Source: Candidatus Dormiibacterota bacterium
Lineage (GTDB): Bacteria > Acidobacteriota > Polarisedimenticolia > Gp22-AA2
Reading direction: 5' to 3'
Assembly: GCA_035635555.1 (NCBI GenBank)
Contig: DASQAT010000048.1
Span: forward strand, 62,001-126,000
Length of the DNA: 64,000 nucleotides
Shown: in pieces, positions 1-64,000 of the stretch
Layout: each line of letters opens with the position of its first letter
Numbering within the stretch: the stretch's first letter is position 1
The notes under the pieces: model-generated
Database searches by the model: none
Told to the model about the DNA's origin: nothing
What the model saw: the letters and a program-made list of their open reading frames with translations, nothing else
Made by a program: the position numbers and the translations under genes

Positions 1-3000
1 CGAAGAGAGTAAACCCCGTCTTCGGCGTCGAAGAGCGCGAGCGGTTTCTCCGCGATCTCCTTGACCACCCACACGCGGATCCCGCCGGAGAGGTTCCCGG
101 AGGCCAGGAGTCTGCCGGACGAATCGAAGGCGAGCACCCAGGCGCCCTGATGCTGCCCGACGATCCGGGGCCGCGTCTTGTCGAGTCGATCCAGCGGTTG
201 GAGATAGATCTTTCCGTCCTTGATGTACCCAACACGCTCTCCGCTGGGATCGACGACGAAATCCGCAACACCATCGAGTTCTGCCAGGATGACCGGTTCA
301 ACTCCGCCACGTGGCCAGGAGAGCAGCCGGACGGTCCCGTAGCCAGATGCCGAAGCGCCGTGGATCGCCGCGGTGATGAGACGCGACCGGTCGGCCGAGA
401 TGAACTCCGGCCTGTGCCGGTCCTCTCCTGAGCCGTACTCGATGGAGCGGATCGGTCGCCCGTCGGGGACGGACCAGACCTGGACGGCGGTGGAGCCATA
501 GGCCGAGGTTAGAAGAACATCGGATCCCGGTCCGAACAGCGTTTTATCGACATGCGTGCCGCGGCCGGCCAGGACACGGGGAGGCCCGCCCCCGGAGGAG
601 AAGAGCAGGATCCTCCCCGTGAAATTCTGGCCCCTGGCGAGCCAGCGTCCATCTGGACTGAACTGGACCTCCGACCCGTTCCCCTCCTCGGACTCATCGA
701 AGACCTGGGGCTGGCGCTCGAGCGCGTCAAGGGCCAGGTGACGGGCCTCCGGCGTGTCGGCCCGTTCCAGGCTGGCGATACTGAACGCCAGGGCCATTGT
801 CGGTCGCGTGTCGATGTGCAGCTGGCCGAAGGCTATCAAGCGGCTCGCGTCGGCGCGCAACGCCTGGTTTTTCGCCCGCACCCACAGTGTGCCGATCGCG
901 GCGACGACCACGAGGAGCGCGGCGATCACGCCCGAAACCGTCGCTCGCACCCGCCGTCGCCGCCGCTCTGTCTGGGAGACCATCGCCCGCGCGAAAGACT
1001 CCTCGGTCGCCGTGAGCCCGCCCGTGTAGCGCTCGCGCCAGACGAGGAACTCCCTGTACGACGTCCCGGTCCATAGAAGATCGCCGGGGCAGCCGCGCTC
1101 CTGCCACATCTGCGCCGCCTGGCGAAGCTGGTCGCGCAGTCCTGCGCTGTCCGCGTCCTGCGTCTGCCAGCGCGCCAGCCGCGGCCAGGCCAGCAGAAGC
1201 GACTCGTGGATGATCTCGACACGTTGGCGTCTGGTCGCCCCGCTGCTTTCGTCCTCCTGCACCTCGAACGATGTCAGCAGGCGCGCGTCGATGAGGGCGC
1301 ACAGGACTCCGTCCGCTCGCTCTCGGTCCCGGAAGATTGACAGCAGGTCGTCCCGGTCCCGTACCGCACGCGTCCTCCGGGCGGTGACCAGGTTGCGGAA
1401 GATCTCCCGCACCAGCGGTCGTCGCTCGGTTCCGATGCGATCCAGGACCGCCTCGGCGTGCTGCGCCAGGGCCCCCGCGACGCCGCCGATCTCCCGGTAC
1501 GCCTCGCGGGTCAGAAGCCCCGCCTCCCGGTTCCGCTTCTCCCAAAGCCGCGCCACGGCGAACGCCAAAAGTGGCAGGGCACCGCGCTCTTCCTTCACCA
1601 CGTCCAGCATCTCCTCGACCAAGGCTTCGTCCTCGAAGCGGTAGCCGCACTTCAGGGCCGGCTGCGTGAGGGCCCGGCGCAGAGCGGCGCCCGTCGGGGG
1701 CCCGAGCGGCGTCAGCTCGGAGAAGATCGGTGTGAGAGGCGGGTGGGCATGGCACTGGAACAGGAAATCGTCCCGCATGGAGAGCAGCACATGCACGTCT
1801 GCCTCGAGCGCCAGCCGTCCGAGAAGCTCCGCGAAGCGCGCCTGCACTTCGGGTGGGTTCAGCGTAAACAGCTCCTCGAACTGATCGACGATGAGCAGCA
1901 CCTGCTCGTGGCGTTTCCGCCATGTGCCGATCAATTCAACCACCACGTCCGGCTCCTCGAACCTCGGCAGCAGACGGACCGCCTCGGCGTCGCCCGAGAG
2001 CTCCGGCGCGAGCGCCTGCGCCAGGGCCATCATCGGAGAGCTGCCGGGATTGCAGACGACGCAGCGCCATCCCTGCGGCAGGGCCGGGATCAGCCCGGCC
2101 CGGAGGAACGAGCTCTTGCCCGCTCCGGACGGCCCGATGATCGCCTGCAGGTGAGGCCAGCGCAGCTTGCGCCACATCTGCTCGACCTCCACCTCGCGCC
2201 CGAAGAAATACTCGGCGTCCGCCTGCGTGAACGACGCGAGGCCCGGATAAGGGCGTCGATCGTCCGCCGCCTGCACGCGCAGGGTGACCACCTCCAGCGC
2301 CCGCGCCAGAGCCTGTGCCGATGGAAAGCGCAATCTCGGATCCTTGGCGATGGCCCGCAGCAGGACCGGGCGCCAGGGACCTTCCGGCAACCGGGGCGGC
2401 TCCTCGCGCGCGCCCGCCCACAGAGCCTCGCGAGTCGTCTGCCCGCTTGATCCTCCCACGCTCACTATCTCGGCCAGCACCACACCCGCTGCGAAGACGT
2501 CGGTCCGGGCGTCCAGAGTCTCTCCCTTGAGCTGCTCGGGCGCCATGTAGGGGCGCGTTCCCACGATCGAGTGGTCCCGGTCATCCGTGACCGGCCTCGC
2601 AAGCCCAAAATCCATGAGGACGACTCGACCCGTGCGCGTGAGCATGATGTTCCCCGGTTTGATGTCCCGATGGACCAGTCCGGCCCCGTGGATGGCCTCC
2701 AGACCGATGAGGAACTGCGAGGCGATCTCCGTCGCTTCCTTGAGATCGAGCGGTCCCCGCTCTCGCAGGACTCCGGCCAGGGTGGTGCCGTCCACGCATT
2801 CCATGGAGACGAGCTCAAGGCCATCGGCCTCGACCAGGTCGAAAATCCGACAGACGTTCGGGGATGCCACCTGCCGGGCTGCGCGCACCTCGCGACGCAG
2901 GAGATCGAGCGACCGCTCGTCTCCGAGACGCTCCCGGTGTAACGACTTGAGAGCCACTTCTACCCGCAGTTTCAGATCGAGGGCCAGCCACACTTCTCCC

Positions 3001-3299
3001 ATCCCGCCCTCGCCGAGGAAGGCACGGATCTGATAACGCTCACCCAAGATCCGCCCGGGCGTGAGCCCGGGGTGGACTGTTCCTGTGTCATTGGACGAAC
3101 GGGCGCCAGGGAGGTCGGCGTTCGGAGGATCGTGCGCCGTTCCGGAGCGCATCGCCATCATGGCCTCCAGGACGCGCAGCTGGTGCAACTGAGGCTGCAG
3201 GGCGGCGTGAGTCGCGCTTTCGCGCTCCCAGTCGACGGCAGCCCCATCGCCAACCGCCGAGGCGAGGCGGAGCAGCGCTTCGTCATCTTGCGTGCTCAA
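1..3299 (-). CDS. Ser/Thr protein kinase with STAND ATPase and WD40-like domains (3' end off window)
   Basis: This is a membrane-anchored eukaryote-like Ser/Thr kinase, cut by the left edge after about 1099 residues. A kinase domain lies at roughly residues 70-330, with the catalytic-loop motif HRDIKPGN near 208, DFG in MDFGLA, and an APE motif in YMAPEQ. A STAND-type P-loop (GPSGAGKSS near 388) and Walker B (IVDQFEELF near 468) follow. A membrane segment lies near 775-800 after an Arg-rich stretch, then WD40-like propeller repeats run to the edge. I chose TTG at 3299 because it gives an acidic N-terminus (STQDDEALLRLA), has GGAGA upstream, and overlaps the sigma-factor stop by 17 nt, which implies translational coupling. 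The domain order is typical of kinases partnered with ECF sigma factors. The substrate is unknown. Confidence 0.9.
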   Translation of the reverse strand, partial: MSTQDDEALLRLASAVGDGAAVDWERESATHAALQPQLHQLRVLEAMMAMRSGTAHDPPNADLPGARSSNDTGTVHPGLTPGRILGERYQIRAFLGEGGMGEVWLALDLKLRVEVALKSLHRERLGDERSLDLLRREVRAARQVASPNVCRIFDLVEADGLELVSMECVDGTTLAGVLRERGPLDLKEATEIASQFLIGLEAIHGAGLVHRDIKPGNIMLTRTGRVVLMDFGLARPVTDDRDHSIVGTRPYMAPEQLKGETLDARTDVFAAGVVLAEIVSVGGSSGQTTREALWAGAREEPPRLPEGPWRPVLLRAIAKDPRLRFPSAQALARALEVVTLRVQAADDRRPYPGLASFTQADAEYFFGREVEVEQMWRKLRWPHLQAIIGPSGAGKSSFLRAGLIPALPQGWRCVVCNPGSSPMMALAQALAPELSGDAEAVRLLPRFEEPDVVVELIGTWRKRHEQVLLIVDQFEELFTLNPPEVQARFAELLGRLALEADVHVLLSMRDDFLFQCHAHPPLTPIFSELTPLGPPTGAALRRALTQPALKCGYRFEDEALVEEMLDVVKEERGALPLLAFAVARLWEKRNREAGLLTREAYREIGGVAGALAQHAEAVLDRIGTERRPLVREIFRNLVTARRTRAVRDRDDLLSIFRDRERADGVLCALIDARLLTSFEVQEDESSGATRRQRVEIIHESLLLAWPRLARWQTQDADSAGLRDQLRQAAQMWQERGCPGDLLWTGTSYREFLVWRERYTGGLTATEESFARAMVSQTERRRRRVRATVSGVIAALLVVVAAIGTLWVRAKNQALRADASRLIAFGQLHIDTRPTMALAFSIASLERADTPEARHLALDALERQPQVFDESEEGNGSEVQFSPDGRWLARGQNFTGRILLFSSGGGPPRVLAGRGTHVDKTLFGPGSDVLLTSAYGSTAVQVWSVPDGRPIRSIEYGSGEDRHRPEFISADRSRLITAAIHGASASGYGTVRLLSWPRGGVEPVILAELDGVADFVVDPSGERVGYIKDGKIYLQPLDRLDKTRPRIVGQHQGAWVLAFDSSGRLLASGNLSGGIRVWVVKEIAEKPLALFDAEDGVYSL

Positions 3300-3861
3300 C
3301 CATCTTCTCCGAGAGGCGGGCCAGGGCCCGCGCCACGAGCATCCGGGCTGCATCCATCGAAGGGCTGCCCATCGCCTCGGCCACCTGCTGGTAGGTGAAG
3401 CCCATCTCGACCCGCAGCACCACGGCCTGCTGCTGTTCCTCCGTCAGGGTCGCCAGGGCCGCCTCGTAGGAATCGATCGCCTCCGTCCCGATCGCCTCGG
3501 CGAGTGGCGAGGGATGCCTGTCTTCGAGCCCGGCCGGCAGGGGCTCCATCTCCGGTCCACGATCGACGCGCCGCAGCGTTGCGCGGATCTCGTTCAGGAG
3601 AATCGTGCGCAGGTAGGCCAGGAACGCCCCCTCGCGTCGCGGCTCGAATCCCCCCACCCTGTCCAGAGCCCGGAGGAGAGTCACCTGCACGACATCCTCG
3701 GTGTCGATCAGGGCGCGGGCACGCGGGGGGACGCGGCCGTGCGCCCAGCGCCGCAGGAGGGTCCGGTAGCGGACGACCAGCCGCGCGCGCGCCTCCTCGT
3801 CCCCCTCGCGCACCTTGGCGAGCAGCGAGGCAGTGCTTTCGACGTCGTCTCGAGCGGCCAT
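3283..3861 (-). CDS. ECF-family RNA polymerase sigma factor
   Basis: This is an alternative sigma factor of about 192 residues. Region 2 is visible as DTEDVVQVTLLRALDRVGGFEP with the following AFLAYLRTILLNEIR. Region 4 is the C-terminal helix-turn-helix, with LTEEQQQAVVLRVEMGFTYQQVAEAMG then ARMLVARALARLSEKM. An in-frame start 20 codons upstream (3921) exists, but MAARDDVESTASLLAKV is the more typical ECF N-terminus. The gene is followed, with a 17-nt overlap, by the Ser/Thr kinase. ECF sigma factors paired with such kinases are usually controlled by phosphorylation or protein contact rather than by a classical anti-sigma factor, and none is seen here. That mode of control is inference. Confidence 0.88.
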   Translation of the reverse strand: MAARDDVESTASLLAKVREGDEEARARLVVRYRTLLRRWAHGRVPPRARALIDTEDVVQVTLLRALDRVGGFEPRREGAFLAYLRTILLNEIRATLRRVDRGPEMEPLPAGLEDRHPSPLAEAIGTEAIDSYEAALATLTEEQQQAVVLRVEMGFTYQQVAEAMGSPSMDAARMLVARALARLSEKMVEHAR

Positions 3862-4173
3862 TTCAAGCCGTAAGCGGCACGGGTGCCGGGGCCAGGAGGA
3901 ACCCCCAATCGTTCCGTGCACTCGCCCGCTGAGCGAATTGCCTACCTTCTTCTCTGTTTTCGCCGCTTGCCAATATTGTCGGAATTATCCCACATCGGCC
4001 GTTCGGTTGCGCCCGCCGCGGGCATTGATCTCCATGAAAGCGGAGTGGTCCTCCAGAGAGGAGGTGGAAGGCGGGGAAGCACCCTGCTTCAGAGTCTCCG
4101 CGAATGGATGGTGGACCGGTAGGCAGTCAACTCGATCCTTAATTATGGATCATCAACAGTCAGGGAGGTGGGT
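3862..4173. other. Divergent intergenic region
   Basis: About 310 bases separate the minus-strand sigma-factor gene from the plus-strand secreted-protein gene. The stretch is more AT-rich than its surroundings around 3935-3990 and 4135-4155 and must hold both promoters. I could not identify a convincing -35/-10 pair on either strand. Short open frames here have no plausible protein character. Confidence 0.5.
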
Positions 4174-4683
4174 ATGTCTGCAGGAATGAAGAGAGCTGTA
4201 CGGGCCCTGTCGGCAGTCCTCGGCGCGCTCCTCGTGGTGTCCAGTCAGACCATGGCCGGGCAACCGGTGCACGAGGTGCGTGGGCATGCGGTCTTCACCC
4301 TCGATCCGCCGGCAGCCATCGATCAGGTGACGATCAATGCCGCCACGGACGAGAATGGCGTCGTGAGAGGCAGCATGTCGGTCTGGCCGCTGGTCTACCT
4401 CCTGGACCTCGTGCCGCCGACGCCCGTCGTTCCGGACCTCGCGGGCTGGACCCAGGTGATCCGGCTGACCAAGCTGGAGGTGGCGGGAAACGTGGCACAC
4501 GCGGGCGGGATTGTCATCTTTGACAATCGCTTGCCGGATCTCTTCATCGGGTGTCCCATCAATTTCACGGTCACGGACAACGGCAGCGGCGGGTCGGATG
4601 ACGTGCTGGAGATCGACGTCCTCTGCTCGGGAGGCGGCTCCGCTGTCCGCACGATCCTCGGCGGCAACTTCACAGTTAGATAG
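4174..4683 (+). CDS. Small secreted hypothetical protein
   Basis: This 169-residue protein has a clear Sec signal peptide: MSAGMKRAVR, a hydrophobic core, then an SQTMA-G cleavage region. The mature part is beta-rich and has two cysteines (GCPINFTVTDNG and VLCSGGG), which could form a disulfide. I do not recognise a family. ATG at 4174 was chosen over the in-frame GTG at 4168 because GGGAGG at 4163-4168 is then correctly placed as a ribosome binding site. A strong hairpin follows the stop. The neighbouring convergent gene encodes a giant protease, but nothing shows a functional link. Confidence 0.75.
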   Translation: MSAGMKRAVRALSAVLGALLVVSSQTMAGQPVHEVRGHAVFTLDPPAAIDQVTINAATDENGVVRGSMSVWPLVYLLDLVPPTPVVPDLAGWTQVIRLTKLEVAGNVAHAGGIVIFDNRLPDLFIGCPINFTVTDNGSGGSDDVLEIDVLCSGGGSAVRTILGGNFTVR

Positions 4684-4710
4684 GTCCTTCTTCCTGGCAC
4701 CTGATTGTCG

Positions 4711-4740
4711 GGCCGGCTCCGGAAGCGCGGAGCCGGCCTT
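4711..4740. terminator. Bidirectional hairpin terminator between convergent genes
   Basis: A perfect 10-bp inverted repeat, GGCCGGCTCC then an 8-nt loop then GGAGCCGGCC, lies just after the secreted-protein stop and about 20 bases before the end of the convergent protease gene. A short T/C-rich tail follows on the plus strand. It can serve both transcripts. Confidence 0.8.
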
Positions 4741-4758
4741 CCCTGCCGAATCATCCCG

Positions 4759-7700
4759 TCAAGGCTGGCAGGAGGTCGCCGATCCTGGCGCCGCCGAGCT
4801 GTTCACCCTGTATGGTGAAGCGTTGGCGGTCGGGCAACCGAAGCCCGTGGTGAGCGGGTTGTTCTGAAGCGGTCCAACCCCAGCTTGACCGAGGTTCAGG
4901 CAGGTACCGCCTGCGCCGCAATTGGCGTTCGTGGCGCATGGCGCGCTCGGCGTCGAACCGAAAATGCACCTGCCGGGGTTGACGCACCCAAGGGCCCCGT
5001 TGACATCACCTGCCGTCGCCGCGTTCGCCACGTAGAACGTCGCGGCACCGTGGGTCGGGTCCTGGTCGTCGATCTGGTTGAGAGCGCCGGTCGTGGCGTT
5101 CGTGGCGACCACGGACAGGTTGTTGCGGAAGCAGGTGGTGGCAACGTGCTGCCAGCCCGAAGGGGGGCCGGGCGCCACGAATCCGTTGCCGAGACCCATC
5201 GACGTGATGGTCCCCTTGTAGACATCCACCGGACCGAACCCGGCCGGAGACACCAGATTCAGAGTTGTCGTCCGGGCCGCCCTGTCATACAGGACGCCCG
5301 CGTTGCGGTCGTAGGAGTTCGCTTGCGTCCCGAAGACAATGTCACCGTCCGATTCGGCGTTGGCTCCGGCGTAGATCGCCAGCTTGATCGTTTTTGGGGT
5401 GAGACTGGTGCAGCTGGTGTCCGAGCTGCAGCGGACCCTGACCGAGTACGTGGGGCTGTACTCCGTCGGAGTGTCCAGGAAGGACGCCTTGCCGCTCCAT
5501 TCCTGCACCACGACACCGTTCTTGCCGAACTCGAATTGCGCCCCGCCGTCGGCGCAGCCACCCGGCAGGCTCGAGTCGACTGCCGAGACGAGGATCGACT
5601 GGCCTGCAACCGGCACCAGGCTCGCTCCGAACACGTTGTTGTTGAGATCGGTCGTCTTGATCTGCGGCAAAGTGCCTTTGTCAGTGCCGGCGGCGCTCTC
5701 GTTGCAGTCATCGGCCGTGGTGGCTGGGCAGACTGTTGGTGGCGCAGCCTTCAGATCTGGAACTGGCGCCACTTGCGACGTGACGACGCCGGTGATGTCG
5801 ATGTTGTCGAGCCACCAGCCAGCGACGCCAGGGGCGCTGGTTCCGCATTCAAAGTACGAGGAGCAGTCTTTCCCCCAGCTGGCGGCAATCCAGCGGATTC
5901 GTATCCTCTGACCGAGGAAGCCGTCCAGGTTGAACTTCGATTGGACCCAGACGCCCTTCCCCGAGGGCTCGACGACGCCGCCTGAGCACGTGAAGGTCTG
6001 GTCCGCTGTTGTGCCGGCGACGCTTCCGCACTGCGACCAGGCTTTCGAGCTGAAGCACATCGTCTCGTGCACCCCGCGCGGGGCGGGTGGCGCTGTGCCC
6101 GTGTCGGTCGGAGTCAACTCACAGTAGTTGGCGCCGAACACGCTCCAGGCCGGGACGGTGTTTTCGTAGACGTTCTGGAACGGCACGAGCGTGTCCCAGG
6201 AGCCCCAGTCGTCCCTGGCTGGACTGGGGTCGAGGTCGGTCTGCACCTGGACCTGGGCGCAGTCGAGGCACACGTCCAGCAATGTTCCGCCGGTCGCCAG
6301 GGCGACGATGTGCCAAAAGGACAGCTTGAAGTCGTTCCCGTCACGCGGGATCAGGGCCAGGTTGATCGGATTCGAGACGAGCGCCTGCAAGGTGCGCAAG
6401 TGCGTCGTATCGCCGACGGCGAACGAGTTGTTGTCGAAGTGCGCCCCCATGTGCAACGAGTTGGGAGGCGAGAACGCCTTCTGTCCGTCGGCCGGGGTGT
6501 CGTACGAGCAGCCGCCGACGCATCCCGTCTGGGCGGTGCCTCCGAAGCCTCCACTTTCCGTGTTCGGGCAGTTCATGGCCGTCGGCGGGCAGTGGAAATG
6601 CCAGTCCATCGGGAAGTCCGGATCGAGGATGCAGGTCGGATTCCCTTCGGCCGGCGTGGTGAATCCGCCGCAGGCCTTGCCGGTCAGGACGTTTGTGCCG
6701 ACGCCGGTCGCGCTGCCATGCATATAGGAGCCGTGGCCGATCACGCCGGTGCCGGCATCCAAGAGACGAAACGTGTCAGCGGTCGAGAACACGCCGTCGC
6801 CGTCGCGGTCCGAATCGAAAGTCTCGCGCAGCGTGCCGTCGTCGCCAGTTCCAGGGATGCCGTCCGGGCCGGCTATGAAGGTCCGCCCTCCGACCGGAAT
6901 GTCCAGGTCGGCAGGGAGACTGAAACAGGCGGTACCTCCCAGGACCTCGTTGGAGTTCGCCGTGACGCAGAGGTTGATATGGGCCGTGCTCGACTGCGTG
7001 CTCTGCATGGTGTCGCTCGTTTGGAATGTGAAGCTCGATCCGGCCACGAGCGGCGTCAGGCTTCCCACCTCCACGGTCGCCGCTGCGGGCACCGACCCGA
7101 CCACGACCCTCGGGAAGGTGATGCAGGCCACGTTAGGGTCCGCCGAATGCAGTGTGAAGCTTGCTCCAGTCAGGGCCTGACCGGTGTTCTGGATGCGGAC
7201 CGTCACCAGCCCAGTCTCTCCGGTGTCAGGGAAGGCGTCGTGATCACCATCGATGTCCTGGTAACTGGCCTGCAGGATGGAAAATTTCGCGAGCGGAAGC
7301 TGCTGGCAGGAGACGATGCCCGAAAAGGCAACGAGATCATCCGGCACGCCGTCGAAATCGTCGTCCAACGAGCCGGCCGAGTCGCAGGCGTCGCCCAGAC
7401 CGTCGCGGTCGCTGTCGAGCTGCCGCTTCGTGCCCGGAATGATCGTCGGGTTGTAGACGTCGGGGCAGTCGTCGAGGGCATCCTCTATCCCGTCGGCGTC
7501 GGCGTCGTCGTCAACCACCGAGCAGTCCTGCGACGGGCTGTGGTGCACCGCCGTCTGGCAGATTCCGCCCGCCGGGCAGTCGGTGCTGCTGGTACAGGAG
7601 ATCAGAGGCGCGTTGCCGCACAGGCGGACGAGGGCGACCCCCAGACAGTCTCCGTCGCAGGCATTGCCCAGGTGGTCACCGTCCCGGTCCTTCTGGTCGC

Positions 7701-10700
7701 CGTTGGCCGTCAGCACGCAGTTGTCGCTGATGTCGAAAATTCCGTCGGCGTCCAGGTCGTCCAGGCCGAAGCACTCGAAGCCCCGGGTCAGGTCGCAGGT
7801 GCCGCCGCCGCAATCGGTGTCGAGGAGACAGGGGCCGAGTATCCCACCGATGCAGTGGCCCTCCTGGCTGGCGTTATACAGGTCGGGGCAGTTGTCGGAG
7901 GCGTTGTCCACGCCGTCGCCATCCACGTCGTCGAGCTCGCAGGCATCGCCGACACCGTCCGCGTTGGCGTCTTCCTGGCCGGGGTTGGCGACGTTCACAC
8001 AGTTGTCGCATAGATTGCCGATGCCGTCGCCATCCCCGTCCTCCTGCAGCGGGTTGTAGATGAGGGGACAGTCGTCGACCGCAGTGTTGACCCCATCACC
8101 GTCGAGGTTGTCGAACTGGGACTCGCCCGCCTGACCGTCATGATCGCCGTCGCAGTTCGGGTCGAGGTAGTAGACGATGAACTGTCTGTCGTTGCCCGGA
8201 ACGACGAAGACATTGTCGGGCGTGTTCGAGGTGCCCGAGAAGACTACGTTGCTCCGGAACAGCCCCGGTTGTCCAGACACGGCAGGCAGGGTGTAGCGCT
8301 TGGCGTTCGGCTTGAGGACGGTGAATCGCGCGGTGGAGAACAGATCGGCGTCGCTCTCGGTTACGATCATCACCTGGACGCTCGGCGTGCCCCCGGGCAG
8401 CTTCGGATCCACCACGCTGATCTGGACCGACTCTTCGCACTCGTACAGGTTCGTGCGATCCACGGCGATCGTGGCGCACTGTCCGCCCGCGGGATTCCCC
8501 GGCGTGCCGAACCGGCTGCAGGCAGGCATGTGCGCCGGGTTGAAGGAGGACTCGTCCAGGGGGTGGAACTCATCCCACTCGAAAACCACGTCGTCCACAC
8601 CGAATCCGTAGTCGGTGAGGAGAGCCGCCGACTCGTTGCTGGAGAATCCCAAGGCGATCGCCCAGCGGTTGCCCACGCTCGGGCCGGGATTGACGCCCGC
8701 TTCGAAACCGATCAGGGTCTCGGGGGCCGCTCTGCCGAGCAGGGTCTCGACCTGAAACCCTCCTTCGTAACCGACCAAAGTCGCCTCGAAATTCCGCACC
8801 GGCCCGGGGTTATTGATTCCTTCCAGCGTACAGGTACCGTTGCCGGTGCAGTTCGCGCTCGTCTCGCACAGACCTCCGGGGTTCGTGCCGCCGCTGCAGA
8901 CGCCCGGAACGGTAGAGGCCGCCTGCGGGAACTTCAGGTAGTCCGGGTGCGCCGTCGGGATGGGAGAGGTGCGGCCCGGGACAGAAATGTAGCCGGAGAA
9001 TCCGGTCTCGCTGCCGCCGTCGAAGGGCGTGCCGCCGTTGGCGTCGCTGAACGGGCCGAACGTCCTCTGGTACGGGAAGATAGTGTCCGGGCCAATCCCG
9101 TAGTACCACGAGAAGGCGAACATGCTGGTTGGCCAGCCGCCTTGGAGTGCGTAATAAATGTCCAGCTCCTGGCCCAGGAGGCTGATGGTGCTGTCCTCAT
9201 CCAGGTTGTTGTCGATGGTGATGCCTAACTGGGCATAATAGCTACCCGTCACCTCATCGTTGATGTTCATGGCCAGGCGCTGAAACTCGACGCCGTATCC
9301 GAAGCCGCGTGCGTCCGGGAGTTGGTTGACCTTCGCGATGATTGGGGAGTGCAGCACGTCCATGACCAGCTCGACACGATTCTCGGTGTTCGGGTCGTTC
9401 GGAACGTTGTAGTTGTCACAGGCGGTGGCGCCGCCGGAGGGCGTGCTCGGGTCGCCGTCGCCCGTGTGCCAGATGCCGTAATGATTCAGCCCACCCCCCG
9501 AAGTTTGGAAGCCGCACAGGCCGTTCGTCTTCCACTCCCACATCGGGTTGGCGGAGATTGACCCCGCATTGCTCTGTGGGTGTCTGATCGGCACCCAGCC
9601 GCCGTTGGTGCTGTCGAAGTTCCAGGGAACCTTGTCGCCGCTCGACGGCCCTGTCACCGAGAACAGGATGCCGCGGTCCAGGAGGCCGTTGGGGATGATG
9701 TCCCGCTCGTTCGCGTCCAGGAGGCCGTTGTTGTTCAGATCCTCGCCGAGAGTGTTGCTGACCATCTCCGCCGCGACCGTCAGTGTGGAGGGGTTGTCCG
9801 CGCCGAGCACGAACATGCTCGAGAACGTGACGTCCTCGTCCGGCAGGACAAAAAGCCTGACCGGGTCGATGATGTCGGGACGATCGATGATCAGGTTGCG
9901 GTTCAGGTCGCGCACCTGGCGGCCGCCGGCCGGAAAATCGGTGGAGTAGCGCCGCGTGTCGCGGTCAGCGTTTATGACGTTCGTGAACGCGTAGGACTGC
10001 CGGTCGATCCGCCGCCCCTTGTTCAGGGAATCCAGCGTCAGCGTCATGGTGACCTGGCGATTGGCAATGCTTAGCCCGTTGGCGGCCGTCTGGTTGACGA
10101 CGACATGGAAGTAGGCTCCCTGCACGGCGCCCTCCGGCACACGACCGAGGTTCAGAGGTGAGTCGAGGACCTGGATAGCCTGTGCACCAGGCCCGGAGGG
10201 TGTCAGCGTGGCGACGACGCCGGGGTAGTCATCCGACGAGGAGTCGAGCATGCTGCTCCGCCCACGGTTGCTCAAAGCGATTCCGTAGGTCAGGACTTCA
10301 CCGGCGTCGAGGTACTCGTCGTTGTCGCAGCCGCCGGCGACGGAAGTCTGCGGACCGATGACGTTGTTCCCCAGAATGGCGAAGAAGCCGGGCACGAAAT
10401 CGGGTGAGCATTCGACTCGGGCCGAGGCCGTGACTGCCGGCTGACCGGCCGGAGCGTAGGTGGCGACGACCGTCATTCCGGTGTCGGCCTCGAGGATGCC
10501 ATTGCCCGGGACGGGGGACTGGAGCAGGCGCACCGGCACCTCCGACGATGTGCTCGATCCCGGGGTCGCGGCGGAGGCGAAGGCGATGCCGCTCTCGGTG
10601 TCCACGATAGCGCCGGCGGCGTTCCGCACGGAGAAGGTGGTGGAGCCGCTTGATCGGCCGGCGCCGGCTCCGGTCGTGTCGAGGATGGCCGCAACCGCGG

Positions 10701-13700
10701 CGCCATCACACGCGTACATGACCCTATCCAGCGAAATAGAGCTCTGCGGGAACAGCGACGGGCCCCGTGACGGAGCGGCTTCGGCCAAATACACCGGCCC
10801 GGCAACCACGAGGGCATAAGTCTGCCCGCCCAGGTCCAGGAGACCGTTCCCGTTGCCGTCTTCGCCTGCGTCCAGGCGGCGGTTGCCGTTGGCATCCTCG
10901 TTCGGTCCGGTGATCGTGATCGAGCCCGGGGTCGCTCCGCCCTGTCCCCTTTTGACGGTGACGCGCCAGGTGCCCACGAAAATTGGAGAGTCGGCTGCGC
11001 TGGTGTCATTGTTCGGGTCGAAACTCAGGTGGATCCCCTCCTGTGGATTCCGCCTGTCGTGGACTTCAGCCTGTCCGACCACCCTCACCTTGGACCATTG
11101 GTCGCGGAAGGGGTTCTGCGTGCCGGGATAATTGTTCCCGTCATAGAAGCGGTTATCGGCATCCGTGCCGACGCCACAGACGGCACCGTCCGGGCGGGTG
11201 TCACCGGCGAACAGACAGTTGTCCGGGCCCGGTCCCTCGAGGACGAGATCGAGGTCGTTCACCAGAGATCCGCCCGAGCCGGGGGCGGAGGGGGGATCGG
11301 TCCAGGCGAGAGCGACGCGCACCTGCCCCCGGCCTGCGGCCAGGCCCGCGCCGGGCGCGCCGACCGTCACCGGGCTGGCCACCCGGAAAGTGTGCACCTG
11401 GGATGTACGCAGGTTGTCGATGGCAGGCTCGGCCGTAGCGATGTCGTCCCAGACCAGAAGACCCTGCGCCGGGTGTTCCCAGTGCGCCGGCCCCGGCGGG
11501 GTGTTGCCGGCCGTCCAGCGGTTGCCGGTCTTGCCGACACCGCCGAGACGGAAGCTGTCCGACCAGTTCGGCAGGGGCAGGACGTTCGTCAGGACCACGC
11601 GGCCGTACCCCTGCTCGCTGTTCCCCATGATTCCGATCGGGATGCCATTGATGGTACCGACGTCGAAGGAGCGCGTCCGGCGCAGAGTCCTGTCCGACTC
11701 GGATTTCTCGGTCTCGCCCGGCCTGCGGATGTTCGTCGTGAACCTCGCCGAGGCCACGAGGGCGGCCTTCACCAGTGCCCCCGAGACGTTCGGGACACGG
11801 TTGACGGCGAGGCGCTCGCCGCTGGGGTACAGGCCCTGTGCGAAGTAGTCGCGGACGAGGGCCGCGGCGCCGGTGACCGCGGCGGCGGCGAAAGAGGTCC
11901 CGAAGTTCCCCTCGTCGAGCTCGGCGTCCACCGGGCCCACGTTGTCGTTGTCGCGGCTCCTGAAGGCGGCCATCGAGGCGGCCTCGAACCCCGGGATCAG
12001 GTCGCTGCCGGGGGCGACGATGATCGGGGCCATCCTCAGGGACTCCGGGGTGGCGGGACCGCGGGACGAGAAGGTCGCCATGTTCGCCAGGTTGTCGGAT
12101 TCGGCGAAGGGTTGCAAGGTCATCTCGTCGGAACGGGTGGCCCCCACTGTGACGATGTTCTTGGCCGTCGAGGGGGGCGGGATCTGGATCGGCCTGGGAA
12201 TGAAAGTGGAGGGACAGGGCACCGGGCAGTCGTCCGTGTTCGTGCCATTGAAAAAATCTGGGATGACCCGGGGTCTCCAGAATTCGGGCCGAGTTGCCTC
12301 GATCAGCGCGCCGCTGTTGCCGGCCGGCCCGAACACAAGGAAGTCGCGGTTGTTGTACAGGAAGGTGTCGATGTCGGCCGACTGCTGGGGGTAGGTGCCG
12401 TCGTTCCGCTGGAACTGGACAGTCGAGAAGTTGTCCGGGGCGCCGAACGGCGTCACAGCCAGGTGCACGTCGGCGCCGCCGCCGGTGATCCCGGCGCAGG
12501 CGCCGGTGCCGCCAGTCTTGGGGCAGATAAGCTCCGCCAAGCGGGTCGCCAGGCTGCCGGGATCGACGTTGCCGCCGCGCTCAACCAATGAATTGAAAGT
12601 GCAGCGGCCGCTGTCGGCGATGTCCGACACGATGATGCGCGCCCCGCGCGCCACGCCGTCCAGATTGGCGTTGCGCGCAGAGGACGTGTCCGCGTCCTTT
12701 CTATGGATCTTGGTCAAGAACGCCCCGACCTGGCTCGGGTTGGCGGCGATGACGCTGGCGACAATGTTTCCGTGGCTGCCTCCGCCGCTCAAGATCGAGT
12801 CACAGTCGCTGCCGTTGTCTCGCACCGGAATGATCGAGTGGACCTTGCGGTGCGCCGGGCCGAACGGATGCGTCAGGTCGGTAACCTGCGTCGCCGTCTG
12901 AGAGAAGCTCGGCGTGTCGGCGCTGATCCCGTTGTCGATGACACCGACGAGCTGCGGCGGGACCGTATCGCTGCCGTTGTTAATCCTCTGGCCATCGCCG
13001 TTCGTGTCGACCCCGCCACCGTCCACGCCGAGATCGTCGAACGGGCGGGAGCCGTTCGATTCCTGCAGCGATCCGGTCTGGAGTGTCGGCGCGTTTTTGG
13101 CGTTCGTGTCCATCATTTCCAGGCTTTCCTGGATGTTGAGGACCTCGCGGATCCGCGCCAGCCTCCCGAGGCACTTGTAGTCCGCCCGCACCAGAAGCGC
13201 CGACTCCGCCGGGCCATAGTCGGAGACATCCACGACGCCCGGAACACGGGCGATCGCCTGCCGCACGTCGGGAAACTTGCATCCCGGCACCAGGGCCACC
13301 TCGAGCAGCAGGTTTGGATCGGTCGCGCGGGCCCTCTCGATGAGCGGCCGTCGACCGGTATCGAGCGAGATCTTGTCTCCCGGAGGCACGGCGTAGAAAA
13401 AGCCAACGTCCGGGTTCTGGCGCAGGTGGCCGATCTGGTTGGCCTCCAGGTAGACCAACAGAGTGGAGTTCGGGCCGTAGCCGACGATGCGCGCCGATTC
13501 GCGGATGCCCTCGAGGACGGCGTCCAGCGACTTGACTGCGATGGTGTCCTGCCTCAGCATCAGGTGGTTCAAGCCGGGCGCCAGGTTTCCTTTCGCGCCC
13601 AGGTCCACGACCTCGGGTTTCGCCAACCGGAGGCCGCCCGGCAGGACGGACAGAAGAGCCGCGGGATTCTTCGGATCGAGGTCGCCGAGGTTCAGTCGCA

Positions 13701-13980
13701 AAAACCCCGCGGCGTCACCCGGAACACGTGCGGGCCCGTTCTTGAAGGCCTGTCCGAAGGGGGAGAGCCCCTCGGGTCTCAGCGTGGCATGCGGCAGTCC
13801 AAGGTTGGCTATCTTGCGGGCCTCGACCTGATCCAATCCCACGTCGGGCGAGTTGTCACCCGCCGAGGCGAAGGGCTGGATCCTTGAGGACCATACTAAT
13901 AGGACCGGTCCGGCCAGGATCAGGGACAGACCCAGGACGAGGGTGCCCAGGGTGCACTTTGTCCTCGAAGGTGCGATCAC
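4759..13980 (-). CDS. Giant secreted subtilisin-like (S8) serine protease, 3073 residues
   Basis: An N-terminal signal/anchor (hydrophobic residues 10-32) precedes a propeptide-like region to about 300 and an S8 catalytic domain at about 330-780. The catalytic residues read as D349 (VGVIDNG), H403 (GSHGN), oxyanion N555 (PAGNSG) and S696 (FGTSFAAAA). The His-Ser gap is unusually long, and the motif after Ser lacks the usual Pro. Beyond lie beta-sandwich-like regions, a calcium-binding TSP3 block (about 1940-2215) and a domain resembling the MAM-like/immune-inhibitor-A jelly roll (about 2590-2730, ending WWLDNIDITG). Four copies of a four-cysteine motif begin at 1695, 2043, 2121 and 3005. The start is GTG with AGGGA upstream. 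No sorting anchor is visible at the C-terminus. It is probably secreted or surface-associated; the substrate is unknown. Confidence 0.9.
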   Translation of the reverse strand: MIAPSRTKCTLGTLVLGLSLILAGPVLLVWSSRIQPFASAGDNSPDVGLDQVEARKIANLGLPHATLRPEGLSPFGQAFKNGPARVPGDAAGFLRLNLGDLDPKNPAALLSVLPGGLRLAKPEVVDLGAKGNLAPGLNHLMLRQDTIAVKSLDAVLEGIRESARIVGYGPNSTLLVYLEANQIGHLRQNPDVGFFYAVPPGDKISLDTGRRPLIERARATDPNLLLEVALVPGCKFPDVRQAIARVPGVVDVSDYGPAESALLVRADYKCLGRLARIREVLNIQESLEMMDTNAKNAPTLQTGSLQESNGSRPFDDLGVDGGGVDTNGDGQRINNGSDTVPPQLVGVIDNGISADTPSFSQTATQVTDLTHPFGPAHRKVHSIIPVRDNGSDCDSILSGGGSHGNIVASVIAANPSQVGAFLTKIHRKDADTSSARNANLDGVARGARIIVSDIADSGRCTFNSLVERGGNVDPGSLATRLAELICPKTGGTGACAGITGGGADVHLAVTPFGAPDNFSTVQFQRNDGTYPQQSADIDTFLYNNRDFLVFGPAGNSGALIEATRPEFWRPRVIPDFFNGTNTDDCPVPCPSTFIPRPIQIPPPSTAKNIVTVGATRSDEMTLQPFAESDNLANMATFSSRGPATPESLRMAPIIVAPGSDLIPGFEAASMAAFRSRDNDNVGPVDAELDEGNFGTSFAAAAVTGAAALVRDYFAQGLYPSGERLAVNRVPNVSGALVKAALVASARFTTNIRRPGETEKSESDRTLRRTRSFDVGTINGIPIGIMGNSEQGYGRVVLTNVLPLPNWSDSFRLGGVGKTGNRWTAGNTPPGPAHWEHPAQGLLVWDDIATAEPAIDNLRTSQVHTFRVASPVTVGAPGAGLAAGRGQVRVALAWTDPPSAPGSGGSLVNDLDLVLEGPGPDNCLFAGDTRPDGAVCGVGTDADNRFYDGNNYPGTQNPFRDQWSKVRVVGQAEVHDRRNPQEGIHLSFDPNNDTSAADSPIFVGTWRVTVKRGQGGATPGSITITGPNEDANGNRRLDAGEDGNGNGLLDLGGQTYALVVAGPVYLAEAAPSRGPSLFPQSSISLDRVMYACDGAAVAAILDTTGAGAGRSSGSTTFSVRNAAGAIVDTESGIAFASAATPGSSTSSEVPVRLLQSPVPGNGILEADTGMTVVATYAPAGQPAVTASARVECSPDFVPGFFAILGNNVIGPQTSVAGGCDNDEYLDAGEVLTYGIALSNRGRSSMLDSSSDDYPGVVATLTPSGPGAQAIQVLDSPLNLGRVPEGAVQGAYFHVVVNQTAANGLSIANRQVTMTLTLDSLNKGRRIDRQSYAFTNVINADRDTRRYSTDFPAGGRQVRDLNRNLIIDRPDIIDPVRLFVLPDEDVTFSSMFVLGADNPSTLTVAAEMVSNTLGEDLNNNGLLDANERDIIPNGLLDRGILFSVTGPSSGDKVPWNFDSTNGGWVPIRHPQSNAGSISANPMWEWKTNGLCGFQTSGGGLNHYGIWHTGDGDPSTPSGGATACDNYNVPNDPNTENRVELVMDVLHSPIIAKVNQLPDARGFGYGVEFQRLAMNINDEVTGSYYAQLGITIDNNLDEDSTISLLGQELDIYYALQGGWPTSMFAFSWYYGIGPDTIFPYQRTFGPFSDANGGTPFDGGSETGFSGYISVPGRTSPIPTAHPDYLKFPQAASTVPGVCSGGTNPGGLCETSANCTGNGTCTLEGINNPGPVRNFEATLVGYEGGFQVETLLGRAAPETLIGFEAGVNPGPSVGNRWAIALGFSSNESAALLTDYGFGVDDVVFEWDEFHPLDESSFNPAHMPACSRFGTPGNPAGGQCATIAVDRTNLYECEESVQISVVDPKLPGGTPSVQVMIVTESDADLFSTARFTVLKPNAKRYTLPAVSGQPGLFRSNVVFSGTSNTPDNVFVVPGNDRQFIVYYLDPNCDGDHDGQAGESQFDNLDGDGVNTAVDDCPLIYNPLQEDGDGDGIGNLCDNCVNVANPGQEDANADGVGDACELDDVDGDGVDNASDNCPDLYNASQEGHCIGGILGPCLLDTDCGGGTCDLTRGFECFGLDDLDADGIFDISDNCVLTANGDQKDRDGDHLGNACDGDCLGVALVRLCGNAPLISCTSSTDCPAGGICQTAVHHSPSQDCSVVDDDADADGIEDALDDCPDVYNPTIIPGTKRQLDSDRDGLGDACDSAGSLDDDFDGVPDDLVAFSGIVSCQQLPLAKFSILQASYQDIDGDHDAFPDTGETGLVTVRIQNTGQALTGASFTLHSADPNVACITFPRVVVGSVPAAATVEVGSLTPLVAGSSFTFQTSDTMQSTQSSTAHINLCVTANSNEVLGGTACFSLPADLDIPVGGRTFIAGPDGIPGTGDDGTLRETFDSDRDGDGVFSTADTFRLLDAGTGVIGHGSYMHGSATGVGTNVLTGKACGGFTTPAEGNPTCILDPDFPMDWHFHCPPTAMNCPNTESGGFGGTAQTGCVGGCSYDTPADGQKAFSPPNSLHMGAHFDNNSFAVGDTTHLRTLQALVSNPINLALIPRDGNDFKLSFWHIVALATGGTLLDVCLDCAQVQVQTDLDPSPARDDWGSWDTLVPFQNVYENTVPAWSVFGANYCELTPTDTGTAPPAPRGVHETMCFSSKAWSQCGSVAGTTADQTFTCSGGVVEPSGKGVWVQSKFNLDGFLGQRIRIRWIAASWGKDCSSYFECGTSAPGVAGWWLDNIDITGVVTSQVAPVPDLKAAPPTVCPATTADDCNESAAGTDKGTLPQIKTTDLNNNVFGASLVPVAGQSILVSAVDSSLPGGCADGGAQFEFGKNGVVVQEWSGKASFLDTPTEYSPTYSVRVRCSSDTSCTSLTPKTIKLAIYAGANAESDGDIVFGTQANSYDRNAGVLYDRAARTTTLNLVSPAGFGPVDVYKGTITSMGLGNGFVAPGPPSGWQHVATTCFRNNLSVVATNATTGALNQIDDQDPTHGAATFYVANAATAGDVNGALGCVNPGRCIFGSTPSAPCATNANCGAGGTCLNLGQAGVGPLQNNPLTTGFGCPTANASPYRVNSSAAPGSATSCQP
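7335..8160 (-). repeat. Thrombospondin type-3 calcium-binding repeats inside the giant protease
   Basis: Tandem units of the form DxDGDGxGDxCDNCPxxxNPxQxD run across about residues 1940-2215, for example DGDGDGIGNLCDNC and DVDGDGVDNASDNCPD. They are interrupted by two of the four-cysteine motifs. Such repeats bind Ca2+ through their Asp side chains and form extended stalks in secreted proteins. Confidence 0.9.
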
Positions 13981-14200
13981 GGCTATTCCCTGAGTGAGCC
14001 GCGAGGATAGTTGCCGCGGAATAAAAGACTCCCCATTTCACCGGAACGAGCGCGGAAGCCAATAACGAGAGAGGACAAATTCGACCCCTGAGCTGAGTCC
14101 TACGTGGGCGAATAAGATCCCCCACTGCGACCCGGCTCGATTCTTGCGATCCGGCGGAGGGGCGTGACTGAGTTAGGGACAACCTGATTAATATGCTATT

Positions 14201-14229
14201 CATATACGCTCTGTGATTCTGACTGTCAA
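14201..14229 (-). promoter_or_regulatory. Sigma-70-type promoter for the giant protease
   Basis: On the minus strand TTGACA (14229-14224) is followed by exactly 17 bases and TATATG (14206-14201). The -35 is a perfect consensus. Transcription would start near 14194, leaving a leader of roughly 210 nt. Confidence 0.75.
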
Positions 14230-14252
14230 GCGCACTTCTGACCCCTTCTGAC
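14217..14252 (-). repeat. Three TTCTGAC direct repeats overlapping the protease promoter
   Basis: The heptamer TTCTGAC (GTCAGAA on the transcribed orientation) occurs at 14217-14223, 14236-14242 and 14246-14252. Two copies lie just upstream of the -35 box, 10 bases apart, and one lies in the spacer. The helical spacing suggests a regulator-binding site. This is inference; no regulator is identified. Confidence 0.5.
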
Positions 14253-14319
14253 TCCTTGCAGGTTCCGATCGAGGCCGTCGCTGGGGGGCTTTCGGAGGAG
14301 TGCGGACGCGATTGGGAGC

Positions 14320-16353
14320 CTACGCGCCAGTGGTGGGCGCTCCCGCTCCACGCGGGTCTGGACTGACCAGGCTTTCGACCTCCGCCACCTGCTCGCCCGC
14401 TCCGGAGACCAGGATAGTGTCCTTCTCCTGCAGGACGAACCAGGCCTCGGGCGAGGCGATGACACGCCCCTCGCGGACGACCGCCAGGATGAGCGCCCCG
14501 GTGGCCTCGCGGACGCCGGCGTCGCGCAGGCTCTTGCCGACGAGCGGCGAGCCGGGCGGGATCTCCAGGAACTCGACGCGCAGCGCGTCGAAGCTCCTGC
14601 GCACGTCTCCCAGCGGCATCGGCGTGAAGTCCTCCCGCCGGAAGATCTCGTAGCGCCCGCCGCGCAGGCGGCCGAGCTGGCGCTCGATCGCCTGCTTCGG
14701 AATATTCAGACGGCGCAGGATGCGGGCCAGGAACTCGATTCCGACCTCGAACGCCTCGTGCACGACCTCGTCGGCCCCGTCGCGGTACAGCTCCTCGTCC
14801 TCGGCGCCGCGGCGGCCGCGCGCCAGGATGTGGATGTCGGGGTTGAGACGGCGGGCCGTCCGGATGACAGCGCGCTCGAGGATGTGGTCGGGGAGGGTGA
14901 CGACCAGCGTGCGGGCGCGGGGGAGGCCGGCGCGGCGCAGCATCTCCTCGCTGCCCGCGTCGCCGTAGCGCACCGGGTGGCCGGCGCGCCGCGCCTGGCC
15001 CACCAGGATCGGGTCGATCTCGAGCGCGACGAACGGAATCTTGTGGGTCACCAGGACCTCCCCGAGAGTCCGCCCCACCGTGCCGTAACCGAGGATGACG
15101 ATGTGCCCTTCATCCGGGGCGATCGGCTCGGGCTCCGGCTCGACGGCGCGTGTCACGCGGGCCCACGGCAGCACGAGACCATCAGTGGCGCGCGCCGCGG
15201 CGGAGGCGATCGACGAGGACAGCCGCGTCGCGACCGGCGCCACGATCATCGAGACGACCGAGGCGGCGATGGCGACCTGGTAGAAGTCCTGGGTGATCAG
15301 ACCGTTCTGCAGGCCGAGCAGCGCTATCAGGAAGGAGAACTCCCCGATCTGCGCCAGGTTGATCCCGACCTGCAACGCCACCGGCAGCGGGTAGCCGAAG
15401 CCGGCTACCGCCGCCGTCGTGATCGCCGTCTTGCCCACCAGGATGATCGCCAGCACCACCGTGACCGGGACCCAGTTTTCGAAGGCGAAGGCGGGGTTGA
15501 GCAGCATCCCCATGGCGACGAAGAAGATCCCCGACAGCACCTCGCGGAACGGCGCGAGGTCGGCGGTCATCTGCTGCGCGTACTCGCTGCCGCCCAGGAT
15601 GAGACCGGCCAGGAACGCGCCGAGGGCGTACGACACCCCCATCAGGTGGCTGAGCCATGCCATCCCGAAACAGGTCGTCAGCGTCGACAGGAGCAGGAGC
15701 TCGGGGCTGCGCGCGGAGGCGATCACTTGAAGCAGGCGGGGCATGATGTACTGCATCAGGAGGAACGTCAATCCGAGCAGCAGGGCGGCGCGCCCCACGG
15801 CGCCGGCGAGCGCGAGGGCCACGCCGGCCGCCGAGCCGCCGCCGATCGGCAGGAGGATCATCATCGGCACGACGCTCAGGTCCTGCAGGATCAGGATGCC
15901 GACCGTCAGCCGCCCCGGGAGCGTGTCCAGCAGCCCGTGCTGCATCAGGCTCTTGAGCACCACGGCCGTGCTGCTGAGCGCCATGATGCAGCCCAGGAAG
16001 AAGGCGGTCCGCAGCGGCCAGCCCAGGAACGCCCCCGCCACCATGGCCGTCACCAGCGTCAGGAGAATCGACAGGCTCCCCCCGCCCAGCACGACGTCCC
16101 GGAAGCGCCGGAACGACGTCGTGTCGAACTCCAGCCCTAGGGTGAACATGAGGAGCAGGACGCCGATCTCCGCCAGGTGGCGCACCGGGTCGCTCCCGGA
16201 GATGAGACCGAGGCCGTACGGACCGAACACGACACCCGAAACGAGGTACCCGACGACCGGTGGCAGGCGCAGGCGGGTCAGCAGGAAGAGGACGGTGCAG
16301 GCGATCGCCAGAAGGACGACCAGCAGGCCGATCAGGTCGACCGCGGGGCTCAT
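14320..16353 (-). CDS. CPA2-family cation:proton antiporter with RCK domains (KefB/KefC type)
   Basis: This 677-residue inner-membrane protein exchanges K+ or Na+ for protons. About 12 hydrophobic helices fill residues 1-385 in the Na+/H+ exchanger fold, with family segments such as GYLVSGVVFGPYGLG and MALSSTAVVLKSL. A cytosolic RCK_N domain follows (HIVILGYGTVGRTLGE, a Rossmann nucleotide-binding loop, about 415-530). An RCK_C domain sits near 590-665 (VEFLEIPPGSPLVGKSL). The architecture matches KefB/YbaL-like proteins in length and order. No KefF/KefG ancillary subunit is adjacent. The transported ion cannot be fixed from sequence alone. Confidence 0.9.
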   Translation of the reverse strand: MSPAVDLIGLLVVLLAIACTVLFLLTRLRLPPVVGYLVSGVVFGPYGLGLISGSDPVRHLAEIGVLLLMFTLGLEFDTTSFRRFRDVVLGGGSLSILLTLVTAMVAGAFLGWPLRTAFFLGCIMALSSTAVVLKSLMQHGLLDTLPGRLTVGILILQDLSVVPMMILLPIGGGSAAGVALALAGAVGRAALLLGLTFLLMQYIMPRLLQVIASARSPELLLLSTLTTCFGMAWLSHLMGVSYALGAFLAGLILGGSEYAQQMTADLAPFREVLSGIFFVAMGMLLNPAFAFENWVPVTVVLAIILVGKTAITTAAVAGFGYPLPVALQVGINLAQIGEFSFLIALLGLQNGLITQDFYQVAIAASVVSMIVAPVATRLSSSIASAAARATDGLVLPWARVTRAVEPEPEPIAPDEGHIVILGYGTVGRTLGEVLVTHKIPFVALEIDPILVGQARRAGHPVRYGDAGSEEMLRRAGLPRARTLVVTLPDHILERAVIRTARRLNPDIHILARGRRGAEDEELYRDGADEVVHEAFEVGIEFLARILRRLNIPKQAIERQLGRLRGGRYEIFRREDFTPMPLGDVRRSFDALRVEFLEIPPGSPLVGKSLRDAGVREATGALILAVVREGRVIASPEAWFVLQEKDTILVSGAGEQVAEVESLVSPDPRGAGAPTTGA

Positions 16354-16367
16354 GACGGTGCCACCGG

Positions 16368-16373
16368 TATAAT
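16368..16373 (+). promoter_or_regulatory. -10 box of the tRNA-Ser(UGA) gene
   Basis: A perfect TATAAT ends 9 bases before the mature tRNA, so transcription would start just upstream of it. No recognisable -35 is present at 16-18 bases. The box lies just upstream of the divergent antiporter start codon. Confidence 0.5.
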
Positions 16374-16382
16374 GGGCCGCAC

Positions 16383-16468
16383 GGAGGGATGGCCGAGCGG
16401 TTTAAGGCGGCGGTCTTGAAAACCGTTGGGGGAAACCCCCGCAGGTTCGAATCCTGCTCCCTCCGCCA
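16383..16468 (+). tRNA. tRNA-Ser, anticodon UGA
   Basis: The acceptor GGAGGGA pairs with TCCCTCC (16458-16464), followed by discriminator G and an encoded CCA. The anticodon loop CTTGAAA carries UGA. A long variable arm (GGGGGAAACCCCC-like hairpin) identifies a class II serine tRNA. The T-loop is GGTTCGAATCC. Confidence 0.97.
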
Positions 16469-16488
16469 ACCAGATCGCCAAGGGTTCT

Positions 16489-17529
16489 TCACCCCACGTT
16501 CTTCTGCTCGATCGCCTTCAGGTAAACGTCCTGCAGGACGGCGTCGATGCCCGCGGTCAGCGGCACGGCGACGAGCGCGCCGAGCACCCCCGCAAGGTTG
16601 GCGCCGACGATGAGGGCGGCGAGGACGGCAAGCGGGTGCAGCTCGACCTGCCGCCCGGTGAAATAGGGGACCAGGAAATTCCCCTCCAGGAACTGCTCGA
16701 TCACGAATACGGCCACCACCCCGACGATCGTGAAGACCGACGAGTTGAGCGCCAGCAGGATCGCCAGGATGAACGACACCGTCGATCCCAGATAGGGGAC
16801 GAAGTTGAGCGCCCCCGTCAGGACGCCGATGAGGAGCGGGGCCTCGAAGCCGATCAGCGTGAGGCCGACCGTCAGGATGACTGCGGTGCAGGCGCTGACG
16901 ATCATCTGTCCCCGGATGTACCCTCCCATGCGGCGCATGACGTCCGTCGCGACCTTCGCCGTGCGCGCGCGTGACGGGCGCGGGACGAAGCGCAGAAGCC
17001 CGTCCGCGAGCCGCCGGCGATCGACGACGACGTAACCCGCCACGAACAGGACGAGGAGGGCGGCGAAAGCGCCCGTGAACAGACCGCGCGTCGCCTGCAG
17101 CGAGCGCTCGACGAGCGTCTGCGCGAGCGGTCCGATCCTCTCCAGGCCGATGGGCGGCAGCTCGAAGGCACGGCTGCCGCTGAATCGTCCGAGACCGATC
17201 CGCGCGGAGGCGATCCACCCGTTCAGCGTCTGGTAGAACTGGGGCAGCCGCTGGGACAGGATCTGCGCCTGCTCGCCGACCACCGGCACGAGCAGGGCGA
17301 CCAGGAGCGTCAGGACGCCGAGACCGATCGCGTACAGGCCGCACACCGTCACGGCGCGCGGCACCCGGCGTTTCTGAAGAGAGTCGGCCAGCGGAAGGAT
17401 GGCGGCGGCGAGGACGAGGGCGCTCAGCGTCAGCAGAACGATGTCGAGGCACAGATAGAGCAGCCACAGGGCGCCCGCGACAAGAAGGGCCTTCCAGAAG
17501 AGCGCGTCCAGCGACCCGCGTTCAGGCAT
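16489..17529 (-). CDS. AI-2E/PerM family transporter
   Basis: This 346-residue membrane protein has about eight helices: two hairpins at the N-terminus, a central soluble stretch (about 90-150), then conserved C-terminal helices. Family segments include VMRRMGGYIRGQM, the pore-like GALNFVPYLGSTVSF, and EGNFLVPYFTGRQVELHPLAV. Characterised members export the quorum signal AI-2 or act as Na+(Li+)/H+ antiporters, so the substrate is open. The ATG start has GGAGG about six bases upstream. It is convergent with the tRNA-Ser gene and divergent from the membrane/TPR gene. Confidence 0.9.
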   Translation of the reverse strand: MPERGSLDALFWKALLVAGALWLLYLCLDIVLLTLSALVLAAAILPLADSLQKRRVPRAVTVCGLYAIGLGVLTLLVALLVPVVGEQAQILSQRLPQFYQTLNGWIASARIGLGRFSGSRAFELPPIGLERIGPLAQTLVERSLQATRGLFTGAFAALLVLFVAGYVVVDRRRLADGLLRFVPRPSRARTAKVATDVMRRMGGYIRGQMIVSACTAVILTVGLTLIGFEAPLLIGVLTGALNFVPYLGSTVSFILAILLALNSSVFTIVGVVAVFVIEQFLEGNFLVPYFTGRQVELHPLAVLAALIVGANLAGVLGALVAVPLTAGIDAVLQDVYLKAIEQKNVG

Positions 17530-17579
17530 CTTCGACCTCCGGAGGATGAGGCGCGCGACGAACCTGCTACGCTATCACA

Positions 17580-17599
17580 CCCCCGGGGACTCCCGGGGG
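17580..17599. promoter_or_regulatory. GC-rich palindrome upstream of the membrane/TPR gene
   Basis: A perfect 8-bp inverted repeat, CCCCCGGG with loop GACT then CCCGGGGG, sits 11 bases before the ATG at 17611, between divergent genes. It could be an operator or a 5' hairpin affecting translation, since the only ribosome-binding-like GGAGG lies directly against the start codon. The function is inferred from position only. Confidence 0.35.
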
Positions 17600-17610
17600 C
17601 GGCCGGAGGC

Positions 17611-20136
17611 ATGGACGGAGACAGCGGAACGGCAGGAGTCGCGGCACCCGGCGACGCACGGCCGGAGAGGCGCGCGCGGGCGGTGACGGCGGCGATAGGC
17701 GCCGCCGTCGCGGCGTTGTTCCTTCTGATCCTGGCCCTCTGCACGACCTGCCTGACCGACACCGACCTCTACTGGCACCTCGAGACGGGGGATCGGATCC
17801 GGCGGACCGGCCAGATCCCCCGCGCCGACCCTTTCTCGTACACGGTGATCGGACACCGCTGGATCGACGTCCACTGGCTGTACCAGACCGGCCTGTCGCT
17901 CCTGCACGCGATGGGCGGAACCCGCGCCCTGGAGCTGCTGCGGGCGGCGGTGATCCTCGGCGTGTTCGTCTTCCTGTTCCGACGCTGCCGGCGGGCCGCC
18001 GGCATCACCCTGGTCGTCTCGGTGCTGCTCCTGGTGACGCTGGCCTGCCAGGAGCGGTTCCTCGTGCGCCCGGAGATCGTGTCGTGGGGGCTGATGCTGG
18101 CCGTCCTCTCGGTGCTGGAGAGGGCGCTCGACGCCGGCGGGCGCCCGGCGCGGGCGCGCCTGCTGTTCGCAGCCCTTCCGGCCCTTCAGATCCTCTGGGT
18201 GAACCTGCAAGGGCTGTTCATTCTCGAGCCGGTCTTGATCGCGCTGGCGCTGGTCGCGGCGCTTATCGAGTCCATCCGGACCCGCGCCGCGCCGGGCGCC
18301 GTCGTGAGCCGCCCCGACGCGGACAGGCCGATCGATTTCCTTCTGGCGCTGGCCGCGGCGTCGGTGGTGTCGCTCGTCAACCCCTACGGGGCCGCCGCCC
18401 TGCGGCTGCCGTTCGACCAGTTCTTCGTTCATTTGGGCGGAAAGAGTCTGCTGTCGCGCACCATCGCGGAATTCCAGCCGCCGCTCTTCGGCGATCCCGT
18501 GACGCCGTCGATCGTGGCGTTCGTGGTGCTGGCCGCCGTAACACTCCTCGCGATCGTCGCCGACTTCCCCCGCGTTCGAGCGTTCGATCTCCTGGTGACG
18601 GTCGCGACCCTGGCCGTGGCGCTGCGCGCGCGGCGCAACATCCCGCTGTTCGCGCTGGCGGCCGCCCCGGTCCTGGCCCGGCACGCCTCGGCGCTCCTGT
18701 CGCCTGCGCGGGCGTGGATCGGGCGCCTCGCGCCCGCCGCCTCGAAGCTCGGAAGGCGCGCACGCGCCGCGGCCGGGATCGCCGCCCCCGCGCTCCTGGC
18801 CGCGGGCTCGCTGGCCCTGACGTCCGCGGTCGTCACCAACCGCTTCTTCATGGCGCAGCCGACGGAGAGATGGTTCGGCACCGGGGAGATCCCGCACTAC
18901 TTTCCGGACGAGTCGGCCCGGTTCGTGTCCGACGACGGCATCCCGGGGAACGTGTTCCACAGCCTGTCGGTCGGCGGGTACCTGATCCACGCCTGGCGCG
19001 GGGAGAGGGGCGTGTTCATCGACGGACGGAACGATCCGTACCTGGACGACATCCTGCCGACGTACCTGAGGGCGGTCGCCGACCCGGCCGCCTTCGAGGA
19101 GACGGCGCGGCGCTACCAGATCACCGCCGTCCTCTGGCCGCACCAGCGCGCCCTCGAGGGGAAGAGGCTCCTTTCCTATCTGGCGCGCGGTCACGGCTGG
19201 GTCCTCGTCCATCTCGACCCCGCCGCGTCGGTCTACCTGCGCGCCGACCTGCTGTCCCCCGCGCGCCTCGACGAAGGTCCGTTTCCGGCGGGCCACGATC
19301 GCCGCGAGACCTACGACGACCTGGCCCGCCGGCTGGAGAAGCGGCCGTTCCACGGCCCGCCCATCCGCGAGATCGCCCTCGGGGAGTTCTTCAGCGTGTC
19401 GGGTGACGCTGTCGGGGCCGGATATTTCTACGCGAGGGCCCTCGACCGCCTGCCGGACAGCGCCGCCGTGCTGTACGGCTACGCCCTCGCCCTCGAGCGG
19501 CAGGGGAAGGCGAAGGAGGCGCGCGCCGCCTACGCGCGGGCTGTGGCCGCGGATGCCGGCTATCTCCCGGCGCGCGCCGCGGAGGGGGCGTTCCTGCTCG
19601 AGGAGGGGAGGGTGAAGGAGGCCGAGGAGAATCTCGACGCGGCGTACCGCGGCGGCGAGAGGAGCGCGCGCCTTCTCGACGCCCGCGCCCGGCTGTTCGA
19701 GCGGAAGGGGGACTTCCCGCGAGCGGTCGCGTCCTACAGCGAGGCGCTCCATCTGTCTCCGCGCGACACCGGTCTTCTGAGATCCCTGGCGCAGTTCTAC
19801 GTGCGTCAGGACGAGTTGTCCTCCGCGCTGCCGCTCTACACCACCGCCTCCGAGATCGATCCGGACGACCCGGTGACCGCCCGGGAGATGGCCGGGCTCC
19901 TCGTCCGCCTGGGACGCAGCAGCGCGGCTCTCGACGTGTGCCGCGACGCCTCCGGCCGCGCCCTGGATCGCCTGGCGGGCGGGCCGACGGGCGACTGGAC
20001 CGCCGGTCAACAGGCGCGCGAGGATGATCGACGGCTCCTGCTGCTGTCGGCCGACCTGGAGTCGCGATCGGGCGACCGCGCGCGCGCCGCGGAGTACCTC
20101 GCGGCGCTGGCCAGGGCGGGACTGGCGGGGGATTAG
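17611..20136 (+). CDS. Polytopic membrane protein with C-terminal TPR repeats
   Basis: This is an 841-residue protein. An N-terminal half of about 10 hydrophobic helices (residues 25-410) resembles GT-C-type glycosyltransferase membrane domains. It has a DTDLYWHLETGDRI motif right after the first helix and RWIDVHWLYQTGLSLL in the next loop. A periplasmic segment (about 410-610) follows, then TPR helices from about 615 (for example DSAAVLYGYALALERQGKAKEARAAYARAVAADAGYLPA). Proteins of this layout are usually annotated only as tetratricopeptide-repeat proteins; a lipid-linked sugar transferase or polymerase role is possible but unproven. Its stop overlaps the stop of the convergent PilZ gene by four bases. 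Confidence 0.8.
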   Translation: MDGDSGTAGVAAPGDARPERRARAVTAAIGAAVAALFLLILALCTTCLTDTDLYWHLETGDRIRRTGQIPRADPFSYTVIGHRWIDVHWLYQTGLSLLHAMGGTRALELLRAAVILGVFVFLFRRCRRAAGITLVVSVLLLVTLACQERFLVRPEIVSWGLMLAVLSVLERALDAGGRPARARLLFAALPALQILWVNLQGLFILEPVLIALALVAALIESIRTRAAPGAVVSRPDADRPIDFLLALAAASVVSLVNPYGAAALRLPFDQFFVHLGGKSLLSRTIAEFQPPLFGDPVTPSIVAFVVLAAVTLLAIVADFPRVRAFDLLVTVATLAVALRARRNIPLFALAAAPVLARHASALLSPARAWIGRLAPAASKLGRRARAAAGIAAPALLAAGSLALTSAVVTNRFFMAQPTERWFGTGEIPHYFPDESARFVSDDGIPGNVFHSLSVGGYLIHAWRGERGVFIDGRNDPYLDDILPTYLRAVADPAAFEETARRYQITAVLWPHQRALEGKRLLSYLARGHGWVLVHLDPAASVYLRADLLSPARLDEGPFPAGHDRRETYDDLARRLEKRPFHGPPIREIALGEFFSVSGDAVGAGYFYARALDRLPDSAAVLYGYALALERQGKAKEARAAYARAVAADAGYLPARAAEGAFLLEEGRVKEAEENLDAAYRGGERSARLLDARARLFERKGDFPRAVASYSEALHLSPRDTGLLRSLAQFYVRQDELSSALPLYTTASEIDPDDPVTAREMAGLLVRLGRSSAALDVCRDASGRALDRLAGGPTGDWTAGQQAREDDRRLLLLSADLESRSGDRARAAEYLAALARAGLAGD

Positions 20137-20780
20137 TGGCTGCGGACGAAGTCGCGCAGCGCCTTCTCGGCGCTGGCGTAGTCGGGGCACGAGCCGACGA
20201 AGTCGGGGGCGCCCACACCGAGCTGGCGGGGAAGCTGCACGATCGTGAGGTTCCATCCCTGCGGCTGGCGCTCGAGGATCGCCTCGTACGATTGCCCCTG
20301 CCGGCTCTCCAGCCGCCTCGTGATCGGCCCCTTGGGCTCGGCTGCTGGCGGCGCCGCGGCCGGAGGTGCGGGGGCCGGCTCGGGCCGGGGTGCCTCGGGC
20401 GGCGGGGCCGTCGCCGCCGGCGCGTCGACCGGCGGTATCTCGGCGGCCGCCAGCTTGACCTCCGCGACCCACTCGGCGTAGGCGCGCTTGAGCGTCGGCT
20501 CCGGCTGCGTCAGCGCCAGCCCCATGATCGGCGCGCCGCCGCCGGCCGCGCTGCACCAGATGACCCGGACCCGCAGGCGCACGGAGTGGCGCGGGAACTG
20601 CACGAACACCGTGATCACCGAGTTGACGGCGAACGATTCGGGGCTCTCGATGCGCATGCCCCCCTCGGAGATGTCCGAGACGACGCCGCCGCACATCTTC
20701 GCGTCGGTGCCGAAGCGGACCGGCAGCCGGCGCAGGATGCGCGGCTTTCCCTTCCTCTTGTCGGGCACGGGTCCCGTCAT
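20133..20780 (-). CDS. PilZ-domain protein with proline-rich linker
   Basis: This 215-residue cytosolic protein has an N-terminal PilZ domain (about 10-105). It carries the RRLPVRF basic motif and the DISEGGM form of the D/NxSxxG signature, both expected for cyclic-di-GMP binding. A Pro/Ala-rich linker (about 120-155) leads to a small C-terminal domain of unknown type (residues 165-215, YEAILERQPQGWNLTIVQLP). The ATG at 20780 was chosen because it directly precedes the PilZ fold and has GGGGGG upstream; longer in-frame extensions are antisense to a real gene. It probably acts as a cyclic-di-GMP effector for surface or motility functions; the partner is unknown. Confidence 0.88.
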   Translation of the reverse strand: MTGPVPDKRKGKPRILRRLPVRFGTDAKMCGGVVSDISEGGMRIESPESFAVNSVITVFVQFPRHSVRLRVRVIWCSAAGGGAPIMGLALTQPEPTLKRAYAEWVAEVKLAAAEIPPVDAPAATAPPPEAPRPEPAPAPPAAAPPAAEPKGPITRRLESRQGQSYEAILERQPQGWNLTIVQLPRQLGVGAPDFVGSCPDYASAEKALRDFVRSH

Positions 20781-20879
20781 GACACACCCCCCGGGAAAAT
20801 CTAATGCGACCCGGCGCGCCGCGCCAGCGACGGTGCTAACATCTTCGCCCCGGCCCCGGTCCGCAGACGGGGCCCCCGC

Positions 20880-21542
20880 GTGAACATGAGCCTCGTCCGA
20901 CCCGACGCGACGGCGCGGCGCGCGCCTCTCCTGTTCCTGGGCGCCCTCCTGTGCGCGCTCGCCGCCGCCTGTGGCGGCGAAGGGTCGAAGGGCTCGGCCC
21001 CCCCGCCCCCGAAGAGATTCCCGGTCCCCCTGTTCGACGGCCTGTGGCTCGGGATGACGCGGGAGGAGGCGGCGCGCGTCCACCCGATGCGCCCCGCCCT
21101 GACATCGGCCGGCAAGAGCCGCCTGGTCTGGATCTACGACCGGCCTGGGGAGTACTCGGGGGAGCTCACGTTCGGGGTCAACCGCCCCGATGCGAAGCTG
21201 GAGCGCATCGACATCCACTTCGGCGCGAACGAAGCCGGTGGCCTGCGCACCATCGAGTCGTTGACGCGGACCCTCGGCGAGCCGGAGGCGCTTCGACGCA
21301 AGGCCGTCACCAACGCCTACTGCGACCGCTCCCACGAGCAGGTCGACACCATCTACTCGGACGCGTCGCAGTACGTGTTCGTCACCGAGTGCGTGCCCGC
21401 CGAGGGCCGCCGCGGCCCGCCCCTGCGCTACATCAGCGTGAAGAGGAAGACGCTCGTCCCGACGGGACCCCCGACCGGATACGTTCCCCCTCCGCCTCCC
21501 AAGGGCAAGGACGGCAAGCCGGTCGAGGAGCCGGTCTTCTGA
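20880..21542 (+). CDS. Secreted lipoprotein of unknown function
   Basis: This 220-residue predicted lipoprotein has a signal peptide ending in a lipobox, ALAAAC-GG, so the mature N-terminus is a lipidated Cys near residue 31. After a short Pro-rich tether the body begins GLWLGMTREEAARVHP, a pattern seen in many small lipoproteins whose motif G-(M)-T-xEE precedes a mixed alpha/beta fold. The C-terminus is again Pro/Lys-rich. GTG 20880 and ATG 20886 are both possible starts. It is the first gene of an apparent operon with lhgO and queG. No function can be assigned. Confidence 0.7.
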   Translation: MNMSLVRPDATARRAPLLFLGALLCALAAACGGEGSKGSAPPPPKRFPVPLFDGLWLGMTREEAARVHPMRPALTSAGKSRLVWIYDRPGEYSGELTFGVNRPDAKLERIDIHFGANEAGGLRTIESLTRTLGEPEALRRKAVTNAYCDRSHEQVDTIYSDASQYVFVTECVPAEGRRGPPLRYISVKRKTLVPTGPPTGYVPPPPPKGKDGKPVEEPVF

Positions 21543-22801
21543 TCACCCTTCCCGAGAGCGAGGTCGAGACGGCTGTTCCGGTCGCCGCCCGCGGTCCGCT
21601 CGCCATCGTCGGCGGGGGGATCGTCGGCCTGGCGACGGCGCTCGCGGCCCAGCGTGCCTTCGCCGGGATGGAGGTGATCGTCCTGGAGAAGGAGGACCGT
21701 GTCGGGGTCCACCAGAGCGGCCGCAACAGCGGCGTCATCCACTCCGGCGTGTATTACGCTCCGGGGTCGATGAAGGCGCGGCTGTGCGTCGAGGGGGCGG
21801 CGGCGATGTCGCGCTTCTGCGAAGAGCACGACGTGCCGCTGCGGCGCTGCGGCAAAGTCATCGTCGCCACGGAGCCGCGCGAATTCTCTCCCCTGGAGGA
21901 GCTCCGCCGCCGCGGCGTCGCGAACGGCGTGGCCGGACTCGAGATCATCGGTCCCGAGCGGCTGGGCGAGATCGAGCCCTGCTGCCGGGGCGCGCGGGCC
22001 CTGCACGTGCCGGGGGCCTCGATCACCGACTACACCGCGGTCACGGCGGCGCTGGCGCGGCTCGTCGCCGACGGCGGCGGAGCGATCCGCACGGGAACGC
22101 GGGTGCTCGGCGTCGTCGACCGCGGCGGCGAAGTCGTGCTCGAGACCACGGGAGGGACCGTGTCCGCCCGCTTCGCCGTCAACTGCGCCGGTCTCCACAG
22201 CGACCGGATCGCCCGCCTGTCGGGGACGGATCCCGGCGTGGCCATCCTGCCGTTCCGCGGCGAGTACTACGAGCTCGCGATCGGACCGAGCCGTGCCGTG
22301 CGCGGTCTGATCTACCCGGTCCCCGATCCGGCGCTGCCGTTTCTCGGCGCGCACCTCACCAAGCGGATCGACGGAGGCGTCCTCGCCGGCCCGAGCGCCG
22401 TCCTGGCCCTGGCGCGCGAGGGGTACCGGAAGACCGACGTCAGCCTCGCCGACCTCGCGGACATGCTGTCCTTCCCCGGCTTCTGGCGCATGGCGCTGCG
22501 TCACGCGCGGAGCGGCGCGCGCGAGACGTGGCAGTCGCTGAGCAAGAGGGCGTTCCTGCGCGCCCTCCGCCGGCTGGCGCCCGGCCTTCTGCCAACGGAC
22601 CTGCTGCCGGGCGGGTCGGGCGTGCGGGCGCAGGCCGTCGATCGAGAGGGCCTCCTGGTGGACGATTTCCGGATCCTGCCGGCGGGACGGATGATCCACG
22701 TGCTCAACGTCCCGTCGCCGGCCGCGACCGCGGCGCTCGTGATCGGGCGGACGATCGTCGAGAGGCTGACCTCCGCGTTCGACCTGGGCGGCCGGTCGTG
22801 A
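21539..22801 (+). CDS. lhgO: L-2-hydroxyglutarate oxidase
   Basis: This FAD-dependent enzyme of about 420 residues oxidises L-2-hydroxyglutarate to 2-oxoglutarate at the inner membrane. The DAO-fold dinucleotide motif (AIVGGGIVGLATA) is near residue 25. Family signatures follow: HQSGRNSGVIHSGVYY, FAVNCAGLHSDRIA, PFRGEYYEL, and FLGAHLTKRIDGGVLAGPSAV. There is no ATG, GTG or TTG between the upstream gene's stop and the FAD motif in this frame. The best start is CTG at 21539, which overlaps the upstream TGA as CTGA and has GAGGAG eight bases before. This unusual start should be confirmed. queG follows with a GTGA overlap. Confidence 0.9.
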   Translation: MITLPESEVETAVPVAARGPLAIVGGGIVGLATALAAQRAFAGMEVIVLEKEDRVGVHQSGRNSGVIHSGVYYAPGSMKARLCVEGAAAMSRFCEEHDVPLRRCGKVIVATEPREFSPLEELRRRGVANGVAGLEIIGPERLGEIEPCCRGARALHVPGASITDYTAVTAALARLVADGGGAIRTGTRVLGVVDRGGEVVLETTGGTVSARFAVNCAGLHSDRIARLSGTDPGVAILPFRGEYYELAIGPSRAVRGLIYPVPDPALPFLGAHLTKRIDGGVLAGPSAVLALAREGYRKTDVSLADLADMLSFPGFWRMALRHARSGARETWQSLSKRAFLRALRRLAPGLLPTDLLPGGSGVRAQAVDREGLLVDDFRILPAGRMIHVLNVPSPAATAALVIGRTIVERLTSAFDLGGRS

Positions 22802-23934
22802 GCGCAGGCATCATGTCCCTGGCGCGCCGCATCGAGAACAGGGGACTCGAGATCGGGCTCGAGGCCGTGGGATTCGCTCCGATCGTCCCCTCCGCGCACG
22901 CCCTCTTCCTGAAGGAATGGCTGCGCGCCGGTCGGGCCGGCGAAATGTCCTACATGGAGAGGACCGCCGAGGTGCGAATCAACCTAAAGCAGCGCTTTCC
23001 CTGGGCGCGCACCGCCGTCGTGGTGGCGGCCGGGTATCTCCCGTATAAAGATGATAGACACCGCCAGGCGGGGCTCGTGGCGCACGTCGCCCGCTACGCC
23101 GTGGGACGCGACTATCACCGCGTCCTGGGCGGGAGGCTCGAGGAGCTCGGGAGATTCATCGAGACGGAGTCGCCGGGGGCGCGCACGCAGGCGTACGCCG
23201 ACACCGGTCCTGTCCTGGAGCGGGAGCTGGCGGCCCTGGCCGGCCTCGGCTGGTTCGGCAAGAACACCAACCTGATCGGCCCGCGCGGCAACTCCTGGAT
23301 CCTCCTGGGACAGATCCTGACGGACCTCGACCTTCCGCCGGACGACCCGGTCGCCGATCGCTGCGGGACCTGCACGGCCTGCATCGACGCCTGTCCCACT
23401 GCGGCCATCCCCGCCCCCTACGTCGTCGACGCCACGCGCTGCATCTCCTACCTGACGATCGAGCTGCGCGGCGCCATCCCGGCCGGCAGGCGCGCCGACC
23501 TCGGCGACTGGGTCTTCGGCTGCGACGTCTGCCAGGAGGTCTGTCCCTGGAACAGGAAGACGGCGCCGGTCGTGGACGAGGCGTTCCTGCCGGGCCCGCA
23601 CCTGGAAACGCGCCGGCTCGTGGACCTGGTCCGTCTCGACGAGAAGTCCTTCCGGGAGGAGATCCGCCCGACCGCATTGGAGCGCCCGCGCCGGCGCGGG
23701 CTTCTGCGGAATGCTCTCATCGTCGCCGCGAACGTACAGGACGAAGAGGCGCTCGAGGCCGCCGCGGACAGACTCGAGGACGCGGATCCCGTTGTGCGCG
23801 GCTCGGCCGCCTGGGCCCTCGGCCGCGCCACCGGCGCCGGAGCGCGGGCCGTCCTCGAGCGGAGGCGGGGGCGCGAGCCCGATTCCGAGGTCCGCGCCGA
23901 GATCGAGGCCGCGCTCGATCGGCCTATGGAGTGA
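22798..23934 (+). CDS. queG: Epoxyqueuosine reductase
   Basis: QueG performs the last step of queuosine synthesis, reducing epoxyqueuosine in tRNA with a cobalamin and two 4Fe-4S clusters. The two ferredoxin-like motifs are CGTCTACIDACP (first Cys at 189) and CDVCQEVCPW (first Cys at 242). Other family segments are GWFGKNTNLI and GNSWILLGQ. HEAT-like repeats occupy the C-terminus (about 300-378). GTG at 22798 overlaps the lhgO stop as GTGA; ATG at 22813 is an alternative. Other queuosine genes are not in the window. Confidence 0.93.
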   Translation: MSAGIMSLARRIENRGLEIGLEAVGFAPIVPSAHALFLKEWLRAGRAGEMSYMERTAEVRINLKQRFPWARTAVVVAAGYLPYKDDRHRQAGLVAHVARYAVGRDYHRVLGGRLEELGRFIETESPGARTQAYADTGPVLERELAALAGLGWFGKNTNLIGPRGNSWILLGQILTDLDLPPDDPVADRCGTCTACIDACPTAAIPAPYVVDATRCISYLTIELRGAIPAGRRADLGDWVFGCDVCQEVCPWNRKTAPVVDEAFLPGPHLETRRLVDLVRLDEKSFREEIRPTALERPRRRGLLRNALIVAANVQDEEALEAAADRLEDADPVVRGSAAWALGRATGAGARAVLERRRGREPDSEVRAEIEAALDRPME

Positions 23935-23939
23935 AGGTA

Positions 23940-24053
23940 CGGCTGCAGGGCCTTGCCGCCGATGACGGTGTCGAAGCGCGGACGGTCGCGATCGGTCAAC
24001 GCGAGGGAGACTCCGGGGATGCGCTGCCGCCGCATCTCGACTGGCCTCCTCAT
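23940..24053 (-). pseudogene. N-terminal remnant of a serine hydrolase (beta-lactamase-like) gene
   Basis: Directly after the cysteine-synthase-like gene, overlapping its stop as TGATG, an AGGAGG site and ATG (24035) begin a peptide reading MRRQRIPGVSLALTDRDR. This is the characteristic opening of class C beta-lactamase-family serine hydrolases, where PGVSxALTDRD precedes the catalytic domain. After about 37 codons the frame runs antisense into queG and no catalytic SxxK motif follows. The simplest reading is a gene truncated by a deletion or rearrangement against the queG 3' end. Identification rests on a short motif, so confidence is modest. Confidence 0.4.
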
Positions 24054-25042
24054 CAAAGGTCCTTGAATTCCGGCAGGCTGCGGTAGCGATCGATTCGATC
24101 GGGGAGAAACGTGAGAACGGTCAGACCCTCGGCGGCGAGCCGGCGCGCCACCGTCATGTTGGTGCCGCTGCTCGGTCCGACCGGGTGCCCGGCACGGTTC
24201 AGGCGTCGCGTCTCCTCGAGCGCCTCCCGGTCGCTCACCAGCACGGCATCGTCGAGGATCGCGCGGTGGCGCCGCACGATGCCCGGCACCAGACCGTCGC
24301 CGATCCCCTCCTGCAGGTGGCAGATCGCCATCGGATAGTCGTGCAGGGGGGGCAGGGCGGGGGGAGGGCAGACGCGCGCGAACAGCTGCTTGCACACGAG
24401 CGGGCTGGCGTCCGGCTCGACGGCGACGAGACGCGCCTTCGGGTACGCCCTCTTCACGGCCCCGCCGGCCCCGACGATGGTGCCGCCCGTCCCGACGCCG
24501 GCGATCACGACGTCGAACGGCGGGGCCCCCTGCTCGCGCGCCTGCTCCACGGCCTCCCGGCCGAGCCGCTCCTGCGCCGCCACGCCGGCCTCGTCGTCGA
24601 ACTGGTCGAACAGGAAGCGGCCGGGCCTCTCTTGGGCGTAGGCGCGCGCCCGGCGGACGGCGCCGACGACCCCCTCCGGCTCGGGTGTCAGGACGAGACG
24701 CGCGCCGTGTGATCGGATCATCGTCTTGCGCTCGTCGGTCATGTTCTCCGGCATGAACACGACCGCCCGCAGTCCGAGCCGCGCCGACCAGTAGGCCAGA
24801 GCGATGCCGGCGTTTCCGGAGGTCGGCTCGACGACCTCGCTCCCTTCCTGGAGTGTCCCGTCCGCGAGCCCCTTCTGCAGGACGAAGCCGGCGACGCGGT
24901 CCTTGATGCTGCCGCTCGGGTTCAGGTATTCGGGCTTCACCCACACGCCGTCGAGGAGGACGAGCGGCGTTCGCGGCGCCTCCACCGGGGCGCCGGCGCG
25001 TCTTTCGCGGTGTTCCTCATCGTGGATTTTCCGTCGGACCAT
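24053..25042 (-). CDS. Cysteine synthase/cystathionine beta-synthase family PLP enzyme
   Basis: This fold-type II PLP enzyme has about 329 residues. The PLP-binding lysine lies in NPSGSIKDR, the substrate loop is PTSGNAGIA, and the phosphate-binding glycine loop is GVGTGGTIVG. A serine-containing GPSSGTN motif near the C-terminus completes the site. The family makes cysteine from O-acetyl- or O-phosphoserine, or cystathionine from homocysteine, and the exact acceptor is not evident. I prefer ATG 25042 over an upstream TTG at 25078, which lacks a ribosome binding site. A truncated hydrolase remnant overlaps its stop. Confidence 0.88.
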   Translation of the reverse strand: MVRRKIHDEEHRERRAGAPVEAPRTPLVLLDGVWVKPEYLNPSGSIKDRVAGFVLQKGLADGTLQEGSEVVEPTSGNAGIALAYWSARLGLRAVVFMPENMTDERKTMIRSHGARLVLTPEPEGVVGAVRRARAYAQERPGRFLFDQFDDEAGVAAQERLGREAVEQAREQGAPPFDVVIAGVGTGGTIVGAGGAVKRAYPKARLVAVEPDASPLVCKQLFARVCPPPALPPLHDYPMAICHLQEGIGDGLVPGIVRRHRAILDDAVLVSDREALEETRRLNRAGHPVGPSSGTNMTVARRLAAEGLTVLTFLPDRIDRYRSLPEFKDL

Positions 25043-25109
25043 GCGGGCAGCGTACCGTCCGCGCTCCTCGACGGTCAAGAGGAGGAGGCGCGCGGTTTCG
25101 CCAGGTGAT

Positions 25110-26162
25110 TCAGGGCGTTTCGGCCAGCCCGCTCCCCAGCTCGAAGAGCCAGCCGCCCGTCGGCGTGGCGGGGTAGGTGCTCACGCCCAGGACGATGTCG
25201 GAGCCGGCCGGCGCGCGCAGCGTCTCCACCACGTCGCCGTGCACGTCGGTGATCGTGCCGAGGACCGTTCCTTCCTTGACGCGATCGCCCGCCTTCACCG
25301 CGGCGTCGAAGAACCCTCCGCGGGCGTTGGTGACGATGCGGTAGCCGCTCACGACGGTGTACGACTTGAGGCGCGCGGCGGAGCCGGGCAGGATGCCGAC
25401 GGCGCGCAGGAAGCTGCGGATCGCGTCCGCCTGCAGACGGACGTCGGCCGGATCGAGCGGCTGGCCGCCCCCCACCTCGAGAAGGAAACCAGGGATCCCC
25501 TCCCCGCTGAACACCGTGGAGGCGCTGGTGGGGAAGATCTTCACGGCGTCGCGCCAGAGCGTCGGGACTCCGAAGCCGCGCGCCAGGTCATCGAGGTGCT
25601 CCGTCCCGGCCCCCGCGGCGACCGAGTAGAGGACGAACGGGTGCTGCCGGAAGCGATCGCCGCCGGTGTGCATGTCGACGAAGTACTCCGCGTTCTTCCT
25701 GACGGAGTCGTGGATGGCGGCGGCGATCCTCTCGGTCGCGAACCGATCCTTGCCGGGGAAGGCGTCTCCGCTGTCCATGAGGTCGTCCCAGTTCGGGTTC
25801 ACGCGCGACAGTCCCTGGAAGGCGGGCGGGTTGGCGATCATCGCGGCGACGAGCGTCCCCGACATCGTGGCCGGGTCGAGACCGCGCACCACGTCCTGCA
25901 GCGCCCGCGCGCCGCCGTACTCGTCGCCGTGCGTCGCCGCCTGCACCCAGACGACCGGACCCGGCTTCCGTCCGGCCGCGATGGTGAGGGGCAGGATGAT
26001 GGGCGTGCCGTCCGCGCTCTCCGCCACCTTCAGGACGCCGCGCACCTTCTGGCCGGCGACGGCCCGCGCGCTGCCGACCTCGACCGGAGTCTTCGTGCCG
26101 GCCGCGCAGAGGGTCGCCATCCACGCGAGGAAAGGGAAGAGCAGCGCGCCATGCCCACGCAT
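25110..26162 (-). CDS. Secreted M14-family succinylglutamate desuccinylase/aspartoacylase-like protein
   Basis: This 350-residue zinc deacylase-like protein has an N-terminal signal peptide (MRGHGALLFPFLAWMATLCAAG). Zinc ligands appear in THGDEYGG (His and Glu) and in the later DMHTGGD (His). FLLEVGGG contains the expected catalytic Glu. The C-terminal 90 residues form the beta-barrel domain typical of the AstE/AspA group (VKAGDRVKEGTVLGTITDVHG). The exported location differs from cytosolic AstE, so the substrate may be a peptide or acyl-amino acid outside the cytoplasm. A small gene lies nine bases upstream on the same strand. Confidence 0.87.
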   Translation of the reverse strand: MRGHGALLFPFLAWMATLCAAGTKTPVEVGSARAVAGQKVRGVLKVAESADGTPIILPLTIAAGRKPGPVVWVQAATHGDEYGGARALQDVVRGLDPATMSGTLVAAMIANPPAFQGLSRVNPNWDDLMDSGDAFPGKDRFATERIAAAIHDSVRKNAEYFVDMHTGGDRFRQHPFVLYSVAAGAGTEHLDDLARGFGVPTLWRDAVKIFPTSASTVFSGEGIPGFLLEVGGGQPLDPADVRLQADAIRSFLRAVGILPGSAARLKSYTVVSGYRIVTNARGGFFDAAVKAGDRVKEGTVLGTITDVHGDVVETLRAPAGSDIVLGVSTYPATPTGGWLFELGSGLAETP

Positions 26163-26171
26163 GGCGGGATT

Positions 26172-26393
26172 CTACTCCAGGACGGTGACCCTCTCGATGC
26201 AGCGCCGCCAGCGGACGCGGGAGCACCGGGCCGTGTCCCAGAAATCCCGCACCGCAAGCTCGACCGCCTCCTCGCGGGAGCGGGCGACGATCCCGAAATA
26301 GGTGAAGGAATACTCGGATGGAGCGCCGGGAGTCCGACGCTGGAATTCCGGCTCCGTATAGACGATGTGGACCTGGTATCCAGGAGCCTCCAT
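26172..26393 (-). CDS. Small conserved-looking hypothetical protein
   Basis: This 73-residue soluble protein has balanced composition: a beta-strand-like start (YQVHIVYTEPEF) and a helix (SREEAVELAVRDFWDTA). The pattern of F-GIVARSREEAVELAVRDF resembles small proteins that fold as a beta-alpha-beta unit. It has no signal peptide and no known motif. It ends nine bases before the M14 deacylase start and is probably co-transcribed with it. It is real rather than a shadow because it lies in an otherwise unused stretch and has a G-rich site upstream of its ATG. Confidence 0.6.
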   Translation of the reverse strand: MEAPGYQVHIVYTEPEFQRRTPGAPSEYSFTYFGIVARSREEAVELAVRDFWDTARCSRVRWRRCIERVTVLE

Positions 26394-26535
26394 GCAACCC
26401 CCCCGATGTGTCGGACAAGATAGGTCCCGTCAGGACCGGTGTCCAATCCAGCGGCGGGTTCTTTACGGCGGCGGCCGAACGGAGATACGCTCCCCAGGCC
26501 CGCAGAGTGCGGACGGGCAGACGGAGGGCAGGGGG

Positions 26536-27150
26536 GTGACCGGTCTCGCGATAAGGACGTTCCTGACGATGCTCGTGGTCATCGACCCGATCGGACTCGT
26601 GCCGATGTTCCTGGCGCTGGCGGGGGATCGGGACGCCGCGGAGCAGAGACGCATCGCGCTGCGCGCCATCCTGGTGGCGGCGGGGATCCTGGTGTCGTTC
26701 GGCCTGGGCGGCGCCTGGCTGATGGGCTGGCTCGGGATCAGCCTGGATGCCTTCCGGGTGGCCGGGGGCGTCCTGCTGTTCCGCATCGCCGTGCAGATGG
26801 TGTTCGCGTCCTATGAGCGGGAGACCAAGGCCGAGAAGGACGAGTCGCGTCTCCGCCAGGACGTCAGCGTCTTCCCGCTGGCGATCCCGATCATCGCCGG
26901 GCCGGGCGCCATCGCCAGCCTTCTGATCCTGACCGGCGAGTCGAAGGCCTACCCGCTCGGCTTCGTCCTGGTCCTGGCGATGACCGGTTTCGTCCTGTTG
27001 CTCGGTCACATGGCGCTGATCGTGTCGCAGCCGATCGGACGACTCCTCGGCCGGACGGGGGTGAACGTGGTGACGCGCGTGCTCGGCGTCCTTCTGGCGG
27101 CCCTGGCCGCGCAGTACGTCGCCGACGGGGTGCGCGGCTTCCTGGCCTGA
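26536..27150 (+). CDS. MarC family integral membrane protein
   Basis: This 204-residue protein has six predicted helices. The family signature begins directly: IRTFLTMLVVIDPIGLVPMFLALAG, followed by FPLAIPIIAGPGAIASLL and the C-terminal VNVVTRVLGVLLAALAAQYVADG. GTG at 26536 is preceded by GGAGGGCAGGGG, and extending upstream adds only low-complexity sequence. MarC proteins are inner-membrane proteins of unsettled function; despite the name they do not confer multiple antibiotic resistance. It is convergent with the MopE/TSP3 operon. Confidence 0.9.
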   Translation: MTGLAIRTFLTMLVVIDPIGLVPMFLALAGDRDAAEQRRIALRAILVAAGILVSFGLGGAWLMGWLGISLDAFRVAGGVLLFRIAVQMVFASYERETKAEKDESRLRQDVSVFPLAIPIIAGPGAIASLLILTGESKAYPLGFVLVLAMTGFVLLLGHMALIVSQPIGRLLGRTGVNVVTRVLGVLLAALAAQYVADGVRGFLA

Positions 27151-27189
27151 GACCCGCCAACCGGCCCGTTCGGGGCGGCCGCGGCATCG

Positions 27190-28644
27190 TCACAGTCTTG
27201 CCGCGGGCCCGGCCACCTGGATTATCCCGTTCAGCCGCAGCGTCTCGACGAAGATGTCGCGCCCGCTCTTGTGCTTCGGGATGACGTACGTGTAGGTGTG
27301 CCCGACTCCGGTGATGCACTCCTCGCACGGGATCAGGACGGGGTTGAGCTGAGTGCGGACACCCTTCTGGTCGATCACGACGATGTTGAAGCCTAGAATG
27401 TCGACCTCGCGAGTGGTGTCCCAGGTGACGACACCCGAGCCCTTTCCATAAGGGCTCGAGAAGGTGATGGCCACATTTCCGATGTTGCACTGGGCGCAGA
27501 CGCAGGGGTCCTGGTCCCTATTGGGGATCGTCGGACAGTTGTCGCAGACGTCCCCGATGCCGTCGAAGTCGATGTCCGACTGGTTGGGATTGGAGACCGC
27601 CGGACAGTTGTCACGGCAGTCCACGATACCGTCCAGATCGGCGTCGAAGCCCTCGTCGACCGCGCCGTCGCAATTGTCGTCCTTGCAGTTGCTTATTTCG
27701 GTCGCGCCCGGATGGACTGCCGGGTCGCGATCGTCGCAGTCGCCGTCGCAGGTCGTGAACCCGTCGCCGTCCCCGTCCACGCAGTCGATGTCCACCCTGA
27801 TGTAGCCTGTGACGCTTCCCGTCTCGACGCCGTCGACGACGGTCGTGCTGCCCACGAACAGGCAGTCCCCCGGCTGCCGGGGAATGTCCCCGGCCGTGAC
27901 GGCCGCATAGCCGCTCGCGTCGGGCAGGACACCGGTGTTCGTCCAGCCCTCCTTGCGCGGATCGAAGGGATCGCCGCACCGCTGCAGGCGCGTGTAGACC
28001 GGTCCGAACGACAGCACCGGCCGGAAGGCGTCCGGGCAGGTCGTTCCGTAGAACGCCCCCAGCGAGCCCTGGTCGCAATCGGTGTACAGGGGCGGCAGGG
28101 AGGCGCGCAGGTAGATGTTGCGGCCGGCGGTCGCGATGAGCAGGAGCGTCCGGCCGCATGCGGCGGGGATGATCTGCATCGCCGCCTCGTCGATCTGATG
28201 AGCCGCCTCGACGGCGTACCCGATCCCGGGGTCCGCGCCGCTCAGGGAGATGAGCAGAGCGGCCGAGTCGAGCTGTGACGACGTCGCCACCACGATCACG
28301 ACCCGCTGCGCCCCCGAGGCCGCGACCGGACATCCGACCACTCCAGCGTCCATCCAGTCGGTGTCGATCGTCACCTGCCCGAGGGCTACCGGCAGGCCGG
28401 CCGGGCCGCACAACGTGCCGTCGTTATTATCGCACGTGATTTTCACCGGCCCGGTGTTCGCTCCGGATGGATCGCCCACCTGATAGGAATATCCGACCGA
28501 GTGTGTGTAGGCGTTGCACTGCAGGTAGGACATGAAGGAATGGCCCATCGGCGTGGAAACGTCGCAGGACGCCCGCGCATTCGACCAGGCCGACCCGAGC
28601 ACGATCAGGAGCGAGGCGACAACGGGAACAGGGCGGGTTCGCAT
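27190..28644 (-). CDS. Secreted MopE-like/TSP3 protein, paralogue 1
   Basis: This 484-residue exported protein has a signal peptide ending near ARASC. An unrecognised Cys-containing N-terminal domain (residues 25-280) comes first. A MopE-type putative metal-binding motif follows at about 288-335 ([17 protein letters not shown], then [11 protein letters not shown]). TSP3 units come next ([15 protein letters not shown]). A C-terminal beta domain of about 90 residues carries [12 protein letters not shown] and a CEEC pair. ATG 28644 has GGAGG seven bases upstream. It is the last gene of a three-gene operon, and its C-terminal domain is paralogous to that of the preceding gene. MopE of Methylococcus binds copper; any metal role here is inference. 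Confidence 0.85.
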
Positions 28645-28673
28645 GGGGGTTCCTCCGGATTTGACCTCTCAGG

Positions 28674-29486
<813 letters not shown>

Positions 29487-29510
29487 CGACGCCTCCTTGG
29501 AGGACATGGG

Positions 29511-32500
29511 TTATCGCTTGTGCGGCCCGTTCGGCGCCGGGGACTCAAGGATCTCCCCCGGGCATCCCCCCTCGCACGACTCGGGTTGGCTGGGGAGAGG
29601 GACCGACTCCGTTCCGAAACCGCTCGTTCCCATGGAGCCTCGGGATTGCACGAGATAGAAGTAGCCGTGGCCAGGGGCGGGATTGGGCGCCGTGCCATTC
29701 TCGGTGAAGCTCGTTCCGGGCAGACCGGCCGCCAGAACCCGCACGGTGCCCAGCGAAATGTGATCGGGCTGCCTGGTGACCTGCTCCAGACCGCCCACGA
29801 TCAAGTCGTAGGACAGCGCAGCGGGGACGGCCGGCCAGAAGACGTGCGCAGATTTCGCCGAGCCGCCCGCCTCGACGTTGATGAGCAACGGCTCCGGCCC
29901 CGACCCGAGGTCATGCGGCACGGTGACCGCCGCGATCGCCGAAGAGACATTCCCCGAGCCGTCCTGTGCGACGTAGTTCAGCGTGTAGGTCCGGCCCGGG
30001 CCGCCACCTGAACGCTCCGCCCGCAGCAGAACCGAGTCATCCGGAGTTCCCGGCGCGGCGTCCGCGACGTCCCCGCTCGTGTCGCCGTCGCTGCCGCCCG
30101 GCGCGTCATCCGGCTCGCTGCTGACCACCGAGACCAGGCGTACTCCGGGAGCCGGGTCGCACCGGTCGATCGCCTGCCAGGTCACGTGCACCGGCACCAG
30201 CCTGTGGTTGGGAGGCCAGAGGACGGTCTGGTCCTCGGCCAGCTTCAGCGACGGCGGGATCGTGTCCCGCACGGTCACGCTCGTCGCACAGGTCGCCACG
30301 TTGCCGACCGCGTCGGTCGCGACGAAGGTGACGGGCGTCGACCCGAGCGGGTAGGTGCCCGAAGCATCCGCCCCGCCTCCGCGACTGCTCGTGATCGTCA
30401 CCTCGCTGCAATCGTCCCCTGCCGTCGCCACGACGCCCACCGTTGCCCCCTCCGGGCCCGCGCATTCCGCCATCGTCGGAGCGGGGCAGGACAGAGTCGG
30501 CGGGGCCGTGTCCTGGATCGTGATCAGGGTCTGCGTCGAGTCCCGCCCCCCTTCCGCGTCGAAGACGACCAGGCCCACGCGGTTTTTCCCCGGGGGCAGG
30601 GACGCCTGCAGGATCCGGCCCTCACCCAGCGTGCGCTCGGCGGGGCGGCCCAGATCGAGGAACCAGCGATACGTCTCGATGGAGCCGTCCGGTTCGGCAT
30701 CCGACGAAAGCGAGCCGTCCAAGGTGAGGGGCTCTCCGCACTTCCCCTGCGCCGGGGCCGAGATGACCGCCCGCGGCGCCAGGTTGATCTTCATCGTGGA
30801 CTCGCCGTTGTAGTAGAAGTACTGCACGGCCGACCCGCTTCCGGAGAGGTCCGCCGCCGTCAGCCTGACGTTGAAGGGGCCGATCGGCTCGAGCGAGCCT
30901 CGGATCGACGAAACGTCGACTTGGCGCGGCACCCCGCTGCTGGATGACGCGTGCGCATAGGGCGAGAATCGATTCAGCGTCACCTGCTCCGATACGCCCG
31001 ATGCACTGTGCTCGACATGGACGCTGTAGAACCCATGATCTCCGCGGACCAACTGCATGCACGCCGTTCCTCCGCTCAGGAGCGCCACAATCGGTTGACC
31101 ACCAGGGTTGCCGCCGGTAGTACACGGAAAAGCATCGAATGCGAAGTCCTGCAGGCCGTCCTCGCAGGTGATGCCGCGAAAGCCGCTGAGCACGGAGTCG
31201 ATGTCGAACAGGAAGTCGGTCGTCTGACCGCCGCCCTGCCTGTAGATGCCGAACCCCTTGCCCGGGATGCCATAAGGGAAATAACCGGTCGTGCAGTTCA
31301 GGGTGGGCACGTACTGCAAGTTGATCGGAAACACCGCCCCTCCCGCCGTCAGCACGTCCACGCTGGCGCTGGTGATGCCGCCCGCGTAGCTGCGCACGAT
31401 CGCGGTCAGAGTCAGGACATCGTCCTGCGAAAACACGCTCTGGATCGCGACCGTCAGGGAGCAGGCGTCGCCGTGGCCGTTGCCGTCGCTGTCCTGCTGA
31501 TCCAGATTCGCGGTGCCGGGACAGTTGTCGCAGGCATCGCCGAACGTGTCGCCGTCGGCGTCGGCCTGGTTTGCGTTGGCGGTATCGGGGCAGTTGTCCA
31601 CGTCGCCGCAGACGCCGTCGTGGTCGGAGTCGTTGGCGGCGTCGAGCGGGCACGGATCGCAGGCATCCCCCTGTCCATCGCCGTCTCCGTCCTCCTGACC
31701 GGGGTTGACCCGATCAGGACAGTTGTCGCAGGCGTCCCCCACTCCATCGCCGTCCTGATCGGCCTGTCCCGGGTTGAACAGGCCCGGACAGTTGTCCACC
31801 GCGCAGGTGTTGGCCGGGAATTCGAAGGACTCCCCGGTGCCGTCGCGGTCGACGTCCACGCAGGGATCGCAGGCATCACCGACGGCATCGCGGTCCCGGT
31901 CGACCTGCAGAGGGTCGAACGCGGCGGGGCAGCTGTCGCAGGCGTCCCCCACGCTGTCGCGATCGCCGTCCGCCTGGCCGGAATTCGCCACGAGCGGACA
32001 GTTGTCGGGCGGACAGGTGTTGGCCGGGAAGCCGGGATTGCCGAAGCCGTCGCCGTCCGTGTCGACGCAGGGATCGACCGCGTCGTCGATCCCGTCGCGA
32101 TCGGAATCGGCGAGGGGCCCCAGGAACTCCATGGTCGATTCGTGCTGGTGCAGGAAGGTCGCTTCGACGCCCACCGGCAGACTTGAGCCGTCGGCTACCG
32201 TGATCGAGAGCCGGTAACGCTGGTCCAGATAAAGGGACGACAGGCTTATCTCCCTGGGGATCCCGCCGTCGAACGTGTAGGTCAACCCCGGATCGTACGG
32301 CGTCCGCATACGCACCGTGGATTCGAGAATTTCGAGGATGGTGAAGTCGCCGAGCGATCCGGTCGCGCCGAACCGGCGGACGCAGAGAGAATAGGGGAGC
32401 TGGGTGGAGAAGGGCACGCTGATGGATTGACTGAAGAAGATTCCCGGCTGGCCGCAGGGCCGGTCGCCGATCTCGAAATCCTGCCGGCCATCCGCGCACG

Positions 32501-35500
32501 TCAGGCCCAGATAGGTCGAGAGGGTGGAATCGATGTCGAACAGCAGCAGGTCCCCGCCCAGATTCGCGACACCGATCCCCTGACCGGGATACCCGTCGGG
32601 GAAGATCCCGCGGTCGCAGGTCGGGTTGTCGAGATCGAGATCCTGCACGATGGCCCCTCCCTCGGCGGTGATCCGGATCTGACCGCCGAGCGGGTCACCT
32701 TGCGGATCGCCGGCGTGCAGCGTCACCTCCTGCACGTCCCCCCCGTCCTCCTCGATCCCCAGCAGGATCAGATAAGGCTGGCAGGCGTCGCCGGATCCAT
32801 CCTGGTTGCTGTCGGATTGGTCCGGGTTGGGCACGGTCGGACAGTTGTCGCATGCGTCACCCACGCGGTCTCCATCGCCGTCTACCTGGTCGGGATTGGG
32901 GACAAGAGGACAGGTATCCCGATCGCCGCACACGCCGTCCCGATCCTGATCGTTGTTTGGATCGAACGGGCAGGTATCGCAGGCATCGCCGAAGTGGTCG
33001 CCGTCGCTGTCCGTCTGGTCCGGATTGGGGATCGTGGGACAGTTGTCGAAACCGCAGGTGCTCGCGGCATAGCAGCAGTCCCCCGCCCCGTCGCCATCCT
33101 TGTCGGTGCACGGGTCGCACGCGTCGCCGATCCCGTCGTGGTCGGCGTCCGCCTGATTCGGATTGACCCTGAAGGGGCAGTTGTCGACCGCGCACGTATT
33201 GCCGGGATAGGCTGGATCCCCGTAGCCGTCGTGGTCGCTGTCCGTGCAGGTGTCGCAGGCGTCGCCGACGTGATCGTGGTCCCCGTCGGCCTGGGAAGGG
33301 TTCGGCACCGAAGGGCAGTTGTCGCACGAGTCGCCCACCCCGTCTCCGTCGGCGTCGCTCTGGGTGGGGTTCACGACCGCGGGACAGTTGTCGGGCGCAC
33401 AGGTGCTGGCCGGGAAGCCGGGATTGCCGAAGCCGTCGCCGTCCGTGTCGGTGCACGTGTCGCAGGCATCCCCGCGACCGTCCTTGTCCTTGTCCGCCTG
33501 GGTCGGGTTGGGCGTCGTGAGGCAGTTGTCGCAGGCGTCCCCCGCACCGTCGTGATCGGCGTCGCCCTGGTCGATGTTCCCGACGGCGGGACAGTTGTCG
33601 ATGGGGCAGGTGTTCGCCGGAAATCCAGGGTCACCGTAGCCGTCGCCGTCGGTGTCGGTGCAGGGATCCTGCGCGTCGGGGATACTGTCCTTGTCCGTGT
33701 CGGGGAAGGCTCCTCGGTTGAGCAGGACGGCGATGCTGCCGCCCGAGATGGCGAGATCCGGGCGCGTGTCACCGTTGAAGTCGCCGACGGCCAGGGCATT
33801 CATGTATCCCGAGACCTCCAGCATTATCGGTGCGCCAAACGTCCCGTCACCCTGACCGAGGAACAGCTCCAACCCAGTCCCAGGAGCGGACCGCCCTGCC
33901 GCAACGAGATCCTCGTTGCCGTCGGAGTCGAGGTCGGCGGTCAGGAGGAACCCGGGGCCAATGTCGAAGGGCATTTGCACGTGTGCCTGGGGCGCAAACG
34001 ATCCGTGGCCCAGCCCCATGATGATCGACACGTACCCGGAAGACGCGTTGCCGATGGCGAGGTCCGGTACCCGGTCCCCGTTGAAATCTGCGACCGCGAT
34101 TGCGGCGGGGGAAAAGCCCGTCGGTAGCGTCGTGGAGAAGAAGAACGTCCCGTCACCCGCGCCGTTCATGATCGTGACGGACGCCAGCACGGAGTCCCAC
34201 CCAACGTTCGCAATCACCAAGTCGAGGATCCCATCTCCGTTCAAATCGGCGGCGGCCACGGCTCCGGGCGCCGGAATGGGTGTGTATTTCGACTCGGGCC
34301 CGAAGGTTCCGTCCCCCTGTTGGAGCCGGATCGACACGCTGTCGAAGCGGGTGTCGGTGATGGCCAGATCGATCCGCCCGTCACCGTTGAAGTCGCCGGC
34401 CGCCAGCCCCGCCGGGTAGGCGCCGTCCGCGTAGCCCACCGCCGCGCCGAAGGTCCCGTCGCCGTTGCCGGACAGCACGGAGAGCGCCGGGGAGGTCAGG
34501 CCCAGGATCGCGGCGTCCGGCCTCCCGTCGGTGTTGAAGTCACCCAGCAGCAGCGTCTCCCCGAAGCGTGAAGCGTCCGTGCGCAGCGGAGCGGCTGACC
34601 CGAAATCGGCCCGACCCAGAAACGAGAAGAGTCCAGGGAGTCCTCCTGCGGCATCAGGGAATGCCAGCGTCAGGAGGTCGGTCCTGGCGTCGCCGTTCAT
34701 GTCACCCACGGCGAGCGGCCCGCCGGAAGACTCTCCCATGCTCAGGAAAAGTGGGCCGTCGAACGTTCCGTCCCCCCGTCCCATGGCAAGGGTCACGATC
34801 CCGCGGCCGTACGACGGAAGGACGAGATCCGCGCGGCCGTCGCCGTTGATATCGCCGCTCAGCCCGTCCGCGCCGATTGGCAGTGACCCGTCGGAGTGCC
34901 TTTGATCGAATGTCCGGTCGGTCCGGCCGAAGAGAGCCAGAAGAGGCCCGAACTGCCCACCTGAAACCAGAAGATCGACGATCCCGTCCCCGTTGTAGTC
35001 GGCGACCGCGAAGGGAAAAGGTTCGATCCCGGGAATGACCGATGGGGAAAAGGTGCCATCGCGATTGCTGTAATACACCGTCAGCATGCTGCTGTTGCCG
35101 AGGGTCGCGACATCGGCAAGTCCATCGCCGTCGAAGTCACCCGACCGGAACCGGTAGATGGCCTCTGCGTCCTGGTACACCGGGTCGCCGAAGGTCCCGT
35201 CCCCGTTCCCGGTGGCGACGGCGAATCTGGGAGACCCATACTCGCTCAGGAACGCCAGGTCCAGCCGGCCGTCTCCGCTGAAATCCGCCACGATCGGATG
35301 ACGGGGAATATCGGCAATCTGCTGACCATAAGCGACGCGGAACGATCCGAGCCCATCCGAAATGTAGCTGTAGATGGTCGAGGACGATTGATCGATGGCG
35401 ATCAGGTCGGTGCGTCCGTCTCCATTCAGATCACCGGCCGCCACGTCGGCAGGCTGGAACGATAAGGAGGTTTTTACTGGGAACTGGAATGTCCCGTCCC

Positions 35501-35891
35501 CGGTGCCGAACAGGACCACCAGGTCCCAGCCGAAAGCGGGATAGGCGAGCCTGACAGTCGCCGCGATGTCCGGCACGCCGTCGACGTTGAAATCCCCGAC
35601 GACCACCCACTCCGGGAAACCTCCGACATCGATCCGGACCCGGGGGCTCGTGTCTCCGTACGCCTGTCCAAAAAGGATGGAAACCCCATCTTGGGCTGCG
35701 GCCACGATGTCCGCCCTGCCATCGCCGTCGAGATCGCGGACGACCTGGGCATAGCCACCGGGGCCGGCGTCGATCCCCTGCCAGGGGAACAGGCTTCCCG
35801 CCGCCGCGACCGGCATGCCGATGAGAGCGACGGCAAGGATCATGAGGACCAGGAACGCGGAGTGGCGCAGGGAGCGCCGAACGACCTGCAT
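29511..35891 (-). CDS. Giant secreted FG-GAP/VCBS, TSP3, PKD and HYR multidomain protein, 2126 residues
   Basis: A signal peptide (cleavage near PVAAAG, about residue 32) leads into about a dozen FG-GAP/VCBS repeats to about residue 725 (for example VGDFNVDGVPDIAATV), a likely beta-propeller. A TSP3 block (730-1040), an unknown domain A (1041-1258), a second TSP3 block (1262-1478) and a related domain B (1480-1700) follow. A PKD-like domain (1702-1795), an HYR domain (1796-1878), an LWPPNHRL-type domain and a terminal FN3-like domain complete it. The start ATG 35891 has CCGGAGG five bases upstream, and longer frames lose the signal peptide. A strong promoter precedes it. It is probably a calcium-stiffened surface adhesin or matrix protein; no anchor is seen. 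Confidence 0.9.
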   Translation of the reverse strand: MQVVRRSLRHSAFLVLMILAVALIGMPVAAAGSLFPWQGIDAGPGGYAQVVRDLDGDGRADIVAAAQDGVSILFGQAYGDTSPRVRIDVGGFPEWVVVGDFNVDGVPDIAATVRLAYPAFGWDLVVLFGTGDGTFQFPVKTSLSFQPADVAAGDLNGDGRTDLIAIDQSSSTIYSYISDGLGSFRVAYGQQIADIPRHPIVADFSGDGRLDLAFLSEYGSPRFAVATGNGDGTFGDPVYQDAEAIYRFRSGDFDGDGLADVATLGNSSMLTVYYSNRDGTFSPSVIPGIEPFPFAVADYNGDGIVDLLVSGGQFGPLLALFGRTDRTFDQRHSDGSLPIGADGLSGDINGDGRADLVLPSYGRGIVTLAMGRGDGTFDGPLFLSMGESSGGPLAVGDMNGDARTDLLTLAFPDAAGGLPGLFSFLGRADFGSAAPLRTDASRFGETLLLGDFNTDGRPDAAILGLTSPALSVLSGNGDGTFGAAVGYADGAYPAGLAAGDFNGDGRIDLAITDTRFDSVSIRLQQGDGTFGPESKYTPIPAPGAVAAADLNGDGILDLVIANVGWDSVLASVTIMNGAGDGTFFFSTTLPTGFSPAAIAVADFNGDRVPDLAIGNASSGYVSIIMGLGHGSFAPQAHVQMPFDIGPGFLLTADLDSDGNEDLVAAGRSAPGTGLELFLGQGDGTFGAPIMLEVSGYMNALAVGDFNGDTRPDLAISGGSIAVLLNRGAFPDTDKDSIPDAQDPCTDTDGDGYGDPGFPANTCPIDNCPAVGNIDQGDADHDGAGDACDNCLTTPNPTQADKDKDGRGDACDTCTDTDGDGFGNPGFPASTCAPDNCPAVVNPTQSDADGDGVGDSCDNCPSVPNPSQADGDHDHVGDACDTCTDSDHDGYGDPAYPGNTCAVDNCPFRVNPNQADADHDGIGDACDPCTDKDGDGAGDCCYAASTCGFDNCPTIPNPDQTDSDGDHFGDACDTCPFDPNNDQDRDGVCGDRDTCPLVPNPDQVDGDGDRVGDACDNCPTVPNPDQSDSNQDGSGDACQPYLILLGIEEDGGDVQEVTLHAGDPQGDPLGGQIRITAEGGAIVQDLDLDNPTCDRGIFPDGYPGQGIGVANLGGDLLLFDIDSTLSTYLGLTCADGRQDFEIGDRPCGQPGIFFSQSISVPFSTQLPYSLCVRRFGATGSLGDFTILEILESTVRMRTPYDPGLTYTFDGGIPREISLSSLYLDQRYRLSITVADGSSLPVGVEATFLHQHESTMEFLGPLADSDRDGIDDAVDPCVDTDGDGFGNPGFPANTCPPDNCPLVANSGQADGDRDSVGDACDSCPAAFDPLQVDRDRDAVGDACDPCVDVDRDGTGESFEFPANTCAVDNCPGLFNPGQADQDGDGVGDACDNCPDRVNPGQEDGDGDGQGDACDPCPLDAANDSDHDGVCGDVDNCPDTANANQADADGDTFGDACDNCPGTANLDQQDSDGNGHGDACSLTVAIQSVFSQDDVLTLTAIVRSYAGGITSASVDVLTAGGAVFPINLQYVPTLNCTTGYFPYGIPGKGFGIYRQGGGQTTDFLFDIDSVLSGFRGITCEDGLQDFAFDAFPCTTGGNPGGQPIVALLSGGTACMQLVRGDHGFYSVHVEHSASGVSEQVTLNRFSPYAHASSSSGVPRQVDVSSIRGSLEPIGPFNVRLTAADLSGSGSAVQYFYYNGESTMKINLAPRAVISAPAQGKCGEPLTLDGSLSSDAEPDGSIETYRWFLDLGRPAERTLGEGRILQASLPPGKNRVGLVVFDAEGGRDSTQTLITIQDTAPPTLSCPAPTMAECAGPEGATVGVVATAGDDCSEVTITSSRGGGADASGTYPLGSTPVTFVATDAVGNVATCATSVTVRDTIPPSLKLAEDQTVLWPPNHRLVPVHVTWQAIDRCDPAPGVRLVSVVSSEPDDAPGGSDGDTSGDVADAAPGTPDDSVLLRAERSGGGPGRTYTLNYVAQDGSGNVSSAIAAVTVPHDLGSGPEPLLINVEAGGSAKSAHVFWPAVPAALSYDLIVGGLEQVTRQPDHISLGTVRVLAAGLPGTSFTENGTAPNPAPGHGYFYLVQSRGSMGTSGFGTESVPLPSQPESCEGGCPGEILESPAPNGPHKR
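30790..31450 (-). repeat. Duplicated unknown domain, copy B
   Basis: Residues about 1480-1700 of the giant protein repeat the plan of residues 1041-1258. Both contain a CxxGxFPxGxPGxGxG motif, FDIDSxLS, G(L/I)TCxDGxQDF, a later conserved Cys, and a terminal ESTM. Each copy follows a TSP3 block. I recognise no named family. Confidence 0.7.
31460..32108 (-). repeat. TSP3 repeat block 2 of the giant protein
   Basis: Calcium-binding TSP3 units fill about residues 1262-1478, such as [22 protein letters not shown] and DRDAVGDACDPCVDVD. Units of two lengths alternate, some with an inserted GFPANTC or EFPANTC segment. Confidence 0.9.
32110..32770 (-). repeat. Duplicated unknown domain, copy A
   Basis: Residues about 1041-1258 lie between the two TSP3 blocks. 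The motifs are CDRGIFPDGYPGQGIG, LFDIDSTLS, GLTCADGRQDF and HESTMEF, aligned with copy B across the whole length. Conserved cysteines suggest an extracellular disulfide-stabilised fold. Confidence 0.7.
32790..33705 (-). repeat. TSP3 repeat block 1 of the giant protein
   Basis: TSP3 units occupy about residues 730-1035. Several share the longer form DTDGDGYGDPGFPANTC, followed by the shorter DADHDGAGDACDNC form, giving a two-unit periodicity. Confidence 0.9.
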
Positions 35892-35937
35892 ATGTCCTCC
35901 GGCAGTCTTACCGACACGTTGCAGAAGAGGTGGCTGC

Positions 35938-35965
35938 AATATACCTCGAACCCACGCCTTGTCAA
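35938..35965 (-). promoter_or_regulatory. Sigma-70-type promoter of the VCBS/MopE operon
   Basis: On the minus strand a perfect TTGACA (35965-35960), a 16-base spacer and TATATT (35943-35938) lie upstream of the giant gene. The predicted leader is about 40 nt and contains the GGAGG site. This is the only strong promoter seen for the three-gene operon. Confidence 0.8.
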
Positions 35966-36075
35966 CGAGGTTCGACAGGGGAGGGGCTCGTGAGTTCCCA
36001 GGCGGGACGAGTCTTGCGGCGCGCCCGTGGTAACATTCCGTTCCCGGCCCTCGTCGGGCCGTCCCGGCCAATTGC

Positions 36076-36169
36076 GGAGAGGTGCTGGAGTGGCCGAACA
36101 GGGCTGCCTGCTAAGCAGTTGCTCCCGCTAAAACGGGTGCCGGGGGTTCGAATCCCCCCCTCTCCGCCA
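36076..36169 (+). tRNA. tRNA-Ser, anticodon GCU
   Basis: The acceptor GGAGAGG pairs with CCTCTCC (36159-36165), then discriminator G and an encoded CCA. The anticodon loop CTGCTAA carries GCU. A long variable arm (CCCGCTAAAACGGG) marks a class II serine tRNA. Confidence 0.97.
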
Positions 36170-36189
36170 GCCTTCCTTCGCGCGCCGGC

Positions 36190-37026
36190 TCATCGACTCA
36201 CGGCGCTCCAGGTCACAGAGCGCACCTTCCCTTCGAGATCGCGGGCGGTGATGCCGTCGCGATTCAGGCGGTCCTGCAGCTCCTTCGAGAAGGTGTAGCC
36301 GGCGGCGGCCAGGTAGTCCACGTCCTTGTGGACGCGGACGCCCGTCAGCCCGGCCGCCTGCGCGAGGTCGAAGTAGGCGCGGCGTTCCATAGCCCCGGCG
36401 ACACAGCCGACGTAGGCGAGCACGTCGGTGGCGATCGCCGCCGGGAGGGGGCCGTCCAGGAGGATGTCGGAGATGACCAGCCTGCCGCCGGGGCGCAGCA
36501 CGCGGACGATCTCGCGGAAGACGACCGACTTGTCCGGCACCAGGTTGATGACGCAGTTGCTGGTCGCGGCATCGACGGACCTGTCCTCGAGGGGCAGCGA
36601 CTCGAGCCGGCCCAGGCGGAACTCGACGTTCGTGAAGCACCCTTCGACGGCGTTGGCGCGCGCCTTCTCGATCATCTCCGGCGTCATGTCCACACCGATC
36701 ACGCGGCCGGTGTCGGCGACGTGGCGCGCGGCCAGGAAGGCGTCGAAGCCGGCGCCCGATCCGAGATCGAGCACGGTCTCGCCCGGCATCAGATCCAGGA
36801 AATCCAGGGGAGCCCCGCAGCCCAGGCCCAGGTTGGCCCCTTCGGGCACCGCCTCGAGGTCGCTGTCGCGGTAGCCGATGGCGGCCGACGCCGGGTCTCC
36901 ACAGGACGGGGCTGTCGACGGTCCGCAGCAGCCGGACTCCTGTCCCGTGGCGATGCGTCCATAGCGCTCGCGCACCGTGTTGACGATGCGCGCGGGATCG
37001 GCGGGAAGGGTGTCCTTGATCGACAT
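36190..37026 (-). CDS. arsM: Arsenite S-adenosylmethionine methyltransferase
   Basis: This cytosolic enzyme of 278 residues methylates As(III) using S-adenosylmethionine. The SAM-binding motif is VLDLGSGAGFDAFLAA and the post-I acidic residue is in VIGVDMTPEMI. ArsM-like features are an early vicinal Cys pair (ESGCCGPS, 33/34), GLGCGAP, Cys158 in SNCVINLVPDK and Cys208 in YVGCVAG. The 50-residue spacing of the last two matches the arsenic-binding pair of the characterised algal enzyme. ATG 37026 removes a 13-residue extension without family similarity. No other ars genes or ArsR repressor are nearby, so regulation is unclear. Confidence 0.85.
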   Translation of the reverse strand: MSIKDTLPADPARIVNTVRERYGRIATGQESGCCGPSTAPSCGDPASAAIGYRDSDLEAVPEGANLGLGCGAPLDFLDLMPGETVLDLGSGAGFDAFLAARHVADTGRVIGVDMTPEMIEKARANAVEGCFTNVEFRLGRLESLPLEDRSVDAATSNCVINLVPDKSVVFREIVRVLRPGGRLVISDILLDGPLPAAIATDVLAYVGCVAGAMERRAYFDLAQAAGLTGVRVHKDVDYLAAAGYTFSKELQDRLNRDGITARDLEGKVRSVTWSAVSR

Positions 37027-37043
37027 GACCCATTCTACCGCGC

Positions 37044-37072
37044 GTGACCCTGCGCGGCATCTCATCTATAAT
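37044..37072 (+). promoter_or_regulatory. Promoter of the HEAT-repeat gene, predicted leaderless
   Basis: GTGACC (37044-37049), a 17-base spacer and a perfect TATAAT (37067-37072) end nine bases before the ATG at 37082. Transcription should begin at or within a few bases of the start codon, and no ribosome binding site is present. Confidence 0.65.
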
Positions 37073-37081
37073 GAACGCCCC

Positions 37082-38815
37082 ATGTCCGAGCGGATCTGGT
37101 CCCTCAACGATCTGGCGCGCTTCCTGCGTTTCGAAGACCCGGAGGTCCGCTACTGGGCCGCCGATCGCCTGGCACGGCACTACACCCAGGAGGCGACCGA
37201 CCTCCTGGCCCCCTACCTGTTCGACGACCACGACCTGACGCCCGAGCTGGTGGCGTCGCATCTGGGACGGCACGGGGGACCCGCCCACTTCAAGGTCCTG
37301 GCGCGCGGTGTCAAGACTCATCGGGGCGCCCCCGCGGCCCGGGCCCTGGAGGCGCTGGTCCGGCTGCGCTCCGCCGATTCCCTGGACCTGGTGCACCAGT
37401 CGTTCGACCGGCGGGACTTCGACGAGGAGTGCTGGTCGTTCATCCTGGACGCCCTGGCCGAGAGGGAGGACGCCCCGGCCCGCGCCGAGCTGCAGGCGTT
37501 CCTGAAGAAACGGGCGGACTGGTTCGGCTCCCCCTCCATCCTGTCGTCCGCTCTGAAGGTGACCGAGCCGGGCGAGTACCGCGCGGTGCTGCAGGCATGG
37601 GTTCGATCGCTGCAATGGAAAGGGGCCGGCGGCGGGGACACCGGCGAGGCGTTCCGCGTCCTGATGGATCACCTCCAGGTCGACGACTGCGGCTGGTGCT
37701 TCCGCACCAACCTGCGCGGCCGCGTCGATTTCGAGCGGACGCTCAAGGCGATCGAGTCCGCCTACAACTGCGAGCTGCGCGCGTCCCTGGGGGAGGAAAC
37801 AGTCCAGGCGATCGCCAGGGCGCTCGAGGCGGGCGCCTTCGAGGACAGCGCCTCGACCCTGGCGCGCACGGTCAAGGATCGCGCCCGGGTCCTCAGCCCG
37901 GCGCCGGGAGACGACCTGCTCGAGCGGCTCGTCGAGGCCGCGGTCTACTGGGCCGACCCCGAGGTCGTCGCCAGCGTCGAGGGGCTCGGTCCGCACCTGC
38001 GCGAGTGGGTGATCGGGTTCCTGATCTCGACGGTCGTGAAGATGGCGTCGTACCACAACTTCGATCTCGAGGTGCGTCGATCGGCCGCGGACCTCGGCGG
38101 CCTGCTTCCGCTTCTCGAAGTCGAAACCTCGTTCATGCTCGACTCCCTGCCGCAGGCGATCCGCCGGGCGGTCGAATCGTCGGGCGAGAGCGGCGCTCCC
38201 GAGAGGTCCGCGGCCCGGCGGATGGTCGAGGAGCGCTGTCTGGCCATCCTCGCCAGCCGCGGGCCGTTCTTCCCGCAGGCGATGGCGCTCGAGACGCTCG
38301 GCGAGCTGCGCTCGGTGGGAGCCGTGAACGAGCTCATCGATTTCCTGGAGGAGGAGAACTCCTATCTCTACGAGGCGGCCGAGCACGCGCTGACGAAGCT
38401 CGAGGACGCGGTCATCGAGCCGGCGCGGGCCCGCCTGGAGGCGGGCAACCTGCAGGAGGACTCCGGCCACAGCCTGCTCATCATCCTGTGCGAGAGCGGG
38501 GCCTCAGAAGCGCTGAAGACGGTCCTGGAGCATCTCGAGTTCTTCATCGAAGCCGCCGGACCGGGCAACACGGCGCGCTGGCTGTCGCTGTTCGGCGCGC
38601 GCGAGCTGATCGAGCCGCTGCGCCGCCAGCTTCCTAAAGATACAGCGCAGGTGGGTCAGGCGGTCCTTCTCCTCGGCGCGGTGCACAACGTGCGCGTCCC
38701 GGAGGAGGCCGCCATCCGCAGGGCCATCGACGACTTCTGGAAGAAGCACTCGGACGAGGGCGAGGACGGCGACGAGCCCGGTCCGGGGGACGGGTCCGAC
38801 AAGTACCTGATGTAG
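37082..38815 (+). CDS. HEAT-repeat protein of unknown function
   Basis: This 577-residue, largely alpha-helical cytosolic protein has paired-helix units resembling HEAT repeats throughout. Examples are DPEVRYWAADRLARHYTQEATDLL at the start and AMALETLGELRSVGAVNELIDFLEEENSYLYEAAEHALTKLED near 400-445. The C-terminal tail is acidic and Gly-rich. No signal peptide, membrane segment or catalytic motif is visible, and a scaffold role is likely from the fold alone. The upstream promoter places transcription start at the ATG, so the mRNA appears leaderless. It is divergent from arsM and followed by a secreted hypothetical gene 21 bases on. Confidence 0.75.
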   Translation: MSERIWSLNDLARFLRFEDPEVRYWAADRLARHYTQEATDLLAPYLFDDHDLTPELVASHLGRHGGPAHFKVLARGVKTHRGAPAARALEALVRLRSADSLDLVHQSFDRRDFDEECWSFILDALAEREDAPARAELQAFLKKRADWFGSPSILSSALKVTEPGEYRAVLQAWVRSLQWKGAGGGDTGEAFRVLMDHLQVDDCGWCFRTNLRGRVDFERTLKAIESAYNCELRASLGEETVQAIARALEAGAFEDSASTLARTVKDRARVLSPAPGDDLLERLVEAAVYWADPEVVASVEGLGPHLREWVIGFLISTVVKMASYHNFDLEVRRSAADLGGLLPLLEVETSFMLDSLPQAIRRAVESSGESGAPERSAARRMVEERCLAILASRGPFFPQAMALETLGELRSVGAVNELIDFLEEENSYLYEAAEHALTKLEDAVIEPARARLEAGNLQEDSGHSLLIILCESGASEALKTVLEHLEFFIEAAGPGNTARWLSLFGARELIEPLRRQLPKDTAQVGQAVLLLGAVHNVRVPEEAAIRRAIDDFWKKHSDEGEDGDEPGPGDGSDKYLM

Positions 38816-38836
38816 CGCCGGGCGCGGCGGGAGAGC

Positions 38837-39874
38837 ATGAGACACGGACCGGAAGGGATCGGATCGATCGTCGTCGGCGCGCTCATCGCCGCGGTCTTCA
38901 CGGCCGCGGGCGCCGAGGCCCCGAAGCCGAAGCCCCCGGCCCCGCCCTCCGCGGCGAAGCCCGACGGCGCGAAGACCACAGCACCGGAGTCGGTCCTGCG
39001 CTTCCTCCCGAAGGTGCGGCCGATGTCCACCTACAGCCTCGGCGCCCGTTTCGAGATCGGGACCAAGAACGTCACGTTCGAGGCGCCCGACGCCTACAAG
39101 CCGGGGTTCGAGTTCTGGTCCAAACGGATGAAGGGCCAGAAACGAAGCGAAGTCTACGAAATGACGACGATGACGCAGGAGGCGAACGACAGCGGCCTCT
39201 TCCCGTTCAGCCGCACAGTCCCGCAGTTCGATCTCGAGATCCAGAGGGAGGGAGAGATCATGGCCTCCCCCCCCGATACTGAGAAGAGCGTCGCGACCCT
39301 GGTCTTCGAGGGGACGCTCGACCGCTTTGGCAACGTCAAGGCGTTCAAGAAGACCGCCGGCAGCGACGACGCCGAGGTCGAGACCCTCGCCATCCCCGAG
39401 ATCTCCCGGCTGTTTCCGGAGGCGGACGGGCCGCACGATTACCAGGTCGGCCAGGGGTTCAAGGAGGAGCGGTCGGTCCGGCTGCCGACGAAGCTGGGCA
39501 TCGCCGGCCTCGAGAACGTCACCTACAAGGCGACCCGGGAGTACACGCTGAAATCGATCCAGGGCGGTCTCGCCACCTTCGACGTGAAGATCACCTACAC
39601 CGACGACCCTGCCTTCAAGCCGGGCGCGCAGAATACCAGCCTGCACATCACAGGCGGCGGCAGCGGCACGGCGGTCTTCGAGGTCGGGCGCGGCGTCTTC
39701 CAGGAGTCGCGGCTGCCGTCCTCGATGCACATCGACATCGAGGCGCCCCTGCGGCCGCTGCCCGATCATCCCGAGACGGCGAAGGCCCCGACCGGGAAGA
39801 CGCACGTCGATCTCGATCTCCTGGTCGCCGGGCGACAGACCGTCCGCCGGGTCTGGGGCGACGACACCGACTGA
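38837..39874 (+). CDS. Secreted hypothetical protein, possibly DUF6263-like
   Basis: This 345-residue exported protein has a signal peptide ending near AAGA and a Lys/Pro-rich linker (about 27-50). The body has alternating beta strands and paired repeats of the form GTLDRFGNVKAFKK, with later NVTYKATREYTLKSIQGGLATFDVKITY. The pattern of a paired beta domain measuring a term against an expected value resembles DUF6263-type proteins, but this is a weak resemblance. ATG 38837 has GGGAGAG upstream. It ends 13 bases before the radical SAM gene and is probably co-transcribed with it and the HEAT-repeat gene. Confidence 0.65.
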   Translation: MRHGPEGIGSIVVGALIAAVFTAAGAEAPKPKPPAPPSAAKPDGAKTTAPESVLRFLPKVRPMSTYSLGARFEIGTKNVTFEAPDAYKPGFEFWSKRMKGQKRSEVYEMTTMTQEANDSGLFPFSRTVPQFDLEIQREGEIMASPPDTEKSVATLVFEGTLDRFGNVKAFKKTAGSDDAEVETLAIPEISRLFPEADGPHDYQVGQGFKEERSVRLPTKLGIAGLENVTYKATREYTLKSIQGGLATFDVKITYTDDPAFKPGAQNTSLHITGGGSGTAVFEVGRGVFQESRLPSSMHIDIEAPLRPLPDHPETAKAPTGKTHVDLDLLVAGRQTVRRVWGDDTD

Positions 39875-39887
39875 AGGGGGAGGGGAC

Positions 39888-40958
39888 GTGCCGGCGAGGA
39901 AAGGGCGCGGGGCCGTCGGCAACGTCGAGGGACGGTTCGAGACGCGCCGCCTGAGGCCGGAAGACTACGGCTGGGGCACAGGCGGCGACGAGGACGCTCC
40001 GCCCCGGCTGCCCACCACCGTCACGCCGGAGAAGACCCGCACTATCCTGAGCCGGAACGACTCGCCCGACATCCCGTTCGACCGATCGATCAATCCGTAC
40101 AAGGGGTGCGAGCACGGCTGCGTCTATTGCTTCGCGCGGCCGACCCATTCGTACCTCGGGATGTCGCCCGGTCTCGATTTCGAGACGAAGATCTTCTCCA
40201 AGCCGGAGGCGGCCCGCCTGCTGCGCGAGGAGCTGCGCCGCCCCGGATACCGTTGCGACGTGATCGCCCTGGGGGCGAACACCGATCCGTACCAGCCGGT
40301 GGAGCGCGACCTGAACATTACCAGAGCCGTCCTCGAGGTGCTGTGGGAGCACCGGCACCCGGTCGGGATCGTCACCAAGTCGAGCCTCGTCCTGCGCGAC
40401 CTCGATCTTCTGGAGCCGATGGCCAGGCAGAACCTCGCGGCGGTGTTCCTGTCGATCACGACGCTCGACCGCGGACTGGCGCGCACCATGGAGCCGCGTG
40501 CCGCCGCCCCGCACCGCCGCCTCGAGACGATCAAGGCCCTGAGCGACGCCGGCGTCCCGGCCGGCGTCCTGGCCTCGCCGATGATCCCCGGCCTCAACGA
40601 CAAGGAGCTGGAGAGCATTCTCGAAGCGGCCGCCGCGGCGGGGGCCCGCACCGCCGGCTACATCCTGCTGCGCCTGCCGCACGAGGTGAAGGAGATCTTT
40701 TCCGAGTGGCTGACGACGCACTATCCGCTGAAGGCGGCGCACGTCCTCAGCCTGGTGCGTCAGACCCACGGGGGCAGGCTCTACGACAGCGAGTTCGGGA
40801 CGAGGATGAAGGGGGACGGTCCGTACGCCGATCTGCTGCGGCGGCGCTTCGAGACCGCCAGCCGGCGCCTGGGTCTTCTGAAGAGGGATCTCGATCTCGA
40901 CGTCACGCAGTTCCGCGTGCCGCCCCGCGCCGGAGACCAGCCGGGACTGTTCGACTAG
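39888..40958 (+). CDS. PA0069-family radical SAM protein (SplB-like)
   Basis: This 356-residue cytosolic radical SAM enzyme has the cluster-binding motif CEHGCVYC near residue 70, preceded by SINPYKGC and followed by FARPTHSYLGM, the PA0069/SplB signature. SAM-contact segments include ALGANTDPYQPVE and GIVTKSSLVLRD. A C-terminal region (VTQFRVPPRAGDQPGLFD) carries the short LF-D tail common in the family. The family is related to spore photoproduct lyase, but the reaction of non-sporulating members is not established. The GTG start has a strong GGGGGAGGGG site. Its stop overlaps the stop of the convergent FG-GAP gene by four bases. Confidence 0.9.
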   Translation: MPARKGRGAVGNVEGRFETRRLRPEDYGWGTGGDEDAPPRLPTTVTPEKTRTILSRNDSPDIPFDRSINPYKGCEHGCVYCFARPTHSYLGMSPGLDFETKIFSKPEAARLLREELRRPGYRCDVIALGANTDPYQPVERDLNITRAVLEVLWEHRHPVGIVTKSSLVLRDLDLLEPMARQNLAAVFLSITTLDRGLARTMEPRAAAPHRRLETIKALSDAGVPAGVLASPMIPGLNDKELESILEAAAAAGARTAGYILLRLPHEVKEIFSEWLTTHYPLKAAHVLSLVRQTHGGRLYDSEFGTRMKGDGPYADLLRRRFETASRRLGLLKRDLDLDVTQFRVPPRAGDQPGLFD

Positions 40959-42469
40959 GGATTCTGGAGAGTGCCGAGGTCCCACGCCGTCAGCAGCCAC
41001 CCGCCGTTCGAGTCCCTCGCCAGCAGCATCACCAGGTCGTCGACGCCGTCGCCGGACACGTCCGTGAGGACCGGCCGGGAGGCGGCGACCATGCCGGTGA
41101 CGTCGAACGGGAAGCCGCGTATCGGATTGCCGGCGGCGCGCAGGCCGAAGACCCGCAGGTACGACGTGCCGTTGTACTGGCTGCTCCAGACCTGCAGGAG
41201 GTCCGCCCGCCGATCACCGTTGAGATGCCCGACGACCCAGGGAGAGATGTCGATGGACTGGGAGCGGACGAAGTCGCGATGAATGGCCACCGGGTAGCCG
41301 GGCAGGGGATTGCCGTCGAGGTCGAACCCCACGAGATCGGTGCCGTCCTGCTGCAGAATCTCCAGCTGCCCGTCGCCGAGCAGGTCGGTGACGACGGCGC
41401 CCCAGGACGCGCCGCTCTGCAGCCGGCGGGGCCAGCCGGTGGCGTCAGAGCCGTCGGCGCGCAGGGCGTGCAGGTTCGCGGGCACGGCGGGGCCGGCGCC
41501 GGGCTCGGGCTGCGGCTCGATGATGACGCCGTCGAACGGCATGGTCGCCTGCACGATGTCCGGCCGGCCGTCGCCGTCGACGTCCGCGACGACGGGCGAC
41601 TCGCGGTCGACGATCTCCAGCAGCTGCATCGGGAAGCCCTTCAGCAGCAGGCCCTCGGACGAGACGGCGGCCAGGCGCGGGGCGAGACCCGACTCCACGA
41701 AGACCAGGTCTTTCTTCCCATCGCCGTCCACGTCGGCGGCCACGAGGTCGGCGTTGATCTCGCGGGTCAGACCGGGAATGTCGGGGACAAGCCGCACCGG
41801 CCACCCGAGCCCGGTCAGGGCCTTGCCGAATCGATCGAAGCCCAGGATGATCCCCTTGTTCATGCCGCGGATGACTTCGAGTTTCCCGTTCCCGTCGAGG
41901 TCGGCGAGCAGGGTCGGAGTGTTCGAGCAGGTGAAGAAGTCGTTGCCGCCGCCGGCAAGTTCGATGGGCCACTTGTCCAGGTCGGAGCCGTCGGCCCGCA
42001 TGGCGTAGAGGTAGTTGCGGCGCGGCGATCCGGACACGACGCAGGTCACGATGTCCGGCGACCCGTCGCCGTCCAGGTCGCCCACCGCCGGTTCGCCCAT
42101 CGGAAACGCCGGTTGGTTCAGGTCGTCGAACCTGCGCGGCCAGCCTTTGAACAGACTGCCATCCGGGTGGACGACCAGGATTTGTCCGGACGGGACGGAG
42201 ACGACCAGGTCCTTCCGCCCGTCCCGATCGACGTCGGCCAGGACCACCGCCCCCTGTCGGGGCCGGAAATCGACCGTCTGCGGAAACCATCTCGGGTATC
42301 CCAGGACGTACGGGGGGGCCTTCGGGATGCTCCCCTGCAGGTGCGGATCGCTCTGCCCGGCCAGAGGATACGGTGCCGTGGACAGGAGCAAGGCTCCCAG
42401 GCCCAGGCTGGCGATCGAGATGAGGGCGTGAAAGCGAGGCCTGACCCGATGCGGCGACGGGTGGAACAT
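40955..42469 (-). CDS. Secreted FG-GAP/VCBS repeat protein
   Basis: This 504-residue exported protein has a signal peptide (MFHPSPHRVRPRF then a hydrophobic core, cleavage near LAGQ). About seven FG-GAP/VCBS blades follow, with calcium-type loops such as LADVDRDGRKDLVV, VGDLDGDGSPDIVT and VADVDGDGRPDIVQ, likely forming one beta-propeller. It has no TSP3 block. ATG 42469 was chosen because GGGGAGA lies seven bases upstream; the longer frame adds 39 unsupported residues. A promoter with the TATATG box also used by the protease gene precedes it. It may be a surface ligand-binding or adhesion protein. Confidence 0.87.
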   Translation of the reverse strand: MFHPSPHRVRPRFHALISIASLGLGALLLSTAPYPLAGQSDPHLQGSIPKAPPYVLGYPRWFPQTVDFRPRQGAVVLADVDRDGRKDLVVSVPSGQILVVHPDGSLFKGWPRRFDDLNQPAFPMGEPAVGDLDGDGSPDIVTCVVSGSPRRNYLYAMRADGSDLDKWPIELAGGGNDFFTCSNTPTLLADLDGNGKLEVIRGMNKGIILGFDRFGKALTGLGWPVRLVPDIPGLTREINADLVAADVDGDGKKDLVFVESGLAPRLAAVSSEGLLLKGFPMQLLEIVDRESPVVADVDGDGRPDIVQATMPFDGVIIEPQPEPGAGPAVPANLHALRADGSDATGWPRRLQSGASWGAVVTDLLGDGQLEILQQDGTDLVGFDLDGNPLPGYPVAIHRDFVRSQSIDISPWVVGHLNGDRRADLLQVWSSQYNGTSYLRVFGLRAAGNPIRGFPFDVTGMVAASRPVLTDVSGDGVDDLVMLLARDSNGGWLLTAWDLGTLQNP

Positions 42470-42495
42470 CGGTGTCTCCCCGGAGATAGAGTCTC

Positions 42496-42524
42496 CATAT
42501 ACCTCCGGAACGCTTCCAGGGCAA
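42496..42524 (-). promoter_or_regulatory. Promoter of the FG-GAP gene
   Basis: On the minus strand TTGCCC (42524-42519), a 17-base spacer and TATATG (42501-42496) give a leader of about 20 nt. The -10 is identical to that of the giant protease. Confidence 0.6.
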
Positions 42525-42541
42525 TAAAAAAACGCTGGAAG
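42513..42541. promoter_or_regulatory. Inverted repeat in the divergent FG-GAP/gltX promoter region
   Basis: CTTCCAG (42513-42519) and CTGGAAG (42535-42541) form a 7-bp inverted repeat around an A-rich core and straddle the -35 of the minus-strand promoter, about 33 bases before gltX. It is a possible operator or a terminator-like hairpin. The role is inferred. Confidence 0.4.
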
Positions 42542-42573
42542 GGACGCCCCGGATCGGATTAAATCCCCGCTGC

Positions 42574-44103
42574 ATGGAGAATCCACGGACCGACCCGGCC
42601 GCTCCCGCGGGAGTGCGGGTGCGCTTCGCCCCCTCTCCGACCGGCTTCCTGCACGTCGGGGGGGCCCGCACGGCCCTGTTCAACTGGCTGTTCGCCCGAA
42701 AAAGCGGCGGCACCTTCATCCTCAGGATCGAGGACACCGACCAGGAGAGATCGACCGAGGCCAGCGTTGCGACCATCCTGGACGGTCTGGAGTGGCTGAG
42801 AATCGGTTGGGATGAGGGACCGTTCTTCCAGTCCCGCTGCCTCGAGGCGCATCGCGCGCTCGCCCTGCGCTTCCTGCAGGAAAAGAGCGCCTACCACTGC
42901 TTCTGCACCATAACCGGGCTCGAGGCGCGCCGGGCCGCGGCCGAGAAGGACGGGGTCGCCTGGAAGTACGACCGGCTCTGCCTGAGGCTGGCGCCCGACG
43001 AGGTGCGCAGGCGGCTGGAGGAAGGGCGTCCCGCCGTCGTGAGGTTCAGGGTCCCCGACGGCACGGTCGCCTGGGACGACCTGGTCCACGGGCCGACTTC
43101 GTTCGAGGCGGCGGTTCTCGAGGACATCGTCCTGTTGCGCTCGAACGGCTCGCCCACCTACAACCTCTCCTGCGTGTCGGATGACATCGCCATGCGCGTC
43201 ACGCACGTCATCCGCGGCGACGACCATATCAGCAACACGCCGAAGCAGATCCTCCTGTACCACGCCGCCGGGGTGTCGCCGCCGCGCTTCGGCCACCTGC
43301 CCCTCATCCTCGGGACCGACAAGAAACGCCTGAGCAAGAGACACGGCGCCGTCTCGGTCACCGAGTACCGCGACAAGGGGTACCTGCCGGAGGCGATGTT
43401 CAATTTCCTGGCGCTCCTGGGGTGGTCGCCCGGGGAAGGGCGCGAGAAGCTGAGCCGCGACGAGATGATCGCTCTGTTCCGGCTGGAGGACATCAACAGG
43501 AAGGGGGCGGTGTTCGACGAGCAGAAGCTCGAGTGGCTGAACGGCCAGTACATCAACGACCTCCCTCCCGGGCGGATCGTCGCGCTGGTCCGCGCCGAGC
43601 TTCAGGCCGCCGGTCTTCTGAGCCCCGACATCGACGATTCCGGCCCGCGGCACGCCTGGTTCCTGAAGGTGATCGAGACGCTCAAGGCGCGCTCCAAGCG
43701 ACTGCCCGACTTCGTGCGCGACGCGCGGCCGTTCCTGTCGGAGGATTTCGAGTACCGCCCCGAGGCGGTCGAGAAGCACCTGAAAGGGGACGCCGCGTCG
43801 GACGGGCGGAAGGGGATCGCCGCCCGGCTGTCGGCACTGCGCGCACAGCTTGCGACCGTCGAACCGTTCACCGAGGAGGCGACCGAGAAGGCCCTGCGGG
43901 AGCTCGCCGAGGCGCGCCGGGAGAAGGCGTCGGACTACATCCACCCGCTGCGCGTGGCGCTCGTCGGGACGGCCGTCAGCCCCGGGATCTTCGCCGTCCT
44001 CGTCCTGATCGGGAAGGAGCGCGCGTTGCGACGTCTCGACCGCATGATCGCCTTCCTGCAGTCCGAGGTCCCGCCGCAGGCGTCGTCCGGTGGGCCTCCT
44101 TGA
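42574..44103 (+). CDS. gltX: Glutamyl-tRNA synthetase
   Basis: GltX charges tRNA with glutamate using ATP in the cytosol. It is a class I synthetase of 509 residues, close to the usual length. The HIGH-type motif is SPTGFLHVGGARTALFNW near residue 20 and the KMSKS equivalent is KKRLSKRHG near 250. GWSPGEG and the anticodon-binding helical domain follow, ending at ALRRLDRMIAFL. IRGDDHISNTPKQ and LGTDKKRLSK are diagnostic. In organisms lacking GlnRS it can be non-discriminating; this cannot be decided here. A tRNA-Glu gene is 3.3 kb downstream. Confidence 0.97.
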   Translation: MENPRTDPAAPAGVRVRFAPSPTGFLHVGGARTALFNWLFARKSGGTFILRIEDTDQERSTEASVATILDGLEWLRIGWDEGPFFQSRCLEAHRALALRFLQEKSAYHCFCTITGLEARRAAAEKDGVAWKYDRLCLRLAPDEVRRRLEEGRPAVVRFRVPDGTVAWDDLVHGPTSFEAAVLEDIVLLRSNGSPTYNLSCVSDDIAMRVTHVIRGDDHISNTPKQILLYHAAGVSPPRFGHLPLILGTDKKRLSKRHGAVSVTEYRDKGYLPEAMFNFLALLGWSPGEGREKLSRDEMIALFRLEDINRKGAVFDEQKLEWLNGQYINDLPPGRIVALVRAELQAAGLLSPDIDDSGPRHAWFLKVIETLKARSKRLPDFVRDARPFLSEDFEYRPEAVEKHLKGDAASDGRKGIAARLSALRAQLATVEPFTEEATEKALRELAEARREKASDYIHPLRVALVGTAVSPGIFAVLVLIGKERALRRLDRMIAFLQSEVPPQASSGGPP

Positions 44104-44139
44104 TGCGGGTGTCGACCGCCGCCCGCCCGTCTGCGGGAT

Positions 44140-44838
44140 CTAGGAGGAGCGCTTCGAGAATTCGCTGGCCGTCTTCACGAACGACCGCGCGGCGTCCGGA
44201 GGCGGCACGGTCTGGGCCACGAGGATGTCGTTCGCGGTGACCGGCTTTCCATAGAACTCCTCGGTCGCGCTCTTGTTCGGCTTGATCACCACCCCTTCCA
44301 GCGAGGCTCCCAGGAACACGCCCCGGGGTCTCGACCAGGAGAGGATCTCGGCGTGCATCTGCGCGTCGGTCGAGGCCTGGGCGGTGCGGCCCACCGGTCC
44401 GGCCACGGCCGAGGCCTCGCCGCCGAGGGTGAACTTGTCCTGAAGCAGGTGCTTGACTCCGTTCTCGTTCATGATGAGCAGCACCAGATCGGCCTGCTGG
44501 CCGCCGAACTGCCATCCGAAGCTGCCGCCGCCGATCGTGAAGAAGGCGGGCGCACCCATCGTGCCGTTCTTCTGGCGGCAGGTGAACACGCCCCGGCCGA
44601 ACTCCCCGCCGACCACGAACGCTGCCTTGGTCACGCGGGGGAACACTCCGATGCATTCGGCCCGCTCGAGGAGACTCCGGGGAATCCCCTTGTCGGGGGC
44701 GGTCACGGAGGCCCTCAGGACCGCTTCCGCATCGCGGATCTTCTGCAGCTCCGGACTCTCCGCGGCCCTGGCGGGCGGGCCGAGGGCCAGGCACGTGACG
44801 AAGATCGACATCAACAGGGCGAGCGTTGGAGACCGCAT
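44140..44838 (-). CDS. Secreted SYLF-domain (Ysc84/DUF500) lipid-binding protein
   Basis: This exported protein has 232 residues. A signal peptide (MRSPTLALLMSIFVTCLAL, cleavage near ARA-AE) precedes a helical lead (LQKIRDAEAVLRAS) and the SYLF domain. Typical segments are IPRSLLERAECIGVFP, FVVGGEFGRGVFTCR, FGWQFGGQQADLVLLIMNE and the final KSATEEFYGKPVTANDIL. SYLF domains bind phosphoinositides or other lipids; bacterial members are exported and poorly characterised. ATG 44838 has GAGGAGG upstream; the longer frame to 44892 is not favoured. It is convergent with gltX. Confidence 0.88.
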   Translation of the reverse strand: MRSPTLALLMSIFVTCLALGPPARAAESPELQKIRDAEAVLRASVTAPDKGIPRSLLERAECIGVFPRVTKAAFVVGGEFGRGVFTCRQKNGTMGAPAFFTIGGGSFGWQFGGQQADLVLLIMNENGVKHLLQDKFTLGGEASAVAGPVGRTAQASTDAQMHAEILSWSRPRGVFLGASLEGVVIKPNKSATEEFYGKPVTANDILVAQTVPPPDAARSFVKTASEFSKRSS

Positions 44839-45041
44839 GTCAACCTCCTCTTCTTCGGGCTCGCGTGTTTGCACCAGCAAGCACGATGCCAAATCGCCGG
44901 GCAGGACCCTGACTTGCTACGGTCGAACCACTTGACGATCGATCCGAGGAGCCGGCGTCGGATGCACAACGAGGCGCCGGGCGTCACTTGAAGGGGACGG
45001 AAACTGTCCGGCGGCGGCTGTGGGCGTGACCGGGCGGGTGA

Positions 45042-46505
45042 TTACGTCGCGTGCGGTTCCTGCCTGCGGCGCAGGGCGAGCACGACGAGGACGACGGTGA
45101 GCGTCTGCGGCACCCCGCTGACGACCGCGAGCAGTCTCGGATCGATCGGCCAGTCCATCGGCCAGTAAATGTTGAGGGCGGCCCACGCGAGAAGAACCGT
45201 GCAGAGAGTCTTCGTGGTCGGTAGGTAGGTCGCGGCCAGGATGGTGAGCAGCCAGAGAGGAGGGACCGCGGCGTAGCCCTGAGGCAGGAACGGACTGCGC
45301 AGAGTCGCGAGGATCAGGATCGCCATCCACACCAGGGGCTTCTCGTCGTTGCGCTGCGCGCGCAGACCGGCGAACACGGTCGCGGCGAGCGCGATCGGCG
45401 TGTAGATCCATCCCACGATCTTCGACGCCCCGAAGGACATGCCCGGCACGCCGAACAGCTTCGCCTTGAACGCGAGTCCCGGGATCGAGAAGTTGATCGC
45501 CATCGCGGCGGGATTCCGGAACGCCGGGAAGGCCTCGCCCCCGAGGAGCGCCGGGAAACGGTCCAGGAAAGCCGCGTACGGCGCCCAGCCGATGTCCACG
45601 AATGTCAGGACCATGAACGCGACCGCGAACCCCGCCGTCCACGCGAGCGCGCGCCACTGGCGCCGCGCGAGCAGGTACAGCACCAGCAGGCCCGGGTAGA
45701 GCTTGCTCAGCGTCACGAACGCCAGGATCGCGCCCCCGGCTGCCGGGCGCCGCCACTCGAACAGCGCCATCGCCAGCATCACCCCGGCGATCACCGTCCC
45801 CTGGACGTTTCCCTTCTGCAGAGTGCTGGCCATCGGCAGCGAAATCCACACGAGGGGTGAGAGCAGAAGCGCGCGCGTCCCGGCAGCCGGGCTCATGGCG
45901 CGCGCCACGACCAAGAGCGCAAGCAGGAAGACCCCGCCCGAGAGCCCGAACCACAGCATTCGAAGTCGCATGAAATCCGGCGTCAGACGCAGGAGGGCGC
46001 GCGGCAGGAGCAGGAACGGCGGCGGGTACTCGAAGACGTCGATCTTGAAAGGGCCGAGCATGCGTGCTTTGCGGATCGAGTTGGGGTCGTCATCGGGCAT
46101 CGTGAAGAGCGCGTCGTCGTAGATGTTGGTCGACGTGGACGCCGCCTGCGCGCTGACGAAGTACGCGGACAGGCACGAATGTTCGAGCTCCCACTTGCTG
46201 GAGGGTATCGACGAGCAGGAAACCTGCGACGGATCGACCATGAAGACGGCGAGGCGGGCTATCTGGACGAGCGCCAGTGCCGTCACCAGCCCTGAGACGA
46301 TCGCCAGCGTCCGGGAGCATGCCGTTTCGTCGAGCACCACAATCGGGCGCCGGAGGGACAGCAGGACAACGAGGCCCGCGACGACGGCGGCGATCAGGGC
46401 CGCGGCGAGCCGCGAATCGGTCAGAGCGGCCGCCGCCGGGAAGGCGAAGATCCCGCACGCCACACCCAGGGACGATGAGACGAAAACCCGCAACCGCGAT
46501 TTCAT
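45042..46505 (-). CDS. GT87-family (DUF2029) polyprenol-linked sugar transferase
   Basis: This 487-residue GT-C membrane protein has about 11 helices. Family signals include YPPPFLLLPRALLR after the large first periplasmic loop, LQKGNVQGTVIAGVMLA (the GN motif), and FVTLSKLYPGLLVLYLLARRQWRAL, the conserved K-x-P-G helix pair. An acidic residue-rich loop (YDDALFTMPDDDPN) may provide the catalytic Asp. The family adds mannose or related sugars from polyprenyl phosphate to extracytoplasmic acceptors; the sugar and acceptor are unknown. It lies 47 bases downstream of an NAD(P)-binding protein and may share its transcript. Confidence 0.85.
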   Translation of the reverse strand: MKSRLRVFVSSSLGVACGIFAFPAAAALTDSRLAAALIAAVVAGLVVLLSLRRPIVVLDETACSRTLAIVSGLVTALALVQIARLAVFMVDPSQVSCSSIPSSKWELEHSCLSAYFVSAQAASTSTNIYDDALFTMPDDDPNSIRKARMLGPFKIDVFEYPPPFLLLPRALLRLTPDFMRLRMLWFGLSGGVFLLALLVVARAMSPAAGTRALLLSPLVWISLPMASTLQKGNVQGTVIAGVMLAMALFEWRRPAAGGAILAFVTLSKLYPGLLVLYLLARRQWRALAWTAGFAVAFMVLTFVDIGWAPYAAFLDRFPALLGGEAFPAFRNPAAMAINFSIPGLAFKAKLFGVPGMSFGASKIVGWIYTPIALAATVFAGLRAQRNDEKPLVWMAILILATLRSPFLPQGYAAVPPLWLLTILAATYLPTTKTLCTVLLAWAALNIYWPMDWPIDPRLLAVVSGVPQTLTVVLVVLALRRRQEPHAT

Positions 46506-46552
46506 CCAGCCGATCTCCGGTCCGGCGCCATGCGCACCCTCGCCGGCGCCGG

Positions 46553-47200
46553 TCAGTATCCTACGGTAAAGCGGATGTTCACGAATCGACCGTTCTCGAC
46601 CTCATCGATCATGGCCACGGCGAAGTCTTCGTAGGAGATTCCGGATTGACCCTGATCGTCCAGCACCGGATGGTCGAGGCGGGTCCGGTATCGGCCCGTG
46701 CGCGCTCCGGGAGAGAAGTTCGCGGGCGGGGGCGAGACGTACGTCCAGGCGACTCGCGAATTCGAGAGTCGTCGGTAGAACTCGAGGGCTTCGGCCTGCC
46801 CCTCGGCCGGGCCTCGGAGCGTTCCCGGGAAATCGGGAAGGTCGAGGAACCGTTTGCCGTCGGGTGTCAGGAGCGTGGCGCCGCCGCCCATGTGCAGGAT
46901 GCGCGGGATGGCCCCGGGCATTCCATTCAGCGTCTCGGTCAGCATCTGGGCGGCGCGCTTCCAGACCGAGTAGTCCTCGCCGCCGATCGCCACGATGAAC
47001 GCATCGGCGCCCCGCGCAAGTTTCCGGAGGGAGGTCTTCGAGAGGGCGTCACCGACCTCGGGCACGACCGCGGCCGGGAGGTCGGTCAACCGGGAGCGGT
47101 CGCGAGCCACCGCGATGACGTGGTGGCCGCGACGCGCCGCCTCGGCCGTGATGCGGTGGCCGGCCCTTCCCCCCGCTCCGAAGACCACGATCGTGGCCAT
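46553..47200 (-). CDS. NAD(P)-binding oxidoreductase-like protein (YwnB/NmrA type)
   Basis: This 215-residue Rossmann-fold protein begins MATIVVFGAGGRAGHRITAEAARRGHHVIAVARD, an atypical-SDR dinucleotide-binding motif. IVAIGGEDY, ILHMGGGATLL and WTYVSPPP match the NAD(P)H-binding family related to YwnB and biliverdin reductase B. It lacks a classical YxxxK catalytic pair. ATG 47200 removes 11 unsupported N-terminal residues. It is upstream of the GT87 gene on the same strand. The substrate is unknown. Confidence 0.83.
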   Translation of the reverse strand: MATIVVFGAGGRAGHRITAEAARRGHHVIAVARDRSRLTDLPAAVVPEVGDALSKTSLRKLARGADAFIVAIGGEDYSVWKRAAQMLTETLNGMPGAIPRILHMGGGATLLTPDGKRFLDLPDFPGTLRGPAEGQAEALEFYRRLSNSRVAWTYVSPPPANFSPGARTGRYRTRLDHPVLDDQGQSGISYEDFAVAMIDEVENGRFVNIRFTVGY

Positions 47201-47319
47201 GGCCGTGTGTCTCCCTCGGCTGTGCGCGCGCATTTCCGAGCGTGCTCGATGATCCGACTATATCGCGCCGCCCGCGCGGGGAGCAAGGTTCAGCGGCGGA
47301 CGGAGGGGCTTGCGAGCGG

Positions 47320-47348
47320 TTGACTACCCGGTGTCCGTCCGTTAAAAT
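47320..47348 (+). promoter_or_regulatory. Promoter of the tRNA-Gln/tRNA-Glu pair
   Basis: TTGACT (47320-47325), a 17-base spacer and TAAAAT (47343-47348) lie 11 bases upstream of tRNA-Gln. The GC-rich bases after the -10 (CGGCGCC) resemble a stringent-control discriminator. Confidence 0.75.
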
Positions 47349-47359
47349 CGGCGCCGGTT

Positions 47360-47433
47360 TCCGGGATCGTCTAACGGTAGGACACGTGGCTCTGGACCAC
47401 GGTATCGGGGTTCGAATCCCTGTCCCGGAACCA
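47360..47433 (+). tRNA. tRNA-Gln, anticodon CUG
   Basis: The acceptor TCCGGGA pairs with TCCCGGA (47423-47429), then discriminator A and an encoded CCA. The anticodon stem GTGG/CCAC encloses CTCTGGA, anticodon CUG. The D-arm GTCTAACGGTAGGAC is typical of Gln tRNAs. Confidence 0.95.
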
Positions 47434-47447
47434 GACGCACGACGTGT

Positions 47448-47522
47448 GGCGCTATCGTCTAGGGGTTAGGACGGATGGTTCTCAGCCATCAGACCGGGGT
47501 TCGAATCCCCGTAGCGCTACCA
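47448..47522 (+). tRNA. tRNA-Glu, anticodon CUC
   Basis: The acceptor GGCGCTA pairs with TAGCGCT (47512-47518, first pair G-U), then discriminator A and an encoded CCA. The anticodon stem GATGG/CCATC encloses TTCTCAG, anticodon CUC. It is 14 bases after tRNA-Gln and likely on the same transcript. Confidence 0.95.
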
Positions 47523-47554
47523 TCTCCTCATTCCTTCCGAGTGAAAGGCCCCTC

Positions 47555-48418
47555 CTGAAACCATCCTGGTCGTTCGGATACCGGGTCGTGGCGCTCTGGG
47601 TGTGCGTCTGGGCGCCCGCGGGAGTGATCGGCTGCGCGGCGCCGGCTCCGAAACCGGCCACCGGGGAGGTGGCGAAGGCGGTGCAGGCGTCGCTCGCGGG
47701 CGGTTCGGAGCGCTTCGACCACGCGACATGGGACAGGCTGCTTCAGGGCGGGACGCGGGATGGCCTGGTCGACTACCGGTTCATGCAGGCGCACCGCGCC
47801 GACCTGGATGCGTACCTGAACGCGATCGGGGGGGCGCACCTCGACCGGCTGGCGGCCGGACAGCTGGAGGCGTTGCTGATCAACGCCTACAACGCGCACA
47901 CGATGCGCGCCATCCTCGACCATCCGGACGTCACGTCGATCAAGAAGATCCCGGGGGTGTGGACCGAGACGAAGCGGCGGGTTGGCGGCTTCGACCTGAC
48001 CCTCGACGACATCGAGCACAGGATTCTGCGGCCGTTCTTCCGCGACCCGCGTCTCCACTTCGCGCTCAACTGCGCCTCGCGCTCCTGCGCGCGGCTGCCG
48101 CCGTGGGCCTACGACGGCGACCGGATCGACATGCAGCTGGAAGACCGGGCGGCGACGTTCCTGGTCGACCCGGACAACGTGTCGTACGAGAAGGAGCGGC
48201 TCGTGGTGTCGAGATACTTCGACTGGTACGGCGGCGATTTCACCGCGCCGGGCTGGAAGGGAGCGGCGCGCACCATCCCGGCCTACATCGCGCGCTACGC
48301 CGTCCTCGACGTCAAGTGGTTCATCCAGGCGTACAAGGCCAGGCCCACGGTGGTCTTCGCGGAGTACGACTGGTCCCTGAACGCCGCCGTGCCGCCCGAT
48401 CCGTCCGTGCGACCGTAG
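47555..48418 (+). CDS. DUF547 lipoprotein
   Basis: This is an exported lipoprotein of about 287 residues. The lipobox is GVIGC-AA. The DUF547 domain begins at FDHATWDRLLQGGTRDGLVDYRFM and includes LLINAYNAHTMRAIL, SIKKIPGVWTE, LHFALNCASRSCARLPPWAYDGDRID and SRYFDWYGGDF. The Cys-containing NCASRSCARLP segment is the family's best-conserved part and may be catalytic. No ATG fits after the tRNA-Glu; CTG 47555 gives a proper signal peptide (MKPSWSFGYRVVALWVCVW) with AAAGG upstream, whereas GTG 47588 gives one without a positive n-region. The function of DUF547 in bacteria is unknown. Confidence 0.82.
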   Translation: MKPSWSFGYRVVALWVCVWAPAGVIGCAAPAPKPATGEVAKAVQASLAGGSERFDHATWDRLLQGGTRDGLVDYRFMQAHRADLDAYLNAIGGAHLDRLAAGQLEALLINAYNAHTMRAILDHPDVTSIKKIPGVWTETKRRVGGFDLTLDDIEHRILRPFFRDPRLHFALNCASRSCARLPPWAYDGDRIDMQLEDRAATFLVDPDNVSYEKERLVVSRYFDWYGGDFTAPGWKGAARTIPAYIARYAVLDVKWFIQAYKARPTVVFAEYDWSLNAAVPPDPSVRP

Positions 48419-48421
48419 CCT

Positions 48422-48985
48422 CTACGCCCCGGCCGCGCCGGCGCCGAGGAGCCGGGTCACGCGCACGAGCTCGCCGCATGCCTTCTCGACCTGGGCCCGG
48501 CTCCTGGGATCGATCAGCCGGCCGGCCGGGTCGAACGCTTCGCCGGCACGGCTGATCTGCACGGTCGCGGGGAGGACGAAGACGGCGAGGGCGGAGAGCA
48601 CCTGGCGGAGCGCCAGGGCGCTGCGCACGGCGCCGTACGCGCCGGGCGACGCTCCCATCAATTGCGCGATCTTCCCCTTGAACGGGTTGCCGTCTCGCGA
48701 CGCCCAGTCGATGACGTTCTTCAGCGTGCCGGGGATCGACCAGTTGTACTCGGGGCTGCAGATCAGAAGCGCGTCGGCCGCGGCGATCCTCAGCTTGAAG
48801 AGACGCGCCCCTTCCGGCAGTCCGTCCTTCGCCTCGATGTCGCCGTCGAAGGGGGGCATCGGGACCTCGCGCAGGTCGAGCAGGTCGACCTCGGCCTGGC
48901 CCCGCAGCGCGTCGGCGGCGATCGCGACGAGCTTGCGGTTGAAGGAGCCGCCGCGCAGCGAGCCGGCGAAGGCGAGGATCTTCAT
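48422..48985 (-). CDS. NADPH-dependent FMN reductase family protein
   Basis: This 187-residue flavodoxin-fold enzyme opens with the phosphate-binding motif MKILAFAGSLRGGSFNRKL. ICSPEYNWSIPGTLKNVIDW, the family's FMN-ring loop, follows. GNPFKGKIAQLMGASPG matches the conserved third segment. It probably reduces flavins, quinones or chromate-like electrophiles with NAD(P)H; the in vivo acceptor is unknown. ATG 48985 has GGAGG seven bases upstream. The divergent gene 52 bases away encodes a glutamine amidotransferase. Confidence 0.92.
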   Translation of the reverse strand: MKILAFAGSLRGGSFNRKLVAIAADALRGQAEVDLLDLREVPMPPFDGDIEAKDGLPEGARLFKLRIAAADALLICSPEYNWSIPGTLKNVIDWASRDGNPFKGKIAQLMGASPGAYGAVRSALALRQVLSALAVFVLPATVQISRAGEAFDPAGRLIDPRSRAQVEKACGELVRVTRLLGAGAAGA

Positions 48986-49036
48986 CGTGAGTCCTCCGGT
49001 TGACGGGAGCGGCGATCTTAACTCAAGATTCCGCGC

Positions 49037-49750
49037 GTGCGCGGCATCCTGCTGGTGCAGCACGCGGAGAGCGAGGGGCCGGGGCTCCTGGCGCAGGCGC
49101 TGGACGAGCGCCGGCTTCCGATCAGACTCGTGCGCGCCGATCGGGGCGAGAGCGTTCCGCGCGCCGCCGCGGGCGCCGCGGCGGTCATCATCCTCGGCGG
49201 GCCCATGGGGGTGCACGAGGAGGACCGGTTCCCGCACTTGAGGGACGAGATCCTCCTGGCCTCCGACGCGCTGCGGCTCGGAGTGCCGATCCTCGGTGTC
49301 TGCCTCGGCGCGCAGGTCCTTGCGGCGGCCGCGGGGGCGCGGGTGTACCGCGGGCCGGCGCAGGAGATCGGCTGGTTCCCGACCACGCTCACAGCCGCGG
49401 GGCGGGCGGATCCGATCCTCGGTCTTCTCCCCGGCGAGGCGATGGTGTTCCACTGGCACGGCGACACCTTCGACCCGCCGCCGGGCGCGACGCTCCTCGC
49501 GTCGTCGCGTCTCTACGAGCAGCAGGCGTTCCGTCTGTCGCCGCGCGCCTGGGGCGTGCAGTTCCATCCGGAGATCACGGAGGCGATGGTGGACGACTGG
49601 GCGGGGCGCGCGCGCGAGGACGAGGCGGCGTCGTTCGGCGGCGCCGAGGGCGCGGCGAGGATGCGCGACGATGCCCGGCGCCATGTCCCGGCGCTCGCCC
49701 CGCGGGTCGCCGCGCTCGGGCGCGCCTTCCTGGCCCTCAGCGCACCCTGA
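49037..49750 (+). CDS. Class I glutamine amidotransferase (GMP-synthase-like)
   Basis: This 237-residue protein has the triad-type glutaminase fold. The nucleophile Cys is in GVCLGAQVLAAAAGA, and His and Glu are in GVQFHPEITEAM. GGPMGVHEEDRFPHL and FHWHGDTFDPPPGA match the stand-alone amidotransferase group related to GMP synthase and to the YfeJ-like proteins. No synthetase domain is attached or adjacent, so the acceptor of the released ammonia is unknown. The GTG start is close to the divergent FMN reductase gene. Its 3' end overlaps the convergent aldo/keto reductase gene by 14 bases. Confidence 0.9.
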   Translation: MRGILLVQHAESEGPGLLAQALDERRLPIRLVRADRGESVPRAAAGAAAVIILGGPMGVHEEDRFPHLRDEILLASDALRLGVPILGVCLGAQVLAAAAGARVYRGPAQEIGWFPTTLTAAGRADPILGLLPGEAMVFHWHGDTFDPPPGATLLASSRLYEQQAFRLSPRAWGVQFHPEITEAMVDDWAGRAREDEAASFGGAEGAARMRDDARRHVPALAPRVAALGRAFLALSAP

Positions 49751-51278
49751 CGTTCTTCATCTTTCGATAGATCTCGAGCGCGTCCGGCAGGGGAGGCTGC
49801 GACAGGACGGCGAGAGCGTCCTCGACGTAATCCTCCTGGCGCATCCCGACCAGGACACAGGTCACGCCGGGCGTCGAGCACAGGACGGCGAGCGCCTTCT
49901 GCGACAGCGTTGCGCCGCGGCGATCCCGGGGCAGGAGCGGATCGATCGCCTCGGTCACCTTGCCGCTGCGCGAGCGACTGCGGTTGGACGCCTCGCGCGC
50001 GATCCCCCCGAGGAGCGCCTCGAGCGACGGGATGCAGCGCTCCCACCAGGCCTGCCAGCGCGGGCGGACGTCGTCGGGGACGTTCTGCGCCAGCGTCCGG
50101 GCGGTGTGGTTGAGCCGCGGGATGGCGTACTGCTGCTCGATCTGCTTCCAGTGCTCCAGGTCTTCGATCTGATCCTGCATGACCGCCAGCTGGTCGATGA
50201 GGTCGAAGAACGGATCGATGGCGGCGGCCGGGGTTCCCGAAGGCGGCGCGATCGTCGCGCGGTACTCCTCCTCGAGGGTCTTCAGGTCCGCGTGAATCGC
50301 CTTGAGGCTCGGTCCCTTGTCCCGCTCCTGGACCCCGGCCAGGCGGATGAGGCGCTTCCCGACGATGGCGTTGAGCGGGCGATTGATCAAGACCGCCAGG
50401 CTGGCCCCTGCCGCGGCCTCGAGCGGCGTCAGCCGGCGCTCCGGGCCGGTGTTGACCAGGAGCGCACCGCCCGACTCGAACACGTTCATCGGCATCTGCA
50501 CGACGCGGAAATGGTGCTCCTTGCCGCCCGCCTCCTCGGCGGCCTTCAGGAAGTAGCTCAGCGACGTGGCCTCGGGATCGTCGGCGGCGGCGACGAGCGA
50601 ATTCGACGACACGCCGTAGCAGCCGATCTCGCCGCGCGTCACGGCCTTTTCGAAGAAGGCGAACGCCTCCTGGACGCGGCGGTAGAACTCGGCGCGCAGC
50701 ACGTCGAGGTCGCGGCCGCGGCCGTGCTTCTTGGCGTCGGTGAGGAAATACTCCGGATTGTGCAGCAGGCAGACGTCCAGGGTCGCGAGACCGAGCCGGT
50801 CGAGGGACCGCGCCAGCTGGTCCTTCAGGAATTCCGGATGGATGCAATGCCAGCACCACTCCTCGACCTTGACCATCTCGGGGAAGGGGAAGCCGGCCTT
50901 TTCGCGCTCGGTCGCCAGACGCATGTTCTCGCCCTGCACGTAGCCGATCTTCGACACGACCACGACCGCCTCGCGCGGCACGCGGCCGTTCCGCCCGGCT
51001 TCCTTGAGCACGCGCCCGACCAGCCGTTCGCTGCCGCCGTCCATGTAGTTCGTCGAGGTGTCGATGAGATTGCAGCCGGAGGCGAGGGCCGCCTCGAGCG
51101 CCGCGCGGTGCTCCGGCGTGGCGTCGTCCACGCGGTAGCAGCCGAAGCCGAGCCGGCTGACGTAGAGCCCCGTGGCGCCGAGCGGGACGTGGCCGTGCGG
51201 CGCGTGCGCCGGAAACCTCGCCAGGTGGTCGCGCGTTCCCCCGGGGGTGGCCCGGCCGGAGAACGGAGAGTCGCTCAC
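49737..51278 (-). CDS. Aldo/keto reductase family oxidoreductase, extended
   Basis: This 513-residue AKR-fold protein is about 200 residues longer than typical. The TIM-barrel start is LGFGCYRVDD. The catalytic residues fit LIDTSTNYMDGGSE (Asp and Tyr), VVVVSKIGY (Lys) and DVCLLHNPE (His). The extra length lies in the middle and C-terminal part (roughly 300-450, rich in helices such as IHADLKTLEEEYRATI and WQAWWERCIPSLEALLGG). The final LSQKALAVLCSTPGVTCVLVGMR is AKR-like. Its GTG start overlaps the upstream DUF523 stop as GTGA. It is the last gene of the seven-gene operon. Confidence 0.87.
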   Translation of the reverse strand: MSDSPFSGRATPGGTRDHLARFPAHAPHGHVPLGATGLYVSRLGFGCYRVDDATPEHRAALEAALASGCNLIDTSTNYMDGGSERLVGRVLKEAGRNGRVPREAVVVVSKIGYVQGENMRLATEREKAGFPFPEMVKVEEWCWHCIHPEFLKDQLARSLDRLGLATLDVCLLHNPEYFLTDAKKHGRGRDLDVLRAEFYRRVQEAFAFFEKAVTRGEIGCYGVSSNSLVAAADDPEATSLSYFLKAAEEAGGKEHHFRVVQMPMNVFESGGALLVNTGPERRLTPLEAAAGASLAVLINRPLNAIVGKRLIRLAGVQERDKGPSLKAIHADLKTLEEEYRATIAPPSGTPAAAIDPFFDLIDQLAVMQDQIEDLEHWKQIEQQYAIPRLNHTARTLAQNVPDDVRPRWQAWWERCIPSLEALLGGIAREASNRSRSRSGKVTEAIDPLLPRDRRGATLSQKALAVLCSTPGVTCVLVGMRQEDYVEDALAVLSQPPLPDALEIYRKMKNVRVR

Positions 51279-51862
51279 GCGCGCCCCCCGGAGGCGCGGG
51301 TGCGGTCCGCCCCTCCGGCGAGACGGTCGAGCCTTCGCCCGTAGGCGAGGACCCGCCGCACGAACCGCTCGCGCCGCCTCGTGTCGTGCAGGGCGTCCTC
51401 CTCCTCGACCGGCAGGCCCGGGAACCGCGTCGTCAAGGCGCGGGCGAACACTCCGGAGCCGTCGCGCGCCGGCGGCGCGCCGGGCCGGCCGGTGCTGTGC
51501 ACCGGCACGCTCCGCAGGCCGCAGGTCGGCGAGCGGCTCTTCAGGATGTAGCCGCAGAGATCCAGAAGGTCCGGCCGATCGAGGCGGCGGCGCGACCAGG
51601 CGCGCATCCTCGAGGTGATGTCGCGTCGGGCGCGCTCGAAGACGAGACGCGGCCGGCGCGGATCCCCTTCCAGACGGAGCGTCTCGCGCGGCACGCCGAG
51701 CCCCAGCTCGACCTCCGGGCAGACGGGGATCCATTCGAACAGGCGGCCGAGGGGTAGGGCGACGCGGCGGTCGAGCTTGTGCCCGCCGTCGTATCGCACC
51801 CTCTGGCCGAGCAGGCAGGCGCTGATGCCGACGCGGAGGCGCGGAAGGCTGCGCGCGGTCAT
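51275..51862 (-). CDS. DUF523 family protein
   Basis: This 195-residue cysteine-rich soluble protein opens with GISACLLGQRVRYDGGHK, the DUF523 signature. CPEVELGLGVPRETLRLEGDP and GYILKSRSPTCGLRSV follow. The conserved Cys residues could hold a metal or a redox disulfide. DUF523 proteins are often linked to thiouridine/DNA-repair-like genes but have no established activity. The start overlaps the amidohydrolase stop as ATGA, and its own stop overlaps the AKR start. Confidence 0.9.
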   Translation of the reverse strand: MTARSLPRLRVGISACLLGQRVRYDGGHKLDRRVALPLGRLFEWIPVCPEVELGLGVPRETLRLEGDPRRPRLVFERARRDITSRMRAWSRRRLDRPDLLDLCGYILKSRSPTCGLRSVPVHSTGRPGAPPARDGSGVFARALTTRFPGLPVEEEDALHDTRRRERFVRRVLAYGRRLDRLAGGADRTRASGGRA

Positions 51863-53178
51863 CTCCCGAGGTCGATGACCCGGCCGCCCTGGACGACGGC
51901 GGCCGGCTTCCTGAGGATCACGACGTCCTTGGCCGGGTCCCCCTCGAACGCGACGAGATCGGCGTACTTCCCCGGCTCGAGCGTCCCGAGGTCCTTCGAC
52001 CGCCCCAGAAGATCGGCCGCGCTCCGGGTCGCGGCGACGATCGCCTCCATCGGCGTCATGCCGAACTGGACCATCAGCTCGAACTCGTGGGCGTTCTGTC
52101 CGTGCGGAGTGACGGCGCTGTCCGTGCCGAAGGCGATCTTCACGCCCGCGGCGTGCGCCTTGCGGAACGACTGCTGCATCATCGGCCAGACGGCCAGCCC
52201 CTTGGCGATGGAGTAGTCGGGAAGCCGGCCGTTCTTCGCGCTGGTGTACACCGACTCACCCGCCATGAGCGTGGGGACGAGGTACGTGCCGTGTTCCTTC
52301 ATCATCTTGATCGCCTCGTCGTCGAGGATGGAGCCGTGTTCGATCGAGTCGATCCCCGCCAGGACCGCGGCCTTGATGCCGGCGGTGCCGTGGGCGTGCG
52401 CCGCCACCTTGCGTCCGAGGGCGTGCGCCTCTCCGATGATGGCGCGCAGCTCGTCGTCGGAGAACTGCCGCGCCCCCAGCTCGTCGCCCGAGGACAGGAC
52501 GCCGCCGGTGGCGGCGATCTTGATCAGGTCGGCGCCGTACTTGACCTGGTAGCGCACGGCGGCGCGGCACTCGTCGGGGGAGTTGCAGACGCCGGATTCG
52601 ATCCCTCCGTGTCCGGCGATCTCCAGACCGGGCCGGAAGGCGTTGAGACTGTCGGCGTGTCCGCCGGTGATGGTGATGATCTCGCGCGCGGTCAGGATGC
52701 GCGGGCCCTCGATGAGCCCGAGATCGACGGCGCGGCGGAGCGCGACGCTTGTGCCGTCCGAGTCACCGACGTTGCGCACGGTCGTGAATCCGGCGCGCAG
52801 CGTCGCCAGGGCGTTGACGGTGCCGAGGATAGCCTCGTCGGCCGTCGTGCGCAGGACCGGCCGCCACTTCCAGTCGGCATCCACGAGGAACGTCAGGTGA
52901 TCGTGGCAGTCGATGAAGCCGGGGAGGACGGTGCGTCCGGACAGATCCAGATCGCGCGCTCCCTCCGGGCGCGCCAGCCCCTTCTGCGTGTCGATCGCCT
53001 CGATCCGCTCCCCCTTGACCAGGATCGCCATGTCACGCCGGGGCGGCCCGCCGTTTCCGTCGATCAGGAGGCCGACCCTGACGTAGAGCGGCTTCGGCGC
53101 GTCGGCCGCGGCCGCCACCGTGGCGACAAGGGCCGCCGCCGCGCAGAACCCCGTGATCCGGGCGGGAAATCCGCGCAA
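51859..53178 (-). CDS. Exported amidohydrolase (imidazolonepropionase/Xaa-Pro dipeptidase-like)
   Basis: This 439-residue metal-dependent hydrolase has an N-terminal signal peptide (hydrophobic residues 9-24, cleavage near AAADA). The amidohydrolase TIM barrel shows HxH in DCHDHL, the carboxylated Lys candidate in LIKIAATGG, His in KVAAHAHG, His in SIEHGS and Asp in FGTDSAVTPHG. This arrangement matches exported amidohydrolases active on cyclic imides or Xaa-Pro peptides. The start is TTG 53178, one base after the cytochrome stop, so translation is coupled. The substrate is not predictable. Confidence 0.9.
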   Translation of the reverse strand: MRGFPARITGFCAAAALVATVAAAADAPKPLYVRVGLLIDGNGGPPRRDMAILVKGERIEAIDTQKGLARPEGARDLDLSGRTVLPGFIDCHDHLTFLVDADWKWRPVLRTTADEAILGTVNALATLRAGFTTVRNVGDSDGTSVALRRAVDLGLIEGPRILTAREIITITGGHADSLNAFRPGLEIAGHGGIESGVCNSPDECRAAVRYQVKYGADLIKIAATGGVLSSGDELGARQFSDDELRAIIGEAHALGRKVAAHAHGTAGIKAAVLAGIDSIEHGSILDDEAIKMMKEHGTYLVPTLMAGESVYTSAKNGRLPDYSIAKGLAVWPMMQQSFRKAHAAGVKIAFGTDSAVTPHGQNAHEFELMVQFGMTPMEAIVAATRSAADLLGRSKDLGTLEPGKYADLVAFEGDPAKDVVILRKPAAVVQGGRVIDLGR

Positions 53179-53179
53179 T

Positions 53180-53527
53180 CTACGAGCCCTTCTTGGTGAG
53201 CGTCCCGAGGTAGACCACGAGCGCGTCCAGGTCCTCGGCGGACAGGGAGGAGTAGGCCTTCATCTTCGAATCGGCCTTCACCGATTTGGGATTGACGATG
53301 TACTTCTTCAGCTCCTCGGCCGTCATCTTGCCGCCGACGTCGTCGAGGGGGGTCTTCGGGTTCCCCTTGCCGGCGATCGAATGGCACATGCTGCAGTGCT
53401 GCGCCGCGTACACCTGCTGCCCCTTGCCCGCTTTCGCCGCATCGGGCTTCGCGGCCTCCTCGGCCCGCAACCCGGCGACTCCGAGACCGACGGACAGCGC
53501 GACGGCGATGGCCAGACTCCGTGTCAT
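53180..53527 (-). CDS. Small periplasmic c-type cytochrome
   Basis: This 115-residue protein has a signal peptide (MTRSLAIAVALSVGLGVAG, cleavage near LRA-EE). One haem-binding motif, CSMCH, is present, and the methionine ligand is probably in SKMKAYSSLS. LSAEDLDALVVYLGTL is the terminal class I cytochrome helix. ATG 53527 has AGGAGG seven bases upstream. It is encoded 32 bases after an alpha/beta hydrolase and just before an amidohydrolase, an unusual context for an electron carrier. Its redox partner is unknown. Confidence 0.92.
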   Translation of the reverse strand: MTRSLAIAVALSVGLGVAGLRAEEAAKPDAAKAGKGQQVYAAQHCSMCHSIAGKGNPKTPLDDVGGKMTAEELKKYIVNPKSVKADSKMKAYSSLSAEDLDALVVYLGTLTKKGS

Positions 53528-53559
53528 CCTCGACCCTCCTTGGTGTGGTGGACCGGTCG

Positions 53560-54249
53560 CTACGATATCACCCCTGCGGGGTCGTCTCCAACGGGCGGCG
53601 TCATCCGCCCGGCGGAGCGCATCTCGTCGGGGACCGCCGCGGCGACACACCGGGCCAGCTCGTCGAGATGCCCGGCGAAGTTGTGCGCCGCCCCTTTCAC
53701 CACGACAACCCGCGCCCCCCCCGGCACGACAGCCGCCAGCGCCATCACCTGGAGGAGCGGGCCGAAGGCGTCTCCGTCCCCCTGGATGAGCGTCAGGGGT
53801 TTACGGCAGTCGCGCAGGAAGCCGAAACCGACGAGATTGACCGGGATGCCGATGCCGATCAGCGCGGGCGCCCGCGGGTCGCGGCAGCCGACGCTGAGGG
53901 CGACGAAGGATCCGAAGGAGTACCCGGCGACCAGGAGGCGCCGGCCGGGAAAGAGCCGCGCCAGGTGATCCAGGACCGAGCGCAGGTCGTCCTGCTCGCC
54001 GCGCCCGCCGTCGTGCGTGCCTCCGCTTCCGCCGACCCCGCGGAAATTGAAACGCAGGACGGGGATGCCGGCGTCGACGATTGCCTCGGCGGCGGCGTGC
54101 ACGACCTTGTTGTGCATCGTGCCGCCGAACAGGGGATGGGGGTGGCAGACGACCGCGGCCGAGGGGGTGTCGGCGGCGTCTGGCCGCTTCAGCATGCATT
54201 CGATGCGCCCCGCCGGACCCCGCAGGAAGAAAGTCTCGATCCGGCTCAT
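53560..54249 (-). CDS. Alpha/beta hydrolase
   Basis: This 229-residue cytosolic serine hydrolase has the family opening AAVVCHPHPLFGGTMHNKVVHAAAEA. The nucleophile is in GYSFGSFVAL and the catalytic His is in GAAHNFAGHLDEL; the acid is probably in LIQGDGDAFG. This is the CHPHPxxGG group, mostly annotated as dienelactone-hydrolase-like or uncharacterised esterases. RFNFRGVGGSGG forms the oxyanion loop. Its ATG overlaps the TVP38 stop as ATGA. The substrate is unknown. Confidence 0.88.
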   Translation of the reverse strand: MSRIETFFLRGPAGRIECMLKRPDAADTPSAAVVCHPHPLFGGTMHNKVVHAAAEAIVDAGIPVLRFNFRGVGGSGGTHDGGRGEQDDLRSVLDHLARLFPGRRLLVAGYSFGSFVALSVGCRDPRAPALIGIGIPVNLVGFGFLRDCRKPLTLIQGDGDAFGPLLQVMALAAVVPGGARVVVVKGAAHNFAGHLDELARCVAAAVPDEMRSAGRMTPPVGDDPAGVIS

Positions 54250-54947
54250 GCGCCCGCCCGCGCGCGCAGCGTCCGCCGCGCCAGCCGCGTGACGTAGACC
54301 GTAACGGCGAGCGTGGCGATCAGGCCGATGGTCCAGGCGGCGTACTCGGCGGGGGTACGCGCGGTCCGGCCGGCGGCCGCCTGCGCCACCGCGCGGCCGG
54401 CAAAGCCCAGGTAGACGTACAGCACGGTGCCCGGCATCATGCCGATCCACGAGGCCAGGACGTACGGGCCGAGGCGAACGCGCGTCAGGCCGTACAGATA
54501 GTTGAGCAGGTTATACGGAAACACCGGGCTCAGGCGGGTGAGCAGGACGATCGTCCATCCCTCCCGACCGACCGCCCCGTCGATCGCTGCGAATCGCGGG
54601 TCGCGCGCCGCCCAGCGCTCGACGCGATCGCGCGCCAGGTAGCGGGCGACCAGGAATGCGGCCGTGGCCCCGAGGGTCGATCCGGCCGACACGGCGACGA
54701 ACCCCCAGCCCAGACCATAGAGGGCGCCCGCCCCGATCGTCAGCGCCGAACCGGGGACGAAGAGGACGGCTGCCAGGGCGTAGACGATCGCGAACAGACC
54801 GATCCCCCAGAGTCCGAGTCGGGAGAGCAGCGCGTTCAGGCCGGCGAGCCAGGAGGCCACCGGGAGGAAACGCAGGGCCACGGCCAGCGCCGCCAGTGCC
54901 GCGAGACCCCCGAGGAGCCGCGCGCGGCCGCTTTGCGCCGCGCTCAC
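54246..54947 (-). CDS. TVP38/TMEM64 family membrane protein
   Basis: This 233-residue DedA-superfamily protein has about six helices. The central SNARE-associated domain shows LFVPGSALTIGAGALYGLGWGFVAV, GATAAFLVARYLARD and RLSPVFPYNLLNYLYGLTRV, with the F/P-rich re-entrant loops typical of the family. DedA-superfamily members are lipid scramblases or flippases, for instance for undecaprenyl phosphate. Similar proteins occur next to, or fused with, mercuric-reductase-like flavoproteins, as here. It overlaps both neighbours by four bases. Confidence 0.9.
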   Translation of the reverse strand: MSAAQSGRARLLGGLAALAALAVALRFLPVASWLAGLNALLSRLGLWGIGLFAIVYALAAVLFVPGSALTIGAGALYGLGWGFVAVSAGSTLGATAAFLVARYLARDRVERWAARDPRFAAIDGAVGREGWTIVLLTRLSPVFPYNLLNYLYGLTRVRLGPYVLASWIGMMPGTVLYVYLGFAGRAVAQAAAGRTARTPAEYAAWTIGLIATLAVTVYVTRLARRTLRARAGA

Positions 54948-56431
54948 AGACCCCGCCGCTGCCAGGCGTAGAGCCGCGAGAAGATCGCGCGCGCTCCGGG
55001 GGTGAGTTTCGTCCGCATGAAAGCGTCGGCGGTGCGCTGCACGGCCTGCGACAGCGTCGGGTAGACGTGGATCAGGGACGACAGCGACTGCAGACCGATC
55101 CCCTGCCTCATCGCCAGGGCCAGTTCATGGATCAGCTCGCCGGCCCCGGCGCCGACCACCGTCGCCCCGAGGATCGTGCCGCGCCCGCGCGCGGCGATCA
55201 CCTTGACGAACCCTTCCTCCTCGCTCTCGAGGATGGCGCGATCCAGGTCCGAATAGGGGAAGTGGTGCACGTCGAACCTCACGTCGGTCTGCGCCGCGTC
55301 GGTCTCGTTCAGGCCGACGCGCGCCACCTCCGGCTCGGTGAAGGTGGTCCACGGCACGACCCGCTGGTCGGCGCGGGCGCGCAGGAGCCCCTTAAAGGGG
55401 GACAGGAGGATGTTGCGCACGACGATGCGCGCGTGGTGCTCGGCGACATGCGTGAAATGCAACGACCCGCAGACGTCCCCCGCGGCGTAGATGGTCTTGC
55501 GGCTCGTCTGGAGATAGGCGTTCACCGTGACCCCCCGGCCGGTCGAGGCCACCCGGGCCCGGTCCAGGCCGAGCCCCTCGACGTTCGGCGTCCGCCCCGC
55601 GGCGATCAGGATCGTGTCGGCCTCGATCTCGAGCGGGTCATCCGGCCCGCCGGTCCCGCCCTCGCGGCGCACCTTCACGCGGTGCGGCGCGGCGCGGCCG
55701 GGGACGACCGACTCGACCCGGCCGCGGAGGAGAAGGCGAACGCCGTCCTCCGCCATCCTGGCCTGCACCAGCGCCGCGACGTCCGCGTCCTCGCGGTGCA
55801 GCACGTGCGGCCCCCGGTCGACCAGGGTCACTCTGGCTCCGAGCCGGACCATCGCCTGCGCCAGCTCGCAGCCGACCGGACCGCCCCCCACCACCAGGAG
55901 GTGGCCGGGCGGCGTCTCGCGCTCGAAGATCGTTTCGTTCGTCTCGAACCCCGCCTCCTTCAGGCCGGGGACATCGGGCACGACGGCCCGCCCCCCGGTC
56001 GCGAGAACGATGTTCCGGGCGCGCAGCAGCGTGCCATCCACCCGGACGGAATGCTCGGACTCGAGGGACGCATCGCCCGGGAAGACATCCACTCCCAGCC
56101 GTTCGAAGCGCTCGACCGAGTCGTTCGGCTCGAGGCGGGCCCGCAGCGCCTTCACCCGCAGCACAACGCGGCCGTAATCGACGAGCGGTTTCACCGGATC
56201 GAGCGCGTAGAGATCGGCGCGGCGCATCAGCGCGGCGACGCGAGACGAGCGGATGAGCGCCTTGCTCGGCACGCACCCGAAATTCAGGCAGTCGCCGCCC
56301 ATTCGGTTGCGTTCGATCAGCGCCACGCGGCCGCCCAGGCCGGCGGTTCCGGCCGCCGTGACCAGTCCGGCCGTGCCGGCGCCGATGACCACGACGTTGT
56401 AGACGCCTTCTCCCTTGCCCGTGGAGCCCAT
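54944..56431 (-). CDS. Mercuric-reductase/dihydrolipoamide-dehydrogenase-like FAD oxidoreductase
   Basis: This 495-residue pyridine-nucleotide disulfide oxidoreductase shows, in order: the FAD-binding VVVIGAGTAGLVTAAG, the redox-active disulfide MGGDCLNFGCVPSKAL, the NAD(P)-binding VVGGGPVGCELAQAMVRLG, the second FAD motif IYAAGDVCG and the dimerisation domain. The C-terminus (HVYPTLSQAVQRTADAF) carries the conserved His-x-Tyr-Pro-Thr. It lacks the MerA metal-binding N-domain and C-terminal Cys pair, so it is unlikely to be a true mercuric reductase. ATG 56431 has GGGAGA upstream. It heads a seven-gene operon. Confidence 0.9.
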   Translation of the reverse strand: MGSTGKGEGVYNVVVIGAGTAGLVTAAGTAGLGGRVALIERNRMGGDCLNFGCVPSKALIRSSRVAALMRRADLYALDPVKPLVDYGRVVLRVKALRARLEPNDSVERFERLGVDVFPGDASLESEHSVRVDGTLLRARNIVLATGGRAVVPDVPGLKEAGFETNETIFERETPPGHLLVVGGGPVGCELAQAMVRLGARVTLVDRGPHVLHREDADVAALVQARMAEDGVRLLLRGRVESVVPGRAAPHRVKVRREGGTGGPDDPLEIEADTILIAAGRTPNVEGLGLDRARVASTGRGVTVNAYLQTSRKTIYAAGDVCGSLHFTHVAEHHARIVVRNILLSPFKGLLRARADQRVVPWTTFTEPEVARVGLNETDAAQTDVRFDVHHFPYSDLDRAILESEEEGFVKVIAARGRGTILGATVVGAGAGELIHELALAMRQGIGLQSLSSLIHVYPTLSQAVQRTADAFMRTKLTPGARAIFSRLYAWQRRGL

Positions 56432-56503
56432 CAGGATCTCCCGCGTCGCGGCCGAAGTCGGGATAATATGCCGTTTCTCATTCGCGGGGGAGGAGCCTTG
56501 CCG
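56432..56503. promoter_or_regulatory. Divergent promoter region of the flavin reductase and the seven-gene operon
   Basis: This 72-base region has one AT-rich core, GGATAATATG (56461-56470). It offers GATAAT on the plus strand and TATTAT on the minus strand as -10 candidates. No good -35 was found for either. The ribosome site GGAGGAG (about 56489-56494) belongs to the flavin reductase. Confidence 0.45.
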
Positions 56504-57001
56504 GTGCCCACCGACCAGTTCAAGAGCGCCATGCGGCGCTGGGGGAGCGGCGTGTCGATCCTCACGACCCGGCGCGAAGGGGGAATCCTCGGGATCACCG
56601 TCAGCTCCTTCTGCTCTGTGTCCCTGAACCCGCCCCTGGTTCTCGCCTGCATCGACAAGAAGGCCCGCAGTCATGTTTCAATCGAGAAGGACGCCTCGTT
56701 CGCCATCAACGTCCTGAAGGACAGCCAGGAGCGGCTCTCCGAGCTCGCCGCCGGTCACCTCGGAGAGCGCGGCAACTGGCTCGAAGACGTGCCGCTCCGG
56801 AAGGCGGAGACGGGGGCCCCCATCCTCACCGACTGCCTGGCCTGGTTCGACTGCAGACTCGAAGCGGCCCACGACGGAGGGGACCACACGATCTTCGTCG
56901 GCCGCGTCGAGGCCGCCGGCCACTCCCAGGGGCGTCCGCTCCTGTATTACGACGGCGCCTACCACCGTCTCTCCCACCAGCGCCCGTCCCGCCGGAGCTG
57001 A
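56504..57001 (+). CDS. Flavin reductase (DIM6/NTAB type)
   Basis: This flavin reductase-like protein has about 165 residues. It begins MPTDQFKSAMRRWGSGVSILTTRREGGILGITVSSFCSVSLNPPLVLACIDKKARSH, the split-barrel FMN-binding signature. SFAINVLKDSQERLSE and HTIFVGRVEAAGHSQGRPLLYYDGAYHRL complete the fold. GTG 56504 is favoured over ATG 56468 because GGAGGAG then lies at the right distance and a GATAAT box lies upstream. It probably supplies reduced flavin to a monooxygenase not encoded here. Confidence 0.9.
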   Translation: MPTDQFKSAMRRWGSGVSILTTRREGGILGITVSSFCSVSLNPPLVLACIDKKARSHVSIEKDASFAINVLKDSQERLSELAAGHLGERGNWLEDVPLRKAETGAPILTDCLAWFDCRLEAAHDGGDHTIFVGRVEAAGHSQGRPLLYYDGAYHRLSHQRPSRRS

Positions 57002-57090
57002 GCCGCGCGGTGGTGTGCTTCTCGACGCGCGCGGATGAGACAGGGGGGTGTGCTTGACTCCCCGGCACGCCTGCGCTAGGTTCCGCCGTC

Positions 57091-57714
57091 ATGCTGCTGA
57101 GCGTCAAGAAGACCGACCGGCTGTTCTTCGACACCTTCGCCGCCATGGCGGGGGGCGCCGTGGACGCGGCGCTGATCCTGGAAGAGATGTTCCGCAACGG
57201 CAAGGGGGGGGACGGCGCGGCCTACGCCTCGCGCATCAAGGAGATCGAGCACCGCTGCGACGTCCAGATCCACGAGCTGGTGAAGACCCTGCACCGCACC
57301 TTCATCACGCCGATCGACCGGGAGGACATCCACGATCTGGCGTCCCGCATGGACGACCTGGTCGATCTGATCGACGCCGTCGCCAGTCGCGCGGTCCTGT
57401 TCAGGGTGGGCGGGGAGATTCCGGACGCGGCCGACCTGGCGCGCATCATCCACCAGCAGGCTGTGGAGATCCAGAAGGCGGTCGTGGACCTGCGTGACGC
57501 GGCGACGATCATGCGGCACTGCGCGCGGATCAACCAGCTCGAGAAGGATGGGGACAAGCTCTACCGGGAGGCCATGGCGCGCATCTTCGACTCGGGGCGG
57601 GACCCGATCTTCGTCATCAAGGCGAAGGAGATCATCGAGACCCTCGAGGCGGCCACCGACGCGGGCGAGGACATCGCCATCGTCCTCGAGCGCATCATCC
57701 TGAAGCACCAGTAG
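57091..57714 (+). CDS. DUF47 family protein, Pit accessory (PhoU-like)
   Basis: This 207-residue helical cytosolic protein starts KKTDRLFFDTFAAMAGGAVDAALILEEM. The conserved TFITPIDREDIHDLASRMDDLVDLIDA and the acidic IKAKEIIETLEAATDAGEDIAIVLERIILK fit the DUF47/PhoU helical bundle, which probably binds metal clusters or phosphate. It ends three bases before the Pit transporter start, so the pair is one operon. Such DUF47-Pit pairs act together in phosphate import; the regulatory role is inferred from family context. Confidence 0.93.
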   Translation: MLLSVKKTDRLFFDTFAAMAGGAVDAALILEEMFRNGKGGDGAAYASRIKEIEHRCDVQIHELVKTLHRTFITPIDREDIHDLASRMDDLVDLIDAVASRAVLFRVGGEIPDAADLARIIHQQAVEIQKAVVDLRDAATIMRHCARINQLEKDGDKLYREAMARIFDSGRDPIFVIKAKEIIETLEAATDAGEDIAIVLERIILKHQ

Positions 57715-57717
57715 CCT

Positions 57718-58704
57718 GTGCTTATCTCCGTCGTCGCCATCATCCTGGTCGCCCTCGTCTTCGATTTCCTGAACGGCTTCCACGACGCGGCGAACTCGGT
57801 CGCGACCGTCGTCTCGACCGGCACGCTGTCGCCCAACACCGCCGTCGCCTGGGCGGCCTTCTTCAACTTCGTGGCCGCCTTCGGATTCGGCGTGAAGGTC
57901 GCGACCACGCTCGGGAAGGGGGTCGTCGATCCGTCGGCCATCGATCGCTGGGTCGTGCTCGGCGGTCTGTGCGGCGCCATCACCTGGAACCTGATCACCT
58001 GGTGGCTGGGGCTGCCGGTCTCGTCGTCGCACGCCCTCATCGGCGGCCTGGCGGGGGCCGCGGTCGTGCACTCGGGTTTCTCGGTGCTGCTCCCGGCCGG
58101 GCTCGGGAAGATTCTGCTGTTCATCGTCCTGTCCCCGCTCATCGGGCTCAGCCTCGGCTTCCTGACGATGCTCCTCCTCCTCTGGCTGCACCGCAACTCG
58201 TATCCGTCCGTCGTGGACCGGCGCTTCAGGCGCCTGCAGCTGGTGTCGGCCGCCTTCTACAGTCTCGGGCACGGCACCAACGACGCGCAGAAGACGATGG
58301 GGGTCATCACCATCCTGCTGTTCTCCACGGGCTACATGAAGGAGTTCCACGTTCCGATCTGGGTCATCCTGATCTGCCACGCCGCCATCGCCGCCGGGAC
58401 GCTCGCCGGTGGCTGGCGGATCGTCAAGACGATGGGGATGCGGATCACCAAGCTGCGGCCGATCGGCGGGTTCTCGGCCGAGACCGCCGGGGCGATCACC
58501 CTGCTCGGGACGGCCCTCTGGGGCATCCCGGTCTCGACGACGCACACCATCACCGGGGCGATCATGGGGGTGGGGGCGACGCACCGGCTGACCGCGGTGC
58601 GCTGGGGCGTGGCGCGGCAGATCGTCTGGGCCTGGATCCTGACGATCCCGATCTCAGCCGCGGTCTCGGCGGCGGCGTACCTGGTGATTCGCCTGTTCCT
58701 CTGA
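57718..58704 (+). CDS. pit: Low-affinity inorganic phosphate transporter
   Basis: This PiT-family membrane protein of 328 residues imports phosphate, usually with a divalent metal and protons. The duplicated PiT signatures are [22 protein letters not shown] near residue 15 and [19 protein letters not shown] near 180, each followed by a hydrophobic bundle. [11 protein letters not shown] and [16 protein letters not shown] are the inverted repeats. The GTG start follows the DUF47 stop by three bases. Its last 51 bases overlap the 3' end of the convergent zwf gene. Confidence 0.94.
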
Positions 58705-60174
58705 CACCGTCTCGAGCACCCAGTAGCGGCCGTCGCGCAGGAGGAGCTGATCGGAGGTCGCCGGGCCCCAGGAGCCCCGCGGGTAAGGCGCGGGCGGCGG
58801 CGCCTTCCGGTCCTCCTGCGCCCGCGTCAGGGGATCGATGATCGACCAGGCCTGCTCGATCTCGTCCTCGCGCATGAACAGCGAGACGTCGCCGGTGAAC
58901 GCGTCGAGGAGGAGCCGCTCGTACGCCTCCGGAGGGGCCTCCTTTGCCTCGTCGGCGAAGTGGAACACCAGGGCGGAGGAGCGCACCTCCATGCCGCGGT
59001 CCGGGACCTTGGTCTCGAAGCGGATGTGCACGCCTTCGTCGGGCTGGATCCCGAGGCTGATGCGGTTCGAGTCGAGTCTCCGACCCTGCGGCAAGTCGAA
59101 CATGTTGTGCGGAGGCGCCAGGAACTGCACGACGATCTCGCTCACCCTCTTCGCCAGGCCCTTCCCCGAGCGCAGGTAGAACGGCACGCCCTGCCAGCGC
59201 CAGTTGTCGATGAACAGGCGGATCGCGGCATAGGTCGGTGTCCGCGAGTCCTTCCGCACCCCCGGCTCGCTCGTGTAGCCGTTGTACTGGCCGGCCACCA
59301 GATGGTGCAGCGCCTCGGCCTCGCCGATCCGCCGCACCGCGTCCAGGAGCTTCACCTTCTCGCCGCGCAGGGCATCGGCCTCGAAGCGGCTGGGCGCCTC
59401 GATGGCGACGAGACAGAGGAGCTGCATCAGGTGGTTCTGGAACATGTCGCGCAGCACGCCGGCGCCGTCGTAGTACGGCCCGCGGTCGTCGACCGATCCG
59501 GATTCCGCCACGGTGATCTGCACGTGGTCGATGAAGTTGCGGTTCCAAACCGGCTCGAACAGGAGGTTGGCGAATCGGAAGACCAGCAGGTTCTGCACCG
59601 TCTCCTTGCCCAGGAAGTGATCGATACGGAACACCTCCGATTCGTCGAAGGCCGACAGTACCTTGTGGTTGAGGGCGCGCGCCGAGTCGAGATCGTTCCC
59701 GAACGGTTTCTCGATGACGATGCGGCGGGCGGGGGCGGCGTCGGGGCGCGGCTTTCCGGCGAGGCCGGCCTCGAGCAGTCCGTCGATCGCCTTCGGGTAC
59801 AGCCAGGGGGCCAGGGCAAGGTAGAAGATGCGCACACCGTCGCCGCCTTCGGACGCGAGCGTCCGGGTCAGGCCCGCGAGCCCTTCGCCGGACGACACGT
59901 CGCCCCGCACGTAGCGCAGGTGGCGCGCAAACTCCCGCCAGGCGGTCTGGTCGAACGGCGTGCCGCGTTCCTTCAGGGTGGCCTCGAGGTGAGCCTTGTA
60001 GCCGTCGTCGCCGAAGTCGTGGCGGGCGACACCGAGGATGCGCGCGCCCGCGGGCAGGCGGCCCTTGCGGTCGAGGCTGAACAGGGCGGGGACGAGCTTG
60101 CCCGCGGCGAGGCTGCCGGTCGCGCCGAAGATGACCAGCGTCGGCGCCGGGGCGCCGGCGCGCTCGGGCCTCAT
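58654..60174 (-). CDS. zwf: Glucose-6-phosphate 1-dehydrogenase
   Basis: This enzyme oxidises glucose 6-phosphate to 6-phosphogluconolactone with NADP+, opening the oxidative pentose phosphate pathway. It has 506 residues. The dinucleotide motif [19 protein letters not shown] is at the N-terminus and the active-site peptide [14 protein letters not shown] is near residue 182. [13 protein letters not shown] and [21 protein letters not shown] are diagnostic. The ATG overlaps the gnd stop as ATGA. The 3' end overlaps pit by 51 bases. No pgl gene is present in the window. Confidence 0.96.
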
Positions 60175-61082
60175 GGTCCCGGTCTCTTGATGGCGTGTCC
60201 GCCGAACTGGTTGCGCAGGGCCGCGAGCAGCCGGTCGGCGAACGACAGGGGCTGCCGGCTGCGGAAGCGGGCCATGAGGGACAGCGTGATCACGGGGGCG
60301 GGGACGGCGTTCTCGATCGACTCCTGCACCGTCCAGCGTCCTTCGCCCGAGTCCTCGACCCACGGCGCGATCCCCTCGAGGCGGGGGTTCTCCTGCAGCG
60401 CCCGGGCGGCCAGATCGAGGAGCCACGAGCGCACGACGCTGCCGTCCTGCCAGATCGCGGCGACCTGCTTCAGATCGAGACCGAACTCCTGTTTCGATTC
60501 GAGAAGCGCGAACCCCTCGGCGTAGGACTGCATCATGCCGTACTCGATGCCGTTGTGGATCATCTTGACGAAGTGGCCGGCCCCGGTGGGGCCGACCCGG
60601 CCCCAGCCCCGCTCGGGCGCCGGGGCGAGCGTGACGAAGGCGGGACGCAGACGCTCGACGACCTCCGCGGGGCCGCCGATCATCAGGCAGTACCCTTCGG
60701 TCAGACCCCAGACGCCCCCGCTGGTCCCCTCGTCCAGGTAGTGCAGCCCGCGAGGCGTCAGGAGGGCGGCGCGGCGAAGGTCATCCTTATAGTAGCTGTT
60801 GCCGCCGTCGACCAGCGCGTCGCCGGACGCGAGCAGCGAGCCGAGCCGCGTCACCGCCTCTTCGGTCGGGCCGCCCGCCGGCAGCATCAGCCACACGGCT
60901 CTCGGCGGCTTCAGGCGCGACACCAGGTCCTCCAGCGTCGCGGCGGGGACGAGCCCTTCCTTCGCGAACGCCTGGAGCGTCGCTTCATTGCGGACGTGAC
61001 CCACGACGGTGTGGCCGCCGCGCATCCAGCGCCGAGCCATGTTGCCGCCCATGCGGCCGAGACCGACGATGCCGATCTGCAT
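60171..61082 (-). CDS. gnd: 6-phosphogluconate dehydrogenase, decarboxylating (short form)
   Basis: This enzyme converts 6-phosphogluconate to ribulose 5-phosphate and CO2 with NAD(P)+. At 303 residues it is the short GndA/YqeC-type enzyme rather than the roughly 470-residue form. Motifs are [17 protein letters not shown] (cofactor), [13 protein letters not shown] (substrate), GTSGGVWGL and [19 protein letters not shown] (catalytic Lys and His). Short forms are often NAD+-preferring, so cofactor preference should not be assumed. It lies between rpiB (3-base gap) and zwf (4-base overlap). Confidence 0.95.
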
Positions 61083-61085
61083 GCG

Positions 61086-61529
61086 TCACTCCTTCTCGAG
61101 CGCCTGGATCTTCTTCAGCCGGCGGACGTGCCGCTCCTCGCCGCTGAAGCGGGCGCCGAGGAAGGAGCGGGCCAGATCCTGCGCCAGCGCGTCCCCGACG
61201 ACCCTCGCCCCGAGGCACAGCACGTTCGTGTCGTCGTGCTCGACGCCCTGCCGGGCGCTGTAGGTGTCGTGGCACAGGCCGGCACGCGCGCCGCGGATCT
61301 TGTTGGCGGCGACCGAAGCGCCGACGCCGCTGCCGCAGACGATGATGCCGCGCTCGGCCCTGCGCCCCGCCACCGCGCGGGCGACCGCGGCTGCGCTGTC
61401 GGGATAGTCGTCCTTCGGGTCGAGAGCGGGCGTGAGGTCCTGCACCGTGTGCCCCTCGCGGCGAAGCATCTCGACGAGGATGGTCTTCAGGGCGTACCCG
61501 GCGTGGTCGCAGCCGATCACGATGGTCAT
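61086..61529 (-). CDS. rpiB: Ribose-5-phosphate isomerase B
   Basis: This 147-residue isomerase interconverts ribose 5-phosphate and ribulose 5-phosphate. The family opening MTIVIGCDHAGYALK is present, and GIIVCGSGVGASVAANKIRGARAGLC holds the catalytic Cys loop. HDTYSARQGVEHDDTNVLCLGARVVG is the C-terminal signature. ATG 61529 has AGGAG seven bases upstream. With gnd and zwf it forms a pentose-phosphate operon, 40 bases downstream of hemG and possibly on the same transcript. Confidence 0.95.
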   Translation of the reverse strand: MTIVIGCDHAGYALKTILVEMLRREGHTVQDLTPALDPKDDYPDSAAAVARAVAGRRAERGIIVCGSGVGASVAANKIRGARAGLCHDTYSARQGVEHDDTNVLCLGARVVGDALAQDLARSFLGARFSGEERHVRRLKKIQALEKE

Positions 61530-61569
61530 CGCGGACTCCTGTGGCGGAAGCGGGCGGCGCTCGGAGGTC

Positions 61570-63021
61570 TCATCGCACCAAGGATACCATCCCGGCGCGC
61601 GCCAGGACGCCGTCGGCCGCGACCTCGCCGCTGTGGACGCAGTCGGGCAGCCCGACGCCCCGCAGCCCGTTCCCCGCGACGAACAGCCCGCCGTGGCGCG
61701 ACAGCCGATCGTCCACCGCCTGCGCCACCTCGAGGTGGCCGACCTCATACTGCGCCATCGCCGCAGTGTGGACGTAGGACCGGGCGAACAGAGGGGACGC
61801 CGTGATCCCCAGGATGTCGCGCAGGTCGTCGCGGACGATCCGCTCGAGGTGGGCGGGCTCGACCCCGTCGGAGGTCCGCCCGTCGAGGAAGGCGCGAAGC
61901 AGGACCTTGTCCGCGGGGGCGCGTCCCGGGAACTTGACGCTCGAGAACGAGCAGGCGACCAGCCGCCGGTTCTCGGTCCTGGGCACGACGAACCCGAAGC
62001 CGTCGAGAGGGTGGCTGACGTCGGCGCGGCGGTAGGCCAGGCTGACCGTGGCGGCGCCGCCGTAGGGGATCTGCGCCAGGAGATCGGCGAGCGGTGGGTC
62101 GAACGCCCGCACGAGCGGCGCCGCCACGCACGCGGGCGCGGCGAGGACGACGGCGTCGGCCTCGAGCGTCTCACCGCCGGAGATCGAGACCCTCCAGCGC
62201 GCCGCCGCCGGGGCGGCCGACACCGGCGCCGCGTCGAGTCGCAAAAGCCTCGCGCCAAGACGAAGCGAGCCGGCCGGCAGGGAGCCCGCCAGGCGGTCGG
62301 TGAGCGTCTGCAGTCCCGTCTTGAGCGTCACGAAGATCGAGTAGCGCGCCCCGCTGACTCCCGTCCGGGCTTCGGCCGGAAGGCTGCGGCGGGCGCGCAG
62401 GAGACCGAGGATCACGCTGCGATGCCGGCGCTCCAGCTCCAGGAAGCGGGGCATCGTGGCGCGCAGGCTGAGTCGCTCGGGGTCGGCGTTGTAGATGCCG
62501 GCCAGGAGCGGCTGCGCCAGACGGTCGAGGGTCTCCCGCCCGAAGCGCCGCCTCACGAAGGAGGCGAGGCTCTCGTCCGGGACGTCGGGCCCGCGTGGCA
62601 GGACGAGATCGCAGGCGGCGCGCAGCTTGCCCCCCAGGCCGAGGATCCGGGTCGTTGCGAACGGCAGCAGGCGGCTCGGAGCGAGAAGCTGGTAGCCTTC
62701 CGGGATCGGCCGCAACGCTCCGCGGGTGTACACGAAGGATCGGCGAAGGGTCGGGTTCGTGCCGACGATCTCGTCCGCGAGACCGGCTCTCCTGCAGAGA
62801 TCGATCCCCCAAGGCTTGTCGGAGACGAAGCAGTCGGGCCCTCCTTCGATGACGCAGCCATCCACGTGGTCGGTCGCGATCACTCCGCCGGCGCGGGGCG
62901 CGGCCTCGAGCACCGCCAGTTCGAGGGGGATGCCCCGATCGCGGGACTGGGCCAGGAGGCGATGGGCGCAGGCGAGCCCGCCGACGCCGGCGCCGGCGAC
63001 GATCACCCTGATCCCGCTCAT
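61570..63021 (-). CDS. hemG: Protoporphyrinogen/coproporphyrinogen oxidase (HemG/HemY type)
   Basis: This 483-residue FAD-dependent oxidase aromatises the porphyrinogen macrocycle in late haem synthesis. The FAD motif is VIVAGAGVGGLACAHRLL, followed by VLEAAPRAGGVIATDHVDGCVIEGGPDCFVSDKP, the HemY signature. A C-terminal FAD motif (LFVAGNGLRGVGLPDCVHSGEVAA) closes the protein. It overlaps the hemH stop by four bases. Whether it acts on protoporphyrinogen IX or coproporphyrinogen III cannot be told from these motifs. Confidence 0.92.
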   Translation of the reverse strand: MSGIRVIVAGAGVGGLACAHRLLAQSRDRGIPLELAVLEAAPRAGGVIATDHVDGCVIEGGPDCFVSDKPWGIDLCRRAGLADEIVGTNPTLRRSFVYTRGALRPIPEGYQLLAPSRLLPFATTRILGLGGKLRAACDLVLPRGPDVPDESLASFVRRRFGRETLDRLAQPLLAGIYNADPERLSLRATMPRFLELERRHRSVILGLLRARRSLPAEARTGVSGARYSIFVTLKTGLQTLTDRLAGSLPAGSLRLGARLLRLDAAPVSAAPAAARWRVSISGGETLEADAVVLAAPACVAAPLVRAFDPPLADLLAQIPYGGAATVSLAYRRADVSHPLDGFGFVVPRTENRRLVACSFSSVKFPGRAPADKVLLRAFLDGRTSDGVEPAHLERIVRDDLRDILGITASPLFARSYVHTAAMAQYEVGHLEVAQAVDDRLSRHGGLFVAGNGLRGVGLPDCVHSGEVAADGVLARAGMVSLVR

Positions 63022-63956
63022 CCTCCCGTCACCACGTCCCGCACCACGAGGGCGAGCATGCGGATGAAGGAAGGATGGTCACCCGGTGTTCCCGCGCGGA
63101 AGAAGCCGATCCCGAGCCCGTCCGCGGTCCTGCGGGCGGCGATGTCGAGGTCGTAGAGGACCTCCACGTGATCGCTCAGGAAACCGATCGGCGACACGAC
63201 GACGTCCTGGGCGCCGTCCCGCTGCAGGGTGCGGAGCGCGTCGCCGATGTCCGGCTCGAGCCAGGGGTCCGACGGGTTGCCGCTGCGGCTCGTGAAGGCG
63301 AGCGACCAGGTCGCAACACCCAGGCGACCGGCCAGAAGGCCGGCGGTGCGCCTCAGACCCGCGGTGTATCCCGATCGTTCGGCCATCCCGGTCGGGAGGC
63401 TGTGCGCCGTGAAGACGACTCGCGCGCGGCCGCGCCGCGCTTCCGGAACCGAGGCGATGGCGGCCAGGGTCCGTTCGGCGAGCGCCTCGATGAGGAGTGG
63501 ATGATCGGACCAGGCCGCGACGTAATCGACGACGGGGGCGGAATCGCCCAGCCGCCCGCGCGCCTCGTCCACGCTCGCGAGATACGCCTCCCAGGAGGGG
63601 GGGGAGCGGTGCGCGGCGAGGACCACGCCGACGGCCCGGCGCCGTCCTTCGTGCGCCATCTCGGTGAGGGTGTCGGTGATGTACGGCTCCCAGTGACGCA
63701 TTCCGACGTACACCTGGAGACGGGGTCCTTCGGCCGACAGGAGGAGGCGCAGGCTCTCCGCCTGGGCGAAGGTCAATCGGTTGAAAGGGGACGAGCCGCC
63801 CGCCTCGTCGTAATGCCGCACGACCTCCTCGTAGCGCTCCCGCGTGACCGGTTTGCCGCGCAGGACGTTGTCGAGGAAGGGGCGGACCTCGTCACGGCGC
63901 GTCGGTCCGCCGAAGCCGAGGAGAAGGACCGAATCGTGCGCGGGTGCGCCGGCCAC
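63018..63956 (-). CDS. hemH: Ferrochelatase
   Basis: This 312-residue enzyme inserts Fe2+ into the porphyrin. It opens SVLLLGFGGPTRRDEVRPFLDNVLRG. The conserved VVFTAHSLPTGMAERSGY holds the metal-binding His, and VVVSPIGFLSDHVEVLYDLD holds the catalytic Glu region. YVGMRHWEPYI and the GGSSPFNRLT segment are also family-specific. The GTG start at 63956 abuts the hemE stop (TGA-GTG), and its stop overlaps the hemG start. The three genes are co-transcribed. Confidence 0.95.
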   Translation of the reverse strand: MAGAPAHDSVLLLGFGGPTRRDEVRPFLDNVLRGKPVTRERYEEVVRHYDEAGGSSPFNRLTFAQAESLRLLLSAEGPRLQVYVGMRHWEPYITDTLTEMAHEGRRRAVGVVLAAHRSPPSWEAYLASVDEARGRLGDSAPVVDYVAAWSDHPLLIEALAERTLAAIASVPEARRGRARVVFTAHSLPTGMAERSGYTAGLRRTAGLLAGRLGVATWSLAFTSRSGNPSDPWLEPDIGDALRTLQRDGAQDVVVSPIGFLSDHVEVLYDLDIAARRTADGLGIGFFRAGTPGDHPSFIRMLALVVRDVVTGG

Positions 63957-64000
63957 TCACGCGCCTCCCCACGAGTGCACCGCGTCCACCAGGGCGAGGA
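63957..64000 (-). CDS. hemE: Uroporphyrinogen decarboxylase, C-terminal fragment (5' end off window)
   Basis: Only the last 13 codons are in view, ending LVDAVHSWGGA then TGA directly against the hemH start. The LVDAVH helix resembles the usual UroD C-terminus (VEAVH). The placement before hemH and hemG matches the common hemEHG order. The identification depends on this context and the short tail. Confidence 0.55.
   Translation of the reverse strand, partial: LALVDAVHSWGGA

What the first reader, a model, noticed from the sequence alone, without database searches (positions are those of the whole stretch)
49737..56431. Seven-gene redox/hydrolase operon with tight translational coupling
A MerA-like flavoprotein, TVP38, alpha/beta hydrolase, cytochrome c, exported amidohydrolase, DUF523 and an extended AKR are joined by four 4-base overlaps and gaps of 1 and 32 bases. 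The mixture of cytosolic, membrane and periplasmic enzymes is not a standard pathway and suggests uptake, breakdown or detoxification of an unknown compound.
Basis: partly seen in the sequence, partly recalled or inferred. Interest (0 to 1): 0.5.

Follow-up and report, generated by a model that had tools for sequence, protein, structure and literature searches.

The report
Patchwork redox-gene cluster in an acidobacterium
Seven tightly packed genes really are there, but relatives show that they are a patchwork of smaller gene groups rather than one dedicated breakdown or detoxification pathway.

Summary
In detail: seven minus-strand genes, 56431 to 49737, four 4-base overlaps, gaps of 32 and 1. 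Family names hold, except that the flavoprotein is no mercuric reductase (TIGR02053 358.6 bits, cut-off 454.45).

The complete set is seen in 1 of 8 genomes of its family (G004 may also be complete; its contigs end inside). It is a composite. Module A, flavoprotein plus TVP38, is old: within 300 bases in 13 of 20 acidobacterial genomes holding both, with the 4-base GTG overlap kept in the sister family. Elsewhere it neighbours DUF547, DUF255, TIGR04283 and once ArsS. Module B (hydrolase, cytochrome c, optional amidohydrolase, optional DUF523, AKR) is family-specific and lies apart from module A in one same-genus genome. In the sister family the genes are scattered.

Side result: the long AKR is half of a DUF255-AKR fusion in 64 of 75 named loci outside group 22, mostly Nitrospirota and Methylomirabilota; the window's AKR is nearer to these than to its sister family's.

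Verdict: an ordinary composite operon, with one unexpected lead; low to moderate interest.

The parts
54944..56431 (-). Module A: FAD-dependent pyridine nucleotide-disulfide oxidoreductase (PRK06370-like), CxxxxC redox pair Cys48/Cys53; not a mercuric reductase
   Evidence: Pfam 200.4 bits; NF004991 575.2 of 620, TIGR02053 358.6 of 454.45; cysteines at 48, 53, 188, 321 only
54246..54947 (-). Module A: TVP38-type (VTT/DedA superfamily) membrane protein, GTG start, 4-base overlap with the flavoprotein
   Evidence: VTT_dom 101.6 bits; overlap conserved in G000, G002, G003, G007 and G008
53560..54249 (-). Module B: alpha/beta hydrolase with GYSFG motif
   Evidence: Hydrolase_4 38.6, Abhydrolase_11 37.5 bits; motif
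53180..53527 (-). Module B: one-haem cytochrome c (CSMCH), signal-like N-terminus by eye
   Evidence: Cytochrom_C 45.6 bits; motif
51859..53178 (-). Module B, optional: amidohydrolase near Xaa-Pro dipeptidase / Cc2672, signal-like N-terminus by eye
   Evidence: NF051886 444.7 of 500; PDB 3mtw 321.8 bits; HDH 92, HAH 261, GTDS 351; in the cluster in 3 of 8 family genomes
51275..51862 (-). Module B, optional: DUF523, TudS-like desulfidase
   Evidence: PF04463 128.0 of 34.7; TudS 6z92 29 bits; residues
49737..51278 (-). Module B: long aldo/keto reductase with helical stretch 325-448
   Evidence: Aldo_ket_red 88.6 bits; model pLDDT 84.4; VIA-align Z 28.9, rmsd 2.8, 285 aligned to 7utf_B
47540..48418 (+). 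Neighbour, outside the finding: DUF547 protein; its homologues sit next to TVP38 in the sister family
   Evidence: PF04784 77.4 bits
56468..57001 (+). Neighbour, divergent: flavin reductase, kept beside the cluster or its flavoprotein in 8 of 8 family genomes
   Evidence: Flavin_Reduct 148.6 bits

Best explanation
The finding is a lineage-specific composite operon. Module A, a FAD disulfide oxidoreductase coupled to a TVP38-type membrane protein, is an old acidobacterial pair. Module B (hydrolase, cytochrome c, optional amidohydrolase, optional TudS-like desulfidase, long AKR) belongs to one family of Acidobacteria group 22 kin and lies behind module A. If they share a transcript, the parts most likely do separate redox and salvage jobs: NAD(P)H-driven reduction of a thiol or disulfide at the inner membrane (flavoprotein with TVP38), removal of sulfur from thiolated pyrimidine nucleotides on a [4Fe-4S] cluster (DUF523), carbonyl reduction (AKR), electron transfer outside the cytoplasm (cytochrome c), peptide or amide hydrolysis there (amidohydrolase). 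Shown: gene order, families, catalytic residues, conservation pattern. Inferred: co-transcription, how the modules came together, substrates and all activities.
For: Complete set seen in 1 of 8 family genomes; module B content varies (AKR 8, hydrolase 7, cytochrome 7, DUF523 6, amidohydrolase 3 of 8); in G001 flavoprotein-TVP38 and hydrolase-cytochrome-DUF523-AKR are on two contigs with other genes at the break. In G005 the hydrolase lies directly beside the flavin reductase without module A. Scattered in the sister family, where the AKR follows ubiE in 4 of 4. Flavoprotein and TVP38 within 300 bases in 13 of 20 genomes that hold both. Catalytic residues: flavoprotein CxxxxC, DUF523 C16, C48, E50, S111, C114, AKR D73, Y78, K110, H173.
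Against: G004 may hold all seven (its contigs end in the flavoprotein and at the cytochrome), so the full set may be less rare than 1 of 8. In 7 of the 20 genomes with both, flavoprotein and TVP38 are apart. Cytochrome c and amidohydrolase pair up in two sister-family genomes too (40 to 47% identity), so module B has at least one older part. Draft assemblies hide parts of several loci. No expression data.
Confidence: 0.65

Rival explanations
1. Plain regional synteny without function: neighbours stay together in close relatives only because too little time has passed, and the overlaps reflect compact packing.
For: Flanking genes that do not belong to the operon are kept in place about as well as the cluster: flavin reductase 8 of 8, DUF47-PiT 7, FMN reductase 7, DUF547 6, amidotransferase 5.
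Against: Cluster proteins differ by 16 to 47% between family members, and parts were gained, lost or moved while others stayed; flavoprotein-TVP38 and cytochrome-amidohydrolase pairs outlive the family.
Confidence: 0.2
2. One reading: one dedicated pathway in which an exported amidohydrolase, a cytochrome and cytosolic enzymes take up and break down or detoxify one compound.
For: Seven genes, one strand, four overlaps; exported and cytosolic enzymes mixed; 6 of 7 also in G003 and G007.
Against: Amidohydrolase in 3 of 8 and DUF523 in 6 of 8 family genomes; module A absent from the locus in G005 and G006; scattered in 4 sister-family genomes; in 75 named loci with the AKR outside group 22 no hydrolase, cytochrome, amidohydrolase or DUF523 relative within the fetched flank, a flavoprotein relative in 3 and TVP38 in 2.
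Confidence: 0.1
3. A remnant of an ArsS/TIGR04283 (arsenosugar-annotated) gene neighbourhood: module A and DUF547 are what is left, and module B was inserted between TVP38 and DUF547.
For: In G008 the order is DUF255, TIGR04283 glycosyltransferase, flavoprotein, TVP38, DUF547; G010, G009 and G011 keep glycosyltransferase, TVP38, DUF547; the glycosyltransferase passes the TIGR04283 cut-off in the 2 proteins tested; ArsS lies about 1.5 kb from TVP38 in G030. In the window DUF547 is two genes past the AKR.
Against: No ArsS over the cut-off in G000, G002 and G003; DUF547 in the window is on the other strand; the glycosyltransferase was not sought in the window genome; in G044 and G041 the pair lies far from any ArsS or without one over the cut-off.
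Confidence: 0.05

Closest known systems
COG0398 DedA (TVP38) fused to pyridine nucleotide-disulfide oxidoreductase domains PF07992/PF02852 (PMC10127716, passages)
   Same: Same two domain types; here as two overlapping genes.
   Different: Not fused; assignment of the window's TVP38 to COG0398 is inferred, not tested.
DUF255 (Thioredox_DsbH, YyaL/SPATA20-type) proteins fused to a long AKR in Nitrospirota and Methylomirabilota
   Same: The AKR half is the same long AKR, 46 to 56% identical to the window's.
   Different: In the window the AKR is a separate gene; the genome's DUF255 matches lie on other contigs.
TudS desulfidase (DUF523), 4-thio-UMP recycling (PMC10611767, passages)
   Same: Three cluster cysteines, glutamate and one of two serines kept.
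   Different: Second serine (Ser103) is threonine here; weak overall similarity (29 bits).
Mercuric reductase MerA
   Same: Fold and CxxxxC motif.
   Different: Below the TIGR02053 cut-off; no cysteine after residue 321.
Xaa-Pro dipeptidase / Cc2672 exported amidohydrolases
   Same: 444.7 bits to NF051886, 321.8 bits to PDB 3mtw.
   Different: Below the NF051886 cut-off of 500; substrate untested.
ArsS/TIGR04283 neighbourhoods annotated as arsenosugar biosynthesis
   Same: Flavoprotein, TVP38 and DUF547 relatives sit in such neighbourhoods in other acidobacteria.
   Different: No ArsS over the cut-off in the window genome.

Membership tests
Conserved seven-gene operon | Same gene set together in relatives | tested here: not met
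   Seen complete in 1 of 8 family genomes (G004 undecided), 0 of 4 sister-family genomes
Flavoprotein-TVP38 pair | The two genes adjacent across families | tested here: met
   13 of 20 genomes with both have them within 300 bases; 7 do not
Mercuric reductase (TIGR02053) | Score over curated cut-off | tested here: not met
   358.6 of 454.45 bits
Mercuric reductase | C-terminal cysteine pair (recalled from the MerA literature) | tested here: not met
   Cysteines only at 48, 53, 188, 321 of 495
TudS / DUF523 | PF04463 over cut-off | tested here: met
   128.0 of 34.7 bits
TudS | Three cluster cysteines and catalytic glutamate | tested here: met
   C16, C48, C114, E50 in the places of Cys10, Cys43, Cys104, Glu45
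TudS | Two catalytic serines | tested here: not met
   Ser111 for Ser101, but Thr113 for Ser103
Aldo/keto reductase superfamily | Pfam match, catalytic tetrad, barrel fold | tested here: met
   88.6 of 24 bits; D73, Y78, K110, H173 kept; Z 28.9, rmsd 2.8, 285 aligned to 7utf_B
Xaa-Pro dipeptidase (NF051886) | Score over curated cut-off | tested here: not met
   444.7 of 500 bits
COG0398 DedA | Subfamily assignment within VTT/DedA | not tested
   Only VTT_dom was scanned
ArsS-associated (arsenosugar) neighbourhood | ArsS (TIGR04167) in the genome over cut-off | tested here: not met
   Best in G000 49.6 of 300 bits; 20 of 60 genomes are over it

The most novel reading that the evidence does not exclude
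The long AKR is the working partner of DUF255 (YyaL/SPATA20-type thioredoxin-like proteins of unknown function): fused to it in Nitrospirota and Methylomirabilota, separate from it in Acidobacteria group 22 kin, where it sits next to a disulfide oxidoreductase-TVP38 pair that is itself a neighbour of DUF255 in other acidobacteria (G008, G044). AKR, DUF255, flavoprotein and TVP38 would then be parts of one undescribed redox system, and the window's operon one of its rearranged forms.
Probability: 0.15. Interest if true: 0.55.

Novelty: new variant of a known kind. Interest (0 to 1): 0.3.

Why it matters
In itself it mainly warns that tight coupling in one genome does not mean one pathway. If the novel case is true, the AKR-DUF255 fusion ties a reductase activity to DUF255, which Pfam still lists as of unknown function and which reaches from bacteria to the human protein SPATA20 (recalled); it could be tested in cultured Nitrospira.

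Tried and rejected
A shared CxxC metal or redox site in the AKR: Cys142-Trp-His-Cys145 is invariant in the 11 rows, but the pattern CxHCxHP is in only 14 of 80 named loci; dropped as a family feature. In the same 80 loci the D-Y, K and H patterns are in 78 each; the misses are two truncated or broken group 22 frames (L081, L091) for D-Y and K, and L089 and L111 for the LLHNP pattern.

Promoters and terminators: 0 sigma-70-like sites (0.2 expected) and 1 terminator-like site on the other strand (2.4 expected) in 49500-56700; uninformative.

Mercury resistance: rejected. Arsenosugar pathway in the window genome: no ArsS over the cut-off. The FMN reductase at 48422-49003 hits ArsH at only 40.9 of 292.25 bits; not used.

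A known fold for the AKR's helical stretch was not sought by itself; no claim is made. Neighbour clustering around the AKR was swamped by shadow reading frames of high-G+C DNA and replaced by frame tracing; one search stopped on a script error after two of six loci. A taxonomy look-up found no such name.

Papers: searches. No paper of that library holds both 'aldo keto reductase' and 'DUF255', or 'DUF255', 'fusion' and 'aldo'; most subscription papers are missing, so this is weak evidence of absence. Only PMC10611767 and PMC10127716 were opened, and only as passages; other papers were seen as listings.

The report was sent once before in a faulty layout and returned; this version adds the G004 caveat, mends identity ranges and counts, and lowers no finding.
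Full report
Observation. The flavoprotein keeps a CxxxxC pair (Cys48, Cys53) but is no mercuric reductase: TIGR02053 scores 358.6 against a cut-off of 454.45, and there is no cysteine after residue 321 of 495. DUF523 keeps the three cluster cysteines and the glutamate described for TudS and one of its two serines; the other is threonine. The AKR has the catalytic tetrad D73, Y78, K110, H173 and an AKR fold, with a helical stretch at about 325-448 inside it.

Where it is. The window lies in an unnamed draft genome of 4.28 Mb. Contigs of its relatives have the same lengths as named records: G003:C109 and QHXX01000030.1 both 38972 bases, G004:C175 and QHXY01000031.1 both 11816, G005:C109 and QHXZ01000040.1 both 25516 (titles 'Acidobacteria bacterium isolate gp22'), G002:C66 and JACOUZ010000222.1 both 6249 (title 'Acidobacteria bacterium'). 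I infer a group 22 acidobacterium or close kin.

Family. Each of the seven proteins was searched in 60 genomes (21 for the cytochrome) and mapped with flanking genes on 20 fetched stretches. The family holds 8 of these genomes, G000 to G007. G000: all seven. G003 and G007: six, without the amidohydrolase. G001: flavoprotein-TVP38 on one contig beside flavin reductase, DUF47 and PiT; hydrolase-cytochrome-DUF523-AKR on another, with other genes at the break. G002: flavoprotein, TVP38, hydrolase, AKR across two contig ends, with no cytochrome, amidohydrolase or DUF523 between hydrolase and AKR. G004: cytochrome (cut), amidohydrolase, DUF523, AKR (frame broken) on a 4.6-kb contig, flavoprotein cut at another contig's edge, a second partial AKR on a third; TVP38 and hydrolase were not found, perhaps because of these ends, so G004 may have had all seven. 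G005: hydrolase, cytochrome, amidohydrolase, AKR beside the flavin reductase, no flavoprotein or TVP38 match. G006: hydrolase, a gap of about 1 kb, cytochrome, DUF523, AKR; its only flavoprotein-TVP38 pair is elsewhere and less alike (46 and 49%). In place in k of 8: AKR 8, hydrolase 7, cytochrome 7, DUF523 6, flavoprotein 6, TVP38 5, amidohydrolase 3. Flanks: flavin reductase 8, DUF47-PiT 7, FMN reductase 7, DUF547 6, amidotransferase 5. Cluster proteins are 53 to 84% identical to the window's.

Beyond the family. In the sister family (G008 to G011) the genes are scattered. The AKR directly follows a ubiE-type methyltransferase in 4 of 4 (Ubie_methyltran 198.7 to 214.5 bits; TIGR01934 over its cut-off in the 2 tested), with a 4-base overlap in 3 of 4 by the frame ends. 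Cytochrome c and an amidohydrolase are neighbours in G009 and G010 (40 to 47% identity). Flavoprotein and TVP38 are coupled in G008 with the same 4-base GTG overlap. In the phylum sample 25 of 60 genomes have the flavoprotein (E <= 1e-80) and 29 of 60 TVP38 (E <= 1e-3); 20 have both, 13 of them within 300 bases, 7 apart. The flavoprotein-TVP38 pair is therefore a conserved unit and the seven-gene set is not.

A second neighbourhood of module A. G008: DUF255, TIGR04283 glycosyltransferase, flavoprotein, TVP38, DUF547. G010: the same without the flavoprotein. G009 and G011: glycosyltransferase, TVP38, DUF547. G019 and G022: TVP38, DUF547. G044: TVP38, flavoprotein, DUF255. G013: glycosyltransferase-like, DUF547, flavoprotein. 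G030: flavoprotein, TVP38, then ArsS about 1.5 kb on. Five stretches with the pair or its flavoprotein (G026, G054, G041, G006, G020) show none of these partners within the fetched DNA, so the association is common, not general. The glycosyltransferase passes the TIGR04283 cut-off in the 2 proteins tested. The window's DUF547 gene lies at 47540-48418, two genes past the AKR and on the other strand. The window genome has no ArsS over the cut-off. One paper, on another topic by its listing, answered the search on these names.

The AKR elsewhere. A scan of named genomes with the AKR alignment confirmed 337 stretches, of which the best 80 were kept. Five are group 22 kin. Of the other 75, 64 encode the AKR in one open frame behind a full-length DUF255 part, 8 are cut at a contig start, and 3 (L083, L115, L123) have a broken or partial frame with DUF255 sequence directly upstream. 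Four such frames were scanned: three gave PF03190 at 258 to 260 bits plus Aldo_ket_red, the fourth (L115) the AKR alone. Titles are mostly Nitrospira/Nitrospirae and Methylomirabilota/NC10, with single others. In a tree of 38 AKRs (27 of the 75, chosen by me, including L089 and the three broken ones; 7 of the family, two of them partial; 4 of the sister family) the family's AKRs fall with the fusion AKRs and apart from the sister family on a branch of 100/100 support; their exact place among the fusions is open. The tree is unrooted, so a split of a fusion and transfer of an unfused gene both remain possible. DUF255 itself is in 21 of 21 genomes searched; in the window genome its matches are on contigs C17, C18, C26 and C39, not beside the AKR.

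How it probably works. Best reading: two modules, perhaps in one transcript, with different redox and salvage roles; all activities are inferred from families. The idea of uptake and breakdown of one compound is weakened by the optional amidohydrolase and DUF523, the separation in G001, the lack of module A in G005 and G006, and the scattering in the sister family.

Limits. Draft genomes; tblastn with thresholds; one genome per species, mostly unnamed; 60 genomes of the phylum; no background for overlaps; signal peptides judged by eye.

Noticed in passing
L094:6895-10575, L141:6874-10593, L084:6826-10518 and other loci: A DUF255 (YyaL/SPATA20-type) and long aldo/keto reductase fusion of about 1230 residues, in 64 of 75 named loci outside group 22.
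   Followed up: partly
L074:3126-9354 (G008), L180:1438-5928 (G010): DUF255, TIGR04283 glycosyltransferase, (flavoprotein), TVP38 and DUF547 in a row on one strand in the sister family.
   Followed up: partly
L068:6191-8508, L069:5259-7651, L072:1796-4152, L073:6208-8572: In 4 of 4 sister-family genomes the long AKR directly follows ubiE, a quinone-biosynthesis methyltransferase gene.
   Followed up: partly
L063:1535-3626 and L064:10628-11815: In G004 the cluster's AKR frame is broken while a second, partial AKR lies on another contig: duplication with decay, or an assembly fault.
   Followed up: no
49737-49750: The end of the AKR gene overlaps the convergent glutamine-amidotransferase gene by 14 bases.
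   Followed up: no
L070:3643-5715, L071:3574-5312: Cytochrome c and an exported-type amidohydrolase are neighbours in two sister-family genomes too.
   Followed up: no
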